Virus record (IMG/VR): IMGVR_UViG_3300023284_000930
Coordinates: 1-40,113 of that record
Direction: 5' to 3' (one strand)
Source of the DNA: a virus
DNA: 40,113 nt
The notes below the pieces were generated by a model that made no database searches, had not been told where the DNA came from, and worked only from the letters and a program-made list of their open reading frames with translations. Shown here one piece after another: positions 1 through 40,113 of this stretch; the stretch's first letter is position 1; every line of letters starts with the position of its first letter. The position numbers and the translations under genes were made by a program.

Positions 1-2343
1 GTCGTCGGTCATGTCCCTGAATGGGATCTCTTGAGACTCATTGAGCTCATTGGCCACACTAACTCCCAAGGTCTGGAAGAGTTTGATGTTGATTTCTCGG
101 ATCCTCTTCACATCGGCCTGAGTGTTGCCAGCCTGAGCATCGATGTCCAAGTCCATTGGCCTGTATTCCCACAGGTAAGGAAGACCAACCTGGACCACTG
201 ACGCGGCTTTGGCGAGGGTGAGCACTCCTGCAGCACTGACAACCAGGTCAATCACCTTGAATCCATCTGCCAATACAAGGACAGTGGCATTTTTCAGATG
301 CTCCAGGCCTGAAATGGTTGTGGTGGGAGTTGAATCATAAGTAAGTCCGCTATCCACATAGAAAGCATCCTCCTTCTGAGTCCAGATAACTGGATTGAAT
401 CGTTCGATGTATCGGACTGTCACACCATCGATGATTCTATTGACTACAAACCAGACTTCATCTGCTCCGGATCCATAGATGGTCTGGACTGCTTCAAAAG
501 TTCCACTGGTGTCATGGCGATGCCAGGCAATCACATTCTGGTCTCTCTCATAGGTCATTCCAATGAGGTCTGTTCCATTAATACCCCACAGGATGGATTG
601 CTCCTGTTGCTGGTATGCCATGTCCACCATCCCAGTCCTGGTGATGTGCTCAGCCAACTGAGTGAGATCAGGCGCGACGAAATTATCCTGAGTGATGTCG
701 TAGACCAGTTCCCTGAGCTTCTTGCCTTGGCGCTGGAGGAAGAGCACTGTGTTGTTGACCAGGAGGCCAGACACATTCTTGGATCCATAACTGGAGTGTC
801 TCTGAGCAAAGCCATTGGTTGAAGTCAAAGCGCCTTCCAGATCAGTGGCTTTGAAGCTCCATTCTCCTCCTGAGGTTCCAAGAAGGAGGTCTTTTTGTGC
901 AACGATCCACTCAATTTGATTCCTCTCAGTTGCTCCAAGAGTATATCTGAAGCCAGCATCGGCCAAAGAGCTGTAAAGGAAGTTCTCAAGATCATCAGTG
1001 ACCGATCCCCAGAGTGTCTGAGGTTCAAAGGTGGATCCTGCATAGATCATCCGAAGCTGGTATTGTGTGGAAGTCTTGGGAAAGCCTCTGAAGTCTGACC
1101 AGGCTCCTTCCTGCCAGATGTCGCTGGCTGTGGTGGCAATTCCATCACGGATGAAGTCAACCACTGCGATAGTGGTGGAGGTCACAGAAACGATCTTCAC
1201 CAGGCTGTAGATGATGACATCAGGAGTGGTAAGGATTGCGCTGGCATTGGTCTCACTGGTCCAGGCTGTGACATTGATTCTATAGTTTGCTCCATCCGGA
1301 TCCGCTTCTTCAATCAGGATGTCATAGTTGCTGTCATCGGCAGAGGTGAAGATCCCAACTGACTCCCATACTGAGGTCAGAGGATTCTGCCTTTCCACTT
1401 CTGTGGTGGCCGTCCAGGTGCCAAAGGTCTTGTAAGTGACTGAGCCAATAACTGGAATTCCTGAAGTGGCTCCTGTCCCTGACAAAGGACTGGTCACTGA
1501 GGCAGCTGCTCTGCGGTGACCGACTCTCCACTTGGATCCTATATGAGCAGGATCCTGGAATTGAGCCACAGAGCTTGTCATGTTCACTCCGGCTCCAGTG
1601 GTGGCTGCCAAGGTCAGGGTGGTGGCTGTGACATTCTCCTTCAGCATCGGCGGGATGTCGAACTCCACATCTGCCAGAGTCCAGTTGTCATCGGCGATCC
1701 TGGAGAGTTTCTGAGGCGGGTGAAGTGGATGGGTCAAATAGGTTACATCATTGATCTGAGTCCACTGGACCTGGAAGACCTCTGTCTCCAGGTAAGGTGA
1801 AACGAGGTCATAAGGAGCAGTGACGGTGCCTCCAGTTGAATAAGCACCGGGATCAGATACCACGGCATAGTCAAAAGTGGTGGTGGTCGGTGTGGCAGTC
1901 ACCACTGCATTAGTGACATTGTAGCCACCAGGTGTGACCCCTGCCACAGTCACGAAGTCTCCAGGAGCCAATCTATGAACAGTAGCAGTGGTCACGGTGG
2001 CAGTACCAGCCAGCCACGAAGCTGTGGACACAGTCAGAGATGTTGTGACCTGGCCTCCATTACTGAAGAACCTCATATAAATATCGCCAACTTCCAGGAT
2101 GAAAGTGGTGGTGGTTGAAAATTGAAAGTCAATCAGCCTGCTTTTTTTGGCGTTGAATTTCGTGCCAGCAATGAATTGAGTTCCTACCCGCCTCTTGGCC
2201 GGGCCATAGGGAGTGGGAATCAGGTTCCTGAGTGTCTGACAGGCAGCTCCATACTTGTCCAAGTCGATCCTGGAATTGAGCAGGTCTGACCATTCTCCAC
2301 CATTCATGGAGAGCAGACTCTTCTTGGTAACTCCGCGAGCCAT
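1..2343 (-). CDS. Tail nozzle (tail tubular protein B-like), 3' end outside window
   Basis: Starts at ATG 2343 and stays open through 781 codons to the left edge, so the C-terminus is missing. It resembles the podophage gp12-like nozzle family: the N-terminus resembles the family opening (SLLSMNGGEWSDLL, then LRNLIPTPYGPAKRR), a middle segment has the family pattern of a polar stretch before HPLHPPQKLSR (around residue 205), and a later segment reads LRELVYDITQDNFVAPDLT with AYQQQEQSILWGINGTDLIG behind it. Around residues 110-165 there is a Thr/Val-rich beta insertion. Its role would be the distal tube through which DNA leaves the virion. The ATG overlaps the stop of the adaptor gene (TAATG), implying translational coupling. 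Family assignment is from recognised sequence pattern, not a search. Confidence 0.85.
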   Translation of the reverse strand, partial: MARGVTKKSLLSMNGGEWSDLLNSRIDLDKYGAACQTLRNLIPTPYGPAKRRVGTQFIAGTKFNAKKSRLIDFQFSTTTTFILEVGDIYMRFFSNGGQVTTSLTVSTASWLAGTATVTTATVHRLAPGDFVTVAGVTPGGYNVTNAVVTATPTTTTFDYAVVSDPGAYSTGGTVTAPYDLVSPYLETEVFQVQWTQINDVTYLTHPLHPPQKLSRIADDNWTLADVEFDIPPMLKENVTATTLTLAATTGAGVNMTSSVAQFQDPAHIGSKWRVGHRRAAASVTSPLSGTGATSGIPVIGSVTYKTFGTWTATTEVERQNPLTSVWESVGIFTSADDSNYDILIEEADPDGANYRINVTAWTSETNASAILTTPDVIIYSLVKIVSVTSTTIAVVDFIRDGIATTASDIWQEGAWSDFRGFPKTSTQYQLRMIYAGSTFEPQTLWGSVTDDLENFLYSSLADAGFRYTLGATERNQIEWIVAQKDLLLGTSGGEWSFKATDLEGALTSTNGFAQRHSSYGSKNVSGLLVNNTVLFLQRQGKKLRELVYDITQDNFVAPDLTQLAEHITRTGMVDMAYQQQEQSILWGINGTDLIGMTYERDQNVIAWHRHDTSGTFEAVQTIYGSGADEVWFVVNRIIDGVTVRYIERFNPVIWTQKEDAFYVDSGLTYDSTPTTTISGLEHLKNATVLVLADGFKVIDLVVSAAGVLTLAKAASVVQVGLPYLWEYRPMDLDIDAQAGNTQADVKRIREINIKLFQTLGVSVANELNESQEIPFRDMTDD

Positions 2344-2951
2344 TATCCTGCAGGTCCTCGCGTTCGAGCTCTGACCAGCCGGGATTCAGCTGTTGGATCC
2401 CATTGTTTGGTTTTCTTCCGCTTAGTGGAAAGTCTCAGTGCCTTAGGAAGGCTTACATCGTCGTAGTGAGCTCTGAGCTGCAGTGACAGAGCCTCATCCT
2501 GTCTCAGGGAGATTGCCAACTCTGAAGCCACCAGGTCAACCAAAGCGCCAACCATGGATGGAGTCAGTTTGGACTCATCCGTGCTGAGTTGAATGAAGCA
2601 GATGGAAACGGTGTCCACATCGGTCAGGAGCTTATCTCCTTCGATGTCGAAAACATCTGAGTATTGAAGGTCAATGACATCGAGCTGATTCAGCTCACAG
2701 ATGTCTACAAAATTGGGAGGCAGCTGGTATTGGAAAGCCCACTTGTGGTCGGGGGTGGCCAATAGCTGAGTCAGGCTAGTTCTCTCCCTGTGACTGGTCC
2801 AGTTGCCTTCTCCCAGGAGTTCCTCAAAGGCGAGGTCCCACACGTCCCGGATCTTTCTGGCCTGTGTCAGGATTGGATCGTTGAAATCGTTGATTCTTCG
2901 GGATCCAACTTTTGCCAGGATCCGGTTGGCAATCTTCGTCTTGTCGGCCAT
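2343..2951 (-). CDS. Tail adaptor (tail tubular protein A, gp11-like)
   Basis: A 202-residue protein of usual length for T7 gp11-type adaptors, which form the ring between portal and nozzle. Visible family features: an N-terminal helix (KIANRILAKVGSRRINDF), the WDLAFEELLGEGNW segment near residues 38-51, a Y-x-LPPNFVDI strand-turn near residue 75, and a C-terminal helical block with LVASELAISLRQDEA. The last 30 residues are basic. The start has an AGGAG about ten bases upstream. It is directly upstream of, and coupled to, the nozzle gene, the order expected in podoviruses. Confidence 0.88.
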   Translation of the reverse strand: MADKTKIANRILAKVGSRRINDFNDPILTQARKIRDVWDLAFEELLGEGNWTSHRERTSLTQLLATPDHKWAFQYQLPPNFVDICELNQLDVIDLQYSDVFDIEGDKLLTDVDTVSICFIQLSTDESKLTPSMVGALVDLVASELAISLRQDEALSLQLRAHYDDVSLPKALRLSTKRKKTKQWDPTAESRLVRARTRGPAG

Positions 2952-2970
2952 GTGTGAGAGTCTCCTGATT

Positions 2971-3009
2971 TATGGGGGAAACCCTGGAGGAATCTGACAT
3001 CCTCCAGGG
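2971..3009 (-). terminator. Strong hairpin before the tail adaptor gene
   Basis: On the minus strand a perfect 10-bp stem (CCCTGGAGGA / TCCTCCAGGG) with an 8-nt loop is followed by TTTCCCCC. The stem is terminator-grade but the T tract is short, so this may be a partial terminator or an RNA-processing site. It lies 38 bases after the stop of the upstream virion gene, in the only real gap of this part of the operon. Confidence 0.5.
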
Positions 3010-3024
3010 CAGTAACCCAATGAA

Positions 3025-3042
3025 ATCCCAAATAAATGGGAT
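3025..3042 (-). other. Second small hairpin
   Basis: Perfect 6-bp inverted repeat ATCCCA / TGGGAT around an AATAAA-type loop, five bases beyond the stop codon of the 163-residue gene and 15 bases before the larger hairpin. It may protect the 3' end of the upstream message. No T tract follows. Confidence 0.35.
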
Positions 3043-3046
3043 GAGT

Positions 3047-3538
3047 TTAGCTGTTGGCAGCAAAGAAGATGAGGAATCTAAGCTCAGCAGCGGCAGTCAG
3101 CGTGGTAGCTGTTGCAATCGTTGCTTCAATCCAGTCTCCCTGTGTGCCATCATCTGTGGTGATGACAGGATCCTGATTCCGCACACCTGCATTCGCAGTG
3201 AACAAGACAGTACCTCCGGCACTCAAGACGAGTCCATCGGCATAACCATCTGGGTCCAGTGTGTCGCCAATGTCGATCACCAGAGCAGTGCCTGGATTCT
3301 CAGCAATGACAGCTGACAGGTGAGGAATGAGCCTCATTTCTGGATAGTTTCGGCAGATCCGAATAATCTCAGTGGCAACCTCAGTGGCAAGAAGCGTGTA
3401 GAGTCTTTCAATCACTACAACGTCACCTTGCGTGTGGAGTCCACGGATAATCCGATTGCCGAGTTCAGGATTTGCTTCAGCTGAAGTCAAAGCTCCAGCA
3501 GTCTCACCCTGAATGGTGGTGTAATATGGTCCAGCCAT
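3047..3538 (-). CDS. Putative accessory virion protein (decoration-like)
   Basis: 163 residues, not firmly recognised. The N-terminus is polar (MAGPYYTTIQGETAG), the middle is an alpha-helical stretch (IERLYTLLATEVATEIIRI), and the C-terminal half is beta-rich and Gly/Thr/Ala-rich (GDTLDPDGYADGLVLSAGG ... ATIATATTLTAAAELRFL). It sits between capsid and tail adaptor, where podophages often carry head decoration or minor capsid genes, so a virion role is inferred from position. Its ATG overlaps the stop of the preceding gene (TATAATGG), so it is translationally coupled. No export signal. Confidence 0.6.
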   Translation of the reverse strand: MAGPYYTTIQGETAGALTSAEANPELGNRIIRGLHTQGDVVVIERLYTLLATEVATEIIRICRNYPEMRLIPHLSAVIAENPGTALVIDIGDTLDPDGYADGLVLSAGGTVLFTANAGVRNQDPVITTDDGTQGDWIEATIATATTLTAAAELRFLIFFAANS

Positions 3539-3867
3539 TATACTTTTCCTTTCCAGTTAGCGAATTTTCCAGCGTAGGCTTTCGGATGAAACCGACTTAG
3601 CCAGGCCACAAATTCTGGGGTTTTATCGCCCATAGCAGGATTCTGTTCAGGTGCCGCAGGAATTACTCCGGCCTCTTCAGCAGCGTCCCACTCGGCATCC
3701 ATGACCAGTGCGGCCTTTTCAACTGCCTTGAGCCTAGCCTTGGTGGCGTTGGCTTGAGCTTCGACAACGGCTTCATCAGCTTTATCAGCTGCAGTGGCCT
3801 TTGTCTGAGCATCCTTGGCAATCTTCTTGGCTACAGAAGCCTTTTCAGGTGCTTGTGAATTAGTCAT
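3538..3867 (-). CDS. Alanine/lysine-rich protein with a GDKTP motif
   Basis: 109 residues. The first 60 residues form an Ala/Lys/Glu helix, probably coiled coil (KIAKDAQTKATAADKADE). The C-terminus carries GDKTPEFVAWLSRFHP followed by a basic end. The same motif occurs in the 215-residue gene at 6085-6732 (GDKTPKYVQWLARYKK). The shared peptide in two genes on either side of the capsid suggests a common binding partner, perhaps a capsid or scaffold surface. Function unknown; virion or assembly role inferred. Confidence 0.6.
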   Translation of the reverse strand: MTNSQAPEKASVAKKIAKDAQTKATAADKADEAVVEAQANATKARLKAVEKAALVMDAEWDAAEEAGVIPAAPEQNPAMGDKTPEFVAWLSRFHPKAYAGKFANWKGKV

Positions 3868-3879
3868 AGAATGCTTTGC

Positions 3880-4782
3880 TTAGGGTGATTCGTCAGCATA
3901 GACCAGGACCACTTTTTCTTCTTCAAGACGAGTGGCTCCCAGACCCATGACAGTGCGAATTTGGATGGTTTCGTTAAGGTCATCCCTGATGGAGATCTTA
4001 ACCTTCTTTTCCTTGGAGATTCCAAGGACAACGCCTGAGCGTTGGTATGCGATGCAAGTCCGGACATCTGTGCTAGAGTCCAGAGTGAGCAGCTCAGTGA
4101 TGACGAAATCAAATCCACCGAAGCGGGTAAGCGTTCCATCAACCAGAGCTCTGACGCTATTGTAGTCAGCATTCTTCACTTCCTCGACATCATTCAAGAG
4201 GTCAAAGATTTGTTGAGCTGCAACTACAATGAATCTGCCCTCCATATCGACCTCATTGGCATCCAAAATCTGCTTTGTTTTAAGCAGCTTGGCCAAGGTG
4301 AGGCCTGAATTGGCAGGAGCTCCAGATTTCACATAGTTGACAGCTACCTTTTGGGAGGCAGGGACATCAACTTGAGTGGTTCCGTCCTCTCCGATAAAGG
4401 CAGTGCCTTCCATCGCAGCGATAAGAACCTCATCCATGGTGCGCTTGGCAGCCATGGCGTGACTCTGGACATGCTCAGATTCGGGTTTGGGCAATTCGCC
4501 AAGTGCCACATCATCGAATTCGTCGATGTAAGTGACTTCGTCATATCCTTTCGGACGCAACCAGCGTTTTGCCATTGAAGTGTTTGATGGGACAGTCTTG
4601 CCGTTTCGCGTGGTGATAAGGCGCATCTTGGATTTCCCTAATTGGGAGAAGGTGCGTTCCTTACCATTCACGGTCACCCGCATAGTCTTTCCCTCCAGCC
4701 GGGACTCTTTCTGTTGTACCAGATGAGTCCAATTGTCTCCGAAGTCAGTTTGAAAATGCTCCGGTAATTGTGTTAATGACAT
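3880..4782 (-). CDS. Major capsid protein
   Basis: 300 residues. The pattern fits a podophage major capsid family of about 300-340 residues: F-Q-T-D-F near the N-terminus, LVQQKESRLEG, the YIDEFDDVALGELPKPES segment (about 85-102), a helical MAAKRTMDEVLIAAMEG block, then SGLTLAKLLKTKQIL (159-173), RFIVVAAQQIFDLL (183-196) and a C-terminal strand ending LGATRLEEEKVVLVY. It would form the icosahedral shell around DNA. It is separated from the scaffold gene by a terminator and a 180-base leader and has no Shine-Dalgarno sequence: the leader just before ATG is A/T-rich (AAGTTTTTCAACC). That suggests its own promoter and separate expression control. Confidence 0.88.
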   Translation of the reverse strand: MSLTQLPEHFQTDFGDNWTHLVQQKESRLEGKTMRVTVNGKERTFSQLGKSKMRLITTRNGKTVPSNTSMAKRWLRPKGYDEVTYIDEFDDVALGELPKPESEHVQSHAMAAKRTMDEVLIAAMEGTAFIGEDGTTQVDVPASQKVAVNYVKSGAPANSGLTLAKLLKTKQILDANEVDMEGRFIVVAAQQIFDLLNDVEEVKNADYNSVRALVDGTLTRFGGFDFVITELLTLDSSTDVRTCIAYQRSGVVLGISKEKKVKISIRDDLNETIQIRTVMGLGATRLEEEKVVLVYADESP

Positions 4783-4965
4783 GGTTGAAAAACTTAATGG
4801 TTTTTGTCGGATCCCAACTCTGAAGAACTGGGAAGTTCATTCAGCTTTTAGGTGTCCGACCATGTCGGGCTTACTCGCCTACACTGGACCAGGCTCATGA
4901 AGAGGTGTCTGGTCCGGCTGTGATGGGTCTGAAGTTGAAGCCAGGTGGCGCTCCTGGTCAATGGT
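4783..4965 (-). promoter_or_regulatory. Structured leader of the capsid gene
   Basis: About 180 non-coding bases between a terminator and the capsid ATG. Inverted repeats: GGACCAG/CTGGTCC (4886-4892 with 4909-4915), CCGAC/GTCGG with a 3-nt spacer (4856-4860 with 4864-4868), and GAACT/AGTTC with a 4-nt loop. A promoter must lie here if the upstream terminator works, but I cannot point to convincing -35/-10 boxes. Confidence 0.4.
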
Positions 4966-4995
4966 AAAAAAAAGGAGGCCATCCCTGACCTCCTT
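4966..4995 (-). terminator. Rho-independent terminator between scaffold and capsid
   Basis: On the minus strand, stem AAGGAGGTCA / TGGCCTCCTT (10 pairs with one G-U) closed by a GGGA tetraloop and running into an 8-base T tract, two of whose Ts are shared with the stem. It lies 26 bases after the scaffold stop codon. This is the most convincing intrinsic terminator in the window. Confidence 0.85.
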
Positions 4996-5020
4996 CCTAA
5001 TAATCAATTAATCGGTAAAC

Positions 5021-6088
5021 CTACGTTTTCAAGAGTCCAAGCTTTCGGGCTTTTTTGTCAAGTGCTTGCTTAGCAGAAATGGCATCTTCATGCATTGGAT
5101 CTTCAGCGTCGTTGTAGGCTTTTCCCCATCGTGAATGCTCGCCACTGACAATGGAGAGAGCTTCTTCTCTGGGATTTTCACCAGAGCCTCCACCTCCACC
5201 CATGCCTGATAAATCGTCCTCCTTGGACAGCTTGGAAATCTCAGCTGCCATCAGAACAACTTTGTGAGACTTGAATTCTGGTGAGTTGACTGTGAAGCCA
5301 TCAATGGCCATGATCTCAATTCCTCTACCAGCCAGAAGAATGGTCTCATTGTATTTGTCACCTGTGACTTTCTTCAGCTCCTTGGTTTCAGAAACAATCT
5401 GAGCATCGATGGCAGCCTGGATTTCACCAGGTCCAGCCTTGGCCTGTTCCATCTGAGCAGCAAAGAGTTCAGCTGCCAGCTCCGGTGAAGCATTGTGTTT
5501 ATGAAGGATCTTGGCATAGTTTTCAGCCTGTAGGCCATTCCAGATGGTCTCATCAACGTCATCCGGTTTATCAAACTTGTAGCCAGTGGGCTCATCCGGA
5601 GTCCTGTTGAGAGTCTTCATCAGAGCAGATCGCTCCTCAAGGACTTCCTTTGGAGCATCGGATGGAAGTGGTTGCAGTCCTTTCTTCCCTGCCACGTTCA
5701 GTGCGTTACTAAACCCACCAAGCAAGGCTTCCATGGTATCATACTTGCAAAAGGTCTCCTTGTGGCCTACCAGGTGAGCTGGAAGATTATCAAAATTGTC
5801 TTTGTTCAGATTCCCATGCTCATCATAAAGGCCAGTCAGAAAGTTGCCACTCTGGCCACCTCCATCTCCGGAGCCACCAGAACCATCGTCAGAGCCACCG
5901 GAGCCACCAGAACCATCGTCAGAGCCACCGGAGCCACCCTCACCACCTGAGAGGAGTGTTGTAGTGCCTGAACCGCCTTCTCCATCTCCGGAGCCACCCT
6001 CACCACTGCCTGAGCCACCGGAGCCGCCTCCAGCTCCGTCATCGCCTTCCATGAGGCGAAAATTGTTCCAATCGGTTGAATACTTCAT
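5021..6088 (-). CDS. Capsid scaffold/assembly protein
   Basis: 355 residues. Residues 15-85 are almost only Gly, Ser, Asp and Glu in GSGGSDDGSG-type repeats, a disordered acidic region. Residues 86-300 are mainly helical (e.g. YAKILHKHNASPELAAELFAAQMEQAKAG), followed by a Gly-rich linker and a basic C-terminal helix (ISAKQALDKKARKLGLLKT), the part that binds capsid protein in known scaffolds. Placed between portal and capsid as in T7 gp9, which guides procapsid assembly and is absent from the mature virion. The identity rests on position, acidity and the basic tail; sequence similarity was not tested. Confidence 0.78.
   Translation of the reverse strand: MKYSTDWNNFRLMEGDDGAGGGSGGSGSGEGGSGDGEGGSGTTTLLSGGEGGSGGSDDGSGGSGGSDDGSGGSGDGGGQSGNFLTGLYDEHGNLNKDNFDNLPAHLVGHKETFCKYDTMEALLGGFSNALNVAGKKGLQPLPSDAPKEVLEERSALMKTLNRTPDEPTGYKFDKPDDVDETIWNGLQAENYAKILHKHNASPELAAELFAAQMEQAKAGPGEIQAAIDAQIVSETKELKKVTGDKYNETILLAGRGIEIMAIDGFTVNSPEFKSHKVVLMAAEISKLSKEDDLSGMGGGGGSGENPREEALSIVSGEHSRWGKAYNDAEDPMHEDAISAKQALDKKARKLGLLKT
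5871..5930 (-). repeat. Tandem 30-bp repeat in the scaffold gene
   Basis: Two exact copies of a 30-bp unit (5871-5900 and 5901-5930) plus the first bases of a third. It encodes the ten-residue unit GSGGSDDGSG. Exact identity at DNA level suggests recent slippage and possible length variation between strains. Confidence 0.9.
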
Positions 6089-6732
6089 CCTCTGATCATC
6101 CTCACTGTTGGAATTACACCACCGTCTTCACGCCGATCTTCCACTGTGGCATCAGCATCCCAGTCATACATCTCATCGTTTTCGTTGTCGGCCAACTTAA
6201 CTGTGAGGATAGATTTCCGGTCAGCGATGATCCTTTGATCTTTCGAAATGAGTTTGTTCACATCATAGTCCATGCCGTCCAGATTCTCATAGATTGGCTC
6301 CTTCTGAGGGACATCCACCCAGACTCCAGTGTCTTCATTGCGGATCTTGGCCACCCATTCATTGTAACCAACCAAATGCTGCAGCTGCTTGCAGTTAAAT
6401 GAGGCAATAAACTCTGCCTTCTTATACCTGGCCAGCCATTGGACATATTTAGGAGTCTTATCTCCCAGCCTTGGATTCCAGCGTGGCTTCTTTGGGATGT
6501 TCTCATTGGTTTCAATCGCTTCTGAGGTCAGGCCTGTATACTTCCAGCCTTTGTCATTCAGGTGCCGAATGATGGCCACCTTGTAGTTTAGCTTCCCTTC
6601 TCTGATGGAGACAATTCCTGTCTCTGCGTTGTAGTCGGCCATCTCTTCTGTGGTTCCATGATCAGTCCTGGTTATTACTCCAGCATCTTGGTCCACATTG
6701 TAGACGACTAGGTCTCTGGGTGGTTGTGGCAT
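6085..6732 (-). CDS. Unknown structural-region protein with a GDKTP motif
   Basis: 215 residues, not recognised. Residues about 90-117 contain NPRLGDKTPKYVQWLARYKK, matching the motif in the 109-residue protein encoded at 3538-3867. The N-terminus is beta-like (DLVVYNVDQDAGVITRTDHG), and the C-terminal third is acidic (DNENDEMYDWDADATVEDRR). The start has an AAGGAG seven bases upstream. It overlaps the scaffold start by four bases, so the two are co-translated. A head-assembly role is inferred from neighbours only. Confidence 0.6.
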   Translation of the reverse strand: MPQPPRDLVVYNVDQDAGVITRTDHGTTEEMADYNAETGIVSIREGKLNYKVAIIRHLNDKGWKYTGLTSEAIETNENIPKKPRWNPRLGDKTPKYVQWLARYKKAEFIASFNCKQLQHLVGYNEWVAKIRNEDTGVWVDVPQKEPIYENLDGMDYDVNKLISKDQRIIADRKSILTVKLADNENDEMYDWDADATVEDRREDGGVIPTVRMIRG

Positions 6733-6743
6733 AATTTAACTCC

Positions 6744-7073
6744 TTACTTCTTAACTTTGGGTTTATTGGGTGTTTTATTCTCTTTAAATTCGCAGTACTC
6801 ATTCATCTGACAGAAGAGCATTTTCATGCCATCGGTCAGCGCCGCCTTCAGTGGATCATAGGTGATAATGTTTTTCATCTGTCCGGATGCTGGATCCATC
6901 AGAGTGTCATGATTGGCCACAAAGGATGGGAGCTCCATCCTGGCCAGCCTCCGGAGTTCGTCCCAGAGGATCTTCTGAGCTACTGTTCGGTTGGCGTTGG
7001 TTCCTAATTGTTTTTTGAAGGCTCTTGTTAGTTTGATGGAAGGAGCCTGCGCTTCCTCTTGTTCTTTACTCAT
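6744..7073 (-). CDS. Unknown small protein
   Basis: 109 residues, basic at both ends (KLTRAFKKQLGTNANRTVAQK near the start; TPNKPKVKK at the end), with a helical middle (KILWDELRRLARMELPSF). Overlaps the preceding gene by eight bases and precedes the GDKTP gene by eleven, so it belongs to the portal-scaffold transcription unit. No recognised domain. Could bind nucleic acid or the portal, but nothing in the sequence decides this. Confidence 0.55.
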   Translation of the reverse strand: MSKEQEEAQAPSIKLTRAFKKQLGTNANRTVAQKILWDELRRLARMELPSFVANHDTLMDPASGQMKNIITYDPLKAALTDGMKMLFCQMNEYCEFKENKTPNKPKVKK

Positions 7074-7278
7074 ACCACTCTTGTCTCCTGCGAGTTGCCA
7101 TGTCGAAAGTGTCTAGGCATTGGCGCAAGTATTCAGCAAGGATGAAGTCTGGCGTATCGCTCCCATTCTCTATTGAATGAGAGTTGATAAGTCTGTCCAG
7201 TTCCCATTGGAACGAACCTTTTGGAGGATGGAATGGCTTGATCGGATCTGGTAGATCTATGGTTTTTTCTGTTGTCAT
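7066..7278 (-). CDS. Unknown small acidic protein
   Basis: 70 residues: a Pro-rich start (DLPDPIKPFHPPKG) followed by two helices (FQWELDRLINSH and ILAEYLRQCLDTFDMATRRRQ). The leader before ATG is A/T-rich without a Shine-Dalgarno sequence (CCCCAATAATT). Follows the 57-residue gene by 20 bases. No family recognised. Confidence 0.5.
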   Translation of the reverse strand: MTTEKTIDLPDPIKPFHPPKGSFQWELDRLINSHSIENGSDTPDFILAEYLRQCLDTFDMATRRRQEWYE

Positions 7279-7298
7279 AATTATTGGGGTTGGGTTAA

Positions 7299-7472
7299 TT
7301 ACGCCGCCGCAAGCGGCTCGTTTTTGCAGTCAATTCTTGTACTGTAAACTTCGTCAATTGCAGTCCATGCTTCAAGCTCTGCATCCCACTTCTGGGTTAT
7401 TTTGCATACCCTAGTTTTATATAAACTCAGCTTTCGGTATCTTCGCAACACCCTTATTTGTCCGTCTTTCAT
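7299..7472 (-). CDS. 57-residue protein directly after portal
   Basis: A short open frame beginning ATG at 7472, two bases after the portal stop codon, and ending TAA at 7299. It starts MKDGQIRVLRRYRKLSLYK and is basic in the first half, then contains CKITQKWDAELEAWTAIDEV and ends KNEPLAAA. The tight spacing (TAA TC ATG) argues for coupled translation and it fills what would otherwise be a 196-base gap. Beta-strand-like alternation is visible but no family is recognised. Confidence 0.6.
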   Translation of the reverse strand: MKDGQIRVLRRYRKLSLYKTRVCKITQKWDAELEAWTAIDEVYSTRIDCKNEPLAAA

Positions 7473-7474
7473 GA

Positions 7475-9130
7475 TTAAGCAGCACCCTGGAGGAGCGCCG
7501 GATCTGCCTTCGATGCGTCAGCTGCAGCCTTGGCCTGGCCCTTGAGAGCCTCGAGCTGAGCAGCTGCCTGCTCCTTAGTGGCTCGGATCTCTCTGATGGT
7601 CTTCACCTGGTCTTCATTGTTCATGAAGTCCTCTGCCACTCCAGCATTCTCAGCCAGTTTGACGATGGCTTCCTCACTGATCCAGTCCACTGCGGCAGGC
7701 TGGAAGGCAAAGAGAAGCTCTGCCATCTGCAGGAATTCGAGGAAGTTCTTATTCTCCAGAGCTTTCATGGCCAGAGCCAGCTTTGAAGTCAGGTTCACTT
7801 GTGGAGCGATAACATGCTGAGATCCATCTGGGAGGATCCCAATAACGGACTCAGGTGCCTTGGGAAACTTCCCTTGTCTCAACAGGATATTGAATACCCG
7901 GAAGAGCACTGGATTAAATATCTCATGTCGGAGCCGGGCAAAGGTTGGACTGAAATTGATCAGCTTCTCTTCTCTGCGTTCAAGCACTTCAGTGGCAGTC
8001 ATCTGCCTCGTCACATTAGCTAGAGCCTCGAAGAGTTTCACATGGTAGGCTTCATTGATAAATTCTCTCATCACTTCAGCTCTGTCCTTGCCGATGTCAT
8101 ACCGTCCAGCAGTCGCCCATTCCTTAGGTATGGCCGCAGGGTTGTTCGGATCAAAGATGGTCACACCAGCACTCCGGAGATCTACATTCCCTTCCAGGTT
8201 GGACGGGATCAGAAATCTGGGAAATGCTGCGAGCTCGGCCAGAGCGTCCATATACTTCTCCAGGAGGTTGAGTGACCTAGTGATTGGCATGGCCAGGATG
8301 GATGGGCAGTAGCCGTATTCATGTTTTCCCCACCTCATGAACCTGGTCACAGCCACAGGATTCTCATCAAATCCGGAGTTTCTCAAAATCTTCTTGTTCT
8401 GCTTATCGATGTGGACTGAGGCCCATGGCTTCTGGTCTGCTCGCTTAGGTCCGGCCATCACATCAGATCGTGGAGTGATCCGGTGAATCACTGGAAATTT
8501 CCGATTCAGATCCTTGCCACCTTTATTGAAAGCTTCGCGAACAGTCTTTCCGACATTCTCGATGCCATACTTTTTGACGATGTTGCGAGCCGTCATTTCT
8601 GTGGTCTTCACAAATGTATCCACAGCCTTCTCATCATCTTCCTGAATCGAGTAGGTTCCAACTGTTTGGGATGTGAACCTCAAGCCAGTCCTTCGCTTGT
8701 TTTCTTCAGTCATGAGAGCGCCGGTCCCGAAGCCACCTCTGTCGAGAAAGCACTCATGGATCTCAAGGTCCCAGTTAGATTTGTTCAGCTCCCGGATGGA
8801 GATCTCGCCGCACTTTCGATACCAGGCTCGACCATCCTTGCCGATCTGTTCCCGGTGCTCTTCTGGAGCCTCATAGGTAAACCACTTGCCGCTGACCAGG
8901 AAGTCAAATGAGCCAGCTGCCAGTTTCATATTGGCCTGATTGGCTGTGATGTCATGGATGTTCTGAGTCCAGCCAAGGATGTCCGGAGTCTTTTCCTCCA
9001 GGATGTCTGACTTGGAGGGCATGACATATCGACTGATGTCCTGCCAGAGTGTGTCCCAAGTTGCGCGTTCCGCAGTCAGGAAGGCCTCAAGATCGATTGT
9101 CTCTTGAGCGAGTGATGTTGGAGCAGCCAT
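7475..9130 (-). CDS. Portal protein (T7-type head-tail connector)
   Basis: 551 residues, the usual length for the T7 gp8-type connector family. Visible features: N-terminal helix with ERATWDTLWQDISRYVMPSK, the segment AAGSFDFLVSGKWFTYEAPE, a central FMRWGKHEYGYCPSILAMPI typical of the connector wing, LNLLEKYMDALAELAAFP, and a later NVTRQMTATEVLERREEK with FARLRHEIFNPVLFRVF. It would form the dodecameric ring through which TerL pumps DNA, and it receives the tail adaptor. The start has a strong GGAGGAGG. Sits after terminase and before scaffold, as expected. Confidence 0.92.
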   Translation of the reverse strand: MAAPTSLAQETIDLEAFLTAERATWDTLWQDISRYVMPSKSDILEEKTPDILGWTQNIHDITANQANMKLAAGSFDFLVSGKWFTYEAPEEHREQIGKDGRAWYRKCGEISIRELNKSNWDLEIHECFLDRGGFGTGALMTEENKRRTGLRFTSQTVGTYSIQEDDEKAVDTFVKTTEMTARNIVKKYGIENVGKTVREAFNKGGKDLNRKFPVIHRITPRSDVMAGPKRADQKPWASVHIDKQNKKILRNSGFDENPVAVTRFMRWGKHEYGYCPSILAMPITRSLNLLEKYMDALAELAAFPRFLIPSNLEGNVDLRSAGVTIFDPNNPAAIPKEWATAGRYDIGKDRAEVMREFINEAYHVKLFEALANVTRQMTATEVLERREEKLINFSPTFARLRHEIFNPVLFRVFNILLRQGKFPKAPESVIGILPDGSQHVIAPQVNLTSKLALAMKALENKNFLEFLQMAELLFAFQPAAVDWISEEAIVKLAENAGVAEDFMNNEDQVKTIREIRATKEQAAAQLEALKGQAKAAADASKADPALLQGAA

Positions 9131-9132
9131 GA

Positions 9133-9339
9133 TCAGCCTCCTCCGAGTAAAGTTTTCTGCCGGGTCTCAGCTCCACCGGTCTCACCAGCCAGGATGGTTG
9201 CTGCCTGGCCTTTCCTCTTGGCGTTGGCGATGGCCGTGTTGCGCTTCACATTAGTCACCAGAGCCGATGACTCCTTGACTGGTGGTATTGGTTTCGGTGG
9301 TTCTTCTTTCTTTTGGCTGCCGCCTGATGGTCCGCACAT
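9133..9339 (-). CDS. Small Pro/Lys-rich virion-type protein
   Basis: 68 residues: MCGPSGGSQKKEEPPKPIPP start, a basic middle (VKRNTAIANAKRKGQ), then ATILAGETGG and a KTLLGGG end. Short proteins with a Pro-rich N-terminus, a TIL-x-G turn and a KTLLG C-terminus are common just upstream of podophage portal genes and are virion-associated in some phages; I recall this pattern but cannot verify it here. Leader lacks a Shine-Dalgarno sequence. Two bases separate its stop from the portal ATG. Confidence 0.6.
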   Translation of the reverse strand: MCGPSGGSQKKEEPPKPIPPVKESSALVTNVKRNTAIANAKRKGQAATILAGETGGAETRQKTLLGGG

Positions 9340-9351
9340 GATAAGATGGGT

Positions 9352-9708
9352 TTATTTCAGTTGATGAGACAGGAGCTGGTAGTCACCGAGTGTCGGCATC
9401 CCTGCTTTCTTGGCCCAATAGTAAAAGGGTGAGTCAGGCTGGATGGCAATGATCATTTTCTCGCAGCCCCTGGTCTTGTAGTGTAACTGGATCAGCTTCC
9501 AGGCACGGAAGGCAGCCAGTGGATTCCACCTGTCCGGATCCAGCCAGAGGAAGAGCACTGGCATGAACTCGTCGCAGAAAGCTCCAGTTACATAGCCGTC
9601 GTCCATCTTCAGATGGTGGGTGACTGATGGCAGGCTGTGGCCTGATTTTTCGATGAGGCCCAGGAGCATGGCTGAATGAAGGGCGTCGCTTACTGGTTCA
9701 ATGATCAT
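9352..9708 (-). CDS. GNAT-like protein
   Basis: 118 residues resembling the degenerate GNAT fold seen between terminase and portal in several podophages: a helix with SAMLLGLIEKSGH, a strand GYVTGAFCDEFMPVLFLWL, a long helix (AAFRAWKLIQLHYKTRG), strand KMIIAIQP, then FYYWAKKAGMPTLGDYQLL like the closing GNAT strand. A clear acetyl-CoA loop (Q/RxxGxG/A) is missing, so enzymatic activity is doubtful. Overlaps the upstream gene by four bases. Confidence 0.5.
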   Translation of the reverse strand: MIIEPVSDALHSAMLLGLIEKSGHSLPSVTHHLKMDDGYVTGAFCDEFMPVLFLWLDPDRWNPLAAFRAWKLIQLHYKTRGCEKMIIAIQPDSPFYYWAKKAGMPTLGDYQLLSHQLK

Positions 9709-9920
9709 GTCTGATCTCCTTCAGTCTCATCGAACAAACCCATGGCCTCAAACATCTGAGTAAGATCATCCTTATAGGACTTGTCTGTATCGATTTCCAT
9801 CATGCTCAGATCCCAGGTGCCTCTTACGGTTTCCCCATCAGATGAGACCATAAAGACTAGGTAACCAACACCTTCCTTTTGACAGGCTTCAATGAAGTCA
9901 TCGAAATAATCTCTGGTCAC
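9705..9920 (-). CDS. Unknown small acidic protein
   Basis: 71 residues, acidic (DETEGDQT end), with a helix-strand start (YFDDFIEACQKEGVGYLVFMV). Coupled on both sides by four-base overlaps with terminase and the GNAT-like gene. Not recognised. Confidence 0.55.
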   Translation of the reverse strand: MTRDYFDDFIEACQKEGVGYLVFMVSSDGETVRGTWDLSMMEIDTDKSYKDDLTQMFEAMGLFDETEGDQT

Positions 9921-11605
9921 CTCAATACCCGTGGTTTCCTGGTTCTCCTAAAGCTCCGGTCATCGGTATTCCCATGGACTCCGGTGATCACCCTGGTCCT
10001 CTTCTGGATGTTCATCTCTCTCTCCAGTGGTGTGTGTCCTTTGAGCATGCCTCTCTGGTGAGCTTCTGCAAATGTTCTGAGAGCGTCCGCTCCATGTGAG
10101 CATTCATCATGGACTGGCATCTCATCGATTCTGCCACCTGTCTCCTGAATCCGGGTCCGGTATCCTTGAAGCACTGCCAGGCCTGATGGAATGATGACTC
10201 CATCCTCGATCTTCCACTTCTTGGAGCAGTTGGTCTTATGAATCCAGCAACGAGGGAGCAGGCCACGGAGATGACGGATGCCAATCCACTGGTCAGGAGT
10301 GACAGGCACAACCACCAGATTCTTGAGACCAGCCTCCTGGTAGGCCTGCAGCCAGGTGAGGCCAGGTCCAGAATTGTTCTTGGCGTCATGTGGCAGGTAG
10401 TGACCGGATATAAAGCCATACTCATTTTCCCACTCATTAATCTTGGCTGCATAGAACCTGGCTTCCTCACCATTCCAGGAAAAGTAGTTGAGGATCGTGT
10501 ATTCCATCCCGGTGAATTGGATGAGCCAGATGGATGTGAAGTCAGTCTTTCCAAGGTCCCAGAAGGTGTAGAGTGGAGCTTGTGTGTCATGAGCAAAGTC
10601 TCTGACTCGGTTGGCTTTCTTGAGTGCTGTAAGTTGTTTGCCATAGATTGCTCCTTTTACTGCGGCATTCAGTGCCTCTTCAGCTGTGCTCGGATGCTCT
10701 TTGAACATGGCATCCTTCTGAGTCGCCTTCTTCTTCTGATACCAGTGCTTCTGCTCCGGAGCCAGTGGAATGTCCTGCTCCCTCTCCAATTCCAGGAAGT
10801 AGACTTTTTCCTCATCGGACAACATGAGGCCTTGCCTGGTCAGCTGCAGGCTGTTCTTTGGATCCTGCCACCAGGCAAAGAAATGGAATTGCCAGTCCAT
10901 CTTGCTCATATGCTCTCTGGGTGGGCTGGTCATGGCCAAGTCAATCATCTCATAGTTGAGGCCAGCCTGGCCACCTTCATGAGTGGACTCGATGACGATC
11001 TTGCATCCTACGTGAACGGTATTGAAGGCTCCGGCTCGGATCTCTTCTGCTCTGGCCGGGTAGTTGGCTGCGATGGCTCCAAGCTCGGTGATGTGGAGAA
11101 ACTGACAGGTGCCACCACGAAGAGAGGTGCCAGTCCAGATCTTTGAGCCGTTGGTCCAGTTGAACTCATGATCATTCCTCTTGATCTCCACCACGGCTTC
11201 CTTGATGGCAGCTCCAAGCTTGCTGGTATCCACATGGCCTTCGCCAGGATTGTCAGTGTCATCCAGGTGATCATAGGCAAACTTTATCTTGTCCAGCTTC
11301 TTGGTGGCATCCTTGTCTGTTTTATCAACGATTCCGGCTGTCTGGTCCCGGTTGAATAAGCACTGGTCCAGCTGGAGGAGGCCAGTGAACGTGCTGATAC
11401 CATGCTGCCTGCTCTTCAGAACATCGTTGAGCCACCAGATGAGTTTGAAGAAGGCCTCCTGGACCACATTCATGCGGAACTTGATCTTGATCCCATGTAT
11501 GTCCTGGATCCAGTACAGGTTATTGAGCCTCCATCTGACAGACTGGAGCTTGTCACTGATGAGGATCGAGGGATCCTGGCCTTCTTCGAGTTTTGGCTTG
11601 GTCAT
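9917..11605 (-). CDS. terL: Terminase large subunit
   Basis: 562 residues from the ATG at 11605, chosen because it overlaps the upstream stop (ATGA); a longer frame to 11650 would add 15 residues inside the neighbour. The ATPase part has a deviant Walker A, KSRQHGIST (64-72), and a Walker B-type LHITELG with E174. The nuclease part shows FWDLGKTDFTS (D350), HYLPHDAKN, and HDECSHGADALR near the C-terminus, giving the acidic metal-binding set of the RNase H-like fold. It cuts and pumps DNA through the portal into the procapsid. The small subunit candidate is at 13782-14189. Confidence 0.92.
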   Translation of the reverse strand: MTKPKLEEGQDPSILISDKLQSVRWRLNNLYWIQDIHGIKIKFRMNVVQEAFFKLIWWLNDVLKSRQHGISTFTGLLQLDQCLFNRDQTAGIVDKTDKDATKKLDKIKFAYDHLDDTDNPGEGHVDTSKLGAAIKEAVVEIKRNDHEFNWTNGSKIWTGTSLRGGTCQFLHITELGAIAANYPARAEEIRAGAFNTVHVGCKIVIESTHEGGQAGLNYEMIDLAMTSPPREHMSKMDWQFHFFAWWQDPKNSLQLTRQGLMLSDEEKVYFLELEREQDIPLAPEQKHWYQKKKATQKDAMFKEHPSTAEEALNAAVKGAIYGKQLTALKKANRVRDFAHDTQAPLYTFWDLGKTDFTSIWLIQFTGMEYTILNYFSWNGEEARFYAAKINEWENEYGFISGHYLPHDAKNNSGPGLTWLQAYQEAGLKNLVVVPVTPDQWIGIRHLRGLLPRCWIHKTNCSKKWKIEDGVIIPSGLAVLQGYRTRIQETGGRIDEMPVHDECSHGADALRTFAEAHQRGMLKGHTPLEREMNIQKRTRVITGVHGNTDDRSFRRTRKPRVLR

Positions 11606-11910
11606 CCTTCTTGGCCTGGTCCGGCACTGTAGTGATTGTCTGTGAGCCACTTCACTTTTCGCTGAAGTTCGTCCAGTTGCTCTGACTGGATACCTTCCAG
11701 CTTGGCCTTCAGGTTCTCATCGACTAAGTGGCCAATGTAGACGGTGAGTGCCTTCATGAAGTCAGCTCCAGGATCCCAGCTGATCCCAGCTCCTAAGGCC
11801 TGCTCCTTGAGCTCTGTGAGCCTGAGCCTGTGAGCTCTGTTGGTCAGGTCTCCCTGGTTGGATAGTCGCTGCAGAGTCATCAGCTCTGCCTTGTCGCGTC
11901 CGTCCATCAT
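11602..11910 (-). CDS. Unknown helical protein before terminase
   Basis: 102 residues, mainly helical: an N-terminal basic/polar helix (RLSNQGDLTNRAHRLRLTELKEQ), a loop with GISWDPGADFMKALT and a C-terminal helix (KAKLEGIQSEQLDELQRKV). Begins with two adjacent ATG codons overlapping the previous stop and ends overlapping terL. Its position next to terL would suit a packaging accessory, but the better small-terminase candidate lies further upstream. Confidence 0.55.
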   Translation of the reverse strand: MMDGRDKAELMTLQRLSNQGDLTNRAHRLRLTELKEQALGAGISWDPGADFMKALTVYIGHLVDENLKAKLEGIQSEQLDELQRKVKWLTDNHYSAGPGQEG

Positions 11911-12224
11911 GGCATGTCCTCCTTCCTTGGATCCAGGTGATCATTTTGTATGATATGGATCAGTGAATCTATATCAATGATGCCATCTGGCCGGATTTTC
12001 TTAGCTGTTCTTATTATCCTATCCCATATCCGCCTGTTGGCCTGAGGTATTCCTTGAAGGACCAGGTTCTTCTTGATCAGGTCTGTCTGGAGCTCAGTGG
12101 CCACCTTCTCCAGAGCCTTGATTTTGATGGATTGTCCGGCATTTACAAAACACCAGCTCTCCTTCTGCTCCTCCAAGGATTTCACCTGGGTGTTCAGCTC
12201 TTCGATGCGAAAGGACTCGTTCAT
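11907..12224 (-). CDS. Unknown coiled-coil protein
   Basis: 105 residues. The first 55 form a coiled coil (RIEELNTQVKSLEEQKESW; IKALEKVATELQTDLIKKN), followed by IIRTAKKIRPDGIIDIDSL and a polar end. Overlaps its neighbours by four bases. No enzymatic motif. Confidence 0.55.
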   Translation of the reverse strand: MNESFRIEELNTQVKSLEEQKESWCFVNAGQSIKIKALEKVATELQTDLIKKNLVLQGIPQANRRIWDRIIRTAKKIRPDGIIDIDSLIHIIQNDHLDPRKEDMP

Positions 12225-12856
12225 GGCTGCTCTCCTTTCCCTAGATACTCCAGGATGTCATCCAGGAGGATGGCGGTCTTGCCATTGTGCATCTGGGAGA
12301 TGAACTTGAAAGGCCTGTGTTGATCGATCTTAAGCCTGAGTTCTCCCATCTCAGCCTCTCGTTTATTCCATTCTTCATCATACCTTAATTTGTTCGAATC
12401 CTGAGCCTTAATGGTCTCTTCCAGGCGCTTGATCAGCTTGCCTTGCTCCCTGGTGATCTTCATCTGTGTCTCCAGCTTAGCAGAAGTATCATGGATGGTC
12501 ACAGCCTGAGACAGGATCCGGTCAGCAAGCTCATTGATCCTGTCATCCTTCTCCTGGATCACGATGCCAGCCCCGAGAGCAGTGTTCTGTCTCTGAGTAT
12601 TCTCCAAGGTTGTCAGTAGACTGTCTCTCTCCACGGTCAGGTCTTTGAGCCTTCCCTGAAGATGGGTGACGTTTCCATATTGATCCTGCAGCTGATCCTC
12701 CAGGTCACGGTTCTTACTTATCACTGAGTTAGGCTCGAACTGCCTCAGGTAGGTGTCAGTCACCTCCTGGAGCTGATCAAGCATCTTACCAATAGGCATT
12801 TGAGTGCGTATAGGGTTGTCGAATTTCTCTTCCCAGATCTGTTTAGGTGTCTTCAT
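12221..12856 (-). CDS. Long coiled-coil protein
   Basis: 211 residues, heptad-rich from about 45 to 170 (LEDQLQDQYGNVTHLQGRL; ITREQGKLIKRLEETIKAQ). The last 30 residues form a compact end with FKFISQMHNGKTAILLDD. Part of the same overlapping operon. Could be a chaperone or a small assembly factor; nothing decides between them. Confidence 0.6.
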   Translation of the reverse strand: MKTPKQIWEEKFDNPIRTQMPIGKMLDQLQEVTDTYLRQFEPNSVISKNRDLEDQLQDQYGNVTHLQGRLKDLTVERDSLLTTLENTQRQNTALGAGIVIQEKDDRINELADRILSQAVTIHDTSAKLETQMKITREQGKLIKRLEETIKAQDSNKLRYDEEWNKREAEMGELRLKIDQHRPFKFISQMHNGKTAILLDDILEYLGKGEQP

Positions 12857-13089
12857 GATCCACCTCCTTGGTTGAACATACTGAAGTTTCCGTTGAGTGC
12901 ATCCTGCAGAGCTTTGGTCCAGGATTCGGTGAATGACTTCCAGGCCTCATGTGAGGTCTCATAGCCGAACTCCATTGGCATGGTGTAGTTCCGATTAAAT
13001 TGTCTCTCCTTGAGGGTTCCGGTGATCTTGAAGCCACCATGCTTCATCTTCTCGAATGCGACATTTAAAGTAAATTGCTCGTCCATCAC
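12853..13089 (-). CDS. Unknown small protein
   Basis: 78 residues. Beta-like N-terminus (MMDEQFTLNVAFEKMKHGGF; KITGTLKERQFNRNYTMP), then MEFGYETSHEAWKSFTESW and a helix (TKALQDALNGNFSMF). Four-base overlaps on both sides. Not recognised. Confidence 0.55.
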   Translation of the reverse strand: MMDEQFTLNVAFEKMKHGGFKITGTLKERQFNRNYTMPMEFGYETSHEAWKSFTESWTKALQDALNGNFSMFNQGGGS

Positions 13090-13523
13090 CTGCCTCCTTC
13101 CAGTTCATCAGCCAGCCTGATCAGGTGGCTGCCAAGGGTCCGGGCCATCTCGGTGGAGCAGGTAAACTTCTGACCCTTGGACTTCTTCAGATACCTGGTT
13201 TTCCCATCGATCACAGAGGCCTCCTTGTCCTTGAGCATGACCTCGGTGCCGATCTCGATGCATCCCACCTTCTTGTTGATCCAGAGATTCTTGGCCGGCG
13301 CATACTTCTTCAGCGTGTCGTCTGCCACCACCTGGATCTCGTTGGGTTGGTTGGTTGGTTGCTCCAGCGCCAGGAGGTTGATCATGTGCTTCTGCATGGC
13401 CTCTCCTAAGAAGTCCTCCATAACACACAGCAAGTTCCTGGCTCCTTTATTGTCTTTCAGATTCTCACCCGGAACCAGGTGGATCCCGTAGTGCTTTCGT
13501 AATAGTGATTCTTGCTCGCTCAT
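13086..13523 (-). CDS. Unknown protein
   Basis: 145 residues, basic C-terminus. Opens with MSEQESLLRKHYGIHLVPGE; a middle helix MEDFLGEAMQKHMINLLALE; then a strand-rich part, KVGCIEIGTEVMLKDKEASV. Coupled by overlaps to genes on both sides. No family recognised. Confidence 0.55.
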   Translation of the reverse strand: MSEQESLLRKHYGIHLVPGENLKDNKGARNLLCVMEDFLGEAMQKHMINLLALEQPTNQPNEIQVVADDTLKKYAPAKNLWINKKVGCIEIGTEVMLKDKEASVIDGKTRYLKKSKGQKFTCSTEMARTLGSHLIRLADELEGGR

Positions 13524-13729
13524 AGTGATTCTCGTTTTGGATCTGCTACTGTTATTGTCAGTTGTTTTTTAAGAGGCCTGTGGTGACTGTTACCTGCAGC
13601 CCATTCCACTATCTCACTGATTGCAGTGTCCATACTGAAGATCGCTGTGTCCTTCCACATTTCACCTACAGCCTCATTGCCTGCACTCATTTCTTTTATA
13701 GCCACTATGACTGGTTTTTTATTATTCAT
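13520..13729 (-). CDS. Unknown small protein
   Basis: 69 residues. Starts MNNKKPVIVAIKEMSAGNE and ends KKQLTITVADPKRESL. The segment AVGEMWKDTAIFSMDTAISE looks like a helical pair. First gene after a 52-base gap behind the small terminase; the leader has no Shine-Dalgarno sequence. Function unknown. Confidence 0.5.
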   Translation of the reverse strand: MNNKKPVIVAIKEMSAGNEAVGEMWKDTAIFSMDTAISEIVEWAAGNSHHRPLKKQLTITVADPKRESL

Positions 13730-13781
13730 CTTATCATTGGGTTATTGGTTATACCAGGCAGCTGGCCCGGCAGTCAGAAAT

Positions 13782-14189
13782 TCATTCAGGAAGGCCTGTG
13801 GTTGGCTTCAGTCCCTGGAGGATACCGTTCAGCGTGATCTCTCCTTCGATGCGGATAGGTTTGTTGTCACCGGTCATGTCATTGTCAGCCTTAATCGCCT
13901 GGATCCGGTCAGTGTCTCTCTCTGAGGCAGTCATGATTCTGTACAGCTCCTGGCGCTTTCTGTGCCTGTTGGCAATGGTTTCTGAGGCATCTGCAGTCAG
14001 TAGAAAGTCGATATATCGCCTTACCTCTATTTTCTTTTGAAGTAAACTTCCCTGCCTTTCTGGATACTTCTGTTTGCCTGGATATGCCATCCTGTAGGCA
14101 GCCGCTCCTTTCATTCCATCTGCGATCCCGTGAGCAAAGCGTATTTGCCTGGCATTCAGTTTGGCTCTGAGTTGGTCGGCCTTATCCAT
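13782..14189 (-). CDS. terS: Terminase small subunit (candidate)
   Basis: 135 residues with the small-terminase pattern: LNARQIRFAHGIADGMKGAA (N-terminal DNA-binding helices), AYRMAYPGKQKYPERQGSLL, then KKIEVRRYIDFLL as the third helix, and a C-terminal DRIQAIKADNDMTGDNKP followed by a strand (IRIEGEITL). In known phages this protein recognises the packaging site and stimulates TerL. It is upstream of terL but separated from it by six genes, which is unusual but fits a single late operon. Start ATG 14189 overlaps the preceding gene by eight bases. Confidence 0.8.
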   Translation of the reverse strand: MDKADQLRAKLNARQIRFAHGIADGMKGAAAYRMAYPGKQKYPERQGSLLQKKIEVRRYIDFLLTADASETIANRHRKRQELYRIMTASERDTDRIQAIKADNDMTGDNKPIRIEGEITLNGILQGLKPTTGLPE

Positions 14190-14733
14190 TTCCGATCTTT
14201 ATGGTTTCGAAATTGGGCTGCAGCATCTCACTGCATTTGATGACATTCCCTTTGGCTGGTTCAAATGAGCACACTCTTCCCTCCCAATACGCTGAGTCCA
14301 CCAGCTCCATGTCATTGAGGTTAATGTGGTTGCTCCGGCCATAGCAGGCAGTGTCCAGAAAAATGTCATGCATATCATGGGTGATGGTCTCTCCGGCGAT
14401 GAGGAGAGTGGTCTCCTCCTTAAGGATCTTCCCTTTTTGGTTGGATATTTCTTCAGATACCCAGTCTTCTTTCGTCATCCAATCTTCAGGTGAATCCTGT
14501 AGGTCATCAAATTGCTCCTTTGAAACCAACACGTATCTGGGACCATTGATGGCAGCTTTTTCAAAGATGGCCTTGGCCTTCATGATTTTCTCCATGGTGA
14601 GCCCGGATGTGGACGGTATAGCTCCTGCCCATTGTAGGACGACAGGTTTACTGACTGGAGCAGTGGTGGCTGCTTTGATGGCAGCTGGTAGAAATGGGAT
14701 GCAGGCCAGGAAGCCTCTGCGTGATAGGTTCAT
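14182..14733 (-). CDS. Tat-leader protein with capsid-like segment
   Basis: 183 residues. The N-terminus reads MNLSRRGFLACIPFLPAAIK: an SRRxFL twin-arginine motif followed by a short hydrophobic stretch and an Ala-rich cleavage-like region near 20-25. Residues 38-80 resemble residues 155-197 of the phage's own capsid protein: STSGLTMEKIMKAKAIF against NSGLTLAKLLKTKQIL, and RYVLVSKEQFDDLQD against RFIVVAAQQIFDLLND. The rest (with THDMHDIFLDTACYG) is not recognised. It may be exported or membrane-held. Capsid kinship is inferred from visual alignment only. Confidence 0.6.
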   Translation of the reverse strand: MNLSRRGFLACIPFLPAAIKAATTAPVSKPVVLQWAGAIPSTSGLTMEKIMKAKAIFEKAAINGPRYVLVSKEQFDDLQDSPEDWMTKEDWVSEEISNQKGKILKEETTLLIAGETITHDMHDIFLDTACYGRSNHINLNDMELVDSAYWEGRVCSFEPAKGNVIKCSEMLQPNFETIKIGNG

Positions 14734-14927
14734 AGCTTTACCTCTTTCCAGTTGTCCTTGTGCTCATTCCAGTCTTCCAGTGATTGAGTGACTGGTGGAG
14801 TGGATGGATTTGCCAAAAAGTAGACCTGGTCCCCAATGATGGCATACCTGTCTCTTGTTGGCAGTGGCAGCTTGTCCAGGATGTTACCGGCTGCCATGAG
14901 TTTCTTTTCCTGATCTGAGAAGCTCAT
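14730..14927 (-). CDS. Unknown small soluble protein
   Basis: 65 residues from ATG 14927, chosen because it overlaps the upstream stop (ATGA); a longer frame to 14972 is possible but would lie inside the neighbour. Content: FSDQEKKLMAAGNILDKLP, then a strand pair (RDRYAIIGDQVYFLANP) and a Trp/Lys-rich end with LEDWNEHKDNWKEV. Overlaps the Tat-leader gene start. No family recognised. Confidence 0.55.
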   Translation of the reverse strand: MSFSDQEKKLMAAGNILDKLPLPTRDRYAIIGDQVYFLANPSTPPVTQSLEDWNEHKDNWKEVKL

Positions 14928-15154
14928 GACTTGAGTTGTTTGTGGATCCTGGATTCTACCTGTTGTAGCCATTGCTCAGCCACCAGGTCCATCTGGCAGG
15001 TAGGTTGAAGGCTGAACCATTGTTTTTCATTCTCGATGATTTTTGTGGCCGTCATTCGAGGAGGCTCATTGGGTGAGTCCTCCAGAGCTTTGGTGATGAA
15101 CGGAGACACAGCTGGCAGGACCACCAGGCCCTTTATGAATGTTGATCTTTTCAT
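14924..15154 (-). CDS. Small exported or membrane-anchored protein
   Basis: 76 residues. N-terminus MKRSTFIKGLVVLPAVSPF is a signal-peptide-like segment, with a KRSTFIK core similar to a weakened twin-arginine motif, followed by ITKALEDSP as possible cleavage region. The mature part is polar and helical (MDLVAEQWLQQVESRIHKQL). Four-base overlaps on both sides. Second leader-bearing protein within 500 bases. Function unknown. Confidence 0.5.
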   Translation of the reverse strand: MKRSTFIKGLVVLPAVSPFITKALEDSPNEPPRMTATKIIENEKQWFSLQPTCQMDLVAEQWLQQVESRIHKQLKS

Positions 15155-15375
15155 GATAATTGTTCTATGAGATTTTCCACTGCCCTGTTGTGTTGCTGTT
15201 TGGATTCTTCCAAATCTGAGGTGAATAATTCTCTCTCTTCTTGTCCCTTTGGATTGAAAACTAATGTCTCAAATCCTGATCCATTGCATAGAAGGACAGT
15301 CGATACTATCCAACCCTTAAATTCTGTTCCTCTAATACTTCTTGAATGAGCTTCTCCAAGTTCAGTTTGTTTCAC
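15151..15375 (-). CDS. Unknown small protein (GTG start favoured)
   Basis: 74 residues if it starts at GTG 15375, which overlaps the upstream stop (GTGA), with a GGAAGG 12 bases upstream; an ATG at 15396 would add seven residues inside the neighbour. Content: a strand segment (EFKGWIVSTVLLCNGSGFET), LVFNPKGQEEREL and a polar helix at the C-terminus (EESKQQHNRAVENLIEQL). Not recognised. Confidence 0.5.
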   Translation of the reverse strand: MKQTELGEAHSRSIRGTEFKGWIVSTVLLCNGSGFETLVFNPKGQEERELFTSDLEESKQQHNRAVENLIEQLS

Positions 15376-15752
15376 TGGGTCACCGCCTTCCACCACCAGG
15401 TCAGGTAGTATCTTTTATTCTCGATCCTGGAAACTGGCATCGTGTAAACGGCCAGGCAAGTTTTCCTCCAGTAGAGCCACTTCACCTTGAGCTTGTCGTC
15501 ATCAATGATGTTCATGTATCGCTCCACCTTCTTGTTCGATGGCAGATGTCCCAGGTGGGACCTGACGGCTGTCTGGATGAGGGCCACTCGCTTATCCAGG
15601 ATGTTCTTGTTCAACTTGATGGCCTGCGATTGATTCAGTTCTGTGTGCTCGTGCTCATCGCCGGGAGTCATGTGCCAGGTGGCGAAAGATTCCAGTTTGT
15701 CAGATTCGGAGAAGGTGAGCGTGTGGCCCTTGAGCTTCAGAATTGCTACCAT
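15372..15752 (-). CDS. Unknown protein
   Basis: 126 residues: a strand pair (MVAILKLKGHTLTFSESDK), then FATWHMTPGDEHEHTELN, a long helix (LDKRVALIQTAVRSHLGHLP), and a Trp/Tyr-rich basic C-terminus (WLYWRKTCLAVYTMP; RYYLTWWWKA). No Shine-Dalgarno sequence; the leader ends TAAAGTACTGAAC. Forty-six bases separate it from the previous gene. Function unknown. Confidence 0.55.
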   Translation of the reverse strand: MVAILKLKGHTLTFSESDKLESFATWHMTPGDEHEHTELNQSQAIKLNKNILDKRVALIQTAVRSHLGHLPSNKKVERYMNIIDDDKLKVKWLYWRKTCLAVYTMPVSRIENKRYYLTWWWKAVTQ

Positions 15753-15798
15753 GTTCAGTACTTTACGGGTGGGGTTGGTTTTGTGTCAATGGTTTGGG

Positions 15799-16101
15799 TT
15801 ATACTTTGATCCCCAGCTCCTCCAAGATCCTGAGAACAGCCTGCCTGATGGATTTGGCATAGGCAGGGATCTGCTCAGCAAATTCTTTATCGTCGAAAAC
15901 TCTGACAGATGAGTCGTGGTTCCAATGATACAAATCTCCTTTGATGACACAGCCGCAATGTGGTACCAGGTCATAATTGTATTCGGGTGCAACTCTGGCA
16001 CTTACCGCAATATCGTCAATAGGCAGGCCGTTGAGCTGAGACTCTACCTCGGCAGTCAGGTCCAGGAGGAGTTGGTCTGGGGTTCTGGTTTCTTCAATCA
16101 T
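15799..16101 (-). CDS. First gene of the leftward operon, unknown
   Basis: 100 residues: N-terminal helix (TPDQLLLDLTAEVESQLNG), a middle with VPHCGCVIKGDLYHWNHDSS, and a C-terminal helix (EFAEQIPAYAKSIRQAVLRI). The Cys/His cluster is too small to call a zinc site with confidence. The leader is A/T-rich (TTTTTAAAAGTCAGAAATA) without a Shine-Dalgarno sequence. The stop codon sits in an AAAGTATAA motif that recurs elsewhere in the window. Confidence 0.55.
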   Translation of the reverse strand: MIEETRTPDQLLLDLTAEVESQLNGLPIDDIAVSARVAPEYNYDLVPHCGCVIKGDLYHWNHDSSVRVFDDKEFAEQIPAYAKSIRQAVLRILEELGIKV

Positions 16102-16311
16102 TATTTCTGACTTTTAAAAATATTCATACGTAACTTTTCACAACCTCCCTACCCTCCATTAGAAAAACTAATGCAAGCCAAGGAGTAACCTCCTGGAGAC
16201 TTTGATCCGGCTCGCCTCCAACAGGATGGTTCGTTTCCTCCACATCCCGCCTACTGTAAGCCATAGGAGCCTTTTGGCCGGAAGCTACGGATGGATCCGG
16301 AACTCCACCCG

Positions 16312-16347
16312 GACATAAAGAAACCCGGCAGGTGTGCTCTGTCGGGT
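16312..16347 (-). terminator. Candidate attenuator in leader of leftward operon
   Basis: Nine-pair stem ACCCGACAG / CTGCCGGGT on the minus strand (one G-U pair), 7-nt loop, followed by TTCTTTATG. It lies about 220 bases before the first leftward gene, with no leftward gene upstream of it, so if it works it would attenuate the leader transcript. The T tract is interrupted, hence the modest confidence. Confidence 0.4.
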
Positions 16348-16470
16348 CTCAAAATGGTAGTGGTTTCCCATCCACCGTAAATTGGTTTTTCCTTCGAAGC
16401 ACACTCGTGGAATTGCTCACGACGATGTTCTCCGAGGAGCCGATGTCAAATCAAAATGAGAGAGAAGATG

Positions 16471-16512
16471 CCTGGTGGGATCTCACTCCACCAGGACTTT
16501 CCTAAAGTATAA
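16471..16512 (+). promoter_or_regulatory. Hairpin-leader element, copy 1 (divergent copy)
   Basis: Perfect 8-bp stem CCTGGTGG/CCACCAGG around a 9-nt loop GATCTCACT, then ACTTT and CCTAAAGTATAA. It shares the 9-nt loop with TCTCA and the downstream CCTAAAGTA with copies 2 and 3, but no start codon follows within 50 bases. It might be the ancestral copy of a lost gene leader. Confidence 0.55.
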
Positions 16513-16623
16513 CCTTCTCAATCGAGGCCAGGATCCTCAGTGAGCTGGTTTTTCAACACAAGAGAAAAATGTTTGGTTTAGTGCTTGCATCTTATTAGAT
16601 ACCTGCTCCTATTTACTATTCTC

Positions 16624-16665
16624 ACCTCGTGATCTCATCGAGGTAAACCTAAAGTAAACATTGTT
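16624..16665 (+). promoter_or_regulatory. Hairpin-leader element, copy 2
   Basis: Stem ACCTCG/CGAGGT (6 bp), loop TGATCTCAT (9 nt), then AAACCTAAAGTA and 9 more bases to the ATG at 16666: 21 bases between stem and start. No Shine-Dalgarno sequence. Compare copy 3: three of the six pairs differ and all three changes keep pairing, which supports a selected RNA structure. Confidence 0.7.
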
Positions 16666-16863
16666 ATGACCATTGACCAAAGAATCGAAAAGCTCGAAGA
16701 AGAAATGAATGAAGTTCAGTGTGACATCCGAGATGTAAACCAGGAACTGTCATTCGATCAGGAAGACTTTAAAGACCGACAGGCTTTGATCACTCAACGG
16801 GAAAAGCTTTACCGTCGAGACACTATTATTTGTAACAAGCTCCAAGAGCTCGACTATGCTTAA
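16666..16863 (+). CDS. Small coiled-coil early protein
   Basis: 65 residues, entirely charged and helical (MTIDQRIEKLEEEMNEVQCD; FDQEDFKDRQALITQREKLY), a clear coiled coil. First gene of the rightward operon. Its start has no Shine-Dalgarno sequence and is preceded by hairpin-leader copy 2, so expression is probably controlled through that structure. Function unknown; coiled-coil early proteins are often host-takeover factors, but this is speculation. Confidence 0.6.
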   Translation: MTIDQRIEKLEEEMNEVQCDIRDVNQELSFDQEDFKDRQALITQREKLYRRDTIICNKLQELDYA

Positions 16864-16874
16864 TCCTCTTTCTC

Positions 16875-16916
16875 TCCCTGTGTTCTCATCAGGGAAAACC
16901 TAAAGTATAAACCAAT
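16875..16916 (+). promoter_or_regulatory. Hairpin-leader element, copy 3
   Basis: Stem TCCCTG/CAGGGA (6 bp), loop TGTTCTCAT (9 nt), then AAACCTAAAGTATAAACCAAT and ATG at 16917; again exactly 21 bases between stem and start. Differs from copy 2 by three compensatory pair changes and one loop base. Confidence 0.72.
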
Positions 16917-17213
16917 ATGAATACAGTTCACAAAACCACTCACACTGACGGACCCTGGTCCACTAACAACGCAACCATTTATGGTCCATCGCGAAATGGT
17001 TTGGCTACTCCAATTGCGGTCACACAGATTTGCGACAATGTAACGGACAGGTCAAGAGTGTCCAACGCACGCCTAATAGCCGCCGCACCTGAGCTACTGA
17101 AAGCATTGGAGAATCTTGAAAGATTCTACGCAAACGACATTAGGCGATTTTCAAACAACGCTTGGGATGAGATAGTTCATGCCATCGCCAAGGCCAAGGA
17201 GGATTCAGCATGA
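16917..17213 (+). CDS. Conserved small phage protein (NARLIAAAPELL type)
   Basis: 98 residues. Contains SNARLIAAAPELLKALENLE (about 61-80), a signature of a small protein family found in many phages and prophages, generally of unknown function. The N-terminus is polar (THTDGPWSTNNATIYGPS), as usual in that family. Preceded by hairpin-leader copy 3. Its last codons overlap the next ATG. I recognise the family from the motif only. Confidence 0.75.
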   Translation: MNTVHKTTHTDGPWSTNNATIYGPSRNGLATPIAVTQICDNVTDRSRVSNARLIAAAPELLKALENLERFYANDIRRFSNNAWDEIVHAIAKAKEDSA

Positions 17214-17464
17214 ACACAGTCACATCAAAAGACAAAGAGTTCGAGGCCATGGTGGCTCCAACTGAAAATCTGGCCTATGAAAACCTCAAGGCCACCATTG
17301 ATCTCGCTGGGCACAAAGTGCTCATGCCACGACTGATCATCACTGGAGGACCCAATGTTTCTATTAGATATATGGTCAAAAGCATCCAGCTGGATGAGCA
17401 GGGCGTTGCCTTGGAGATCGAGCCTGCCATCCTGCAGCCAGTGGAAGAGGAGGTCTCATCATGA
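17210..17464 (+). CDS. Unknown small protein
   Basis: 84 residues: helical start (MNTVTSKDKEFEAMVAPTEN), then alternating strands (HKVLMPRLIITGGPNVSIRY; IQLDEQGVALEIEPAIL) and an acidic end. A strong AAGGAGG lies eight bases before the ATG, which overlaps the preceding stop. Function unknown. Confidence 0.6.
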   Translation: MNTVTSKDKEFEAMVAPTENLAYENLKATIDLAGHKVLMPRLIITGGPNVSIRYMVKSIQLDEQGVALEIEPAILQPVEEEVSS

Positions 17465-17775
17465 GCACTTTCACAGCGGATGTTATGCAGTTCCTCCTTC
17501 CAGGTGGCAGACAAAGGCCAATGACAGTGCCTCTCCCTGAATCTGTCTATGAGGCCTATGAAGAGATGGTCTCCTCAGGCTGCAGGTTTGAGGCTGAGAT
17601 CCTTGGCAATGGCATTGTCAGTGTGACCATCAGCAATGATGAGGCTGACCTGGATCTCCAGCTCAGTGGCAATGGCCCTGGAGATGTTACTCCAGCTACC
17701 AACCTAGAGAATATGCTCAAGACTGGTGAGTGGAAGACGGTCCTGGAATGGATGAGGAAGGAGGTGGGGCCATGA
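17461..17775 (+). CDS. Unknown small protein
   Basis: 104 residues: MSTFTADVMQFLLPGGRQRP, a helix (ESVYEAYEEMVSSGC), strands (FEAEILGNGIVSVTISND), and a C-terminal helix with VLEWMRKEVG. Start overlaps the previous stop (ATGA) with GAGGAGG upstream. Not recognised. Confidence 0.6.
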   Translation: MSTFTADVMQFLLPGGRQRPMTVPLPESVYEAYEEMVSSGCRFEAEILGNGIVSVTISNDEADLDLQLSGNGPGDVTPATNLENMLKTGEWKTVLEWMRKEVGP

Positions 17776-17978
17776 ACGAGCGAACGCGATATAAGATCAC
17801 GGTAGTCGTCCAGTTGGTAACACTGTTATTGCTGCTCTGTGTAGCTTGGCTGAACCACGATACTTATCAGAGGCTCAAATCCATAAAGGACATGGTGGAC
17901 ACCAATGACTTTATTATCCGAGCCGTCGAGCAGGATGTCATATGGATGATGGAGCAAGACCTGGAGGTGGCACCATGA
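17772..17978 (+). CDS. Small single-span membrane protein
   Basis: 68 residues from ATG 17772 (ATGA overlap with the previous stop; AAGGAGG upstream). Residues 9-28 are one hydrophobic span (VVVQLVTLLLLLCVAWL), preceded by a basic N-terminus and followed by a polar helix. Probably an inner-membrane protein with its C-terminal helix outside the bilayer. Could affect host membrane or exclude other phages; unknown. Confidence 0.55.
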   Translation: MNERTRYKITVVVQLVTLLLLLCVAWLNHDTYQRLKSIKDMVDTNDFIIRAVEQDVIWMMEQDLEVAP

Positions 17979-18214
17979 GGCTTTACAAGACAAGTTATGA
18001 GAATATCGATCATCACAGAGTGGCCATCTGGACCACCAGTTTTGTTGGAGCCAACGACGCCAGATCTCATCTGAAGATTGAGTGGGATCCGGACCAGGAC
18101 AGTGAAATCAGAACTATCGCTCTGAAGGTTCCTACCACTAGTAAGGCTCTGTGTGAGTTCTTGAATTATCATGGCTCAGCCTGGAATGAAGGAGAGGAGA
18201 TGAACGATGCCTAA
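17975..18214 (+). CDS. Unknown small protein
   Basis: 79 residues from ATG 17975, chosen for its ATGA overlap and the upstream GGAGG. Content: MRLYKTSYENIDHHRVAIWT, a DARSHLKIEWDPDQDSEIR region of strands, KVPTTSKALCEFLNYHG and an acidic end. Resembles no family that I know. Confidence 0.55.
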   Translation: MRLYKTSYENIDHHRVAIWTTSFVGANDARSHLKIEWDPDQDSEIRTIALKVPTTSKALCEFLNYHGSAWNEGEEMNDA

Positions 18215-18617
18215 GCTCGGCAACGGAAGAGGCAGAGCCTTCCACCAGATCGGCTGGCTGTTCACCTGGCCCACCGAAGAGGTCATCTCCTATGAGATGG
18301 ACTATGGCAAGGCCACCATGAAGCAGGTCCAGGATGGCTATGACATGAATAACCTGGTGGCAGTCCGGAAGTGGACTGAGAAGGATGAGCAGGCTGAGAA
18401 GGTGCCTCTGTTGATGAAGACCTTATACTTCAGCTTCGGATGGGGTCATGCTCATTGTGTGGGTGGCTTCACCTATGATAAGGATGTCCTGGTCAAGATC
18501 ACTGCCATGGATCCCAGAGCCCGGATGATTGAGATCTTTGGAATCAAGTGGTCCATGCAGTATTTTGAGCCACCGGATCCGAAATATTATCCAAGGGGGA
18601 TCCATGAGCTACTCTGA
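18207..18617 (+). CDS. Unknown conserved-type phage protein
   Basis: 136 residues. A mainly beta protein with a clear TLYFSFGWGHAHCVGGFTYD segment near residue 72-92, followed by LVKITAMDPRARMIEIFGIK. Short phage proteins with a YFTFGxxHxH-type turn exist in many genomes, function unknown; I match only by this feature. The start has GGAGAGGAG upstream and overlaps the previous gene by eight bases. Confidence 0.6.
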   Translation: MPKLGNGRGRAFHQIGWLFTWPTEEVISYEMDYGKATMKQVQDGYDMNNLVAVRKWTEKDEQAEKVPLLMKTLYFSFGWGHAHCVGGFTYDKDVLVKITAMDPRARMIEIFGIKWSMQYFEPPDPKYYPRGIHELL

Positions 18618-18798
18618 CTGGAATGATCACACCATGGATGCCATCCGGGTCTATGAACGAGAGCAGGTCGAAGAGGCCTGGTCTCTTTTTGAGGAGCCAG
18701 AATTAGATCTGGCCAAACTTTCAAGGATCCTAGGAATGGATCCATCCAATGACGTAACCAAAGAAGAATATGACAGAATCAGACGTAATAAGAAGTGA
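18604..18798 (+). CDS. Unknown small acidic protein
   Basis: 64 residues from ATG 18604, preceded by AAGGGGG; a frame from 18529 is longer but would overlap its neighbour by 89 bases. Helical: HTMDAIRVYEREQVEEAWSL, then EPELDLAKLSRILGMDPS, ending in a basic tail. Likely soluble. Function unknown. Confidence 0.55.
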   Translation: MSYSDWNDHTMDAIRVYEREQVEEAWSLFEEPELDLAKLSRILGMDPSNDVTKEEYDRIRRNKK

Positions 18799-18997
18799 GT
18801 GCTATTCATGCATCCACAAGAGAGAAGTCGCAGGCAATTGCCATATTAGGTGCAATAAGCCTGACCCTGACATGACAGGAAGTTCTCACGGAGTAATGAA
18901 GGGGTGGTTTTATTATCCAATGCTTTTCGACCCAACTTGGAAAACAAAGAAATGTGCCAATTTTGAAGAAATGAAAGAATCACAAACCAAGGATTAA
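18770..18997 (+). CDS. Cysteine-rich small phage protein
   Basis: 75 residues with CYSCIHKREVAGNCHIRC near residues 11-28, that is C-x2-C-x8-C-x3-C, and a later GVMKGWFYYPMLFDPTW with CANF. This matches a family of small phage proteins built on a Cys-x2-Cys/His cluster plus a GWFxxPxxFDPxW box. A zinc-binding fold is likely; the partner is unknown. Overlaps the upstream gene by 29 bases. Confidence 0.65.
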   Translation: MTESDVIRSECYSCIHKREVAGNCHIRCNKPDPDMTGSSHGVMKGWFYYPMLFDPTWKTKKCANFEEMKESQTKD

Positions 18998-18998
18998 T

Positions 18999-19229
18999 AT
19001 GACAGACAAAAAAGGAGGCAGGCCACCCCTGCCAGAGGATAAAAAACGAGTCAGGCTGGCTGGAGGTCCCACCGTGGAGCCACCCACCCTGAACTGGATC
19101 ACCATGATGTCCAACAACAATGGCATGTCCATTGGCAAGGTGTTGGACTTCCTGGTCTGGTCGTATATGAATTATCACAAAGGTCTGGAAGCCTGGAGAA
19201 AAGAGAAGGAGGCAGACAATGACAATTAA
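18999..19229 (+). CDS. Possible ribbon-helix-helix DNA-binding protein
   Basis: 76 residues. Starts MTDKKGGRPPLPEDKKRVRL, as in many phage ribbon-helix-helix or Arc-like proteins, then a helical core (MSIGKVLDFLVWSYMNYH) and a polar end. The predicted strand would be KRVRLAGG and the helices follow. Located just before the SSB-like gene. Could regulate the operon. Only the GRPP opening and helix spacing support the call. Confidence 0.4.
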   Translation: MTDKKGGRPPLPEDKKRVRLAGGPTVEPPTLNWITMMSNNNGMSIGKVLDFLVWSYMNYHKGLEAWRKEKEADNDN

Positions 19230-19950
19230 TGATCTAAAGCAGCTGGCCGATGGCGAGTACGTCGACAAGGATGAGGTCCTAGAATTCAGCGTGAAGAAGC
19301 TAACTGAAAAACCTGGAACCGGGAAAGGTCCTTTCTGGTATGGTGCCATCTCCGATGATACTGGAGAGGGTCAAGTTACTTTCTTCAATAAGGCTGGACA
19401 GAATTGTGATTTCTGCGATGTCCAAGTTTATGGCAAGGGAATCAAAAAGGACTCCTACAATGGTAAATTGCAGCTGAGCGTCTACCAGGGAGTCAAGATC
19501 GACAGGATCCAGGGAGGTTCACCTCCAGGTGGAAGCAAACAGGATCCACTTCCTGGCAACATGAGTCCAGTATCCGGCCAGAAAGAGGATGGCGTGGCCT
19601 TCCACACCATGATGAGGATGATGAGCCTATTCTATCTGCATTGCTGGGACTATGCTATGCTGATCCAGGAGAAGGCTGAGGTCAAATTCACTGAAGGCCA
19701 ACTCCAACAGTGTCTGACTTCACTTTGGATGACTGGGAAAGAAAATGGTCTGGCCACTCACAAGGCTCCCAGGCTGGCTGACATGCCCTCACATAAGCAA
19801 GAGCCTCCACCTGTGCGCCAGGACGAGCCTGAGCCACCTCCAGACGATCCTGGACCTAGCTACCAGGAGCAGAAGAAGGAGCAGGCGGCAGAGGCGAAGA
19901 AGCAGATGGAAGAAATTGACGAAATGGAGGAAGAGGACGTACCTTTTTAA
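19219..19950 (+). CDS. OB-fold ssDNA-binding-like protein
   Basis: 243 residues. Residues 1-100 show an OB-fold-like strand order: VLEFSVKKLTEKPGTGKGPF, FWYGAISDDTGEGQVTFF, FCDVQVYGKGIKKDSYNG, LQLSVYQGVKIDRI. Then a linker, a helical block with TMMRMMSLFYLHCWDYAML and a Pro-rich segment. It ends EIDEMEEEDVPF, the acidic tail plus hydrophobic tip characteristic of SSB proteins, which dock partner enzymes. It would coat single-stranded DNA and recruit replication and repair enzymes such as the exonuclease encoded next. Good SD (AAGGAGG). Confidence 0.75.
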   Translation: MTINDLKQLADGEYVDKDEVLEFSVKKLTEKPGTGKGPFWYGAISDDTGEGQVTFFNKAGQNCDFCDVQVYGKGIKKDSYNGKLQLSVYQGVKIDRIQGGSPPGGSKQDPLPGNMSPVSGQKEDGVAFHTMMRMMSLFYLHCWDYAMLIQEKAEVKFTEGQLQQCLTSLWMTGKENGLATHKAPRLADMPSHKQEPPPVRQDEPEPPPDDPGPSYQEQKKEQAAEAKKQMEEIDEMEEEDVPF

Positions 19951-19973
19951 TAACCAAATAACCCAATAAAATA

Positions 19974-20729
19974 ATGGAAACCCAAGAAGCAAAAACAATG
20001 GACCAGGCATCAGCGTCCGGATCCACAGCCAAACAGCCACAGCTAAAATACTGTGATATTGAAACTATGTCACTAGGCAACGCCATCAATCTCTTCGAGC
20101 ATCATCCGCCAAAGAATTTCAAGGATGAGGAGAAAATCGAAGCACACCGGAAGGAGGCCTTGGCCAAATTCCTGGAGCGAGCAGCTCTGTCACCTTTGAC
20201 CGGACGAGTGCTGGCGATTGGCTACCTGACTCCACGAGAAGGCAAGGAGCCAAAGGTCTATCTGGATCTTGCCCGTCTGCCAGCCTATGAGGAACGAGTG
20301 ATCACAGACTTCCTGAAGCATCTTTGTCAGAAGGATGTCTGGAGCGCGACAATCAGTGGATACTGTTTCCATGACTTTGACCTACCATTCATTCTGACCA
20401 GAGCCAGGATCCTTGGTCTGCCGATCCTTGACCGGATTCCATCTGACATGAGGATGCTGAAGGCTAAGGTCCAGGATGTCTACAGGGAGATCACTTGCTG
20501 GTGTGGATCCTGGAACAAGGATTCTCTATTTCCCAATGCGAAGCTTTCCACCCTGGCCGATGTTTTTGGAGTGGTGAGTTCTTTCAGGGATACCGAATGC
20601 TCCGGAGCTGACTTCCACAAATGTCTGATGAGTGATGATGAGACTCTGCAGACTCAGGCCATTGATCACCTGACAGCTGACCTCTGGGAAACCTACAACC
20701 TTGCTCAGGCCTGCAAGCTGCCGGGATGA
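19974..20729 (+). CDS. DnaQ-type 3'-5' exonuclease
   Basis: 251 residues. Exo I motif YCDIETMSLG (D28 and E30), Exo II GYCFHDFDLPFILTRARILG around 133-153 with the conserved Asp and Phe, and a closing HLTADLWETYNLAQ with D239, the Exo III region. The fold is the RNase H-like DEDD exonuclease. It could degrade primers or trim ends, or act as proofreading partner of a polymerase encoded elsewhere. The start lacks a Shine-Dalgarno sequence (CAATAAAATA before ATG), unlike its neighbours. Follows the SSB-like gene by 23 bases. Confidence 0.8.
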   Translation: METQEAKTMDQASASGSTAKQPQLKYCDIETMSLGNAINLFEHHPPKNFKDEEKIEAHRKEALAKFLERAALSPLTGRVLAIGYLTPREGKEPKVYLDLARLPAYEERVITDFLKHLCQKDVWSATISGYCFHDFDLPFILTRARILGLPILDRIPSDMRMLKAKVQDVYREITCWCGSWNKDSLFPNAKLSTLADVFGVVSSFRDTECSGADFHKCLMSDDETLQTQAIDHLTADLWETYNLAQACKLPG

Positions 20730-21076
20730 ACACCTTACTGATCGCAATATTAACAGCCATTTTCTGGTGGCTAGCAGGTTTTACTACAGGAATCTATTGT
20801 GGCATGAAAGGCATCCTCTGTGATGGCCGCCTGGTCCTCCTCCAACGCAAGGAGCTTGGTCTGATGGCTGAGCTCTCCGCTTTAATCCGGACCACGGAGG
20901 CTTATGGCCATTTCATGGTCCTCAATCACATGGGACGGAAGCCAGGGAACGTCTGTCGAGAGTTGGCAGAGACCAGAGCGGCGATCATCCGGTGTGGCGC
21001 ACAACCAAGAACACTGAAGCCAGATATGATGGACATACTGGTGGAATCAACAAACCAAGAGAAAGGAAAAGTATGA
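20726..21076 (+). CDS. Small membrane-anchored protein
   Basis: 116 residues. N-terminal 27 residues form a membrane span (NTLLIAILTAIFWWLAGFTT), then a cytoplasmic helical region (RKELGLMAELSALIRTTEAY) and a basic end. The start overlaps the exonuclease stop. It could anchor replication proteins at the membrane, as in some phages, but that is only inferred from position. Confidence 0.55.
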   Translation: MNTLLIAILTAIFWWLAGFTTGIYCGMKGILCDGRLVLLQRKELGLMAELSALIRTTEAYGHFMVLNHMGRKPGNVCRELAETRAAIIRCGAQPRTLKPDMMDILVESTNQEKGKV

Positions 21077-21813
21077 GACTCTTCAGAATCAGAAGAGAAA
21101 AAGACTTCATTGAGTATATGAATTCCGACAAGGGAGCCATGCACAATGAAGACAAAGCAATCAAGTGTCCGGAGGCTCCCATGGAGTCATTCACGGAAGC
21201 GATGAACCAACTGGCAACTGCAGCCATTGAGATGATGGAGCTGCCAGAGAGCTGGAGGCCATCTATTGAGATGAAGCAGCTACAGATCAAATACAGTAAG
21301 CGCGGAACCAGAGAGGTTCAGATCACCTTCATGAAGTCCTATCTGAGGACCTCGGACGCGAAGAAGGAGAAGACTACTTATTTCTACATCGAGGATGGAG
21401 CCTTGGGTGAGGAAATTGTCAGGGAAGCTCCTGAGAACGTTGTCATCGTGATTGAGGAGATGATTCATGAGGCTGTGCTCTATATCGGAGGAAACAGGGA
21501 GCAGACTCTTCTTCCCATTGGTGGTGAGCCTGAAGATCCTGTGGAGCCTGAGGACGGTGATGAGCTGGACTTCAATGCGCAGGTTGAAGTAGTAACTGAC
21601 TGGAATGAGTATCCAGTGGAATATCATCCGGACACTAAGATCCCAGCCTTCATGGATATGGAGAAGGCTCATTCCTACTGGCTGATCGGTCAGTATGATG
21701 ACAAGGCAGAGTTGAAGCAGGACATTGAATTCAACTTCGATGGGAAGCTGGACACCAGAGGATCGATGTCCACAGTGATTAAGAAGGCCAGAGCTTTTAT
21801 CGAGGCTCTGTAA
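21073..21813 (+). CDS. Unknown protein
   Basis: 246 residues from ATG 21073, chosen for the ATGA overlap; a longer frame from 20992 adds 27 residues inside the neighbour. The start is preceded by AAAGGAAAAGT. Content: basic opening (MRLFRIRREKDFIEYMNSDK), MESFTEAMNQLATAAIEMME, a strand region REVQITFMKSYLRTSD, then EEIVREAPENVVIVIEEMIH, a highly acidic middle and a C-terminal helix (IKKARAFIEAL). No known motif. Confidence 0.6.
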   Translation: MRLFRIRREKDFIEYMNSDKGAMHNEDKAIKCPEAPMESFTEAMNQLATAAIEMMELPESWRPSIEMKQLQIKYSKRGTREVQITFMKSYLRTSDAKKEKTTYFYIEDGALGEEIVREAPENVVIVIEEMIHEAVLYIGGNREQTLLPIGGEPEDPVEPEDGDELDFNAQVEVVTDWNEYPVEYHPDTKIPAFMDMEKAHSYWLIGQYDDKAELKQDIEFNFDGKLDTRGSMSTVIKKARAFIEAL

Positions 21814-21841
21814 TTAGTAACTCAAAGAAATCTCAACAAAG

Positions 21842-21882
21842 TCCATCTGGTCCAAAGTGGCCAGGTGGCATTCTCAAAAGTA
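21842..21882 (+). promoter_or_regulatory. Leader hairpin before the 129-residue gene
   Basis: Stem CCATCTGG/CCAGGTGG (one wobble pair) with a 10-nt loop, followed by CATTCTCAAAAGT and the start codon at 21882, which lies inside AAAAGTATG. It resembles a rearranged form of the hairpin-leader elements (TCTCA and AAAGTA are both present) and again there is no Shine-Dalgarno sequence. Confidence 0.4.
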
Positions 21883-22271
21883 TGACCAAGAAACAATTAA
21901 TTGAAAAGGTCCGTAAGGACGCAGACAACAAGATCAACGTCCTAAGGCAGCTGCCTAAAGGACTCCCAATAGCGTTTATGTCAGCCCTAGACTCAGTCTG
22001 GATGCAAGCAAACGCCTATGAGGAAAACATGAAGACTCTCCACCAAATCAGAGCCCATTGTGGAAACTACAAGATGGGAAGTTATTGGTATTCTTGTGGA
22101 AGTCTCCTTGTGCGCTATTGCTTTCAGTTCAATAATAACGGCAAGCATTTTGACGTTGTCCTTGATTTCAACGATCCTGTGGAGACTCTAAAAAAGATCT
22201 CTAATGGGAAGTGTTCTCTCCAGGACAAGCCTCAACCACCTGAAAAGGAGGTCGTCTGTGATGTTGAGTAA
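21882..22271 (+). CDS. Unknown protein
   Basis: 129 residues: basic start (MTKKQLIEKVRKDADNKINV), a region HQIRAHCGNYKMGSYWYSCG with Cys and aromatic residues, and a strand-rich C-terminal half (FQFNNNGKHFDVVLDFND). The start lacks a Shine-Dalgarno sequence. A 68-base gap with a hairpin precedes it, so a separate control point is likely. Confidence 0.55.
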   Translation: MTKKQLIEKVRKDADNKINVLRQLPKGLPIAFMSALDSVWMQANAYEENMKTLHQIRAHCGNYKMGSYWYSCGSLLVRYCFQFNNNGKHFDVVLDFNDPVETLKKISNGKCSLQDKPQPPEKEVVCDVE

Positions 22272-22485
22272 AGATCAGGAAGTCATCCTGCATCATGCCA
22301 CCTATCATGCCTTTGTCACTGTGGACGATGTGATCAGGCTCTGTGGCGCTGCTATGCACAACGAGAGACACTATGCCTATCAGAAGCTCAAGAGGATGCA
22401 GGACAGAGGTCTCCTGGTTAAGTGGAAGAGGGGCAAGTGGATGAAGTCCATCCAGGTCACTTTCCAATTAGAGGCTGAACGATGA
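22261..22485 (+). CDS. Winged-helix-like small protein
   Basis: 74 residues from ATG 22261, with AAAAGGAGG upstream; a longer frame from 22204 is less likely. Helix-turn-helix-like region FVTVDDVIRLCGAAMHNERH, then YAYQKLKRMQDRGLLVKWK as a recognition helix plus wing. Probably DNA-binding, possibly a replication initiator partner of the next gene. Confidence is limited by length. Confidence 0.5.
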   Translation: MLSKDQEVILHHATYHAFVTVDDVIRLCGAAMHNERHYAYQKLKRMQDRGLLVKWKRGKWMKSIQVTFQLEAER

Positions 22486-23084
22486 CCAACGGCGAAATTG
22501 CTGATCAGATAATCAAGAGGATCTACCGGGAGCGACTCGCTCAGCCTGAACAGAAGTGGCATTCCAACTGGAGGAAGATCTGGAGAAGCGCCATTATCGA
22601 TGAGCTGGCCAGATGCCAAAAGGAAGCTCATGACGGCACTGAGAGAGCCAAGGCCATCTTTCAACTGTATCCAAGGAAGATAGCCCATCTAAGAGCCTAC
22701 CAGGCCATTGAGAAGGCCATTAAGACTCATGGCTACCAGCACATTGAAGAAAGGACTGAGGCATATGCCAAGGCAGTGGCCACCTGGTCAATGGATTGGA
22801 GGTTCAGCGGATCCGGAGGGAGAGACATCGTTCCGCATCCAGCCTCCTGGTTTAACGCTGGATCCTATGACGACGATCCCAAGGAGTGGATCGGAGATCG
22901 AAAATACAATGTGGTCACAACTCCCAAGAAGAAGCTACTTGCGCCACCTTCCTGGCAGACCACCTTCCTTATCAGGTATGACGATTGGGAAGGTGATGGC
23001 AACGGAGTCAAGAGGATAGCAGATGGCAAATACTTTGGATGGGATGAGCTGCCACAATACATTAAGGAGGATATGCAACCATGA
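22482..23084 (+). CDS. Replication protein O-like C-terminal domain protein
   Basis: 200 residues. The middle carries the C-terminal pattern of lambda-O-like phage replication proteins: IFQLYPRKIAHLRAYQAIEK, a helix ERTEAYAKAVATW, then VPHPASWFNAGSYDDDPKEW, matching the HPAxWLNxxxW-D/E box. The usual N-terminal DNA-binding domain is absent; the preceding winged-helix-like gene might supply it. It would recruit the host helicase to the origin. The rest (TTFLIRYDDWEGDGNGVKR) is not recognised. Confidence 0.6.
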   Translation: MTNGEIADQIIKRIYRERLAQPEQKWHSNWRKIWRSAIIDELARCQKEAHDGTERAKAIFQLYPRKIAHLRAYQAIEKAIKTHGYQHIEERTEAYAKAVATWSMDWRFSGSGGRDIVPHPASWFNAGSYDDDPKEWIGDRKYNVVTTPKKKLLAPPSWQTTFLIRYDDWEGDGNGVKRIADGKYFGWDELPQYIKEDMQP

Positions 23085-23458
23085 GCAAAAATAGCGGAAC
23101 AGTGAAAGTGAAGGTGATCCCAGGTGAGGCCTTCCGCTACTACGTGGAGAGCTGGCAGTCCAGGACTGAGCCTCACCTGGTGGATCTGACTTCATACCAT
23201 GGCAATGGTCGATGCAGCTGCAAAGACTTCGAGACCAATTGCTGGAGAAACATGAAGGCTCAACTTGGCATCGGTGAGGATAAGATCGTAAGCCATGAGG
23301 AAATGGAGCATCTGTCCAGGAACGTGAGGCCTGTCTGGTATGGGACTCCAAACGACATCAATCCACTTCGGACCACCTGCAGGCACAATGTGATCTGTCG
23401 GCGCTATTCGATCGATTACATTCTGAAGGAGGTGAGCCATGGCCAGAGATCAAATTAA
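23081..23458 (+). CDS. SWIM-type zinc-finger protein
   Basis: 125 residues. Has CSCKDFETNC (about 44-53) and a later TTCRHNVICRRYSIDYIL, matching the SWIM layout C-x-C-x(n)-C-x-H, with flanking strand VKVKVIPGEAFRYYVES typical of SWIM proteins. SWIM domains bind DNA or protein in recombination factors. The perfect AAGGAGG before the start argues for high expression. Its role here is unknown. Confidence 0.6.
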   Translation: MSKNSGTVKVKVIPGEAFRYYVESWQSRTEPHLVDLTSYHGNGRCSCKDFETNCWRNMKAQLGIGEDKIVSHEEMEHLSRNVRPVWYGTPNDINPLRTTCRHNVICRRYSIDYILKEVSHGQRSN

Positions 23459-23756
23459 GGAGTGCCAGGAGGCCATTGCAGCAGGAAGGCTGAAATGGTG
23501 TAAGGCCAACTACCGTGGATCCATTGTCACCTTTCACCATCCGGACAATCCTATCAAACTGGTGGCAGGAGTGGTCCAATCATTTCAGTGGAAAGAATAT
23601 CTTGAGCCCGGTCACATTCCTGACTTCTGGCTTACAATCAAAGGAAGATCTGGGAGGCTGTGTAAGGTCTCAATGGTCCTGGCTCATGTGAAACCATGTG
23701 AGGACTGGAACGAAGCAAAACTCAAAATCAAAGGAGAATACTATGGAAAAGGATAA
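23439..23756 (+). CDS. Unknown beta-rich small protein
   Basis: 105 residues with alternating strands: GRLKWCKANYRGSIVTFHHP, LVAGVVQSFQWKEYLEPGHI, FWLTIKGRSGRLCKVSMVLA. A small SH3- or OB-like barrel is possible but not shown. The gene overlaps the previous one by 20 bases and has AAGGAGG upstream. Confidence 0.55.
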   Translation: MARDQIKECQEAIAAGRLKWCKANYRGSIVTFHHPDNPIKLVAGVVQSFQWKEYLEPGHIPDFWLTIKGRSGRLCKVSMVLAHVKPCEDWNEAKLKIKGEYYGKG

Positions 23757-24105
23757 GGTAACAATAACCAATGAAAGCGAAGAGAACCAGGAGATGCTGA
23801 AGGCAACCAAGCTGCTACTGGAGACAATGCAGAAAATCATTCCGGAGGCTCAGGACTTCAGTCTGATAGTCTACTCGAAAGATGGGAAGCCTGGAGCAAT
23901 CAAAAACATTCACATAACTGGAAGAGGAGATCCTCAGGATCAACTATCTGCTCTGGATGCAGCTGAGAGAGGCATTGTCAGAGAAATGAGAAGGGAAATG
24001 GAGAAGATGGGATTTCCTCCAGAGATCCTGAACATGGCAGAGGAGATGGCTGAGCGCCATGCTGAGATCATTGACAGGAAGGAGGATCCAGATGGAGCAG
24101 AGTGA
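23743..24105 (+). CDS. Unknown helical small protein
   Basis: 120 residues from ATG 23743, with AAAGGAG eight bases upstream; a longer frame from 23698 lies inside the neighbour. Helical and charged: MLKATKLLLETMQKIIPEAQ, then a strand pair (FSLIVYSKDGKPGAIKNIHI), and two helices (DAAERGIVREMRREMEKMGF; EMAERHAEIID). Unknown. Confidence 0.55.
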   Translation: MEKDKVTITNESEENQEMLKATKLLLETMQKIIPEAQDFSLIVYSKDGKPGAIKNIHITGRGDPQDQLSALDAAERGIVREMRREMEKMGFPPEILNMAEEMAERHAEIIDRKEDPDGAE

Positions 24106-24616
24106 ACGAATCATCCTGGCCCTTGATGTGGCTGAGACAACTGGCTGGTGTCTGAAGACTGAGACCACTCTGGCCTATGGACACAAGTCATTCACCAAAC
24201 CAATGAAAGCAGCTCCCACTAAAGGAAGGCTGGCCTCACATCCTGGTGATCGATTCTGGCAGATGCATATCTGGCTTAGGGCGATGATCAAGGAGTATAA
24301 ACCAACAGAGATCTCCTATGAGGTCCCTGGAGGTGGCACTGGTCGCTTTTCGATGATGCTCCTGATGGGATTCAGAGGAGTGGTGTATGGAGTCTGTGGA
24401 TACTATGACTTGCCGATCCATGAGACCTATCCATCCAGCCTGAAGAAATGGGCAACTGGATCAGGGAAGGCCACTAAGCTTCAGATGAGAAAGGCCTGGT
24501 ATGCTTCAGTGAAGAACAAGGATTTTGCCAGTGCGACAGTCGTCAATCCCACTGACGATGAGGTGGACGCCATCTGGCTGGCTGAGTGGGCGTGGAAGGA
24601 GGTTCCATGTCCATAG
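24092..24616 (+). CDS. RuvC-like Holliday junction resolvase
   Basis: 174 residues from ATG 24092 (AAGGAGG upstream). RuvC/RNase H-like features: first acidic strand ILALDVAETTGWC (D10), ISYEVPGGGTGRFS with the second acidic residue, the SLKKWATGSGKATKLQM loop that contacts DNA, and a closing PTDDEVDAIWLAEWAW helix with the final Asp/Glu set. It would resolve branched DNA before packaging. Length fits phage resolvases. The last bases overlap the next gene. Confidence 0.85.
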   Translation: MEQSERIILALDVAETTGWCLKTETTLAYGHKSFTKPMKAAPTKGRLASHPGDRFWQMHIWLRAMIKEYKPTEISYEVPGGGTGRFSMMLLMGFRGVVYGVCGYYDLPIHETYPSSLKKWATGSGKATKLQMRKAWYASVKNKDFASATVVNPTDDEVDAIWLAEWAWKEVPCP

Positions 24617-24837
24617 CAATGGTAATCACAGTGACTATACTGACTGCATTCGTCTTGCTTCTGATTTTAGTGACCCTGATCTCAATGGATGTAAAGCGCC
24701 TGGAGAAACAGGACCAGGAGTGGAGAGATGCTCAGAACGAAGCACTGAAGGTAGTTAAGAAGCATTTTGAACCAGAAGAAATTGACCCGCCAGAGCAGAT
24801 CCCTTTTGATAGGGATGATGGCAAACGACCCGATTGA
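24607..24837 (+). CDS. Single-span membrane protein
   Basis: 76 residues from ATG 24607 (AAGGAGG upstream). Residues 2-29 are one hydrophobic span (IAMVITVTILTAFVLLLILV), then a helical coiled segment (KRLEKQDQEWRDAQNEALKV) and an acidic end (EEIDPPEQIPFDRDD). Could be an inner-membrane anchor. Function unknown. Confidence 0.55.
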   Translation: MSIAMVITVTILTAFVLLLILVTLISMDVKRLEKQDQEWRDAQNEALKVVKKHFEPEEIDPPEQIPFDRDDGKRPD

Positions 24838-25042
24838 AAAATTCTTCTTTGTAGGTGGGAAGCTGGATGGTGAATCCCGTTCAGCTCCACCCATTCCCGT
24901 AGAGTTTGCTGAAAAGGAAATCCAGTCCTATTGGCATCAGTATCCTCATGAGGGAGTCATGTATCAGGACACCTACCTGATCGAGACCGTCACTGAAGGT
25001 CTGGCCGTGTGCCATCTCTTTTCCACTGAGGAACTACGATGA
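24815..25042 (+). CDS. Unknown last gene of rightward operon
   Basis: 75 residues from ATG 24815; the next ATG (24818) is also possible. Content: IEKFFFVGGKLDGESRSAPP, then IQSYWHQYPHEGVMYQDTYL and LAVCHLFSTEEL. Overlaps the stop of the facing minus-strand gene by nine bases, so rightward and leftward transcripts run into each other with no terminator between them. Confidence 0.5.
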   Translation: MMANDPIEKFFFVGGKLDGESRSAPPIPVEFAEKEIQSYWHQYPHEGVMYQDTYLIETVTEGLAVCHLFSTEELR

Positions 25043-25219
25043 CTCCAGGTCCCTCAGTCTTTCTCCGTGGTTCTTCACCACAGTGTTCATCTGTGTCTCC
25101 AGTACTATCACTCTCTCCTTGGTCTTGATCGTAGTCAATAAGGTCCAACCACCCAGGGCCAAGATCAGGACCTGAAGGATCGAAACCAAAAACATGGTAG
25201 CTTCAGGATCAAGGTTCAT
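25034..25219 (-). CDS. Small membrane protein (holin- or spanin-like)
   Basis: 61 residues. A polar start, one membrane span (FLVSILQVLILALGGWTLL), then a charged coiled coil (KERVIVLETQMNTVVKNHGE). The pattern fits small inner-membrane lysis proteins such as XhlA-like holins or an inner-membrane spanin partner, but is not specific. Its ATG overlaps the stop of the esterase gene, so they are coupled. Last gene of the leftward late operon. Confidence 0.5.
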   Translation of the reverse strand: MNLDPEATMFLVSILQVLILALGGWTLLTTIKTKERVIVLETQMNTVVKNHGERLRDLESS

Positions 25220-25866
25220 GGGGAGAAGATGAAATTCATTGTCTTTTGAAGTTCATTATTTTTGACCCATCCTGAATGGTCAACGTTGAATCCAAACAAC
25301 TCCTGGCTGTCAATGACCCGAACCTTGTCCCTAACGTCATCAGCTACGTTCTTAGGTCCGTAAAGGCCTAGCTGACCATACGAGAGCCTTCCCTTGCCTA
25401 TCCATCCAAAGAGCTTCTGAGATAGGCCAGCTGCCTTTCTGAGAACCTTATCGCCATCACTCTTGAAGATCATTACCTTATCCACTATTTCATTTTGCAA
25501 AGCCTCATTGAGTCCGTTTTTCCCAAAGTCTTTTTCGGTAGCACCTGCAATCAAAGATACATCACCGATTCCTCCAGCCGAATAGCCCTTAATTGAATCT
25601 GTAATTATATGACACCCATAGGAATGGCCAATTAGATTAACTTTCCATTTCTTCCTGATATAATAATTTATGAATACATGTAGATTTTCGACTCTCGTTT
25701 TATGGAATGCAGCTCTAGTGAAAAGGAAGCCGGTGGTGTATTCAAGTTTCTCACAGAACACATGATGCTCTGTGCGAAGGTATCTGGATGCCACATCCAC
25801 CCAGCCTGCCGGATCCTCGCTCTGAGTCATGATCCCATTTAAAATGATTGTTATTTCATCCTTCAT
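25216..25866 (-). CDS. Alpha/beta-hydrolase (serine esterase or lipase)
   Basis: 216 residues. Nucleophile elbow GHSYG near residues 79-83 in a VNLIGHSYGCHIITDSIKG context; acid residue likely in MIFKSDGDKVL; catalytic His likely in FNVDHSGWVKN close to the end. No export signal. The fold is the standard alpha/beta-hydrolase; substrate unknown. Lying inside a lysis-type cassette suggests it attacks a lipid or ester bond of the envelope, somewhat like LysB esterases of mycobacteriophages, but this is inference. Coupled to neighbours by four-base overlaps. Confidence 0.75.
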   Translation of the reverse strand: MKDEITIILNGIMTQSEDPAGWVDVASRYLRTEHHVFCEKLEYTTGFLFTRAAFHKTRVENLHVFINYYIRKKWKVNLIGHSYGCHIITDSIKGYSAGGIGDVSLIAGATEKDFGKNGLNEALQNEIVDKVMIFKSDGDKVLRKAAGLSQKLFGWIGKGRLSYGQLGLYGPKNVADDVRDKVRVIDSQELFGFNVDHSGWVKNNELQKTMNFIFSP

Positions 25867-26129
25867 GGATCGAGCCTGATGCCTTCTATGGTAATTGATA
25901 TGCTAGGACCACCAGGAACCTTCACAGCTTCTTTAAAGTAGGCTGTGCGGCTTCCGTCCATCTGCCTCTCAATGGTGAGGTCTGCTTCCGTCCAGAGGCC
26001 GGACCGGTGATACTTCACGTTCCCAACCTTAGAGGTGAGTTCGATGACGGTTTGCACCTGGTCTTTTATTGATTCACAGCCAGCCAGGAGGAAGGCCAGT
26101 GCACAGATAATTGTAAGTCTAGTTTTCAT
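25863..26129 (-). CDS. Outer-membrane-type lipoprotein (candidate o-spanin)
   Basis: 88 residues. Signal peptide with lipobox LLAGC (Cys at residue 18), then CESIKDQVQTVIELTSKVGN and a beta-rich C-terminal half (EADLTIERQMDGSRTAYF). Known o-spanins are small lipoproteins next to holins, but are usually proline-rich; this one is not, so the role could also be a moron-type exclusion lipoprotein. It overlaps the esterase start. Confidence 0.55.
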   Translation of the reverse strand: MKTRLTIICALAFLLAGCESIKDQVQTVIELTSKVGNVKYHRSGLWTEADLTIERQMDGSRTAYFKEAVKVPGGPSISITIEGIRLDP

Positions 26130-26388
26130 TATTTTTGTGTGGAATTAAGTGTTTAGCTTTGTCGTATCCCTTCCCATAGAGCCCCCGAACCTTCTTCGAT
26201 CCATGCGCAGCCAAAATACCGCCCGTTCCATTCCCTATAAGGAAAGAGATGAATGGCTTCTGTGTCATCCTTCCCGCCCAATCGATCCAAGATTCTAGCC
26301 ACGCCTGAACCTCCTCAGCACCCTCCGTGCCGATGTGGTCAGCGTGTTCAACTACTGTCTGAGCTGCAATGATTAGTGAATCAATCAT
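26119..26388 (-). CDS. Unknown small protein in lysis-type cassette
   Basis: 89 residues. N-terminal helix (MIDSLIIAAQTVVEHADHIG), amphipathic middle (VQAWLESWIDWAGRMTQKPF), a weak hydrophobic stretch (FISFLIGNGTGGILAAHG) and a basic end (KKVRGLYGKGYDKAKHLIP). Possibly a pinholin or small membrane-active protein; hydrophobicity is marginal. Four bases from the previous gene. Confidence 0.4.
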   Translation of the reverse strand: MIDSLIIAAQTVVEHADHIGTEGAEEVQAWLESWIDWAGRMTQKPFISFLIGNGTGGILAAHGSKKVRGLYGKGYDKAKHLIPHKNNEN

Positions 26389-26392
26389 GGGA

Positions 26393-26749
26393 TCATGGGG
26401 TTAAGTCAGCTTTGGCTGACGCGATCTGTGCGTTGCTTGCGGTCTTAAGTAATACCTTATACTCTTCAAGAGTCGCTTGTTGAGCATCACGAATGTGACT
26501 CGCATGGGCACTGTCAACGAGTCCAGCCATATAATTATTATAGCTCGCCTTGATCTCCGCGTTGGTCCCGTCAGGAAGCGGTGATAGTGGCGGCTCTTCG
26601 GCAGCACGTTCAGCATTCAGAGTTGCAATTTTGAGTTTTGCTGCGCGAACGTCGAACTCGTCAGGCGATCCGGTAAAATCGACAGTGAAGTCGATGGCTG
26701 ATAAGCTGACCAACGAGGCCAGAAGGAATAATGTGATTAGTTTTTTCAT
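26393..26749 (-). CDS. Small secreted protein
   Basis: 118 residues. Sec signal peptide (MKKLITLFLLASLVSLSA, cleavage near residues 17-18). The mature part is helical, Ala-rich and acidic (AAKLKIATLNAERAAEEPPL; AQQATLEEYKVLLKTASNAQ). Sixth in a row of leader-bearing genes. Its ATG is preceded by AGTGAATTAATCTT, no Shine-Dalgarno sequence. Function unknown. Confidence 0.6.
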   Translation of the reverse strand: MKKLITLFLLASLVSLSAIDFTVDFTGSPDEFDVRAAKLKIATLNAERAAEEPPLSPLPDGTNAEIKASYNNYMAGLVDSAHASHIRDAQQATLEEYKVLLKTASNAQIASAKADLTP

Positions 26750-26753
26750 AAGA

Positions 26754-29105
26754 TTAATTCACTGAGCGGCTTCCGGCTTCATACCAACTTGTTCCATTAT
26801 GGATAAGTTGCAAAACTGTGTCATCTGCAGAAGTGAAAGCTGCATTAAGATCCACTGAGTCAGTGGCATGGGTGTTATCGTCTGTTATAGTTACTAGAGC
26901 ATCGACAAAAAGCAGATTTAAAAGCATCCCCACTCGACCACCTGTGATCGTAGCGATCGTATTGGCTCCACCATCTCCAGTTATAGTGGCAAAGTTACTG
27001 GTTACCGCGATGACAGTTGCCGCAGCTGCAAGAGTTGATGCGGAATCTACAGTAGATAAGGACCTAACAGCAATGTCCCCGTCACTATTCCAGCTGTGGG
27101 TGATTACCCCACTATATTTCATCGTAGTGGGCGTAGGCGTGCCAGGGTCAGCGTTGCGAGTTCTGATTATTTTAATCCAATAGCCCGCCGTTGTATCCGC
27201 ACCGCCTGGATCTCCGTTGTTCGTCCACAAACCGGAAATTGAACTCGGAACCCATGTGATAAGAGATGAAGTTTGGAAGCCTGAAGTCGAATCAACGGGG
27301 AAGAATTGGGTCCATGTATCGGCTGCTGTGTTATACCAGAAAGTTGGAACAACGTCTTTTGTGGCTGGTGTTCCCATGATAACTTCGATCTGGGAGAACT
27401 GAGCAGCAGCCCCGATATAAACTTCATCATCGTCTACAACAAATATTTCCACTCCGTCAACACCGTCAGCCCAGACAGTTCCACCGGTTATTTTCCGACC
27501 GGCGAACTCGGTTTGAGAAGGAATAGCGAAACCAGCAACCTCTTGCCTAATTGCTCCTGCTTCATTTTTAACGATTACTGCATCGACTGAACCTGAAGAC
27601 GCACCAACAGCGGTAACACTCAAAGCCGCCCATGCACTCGTCGCAGCAAGATTTATAGTATCCACACGCACATCAAGAGCAGTAAACTCAGAAGTCGCTG
27701 TTGAGGTAGGGGTATTATTAAAAACTGACTGGCCTTCATGGACGTGAATTGCGTCTTTGCCAATTGGCATATTTATCTCAATTCCATGCATAACCGGGTC
27801 ATTGGTCTGCGAAACCCCCGAAAGGTCTACTTCAATGCCGGAGATTTCGGCACCTGTGCCTGAAGGATCAAGAGCAGCACCGTCTATGTGGAGTCCATGC
27901 CAGACAGCCTCCTCAATTAAAACACCTGTGGGAATCATTGAGAAATTGTGTAAAGTTCCTGTGGTGTGGGCGGTGTTCAATTGTAGCTGCCCAGCACCCG
28001 TAAGACGCATCTTCTCAAATGCGGTTTCACTCAGACCTGTTGCAAACACCAGGTCGGTGTCGTTGAGGATGGCCGAGAAGGTATCGTCCGCTTCGGCCCA
28101 GATACTCGCCGCTACTAAATTCGCGTCACCACCGGCAGAATCATCCGGCGCGGCGAAGTCAATCTGGCCGAGTTTGTCACCATCGACGATGGTCAGTTCG
28201 GCGGTGTTCAATTTTGCTAATGCGTTACTTCCTGCGGCTGCTTTAATGTCGAGGGAGGTGCCGAGGAAGAGATTATCCCAAGGATCACTACTTGTCCCCA
28301 AATCTAATCCCGTTGTTACGGGAAAAAACGTGGAATTTAAAAACCTATATCTCAAGGTTCCATTCGTCAGTATTCTAATGTCCTGAGCAGTTGCATCTAA
28401 AAGGATAATTCCTGTAGTTCCACCTGCCCCATTTTCGGTCGAAATAGTTAGATCCCCGTCCGTGCTCATGGCAAAACTACCGCGCTCGTAGTTGCCTGCC
28501 GGGTCACCTAGGTCGGAGTAGACTTGCAGGGTCTGGGCGAAGCCGTCGCGGTATAGGCCCAGGGTGTCGGCGGCGACGCGGTTAAGGATAAGGTCTGTGG
28601 TTCCGCCCGTAGAAGACCCGCTAGACCAAGCAAGGGCATAACCACTGTTGATTCGGAAAAGAGCATCTCCCCCGAAATTGCTTGTTAATGTAAAAGCATC
28701 AGTTCCTGCAAGAGCCGCAGTTATTCTCCCGTCTACATTAGAATGAAACCCGGTGTTTACATCTTGATTAAACGCAATAGCCACATTAGCCGCAGTTCCA
28801 TCTGAAACAAGCAATTGCCCCGTCTCCCCCACCGAAAACACACTCGCCCCGTCATTCCAAATATCAAACCACTTCGAGCCAGCCGCAGCCAAAGTCGAAG
28901 TGCCATCGATCTTCACCGCAGTAAATGCAACCCCGGCGTTGTTCCAGGTCTGAAATATCTCCAAGGGTGAGTCAGCTGTGACAGTAGCGTCAGTTTCCTC
29001 AATGAATTCCTTCATCCTCTGAGAAACATGAGTATGCGGTTCAAGCTTAACGTGGCCCTGCAGAGACACGGAAATGAATAGTAAAATGAGTAGTAGCTTT
29101 TTCAT
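26754..29105 (-). CDS. Secreted fibre-like protein
   Basis: 783 residues. Sec signal peptide (MKKLLLILLFISVSLQGH). The first 340 residues are a repetitive beta fibre pattern: PLEIFQTWNNAGVAFTAVKI, KWFDIWNDGASVFSVGETGQ, GTTDLILNRVAADTLGLYRD. The C-terminal part ends with VTSNFATITGDGGANTIATI ... NGTSWYEAGSRSVN, the kind of terminal domain seen in environmental phage fibres. Unlike the backbone, it has no GGATCC. Its start overlaps the stop of the 72-residue gene (ATGA). Expected role: adhesion; how an exported fibre joins the virion is not clear. Confidence 0.7.
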   Translation of the reverse strand: MKKLLLILLFISVSLQGHVKLEPHTHVSQRMKEFIEETDATVTADSPLEIFQTWNNAGVAFTAVKIDGTSTLAAAGSKWFDIWNDGASVFSVGETGQLLVSDGTAANVAIAFNQDVNTGFHSNVDGRITAALAGTDAFTLTSNFGGDALFRINSGYALAWSSGSSTGGTTDLILNRVAADTLGLYRDGFAQTLQVYSDLGDPAGNYERGSFAMSTDGDLTISTENGAGGTTGIILLDATAQDIRILTNGTLRYRFLNSTFFPVTTGLDLGTSSDPWDNLFLGTSLDIKAAAGSNALAKLNTAELTIVDGDKLGQIDFAAPDDSAGGDANLVAASIWAEADDTFSAILNDTDLVFATGLSETAFEKMRLTGAGQLQLNTAHTTGTLHNFSMIPTGVLIEEAVWHGLHIDGAALDPSGTGAEISGIEVDLSGVSQTNDPVMHGIEINMPIGKDAIHVHEGQSVFNNTPTSTATSEFTALDVRVDTINLAATSAWAALSVTAVGASSGSVDAVIVKNEAGAIRQEVAGFAIPSQTEFAGRKITGGTVWADGVDGVEIFVVDDDEVYIGAAAQFSQIEVIMGTPATKDVVPTFWYNTAADTWTQFFPVDSTSGFQTSSLITWVPSSISGLWTNNGDPGGADTTAGYWIKIIRTRNADPGTPTPTTMKYSGVITHSWNSDGDIAVRSLSTVDSASTLAAAATVIAVTSNFATITGDGGANTIATITGGRVGMLLNLLFVDALVTITDDNTHATDSVDLNAAFTSADDTVLQLIHNGTSWYEAGSRSVN

Positions 29106-29320
29106 GGCGATGCGTAGTATGCGGTTCCAGATGTGTTGAAATAAAGTTTATCGTCCGGGCTGTAGTAACCAAGCCCAAAGTCAGCGGCGGCGTATGAAGC
29201 GGTTCTTGAAGTGGTCCTTGACTCAACTCTTGAAGTGGTTCGGTTCTCTGTCCTCTGAGCATAAAGGAAGGAAGCTCCCATAAGGAGTAGAAGACCAAAA
29301 AATAATATTAGCTTTTTCAT
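29102..29320 (-). CDS. Small secreted Arg/Thr-repeat protein
   Basis: 72 residues. Sec signal peptide MKKLILFFGLLLLMGASFLY, cleavage likely after residue 21 (before Gln). The mature part begins RTENRTTSRVESRTTSRTAS, an Arg-Thr-Ser repeat encoded by two close DNA copies (around 29190-29240), then GLGYYSPDDKLYFNTSGTAY. Too short for a fibre; might bind an acidic polymer or a fibre trimer. Unknown. Confidence 0.6.
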   Translation of the reverse strand: MKKLILFFGLLLLMGASFLYAQRTENRTTSRVESRTTSRTASYAAADFGLGYYSPDDKLYFNTSGTAYYASP

Positions 29321-29323
29321 GAC

Positions 29324-29722
29324 TTAGGGAACAACAGGTGATGGGCCAAGGACATCGATGTCAGCTGCAGATCCTGCCACAAGTGTCACCACAAAACGTA
29401 TTTTGTTTCCAATGGCCACAAATTGAAAGTCTTCAGCTACAGTGATGGCGCTTTTCCCAGCAATGGATCCCCAGACTTCTCCTCCGGTGACTTCATCCAC
29501 ATAGGCCTCCTGGACATCGATGGAGCCAGAGTCAAAGGCAGATCCTTTGATACTGATGGCATATTTCTTTCCTTCAGCGACATCAAAATAATCCATGGTC
29601 GTAATTCCAAAGAGATCCACAGGGAAGGTCCCATTGTCAGTGATGTTGAATGCATTGGCAGCTTGAGCAATGGAGGTAACAGCCAGGCAGGCTGCAAAGA
29701 TAAGTGATAGATATTTTTTCAT
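29324..29722 (-). CDS. Small secreted beta-rich protein
   Basis: 132 residues. Sec signal peptide (MKKYLSLIFAACLAVTSIAQA, cleavage near residue 21). The mature part is beta-rich: FNITDNGTFPVDLFGITTMD, KYAISIKGSAFDSGSIDVQE, and ends with VVTLVAGSAADIDVLGPSPV. Could be a secreted or virion-surface head-fibre-like small protein. Not recognised. Confidence 0.6.
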   Translation of the reverse strand: MKKYLSLIFAACLAVTSIAQAANAFNITDNGTFPVDLFGITTMDYFDVAEGKKYAISIKGSAFDSGSIDVQEAYVDEVTGGEVWGSIAGKSAITVAEDFQFVAIGNKIRFVVTLVAGSAADIDVLGPSPVVP

Positions 29723-29739
29723 GTGTCGGGTGGGTTGAA

Positions 29740-32100
29740 TTATTGAAGGAAGTTTTCAAAGGTTGGTGAAATGTGATCATCTCCTCCTAGGAACTGAAAT
29801 TTGTTGGTGTCGAAGGTTATTCCTGAGTCGGTAGTCCAATCCTTCCAGAGAACGTTCTGTCTGCCTGCTGTTGGGGTTCCGTTCTGTCCCCAGGTATCGA
29901 CCCACAATCTATTGATCTTGTAGCTTCCGCCTACCGAGTTGAACTTTACAGCTTCCCAGGTCCACGGGGATTGGTTCCCCTGTGCCGCTGCTCCCACCTG
30001 TGAGTAAAAGAACGGTTGGTGATTAGGCCAGGCCATTGTAAGATTGATGGTGTCTCCGAGCCAGAGGATCTCAGACATGCCACCGTCCAAGGTGTAGGCT
30101 GCCTTAGCCGAAGTAAACGTATAGAACATATGACTTGCGGCTGAGGTAGGGAAATCTCCAAATGTGCAATTGAACCTGAACCCGTTCCGATACTCATACC
30201 AAGGGCCAAAGGATACATAAATAAAGTCTGCGAAGGTGGAATCTGTCACTGTCTGATAAGTCAGTTCCTCGTTGAAGCACAACCATCCTGCGAAGTTCTT
30301 CAGGCCAGACAGGCCCTTCATGACGCCGCTGGCAGACTGATCCAGTCCAATGAAGGTGCATCCTCTGACAACATGGTTCTGCTTGTAGAGTCCACTTGTA
30401 AAGAAACTGATCCTGTCACTGCGTAGGTTACTCTCTAATGCCGCATTGGCACTGTCAGCAATCAAGACATCTACCATCTCAAGATCAAAGCTTCCGGAGA
30501 TTGTGGAGCTGTTGGACTGCCTAAACTCACAGTTTTTGAGGAGGATCTTCTCGGATCCGCCACCATTGTAAATGACTTCCCCTCGGCAATTCTTACTGTT
30601 AACCGTATCGAACACGACGTTCTTGAACCTGAATGTGTCAAAGGATGCAAAGAGTTTGTGCGATACATCCCACCTTAAACGCTTATCGTCCAGTGTTTGA
30701 AACGCCTTGCCAGTATCCACCGGCACAGCACCCATATTAATATCGAGATTCTTCACGGTGAAGTCTTCAGCATCATTCATGAGGAATACGAAATAACGCT
30801 TGATGTCGATGACCGCTGATCCACTTACTCCGGTCAGGACGTTCAGGTATTTGGTCGCTGGCTCTTTGCCCCACAGAAAAAGATTCACAAAAGATGTTGG
30901 AACTCCACCGCTCGCAGCCCCCAGAAAGGTGATGTTGTCGGATGTGATCTGGAACAGGTGGCCAGTGATACTTTCTCCGCTCTCGATCTCTGGGAAGCCC
31001 CCTACAATGTCCACGTCAGCGTCAGTAGGCCACACGTCCCAAACACCAGCCGGAAAGCTTATGATGCCACCTCCAGCGGCTTGTGCTGCCGTCAGAGCTG
31101 CGTCGATCGCTGGCCAGTCATTGAGACCGTCGTCTGCCACCGCTCCGCCTGCATAGGCTCCATCTGTGATAAGGTAGGTGAGCTTGAGTCCTGCAGCCAG
31201 GGTCGTGGTCGTTGCCTCACCATAGAGCCAGGTGCCAAAGGTGGGAGTTGCTGCGTTCTGGTAGTGATCTGACAAATTGGTCACAACTCCTACCCGGTAA
31301 AAGTACTTCGTTCCTTCTGCCAGGTCATCGATGTCCACGTAATTATTCGCATTGATCCCGAGGAATCGGAAGGTCCCAGCGCCAGTGTTGTCATCGTCCT
31401 GGTTGCCAGTCATGTCCGTGGGATCCGTAAAGGAGGCTGTGGTGGATCTTTGGATGATCCACGGCTTGTTCCACGTCTCGGTGTCCGTCCACGTCAGGAA
31501 GGCGTGTCTGTGGCCCACCTCTGCGGTTGTGATGTCGTATTCAGGAAGTGGAGCGGCTACTGTGAAAACTTGGACCGTATTAGCATTTGGCTGAGTTGAG
31601 CTAGTTGCTCCATCGTTGTCGGTGACCGTTAAAACTATATCGTAGTTACCTGCCACTGTGTAGGTGTGGCTCGGTGTTACTCCTGTTCCGGTGTTACCAT
31701 CTCCAAAGACCCATGCATAAGATGAAATCGATCCGTCGTCTGTCGAAGTATTAGCATCGTAGTTGACCAGCAAGGACACATCCCCTGATGCAGGAGTGAA
31801 GGTGAACTTTGCAACTGGATTCTCATTGACCGGAGGCTCAGCTGGTGGGATCGGGTTGGGGCCTGGTATTGGGTCCGGATCGGGCACGGCTGAAGGAGGC
31901 GGGAAGACTACGTTTCCTGTGATCGTCAAGTTGGTGACTGTAAGATTTCCATCAATCGTAAGCGTAAACGTTGTGATGTCCTCGCCTGTTCTGCTGTCAG
32001 TGTCCTCATCCTCACCGGGATCATTGTCGATAGGCGGTGGAACCGTTTGTGATAATGCAAACAGTGGAATGAGTAGAAATAATAAGAGTAAGTTTTTCAT
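29740..32100 (-). CDS. Secreted PKD/FN3/beta-helix protein (tailspike-like)
   Basis: 786 residues. Sec signal peptide (MKNLLLLFLLIPLFALSQ, cleavage before Gln18). Then a Pro-rich segment, a strand repeat (TFTLTIDGNLTVTNLTITGN), a PKD domain at about 94-178 (YAWVFGDGNTGTG, HTYTVAGNYDIVLTVTDNDG), an FN3-like domain at about 185-300, and from about 305 a pectate-lyase-like right-handed beta-helix (NDWPAIDAALTAAQAAGGGI). It probably binds and degrades surface polysaccharide. PKD and FN3 are extracellular carbohydrate-associated domains. Start has GGAAGAGG upstream; TAATG overlap with the 652-residue gene. Confidence 0.78.
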   Translation of the reverse strand: MKNLLLLFLLIPLFALSQTVPPPIDNDPGEDEDTDSRTGEDITTFTLTIDGNLTVTNLTITGNVVFPPPSAVPDPDPIPGPNPIPPAEPPVNENPVAKFTFTPASGDVSLLVNYDANTSTDDGSISSYAWVFGDGNTGTGVTPSHTYTVAGNYDIVLTVTDNDGATSSTQPNANTVQVFTVAAPLPEYDITTAEVGHRHAFLTWTDTETWNKPWIIQRSTTASFTDPTDMTGNQDDDNTGAGTFRFLGINANNYVDIDDLAEGTKYFYRVGVVTNLSDHYQNAATPTFGTWLYGEATTTTLAAGLKLTYLITDGAYAGGAVADDGLNDWPAIDAALTAAQAAGGGIISFPAGVWDVWPTDADVDIVGGFPEIESGESITGHLFQITSDNITFLGAASGGVPTSFVNLFLWGKEPATKYLNVLTGVSGSAVIDIKRYFVFLMNDAEDFTVKNLDINMGAVPVDTGKAFQTLDDKRLRWDVSHKLFASFDTFRFKNVVFDTVNSKNCRGEVIYNGGGSEKILLKNCEFRQSNSSTISGSFDLEMVDVLIADSANAALESNLRSDRISFFTSGLYKQNHVVRGCTFIGLDQSASGVMKGLSGLKNFAGWLCFNEELTYQTVTDSTFADFIYVSFGPWYEYRNGFRFNCTFGDFPTSAASHMFYTFTSAKAAYTLDGGMSEILWLGDTINLTMAWPNHQPFFYSQVGAAAQGNQSPWTWEAVKFNSVGGSYKINRLWVDTWGQNGTPTAGRQNVLWKDWTTDSGITFDTNKFQFLGGDDHISPTFENFLQ

Positions 32101-34058
32101 TAAATTTTACCTCTTCCGGTTACTAATAAAGAAACCTCAACTCCCGAGACCAAATCGGTCATGGCGACATTTGTTAGGGCCTGATTGTCTCCATAGGTTT
32201 GCAAGACCAGTCCGGAAGCACTATTCTTGAGCGCGAATGCAGTAAAATTAGCATTAAGATTTACCTTAGCAATCATACCAACGGGGAATTCACTTGCAGT
32301 TGCAGGGACTATAGTAAATCCCGTAAAATTAATTGACCCTGAGGCAGTTGTAAAGGTTGGGGTAAATAGAATCCTTAAATGGAAGTCGTAGAAATCCCCA
32401 TCCAATTTTATGAACCCGGTTCTTGTTCCATAAGCAACTGATAAATCCCCTGGCGTTGAGCAAGTCATAGATGCAGTCCAAGTATCTAAACTAAAGTATT
32501 TCCCCGTGGTTAAAGTAGCCGGCAAGGTAAGGGTGTGGGGTTCTAGGGATACCGCATCTACCCAATTACCCAGCACATCAGTCGTTGCATCAATTAACTC
32601 CGTTGCAGTTGTGTAATGATCTGGTCTGCAATCCGAAACGATCAAAACACCCGTTCCACTTTGCTCAATCAAAGGTTCTGTCCTGGCTGAGTTAGGCCAC
32701 CTGAAAGTCATGTTTGTCAGTGATAACTGGCCCGCTGAAACGCTTGTACTAACTTGATCTGTTCGGTTCTGGTAGATTTCACCTCCATTAATTGATAACC
32801 TACCTCCGGTAACTTCGATCTGATAGCCTACCTCGGCACCTTCAATGTGTGCGTTAGAAATATCTACTCTCCCACCGGATACCAAAATACTGGATACGGT
32901 CTCCGTGGTGCTCTTGGTTGAATAAAGATTCGAAATCAGAACCCCTCCACTGGTTACAACCAACTCGCTATTAGATCCATCTAATTGGAGTGTCCCAATG
33001 TTAAGAGGCAATACGCTTGAGACCCCAGCAAGTTCTACAGTAGCTGAGAAACAAGCAATCTTATCCACTGAAAGGCCATCGATGTCTCCTAAAACAACGC
33101 CCTTAGTGCCACCGTCCTGCCATATATCCAACAGATCTCCTGTTGGGCTACCAAATGGCCAAATGTGCCAAGACTCTCCATGCATGAAATCAAGGGATGC
33201 ATCGATGTTTATATTCACATTAAAACAACCTAGTTCGACCCTCCCAATATGAGTTCCACCAGAATTACCGGTAACTTCTAATCCATCCCAACCTCTTGTA
33301 ACTCTAAAATTATCAACTATCGTTCTCGGACTCGCGACTGCGTAAATGGCTGGTGGGTATTGGTGCATATTCGCTCGAACCTCTCCGCTTCCACTTGGCT
33401 GGACAAACTCCACACCGAGGTCATGGATGTAAACTCCTGGTTCTGATGCGGGGCTGATTATCACTCCGTTGGCTGCCATGTTGAAAGCGGGTCCACCGCT
33501 TACCGTTCCTTCGTCAACATCAATCACACTCTTGGTCCTGTCATCTCCAAATAATCTTTGAGCACTTTGAGGCGTAATAGCATCAGTGACCAAGTAGTTT
33601 CCTGTTGGAAAATAAACAGGCTTACCGATTGCTATGACCGCTAGAATTTCAGCTAGGTCATCTACCGTTCCTGAACCGGCTGCCCCTCCCCAGAGGACAT
33701 TAATAGGGCCATTGAAGATTCGGATTAGTCTCCCATTCCCTGCTGTTGCGGGATCAAATACAGTAACCCCATTGTCGCTTGTCGAACTAGTTGAATCCCA
33801 AAATACGTCAGGTCCGAATTTTTGATCATTTGCCACCGTGTAACCATTGCAACTAATCCTTGCCCCATCCGTGGTCTGCGAGAAGTCAAAGGCTTTCATC
33901 TGGGCTACAGACTCAAACTCAAGTTCAGCGAATCCGGATATGGTCCCGGTCACTGTGACGTTCTTAACGATCAGGGTGGTGTTGGGCCAGGTCTCAGTGG
34001 TGTTCTGACCAAAGACCAAGAGTGGAATTAAACTTAGATATAGTAGTAATTTTTTCAT
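32100..34058 (-). CDS. Secreted beta-helix tailspike-like protein
   Basis: 652 residues. Sec signal peptide (MKKLLLYLSLIPLLVFGQ, cleavage before Gln18). Then strand-rich TLIVKNVTVTGTISGFAELE, a tailspike-like entry GGAAGSGTVDDLAEILAVIA followed by GKPVYFPTGNYLVTDAI, and a long beta-helix with repeated short strands. The C-terminal 150 residues look like a trimer-capping domain. No GGATCC, unlike the backbone. Coupled to the tail-fibre anchor (four-base overlap). Expected: polysaccharide recognition or hydrolysis at the cell surface, but export signal raises the question of assembly. Confidence 0.75.
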   Translation of the reverse strand: MKKLLLYLSLIPLLVFGQNTTETWPNTTLIVKNVTVTGTISGFAELEFESVAQMKAFDFSQTTDGARISCNGYTVANDQKFGPDVFWDSTSSTSDNGVTVFDPATAGNGRLIRIFNGPINVLWGGAAGSGTVDDLAEILAVIAIGKPVYFPTGNYLVTDAITPQSAQRLFGDDRTKSVIDVDEGTVSGGPAFNMAANGVIISPASEPGVYIHDLGVEFVQPSGSGEVRANMHQYPPAIYAVASPRTIVDNFRVTRGWDGLEVTGNSGGTHIGRVELGCFNVNINIDASLDFMHGESWHIWPFGSPTGDLLDIWQDGGTKGVVLGDIDGLSVDKIACFSATVELAGVSSVLPLNIGTLQLDGSNSELVVTSGGVLISNLYSTKSTTETVSSILVSGGRVDISNAHIEGAEVGYQIEVTGGRLSINGGEIYQNRTDQVSTSVSAGQLSLTNMTFRWPNSARTEPLIEQSGTGVLIVSDCRPDHYTTATELIDATTDVLGNWVDAVSLEPHTLTLPATLTTGKYFSLDTWTASMTCSTPGDLSVAYGTRTGFIKLDGDFYDFHLRILFTPTFTTASGSINFTGFTIVPATASEFPVGMIAKVNLNANFTAFALKNSASGLVLQTYGDNQALTNVAMTDLVSGVEVSLLVTGRGKI

Positions 34059-34939
34059 GGTAAGAAGATGAAGGATGCAGGAGAAGTGGCCTTAATATCT
34101 GTAATAAGAATTTTCAATGTAACGTTTTGAGTCGAAGTAAGTAAAGATCCATCAAGAGTGACATTTAGATCCTTCCCTAATGGCCCCACATTAAGACCCA
34201 CTTTTTCTGTTCCATTTTTTCCTGAGTCGAAGTCACGTATAAGATTAAGAACTAGAGTTGAATCAGCAGCGACATTAATGACAAAGTAACGCTGCATTCT
34301 ATAGTAACCCAGTTCAGTTATTGCATGAAGCTCCAACTGGATCGAAGTATTAGTCGGCACAAACACTGTGATTGCTGGGCTCACTGAAGATGCAGCCGCC
34401 ACACTGTAGGTCCTGGATCCGGAAGAGAGGCTGGTGATTAAATCATCAAGGTCGATCAGCGTAAGGTTTCCGGCTGAATCAATCAGAAATCCTTTGTTTA
34501 GAGTCGCTGCCTTTGGAGGAAGAGCCTGTCCAACTGACTGGCTTGTGACTGGAAACTGAATACACCTGGCCAAATTCTCAGCAATCATTCCATTGATCAT
34601 GGTGAGCTTGTCCAGTGCCTGCTCATGAGTGGCAGCCGGGAAGCCGTCTCCTTCAATGTAGTCCACAATCTGAGTGATTGGAACCAGCCTGGTGATGACA
34701 ACGATCTGGCCTGAGACTCCGGCGACCATAGTGATGGATCCACCAAGTTCATTTCCAGCTCCAGTGACTGTGTAATCTGCAGGATTCGCCAGGATGGCTT
34801 CAGAACTGTCATTCACTGAATCCAGGGATTTGACCAGGAGGTGGGAGTCCTTCAGAAAAAAGAAAGGGACTGACAGTGTCTGGCCTGATCCAGTCAGGAC
34901 GTAAGGACCTGCAATGTGGGTGTCGGGTGATGTGCTCAT
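34055..34939 (-). CDS. Tail fibre anchor protein (T7 gp17 N-terminal-like)
   Basis: 294 residues. The N-terminal 170 residues match the T7 tail-fibre N-terminal domain: YVLTGSGQTLSVPFFFLKDS, LANPADYTVTGAGNELGGSI, VVITRLVPITQIVDYIEGDG and AATHEQALDKLTMINGMIAE. This domain fixes fibres to the tail. The C-terminal 100 residues (ITVFVPTNTSIQLELHAITE onward) form a small beta domain instead of a long shaft or receptor tip, so it is a short adaptor. SD AAGGAG upstream. Adjacent secreted fibre genes may supply the binding parts. Confidence 0.85.
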   Translation of the reverse strand: MSTSPDTHIAGPYVLTGSGQTLSVPFFFLKDSHLLVKSLDSVNDSSEAILANPADYTVTGAGNELGGSITMVAGVSGQIVVITRLVPITQIVDYIEGDGFPAATHEQALDKLTMINGMIAENLARCIQFPVTSQSVGQALPPKAATLNKGFLIDSAGNLTLIDLDDLITSLSSGSRTYSVAAASSVSPAITVFVPTNTSIQLELHAITELGYYRMQRYFVINVAADSTLVLNLIRDFDSGKNGTEKVGLNVGPLGKDLNVTLDGSLLTSTQNVTLKILITDIKATSPASFIFLP

Positions 34940-37900
34940 TTGTTTTCTTGCTCCTTCTCGAATTTTTTGACCATGGCTTTCAGCTGGCCTCTGGTTGCTG
35001 TTTTGTCGGTGGCGTGTTTAGAGTATTCAATCATATTGGACTCAATCAGGTTGCGGACTTCTCTCTTCTTGGATCTGTTGGCAAGTTGCCTGAGTCCAGA
35101 CAGGTATCTGACCGCATCAGTGAGAATCAGCCTATTTGCTCTCTGCTCTGGAGTCTCCTCTTGTCGGTCTGATCTCTGGATTTTGATGGCCTCACCATAC
35201 TGATCATAAAGCTTGTCGATCGATTTGGGTGAGAATGGTTGCCCGTCACGTTGGAAGAGCCTGCCAAAAGCTGGGATGTCGGCAGGCTGCCAATCTGCTT
35301 TAATGGCATCCTCTCCGCCAAGCTCTCCTCTTCCCAGGAGTGCTACCACATCCAAGGCCACTCCACCTCCTACTGAGCGGATGGCGAAGTCCAGCTTTCT
35401 GGGACTCACCTTGATCAATTTGCCAAGTTCGATGGATAGGGTGGTTGTGAATGGTGAAAATTGCTCCTCTGCAAATAGGTCCTCTTGGGATCTTGGAATG
35501 ATGGGAGTGTCAAAGAAGAAGTCTCTCTCAGCAGCAATCTCCTGAGCCAGGCCAGGAAGTACTGGAAGGATGTCATTGATCGTGCCTTGCAGTCCTCTGG
35601 AGAAAGTGAGGTCCACTGGTCCCAGCTGGCTGAGCCATTCTCTGAACCATCGTCCTGCAGTTGCTGGATCCTTCTGATACCAGGCATCGGCCATGGCTTC
35701 TGCTCCAGCCATGAACAGTCCATCTGCCTCAAAAGCTCTTGGGATCCGGATAAGCTCATCGCCCACCTGAATGTAGGTGTAAAGGTATCTCTCATCTTCA
35801 TCCATCTCCAGCCACCATTCCTCATCCTTGTGGAGCCACCAGGCAATCAGAGCCAGAGCACTGGCCTGCATTCCTCTCCAGGCAAACTTGATTGGATTGC
35901 GCTTGGCTGCTTCGATGTGAGCCTTCGGTCCTTGGATGGCTGCATTAAAGAAAGGGACTGCCATGTTGATCTTCCTGGCAATTCGGCCTGACCTGGTGAA
36001 GTCAGTGGTCACTCTCTTTCCGGCCAGCCTGAGATAGTCCACCTGGTGAGTATCGATTGGCGCTGCTGGATCAATCCCTTGCTCTTGAGCCAGGAGCTTG
36101 ATCTCAGTCAACCTGGCAGCTGACTCGGTAAATTGTAAGAGCTGTTTGGCCACATCCAGAGAGTTACCAGGTAGAGCCTTGATGGTCTTCCACTTGGTTT
36201 CACGAGTGAATCGTTTGCCACCCATCTTGACCACTGCAGCTGATCTTCTCAGGGAGAGGCCATCCTGTTGGAGAGGCTGAGCCATCTTCACTCCCATCCG
36301 GTCAAACATATTGATCCACTCAGTGGAGTATCTACCACCTGACACAGCATTGAAAAGGAGCTGCGTGACCTGTCTCATCCACTCTAGAAATAGTCTGCCA
36401 GTATTGGCCTGAGCCTGGCTGTTTTTGTGGAGTACTGAAAAATCCCTAAGAGGATTGCTGATGATGGAAAATCCAGCATTGAGGCCAGTCGTTCCAAGTC
36501 GGAAGGCCTGAGCAGGTTTTGTGAAGAAGAGATCTCCCACCAGACCAAGGCTCTGTTTGTCCATACCATTGAGAGCTTCCCACAGGTCGGGATCCAGCTC
36601 CCACCATTGGACTTTACCTTGTCGAAAGATCGGCATCACTGGAGTCTCATTCTGGCTCCCAGGCATGATGGCTGGAGCAAATACAATATGCATCATTCCT
36701 TCAGCTGCTTCCACAGCGTCATCAATCACCTCCTGAGCCAGGTCTGTGTCCACTCCATTGGCCTCCATAAAGCTTTCGACCATACTCCAGGTCTTCTGGA
36801 TCATTTCATCCACTCGGATCTTTCCACTGACAATCATGTCCCTTGGAACCTTGACTGCCAGCGATCCCAGTCCAGGAACTGTGGATGCAAGTTTGATTAT
36901 CTGCTCCACAATTCTCACCTGGTCAGCTTTGAGGACCATCTTCTTGGCCTGAGCCAGGGAGCTCTCCACCGGATCCTTGATCCTCCTGGTGGAGCCTCTC
37001 AGCTTTTTAACGATGTCCTTTCCGGTGATTCCTGTTCCACCACCAATGGCCTTGGTCACAGTCTCGAATTCACGTTGCAATGGAAGATAGAAGCCCGGAT
37101 CCACCTCACGGATCTTCTCCACACCTTCCAGCATCGATGGAGCAGCCTGAGCCACGTAGTCAAGGACGCCGTTGTGCCAGTCATAGAACCTCTGAGCAGC
37201 CAGCTCGAAATTGGGAGTCTGGGTAAATTCTTCGATGATGTTCTGAGCATCCTTCACATCCAGACCTGAAGCTCTGGATCCTCTTGGATCTGTCGCCAGT
37301 GCCATGGTTCTCTTGGCATAGAGGAAGACAATGAACTCTGTCACTTTCCCCTGGACCAGGCTGAAGGTTTCACTGAGTGGTCGACCAACTCTGTTTCCAG
37401 CATAGTCGAGCATGGAGGCCTCTGCCATCTGCTGAACAATCGCATCCACGGTCAGTCTCCTGGAGGATAGGCTGAGCATCGGATTCATCTCCTCGGAGAG
37501 GTTTCCTTTCTTCAAAGCCTCCTTCCAGAATTTATCTACAGCCACAGCGGAGTCGACAAAGTCTCTTTCCCAATTGGCCAGGCCTTTCTTGGTGGATTTG
37601 GTCCATCTCTGCAGAGCTCCTGGAGTTTCGACGATCGTGGCTTCTGCTCTTTTCCTGGATCCCTGCCTGAAGAAGGTTGTGCCTGCAATCTGAGCCTCCT
37701 GGATCTTGGCCTCCAATTCTGGGACAGTGTGAATCACCTCCTGAAACCACTTGGTGGTCTTGGGAGCTTTCTTCAAAGCCTGGTCAGGATCCTGAGTGAA
37801 TAGCCTGAAGAATTCAGCAAAGCCTTCTGAGCCATACTTATTGAAAGGCTCCTTTCTTATTCCATACAGGTCTCTTCCCAGAGGTATGAGTTCAGCGACC

Positions 37901-40113
37901 ACATTCCTTGGCATGTTCTTGTCCCTTTCCCAGATATGCATTCTGGTCCCGCCTCTCCTGAAGAGCGCATGGTCCAGAGCATGGCCAGCCTCATGAGCTG
38001 CAGTTGGCAGCATGTTGGAGGTCTGGATCCGGATAATCTCATTGTCCGGGTTGAAGAAACCATAAGCCTGCATCGCTGGATGGATGTGCTTGGCTCTGAT
38101 CGCTCCACCCTGTCCCATGGTGACCAGGATGTCAGTCAGGCTCTGAATGACCTCAGGACCGCTCACAGGTGCCGTAGGCTCCAGTCTGACCTTCTTCCCT
38201 CCAATGGTCACTTCCAAGGCCTCCTGCTTCTCTGTGTCGATCACAGTGGCAGCATTGAGCCTATTTCTTCCGAGTACTGAACCTTGCCTGTCAGACCGTC
38301 CCGGAGAGGTGAGCTCTTGAGCCACTTCTCCCAGGACTGAATCTCCCGCAATTGGTTGTGATCTGGTCCGATTCATTTCCACCTGGTCAGATGGTTGTGT
38401 GAAATTCTCGACTCCGTTGTCATCATACCACTGCTCTGATCTGGCAATGGCATCCTCCTGAGTGTTGAATAGCTCCGGATCCGCATCAGTGCTTGGATCC
38501 TGGAATTGCCACTGATCCACCTCACCTGATTCATTCCTCATAGGAGTGACCACAGGCTGAGCCAGGTTGCCTGGCCTCTGAGTGACTAGGTTCTCAGCAT
38601 GTTTCCCAAGAAATTCTTCTACAGACACACCTTTCTCCAGTGCTTCCTGGATCTTGGAGTCCAACTCATTCAGATTCACACTCTGTTTCAGAGCAGCGAT
38701 CTGCTTCGCCAGGGTTGGCTCTGCCAGGATGTCAGCGACCACATCTGTTCCCAGGAAGAGATCCAGGGATCCGTCCTGCATCTGAGCGATGAAGCCTTTC
38801 TGGATGCTCTTGGTCATCACATGAGCATTTCCACCACCGATCAGAGCGAGTGGCAGCACAGCCATGGCGATGTCCGGAGCTGTCTTCAGAGTATCCTTGA
38901 GCTTCTCTGAGAGGTCTGCTCCAGGAATGTCCTCATCAAAGGCAGCAAAAACCTGCCTGGTCAGATCAGCTGAGAAGTCCTGAGCCATCTCAGTAAGAGT
39001 CTCAACTCCCAGGAGGCCAGCTGTTGTCTTTAAGGCTGAGAGTGAGGCTGAATTGAAACCTCCACCTCTCCAATTTTTGACCAATCGACCGACAGCCGGA
39101 AGCCTGGAAGTGACCAAACCAAGAGAAAAGGATTCCAGGACAGATGCCACGGATCCGCTGATCTCTGAAATGTTATATGCAGCACCCAGATCCAACTCCG
39201 GATTTTCCTGGATGAGCTTTGCAAAGTGTTCTGCCTTTAGTGGAGCAGTCATGGCCAATGTGCTCACGGTGTGTCCCGCTAGCCTGGCTGCAGTCTTCTG
39301 ACTCAGTCCGACTATTGGAGCTGCTCTGACTCCCATGCCTTTGCCTAAGGAGAAGGCTGCCACATAGTAGGCCATGTCAGCGGTCATCTGGACAGCCGGG
39401 AAGATCATCTTCTCTGCCATGGCCTTGAGGACCTTATTCTCAATGTCATCGGCTTCCATAACCCGGCCAGTTATGAAGTTCTGGACATCCACAATGGTCT
39501 TGGCGAAATCCCCAGCCTTCTGAGCTGCATCATACAGCTTGGCCTTCTGCTCCGGTGTGGCTGTCCGGTAAAAGGGAATGATAGAGAATGCCTCTGTCTG
39601 GGATGCTCCCAGATTGCCAAGTTCCTGAAGTGTGCTCTGTGGATCCTCAATAAAATTGGGTCCAATCTGGATGTCCTTTCCAGCCATGATCAGATTCATG
39701 TTGAAGGCTGCAGCATTGACCAGCTGCCCGGCTCCCTGGCCGGTCACTTCTCTGAAAATGGATTTTACACGGTCAGTGAATACCTGAAGGATGTCAGTGT
39801 CAGTCTCCAGATTCTGCTCCATATAGGTCAGAGCCAGTGGCCGGAGTGCAGGATCCACAGCCTGGAGGGCTGTAACAGCTGCGAAAAATAAGGATCCGGA
39901 TGGCTCAGCCTGGATGCCTCCAGGTCTTTGATTGATAATGGAGAGCCTGTGCTCTTCCAATCGTTCCTCTCTGGTTTTTGGCTGTATCGCCTTGCTCATC
40001 TTCTCAGCCACTTCGTCAAATTGCTCCTGGTTGTCCTCATATACTGCTCTGGCCTCACTGAAGGCTTCATTGTAGAAATTGCCCAGCTCCTCTGGAACCT
40101 CTCTTCCTCCGAG
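34936..40113 (-). CDS. Giant ejection (polyvalent) protein with HExxH motif, N-terminus outside window
   Basis: At least 1,725 codons: open to the right edge, with a GTG at 40011 that is not a necessary start. Numbering from that GTG, HEAGHALDH (673-681) is an HExxH zinc-metalloprotease core and EGFAEFF (729-735) fits the third ligand of gluzincin or lethal-factor-like enzymes. Near 1340-1470 the region with VPFFNAAIQGPKAHIEAAKR and WWLEMDEDERYLYTYIQVGD resembles LPD38 of phage polyvalent proteins. It occupies the place of T7 gp16-type internal core proteins, which are ejected into the host. C-terminus is basic. Upstream parts, possibly a lytic transglycosylase, are not visible. Confidence 0.8.
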   Translation of the reverse strand, partial: LGGREVPEELGNFYNEAFSEARAVYEDNQEQFDEVAEKMSKAIQPKTREERLEEHRLSIINQRPGGIQAEPSGSLFFAAVTALQAVDPALRPLALTYMEQNLETDTDILQVFTDRVKSIFREVTGQGAGQLVNAAAFNMNLIMAGKDIQIGPNFIEDPQSTLQELGNLGASQTEAFSIIPFYRTATPEQKAKLYDAAQKAGDFAKTIVDVQNFITGRVMEADDIENKVLKAMAEKMIFPAVQMTADMAYYVAAFSLGKGMGVRAAPIVGLSQKTAARLAGHTVSTLAMTAPLKAEHFAKLIQENPELDLGAAYNISEISGSVASVLESFSLGLVTSRLPAVGRLVKNWRGGGFNSASLSALKTTAGLLGVETLTEMAQDFSADLTRQVFAAFDEDIPGADLSEKLKDTLKTAPDIAMAVLPLALIGGGNAHVMTKSIQKGFIAQMQDGSLDLFLGTDVVADILAEPTLAKQIAALKQSVNLNELDSKIQEALEKGVSVEEFLGKHAENLVTQRPGNLAQPVVTPMRNESGEVDQWQFQDPSTDADPELFNTQEDAIARSEQWYDDNGVENFTQPSDQVEMNRTRSQPIAGDSVLGEVAQELTSPGRSDRQGSVLGRNRLNAATVIDTEKQEALEVTIGGKKVRLEPTAPVSGPEVIQSLTDILVTMGQGGAIRAKHIHPAMQAYGFFNPDNEIIRIQTSNMLPTAAHEAGHALDHALFRRGGTRMHIWERDKNMPRNVVAELIPLGRDLYGIRKEPFNKYGSEGFAEFFRLFTQDPDQALKKAPKTTKWFQEVIHTVPELEAKIQEAQIAGTTFFRQGSRKRAEATIVETPGALQRWTKSTKKGLANWERDFVDSAVAVDKFWKEALKKGNLSEEMNPMLSLSSRRLTVDAIVQQMAEASMLDYAGNRVGRPLSETFSLVQGKVTEFIVFLYAKRTMALATDPRGSRASGLDVKDAQNIIEEFTQTPNFELAAQRFYDWHNGVLDYVAQAAPSMLEGVEKIREVDPGFYLPLQREFETVTKAIGGGTGITGKDIVKKLRGSTRRIKDPVESSLAQAKKMVLKADQVRIVEQIIKLASTVPGLGSLAVKVPRDMIVSGKIRVDEMIQKTWSMVESFMEANGVDTDLAQEVIDDAVEAAEGMMHIVFAPAIMPGSQNETPVMPIFRQGKVQWWELDPDLWEALNGMDKQSLGLVGDLFFTKPAQAFRLGTTGLNAGFSIISNPLRDFSVLHKNSQAQANTGRLFLEWMRQVTQLLFNAVSGGRYSTEWINMFDRMGVKMAQPLQQDGLSLRRSAAVVKMGGKRFTRETKWKTIKALPGNSLDVAKQLLQFTESAARLTEIKLLAQEQGIDPAAPIDTHQVDYLRLAGKRVTTDFTRSGRIARKINMAVPFFNAAIQGPKAHIEAAKRNPIKFAWRGMQASALALIAWWLHKDEEWWLEMDEDERYLYTYIQVGDELIRIPRAFEADGLFMAGAEAMADAWYQKDPATAGRWFREWLSQLGPVDLTFSRGLQGTINDILPVLPGLAQEIAAERDFFFDTPIIPRSQEDLFAEEQFSPFTTTLSIELGKLIKVSPRKLDFAIRSVGGGVALDVVALLGRGELGGEDAIKADWQPADIPAFGRLFQRDGQPFSPKSIDKLYDQYGEAIKIQRSDRQEETPEQRANRLILTDAVRYLSGLRQLANRSKKREVRNLIESNMIEYSKHATDKTATRGQLKAMVKKFEKEQENK

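Follow-up and report, generated by a model that had tools for sequence, protein, structure and literature searches.

A repeated hairpin leader, probably a cis-acting RNA element, precedes two adjacent early genes of an uncultured podovirus

Introduction

The operator of phage T4 gene 43 combines an upstream hairpin, with a loop conserved in both T4 and RB69, and a sequence overlapping the ribosome binding site (PMC3014915). The element described here resembles the T4 and RB69 operators in that an upstream hairpin with a conserved loop is combined with a single-stranded sequence in the initiation region (PMC3014915). It differs from them in preceding two adjacent genes, neither of which is a DNA polymerase gene, and in lacking a Shine–Dalgarno (SD) sequence. 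The T4 gene 32 operator and the coat-protein hairpin of the RNA coliphages are likewise operators of phage translation at which RNA structure and sequence close to the start codon are recognised, whereas at the present locus no pseudoknot was seen, no sequence similarity to them was recognised and the leader is present in several copies. In the lambda nut site (boxA/boxB), too, an early operon begins with a hairpin and a linear motif, but here the order of the parts is reversed, no boxA was seen, a copy stands before each gene and the distance to the ATG is fixed.

SD-scarce translation is found in Bacteroidota and some Verrucomicrobiota, and upstream adenines are used in Bacteroidota (PMC10783764). 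Control of early translation by the element would yield a small RNA switch, amenable to testing, from a clade of uncultured phages, and a route to an RNA-binding factor. The element is also relevant to how phages begin translation in hosts that seldom rely on SD pairing. Were it a processing site, it would account for the separate expression of two early genes on one transcript. Limited searching of the literature returned no description of the element.

Results

Phage identity and gene layout

The window, that is, the whole stretch of DNA that was analysed, is the IMG/VR virus record IMGVR_UViG_3300023284_000930 (40113 bases), from an uncultured podovirus. Comparison of the portal, terminase and capsid proteins placed it near the epsilon15-like and HTVC010P-like podoviruses, the nearest isolates showing ~28–38% identity in these proteins. 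The capsid query gave uncultured relatives with 68–77% capsid identity, and the terminase and portal queries gave distant relatives only. No relatives were found with the first early gene and the replication gene as queries, and DNA comparison of the window with isolated phages gave nothing convincing.

The late genes run leftward, and a rightward cluster starting at 16666 contains replication, exonuclease and RuvC-like genes. The hairpin copies occupy the 560 bp that separate these clusters and the first intergenic gap within the rightward one, where 53 nt lie between two same-strand genes and copy 3 is found. The features are as follows.

16471..16512, + strand: copy 1 (looser), 8-bp stem 16471–16478/16488–16495, with CCTAAAGTATAA at 16501–16512
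16574..16622, + strand: possible early-promoter stretch, proposed from the repeats of relatives; no clear sigma-70 promoter
16624..16644, + strand: copy 2 hairpin, ACCTCG-TGATCTCAT-CGAGGT
16645..16656, + strand: copy 2 single-stranded motif AAACCTAAAGTA, at –21 to –10 relative to the ATG at 16666
16666..16863, + strand: first early gene, encoding 65 aa without a family match; its ATG follows the stem of copy 2 by 21 nt
16875..16895, + strand: copy 3 hairpin, TCCCTG-TGTTCTCAT-CAGGGA, 11 nt past the stop codon of the first gene
16896..16907, + strand: copy 3 single-stranded motif AAACCTAAAGTA, before the ATG at 16917
16917..17213, + strand: second early gene, encoding 98 aa (phrog_1273); its ATG follows the stem of copy 3 by 21 nt

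Elsewhere in the window (34936–40011, minus strand) lies a gene for a large polyvalent phage protein of 1691 aa that is probably injected; it contains an LPD38 domain and the HExxH motif AHEAGHALDH.

Structure and covariation of the three copies

Copies 2 and 3, which are 251 nt apart and stand one before each gene, both have a perfect 6-bp stem, a 9-nt loop TG[AT]TCTCAT and then AAACCTAAAGTA, and in both the ATG follows the stem at exactly 21 nt. The final 9 nt before the ATG differ between them, while loop, linker and the 21-nt distance are constant. Copy 1 has the hairpin CCTGGTGG-GATCTCACT-CCACCAGG (16471–16495), with the loop GATCTCACT and the loop core ATCTCA, followed by ACTTT-CCTAAAGTATAA; there is no start codon at the expected distance and no gene behind it.

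Stem pairs 1, 4 and 5 differ on both sides between copies 2 and 3, and all remain Watson–Crick pairs. When the six stem substitutions were placed at random, six Watson–Crick pairs were kept with P = 7e-4 (P = 4e-3 with G-U allowed), a comparison of two close copies only. Since a MAFFT alignment of the three copies misplaces the copy 1 stem, the stems were compared at hand-set coordinates. These results agree with an earlier note on this DNA, which had described the stem, loop, tail and ATG distance of copies 2 and 3, three of six pairs that differ and yet still pair, and a copy 1 with an 8-bp stem, a 9-nt loop containing TCTCA and no start codon.

The nonamer CCTAAAGTA occurs three times in the window (0.31 expected), always on the + strand and within 410 nt. 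Each of the three sites has a perfect stem upstream, matched by 0.3–0.4% of shuffled upstream sequences; equally long stems at the same distance before the motif were found in 13, 20 and 22 of 5000 dinucleotide shuffles for the three copies. The predicted folding on its own is unremarkable, the folding energies of the hairpins being modestly below those of shuffles (z –1.3 to –2.0).

A covariance model built from copies 2 and 3 found only those two in the window, at 64–65 bits. The next match reached 12.5 bits, and neither the rest of the window nor another 55 loci gave a higher one. Because the model recovers copies 2 and 3 and fails to recover copy 1, the element in the window is described as two closely matching copies and a third, looser one.

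SD usage in this phage

The earlier note had also stated that neither start has an SD sequence, and this was confirmed by an SD duplex energy of –0.4 kcal/mol at both. With gene starts chosen by hand, 14/17 free-standing starts (first genes, or genes after gaps of at least 5 nt), that of the capsid gene included, were without SD, and the last 20 nt before free-standing starts were 42% A and 9% G. Among overlapping or adjacent starts 21/41 had an SD, a difference from the free-standing starts with Fisher P = 0.02. Because nearly all of the 14 free-standing genes without SD also lack a hairpin, a missing SD fails to single out the hairpin-led genes, and the suggestion of an SD-independent translation element is, on the same count, not specifically supported. 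The leaders of free-standing starts are A/C-rich and G-poor, for example AATAACCCAATAA; SD sequences are common at overlapping starts and rare at free-standing ones.

A leader hairpin in four relatives

The nonamer CCTAAAGTA was absent from the close relatives searched, and one match was found, in G030, which was reached through the portal search. Exact-motif scans of IMG/VR and GTDB genomes gave chance matches only, without a comparable hairpin, and an unbiased search of each locus for a repeated hairpin plus motif returned mostly chance pairs in GC-rich relatives.

In G009 and G021 the rightward early genes begin with a homologue of phrog_1273, which in the window follows copy 3. A leader hairpin stands before the first rightward early gene in four relatives (L008, L009, G009 and G021). 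The leaders of G009, G021 and L009 have a hairpin with the 9-nt loop NGTCACGAN, followed by TCCAGTCAC a few bases before the ATG. A model of these three leaders found the fourth case, L008, whose loop is CCTCACGAA (20 bits, E = 0.01), and this was confirmed by eye. The 9-nt loop of the four overall is NNTCACGAN, and the second motif, AGTCAC, stands a few bases before the ATG. The aligned leaders have five pairs changed on both sides, compared with 1.5 in shuffles (2/500 shuffles reach five), in an alignment that was fitted to the structure and comprises only four leaders and one partial fifth match outside the hairpin. Every slid control of this alignment gave 0 doubly changed pairs. This covariation is support rather than proof. 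The first genes vary, being phrog_1273 in G009 and G021 and others in L008 and L009, which indicates that the leader follows operon position and not one protein.

The relatives' leaders and the window element share a position before the first early gene or phrog_1273, a covarying stem, a 9-nt loop, an A/C-rich linker and an SD-less ATG, and in two relatives the hairpin precedes the same gene (phrog_1273) as copy 3. The window thus has the position, the covarying stem, the 9-nt loop and the SD-less ATG of the relatives' leader family. The sequences differ: the relatives have the loop NNTCACGAN and the tail TCCAGTCAC..ATG (AGTCAC only in L008), whereas the window has TG[AT]TCTCAT and AAACCTAAAGTA, and their stem, unlike that of the window, is longer and two-part with a 2-nt bulge (absent in L008). 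The relatives' covariance model (R1) scored at most 8.3 bits in window 16000–17500, off the hairpins. Common ancestry of the window and relatives' hairpins is plausible, if unproven. In the window, the cassette of hairpin and phrog_1273 comes second, preceded by a different gene with its own hairpin, as a duplication of the leader might produce. In L093 (G021), a possible further gene start with the tail motif TCCAGTCACGTCCATG and without a hairpin lies at 8194–8213 on the minus strand.

The earlier note had named further copies in related phages and covariation among the points on which its proposal would turn, and had suggested a covariance-model scan. The scan of related loci returned window copies 2 and 3 and no further copies in 55 loci, so that motif copies are, taken literally, absent from related phages; covariation, by contrast, was present.

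Discussion

A cis-acting RNA in early leaders, as the earlier note had proposed, is well supported by the comparisons above: the stem is free in sequence while pairing, loop, linker and distance are kept, and four relatives have a covarying hairpin of their own in the equivalent position. No Rfam 15 family reached the gathering threshold for the element, and relaxed Rfam searches gave only chance matches in the window, plus a tRNA in L083.

By analogy with the T4 gene 43 operator, the element may be a factor-binding operator at the initiation region, a reading that we favour tentatively and hold at somewhat below an even chance. A free stem, a fixed loop and tail, a fixed distance to the ATG and one copy per gene together make the build of a translational operator, and one copy per gene at a spacing of 251 nt suits a per-gene rather than a per-transcript function. 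The window element has the conserved-loop hairpin and the flanking single-stranded sequence of a gene 43-type operator; as for the regulated gene, neither of the two hairpin-led genes matched a polymerase family. In such an operator the stem would need only pairing, while the loop would be read by sequence, and the single-stranded motif after the hairpin would extend into the ribosome footprint upstream of the start codon. A factor bound to this motif, at –21 to –10 relative to the ATG, would come into contact with the 30S subunit. A trans-acting factor, either a phage or a host RNA-binding protein, might bind loop and tail, and its binding might switch initiation at each of the two early genes, in the manner of gp43 at its own operator in T4. 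A wider version, in which the window and the relatives carry a fast-changing family of early-leader hairpins in HTVC010P/epsilon15-like podoviruses, whose loop and tail would form an initiation signal, read by host or phage, that replaces the SD contact and marks early messages in hosts with many starts that lack an SD, is improbable.

The main rival, which we consider unlikely though less so than the others, is a 5′-end stabiliser or RNase processing site, in which the hairpin would mark or protect the 5′ end that each early message acquires through cleavage or initiation a short way upstream, and the A-rich tail would be the usual leader of this phage. It fits the position of copy 3 in the 53-nt gap between two same-strand genes, the A-rich, G-poor leaders general in this phage, and the relatives' hairpin, which follows promoter-like repeats by 18–22 nt and could lie close to a transcript start. 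A stabiliser would, however, have no need of an invariant loop and a 12-nt invariant tail, and no nuclease site of a known kind was seen. The per-gene copies, the distance to the ATG and the unconserved stem arms make an antitermination element or a promoter less likely. A nut- or put-like element, whose RNA would load an antitermination factor onto RNA polymerase, accounts for an element that heads the early operon whatever the gene, and its hairpin and linear motif resemble boxB plus boxA. Here, though, the hairpin comes first and the linear motif second, and no boxA-like sequence was seen by eye upstream of the hairpin in the window or the relatives (the boxA of the host may differ). Antitermination, moreover, needs neither a fixed ATG distance nor a copy before each of two genes, and no N- or Q-like protein was present among the proteins tested, so we give this explanation little credence.

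Alternatively, the element might act as double-stranded DNA, with TAAAGTATAA as the –10 for a message that has little or no leader and the inverted repeat as a repressor site. TATAAA and TAAACA do lie 5–6 nt before the ATG in copies 3 and 2, and leaderless messages lack an SD. A DNA-binding site would nevertheless conserve the dyad arms, which share no sequence among the copies and so argue against a double-stranded-DNA–protein operator; the spacing from loop motif to –10-like sequence is off by 5 nt in copy 1, and no + strand sigma-70 match was found in the region. The chances of this explanation are slim. With its three free-stemmed hairpins where the early genes begin, the window also recalls phage N4, whose virion RNA polymerase uses single-stranded-DNA hairpin promoters, three of them early; the loops of these are 3 nt long, compared with 9 nt here. 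No RNA polymerase was matched among the proteins tested, which were part of the ORFs and included the 1691-aa protein, with LPD38 as its only Pfam match, and an N4-like promoter is thus very improbable. The loop might instead act as a ribosome-contacting enhancer by pairing with the 16S rRNA segment GTCGTGAGAT near position 1066 in place of the SD contact. The loops of copies 1 and 2 (ATCTCAC, ATCTCA) and of three relatives (TCACGAC, TCACGA, CTCACGA) do map to the complement of this one near-universal segment. Each single match is nonetheless at chance level (20–77% of shuffled loops equal it), copy 3 has no match there, L009 matches in one of the two 16S sequences tested, and the pattern was found post hoc; loop–16S rRNA pairing, not above chance for single loops, was rejected and can hardly be the explanation.

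Other elements near the leader

In L008, L009 and L093 (G021), paired TGCAGGC or GCCTGC repeats ~22 nt apart lie 18–22 nt upstream of the leader hairpin and are possibly early-operon promoter or operator sites. Their counterpart in the window, GTGCTTGCATC..ATACCTGC, is a loose one. No intrinsic terminator (GC-rich stem plus T run) was found in 16050–17250. In the same intergenic gap, four relatives have a leftward intrinsic terminator and then a second conserved hairpin (L063 14855–14970; L083, L009 and L008 on the minus strand), whose inner loop on the early-gene strand is GTCTCC or GTTTCC and whose inner stem is TGCAA/TTGCA or TGTGA/TCACA. This arrangement recalls the lambda PR′–tR′ late leader, in that a leftward transcript would stop before the late genes unless antiterminated. 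Where the relatives have the leftward terminator, the window has a hairpin at 16323–16347, ACCCGGCAG-GTGTGCT-CTGTCGGGT, which read leftward has one A-C mismatch and the tail TTCTTTATG. The G021 intergenic gap also contains, in L083 (1884–1966), a tRNA gene identified by an Rfam match, on the strand opposite to the early genes.
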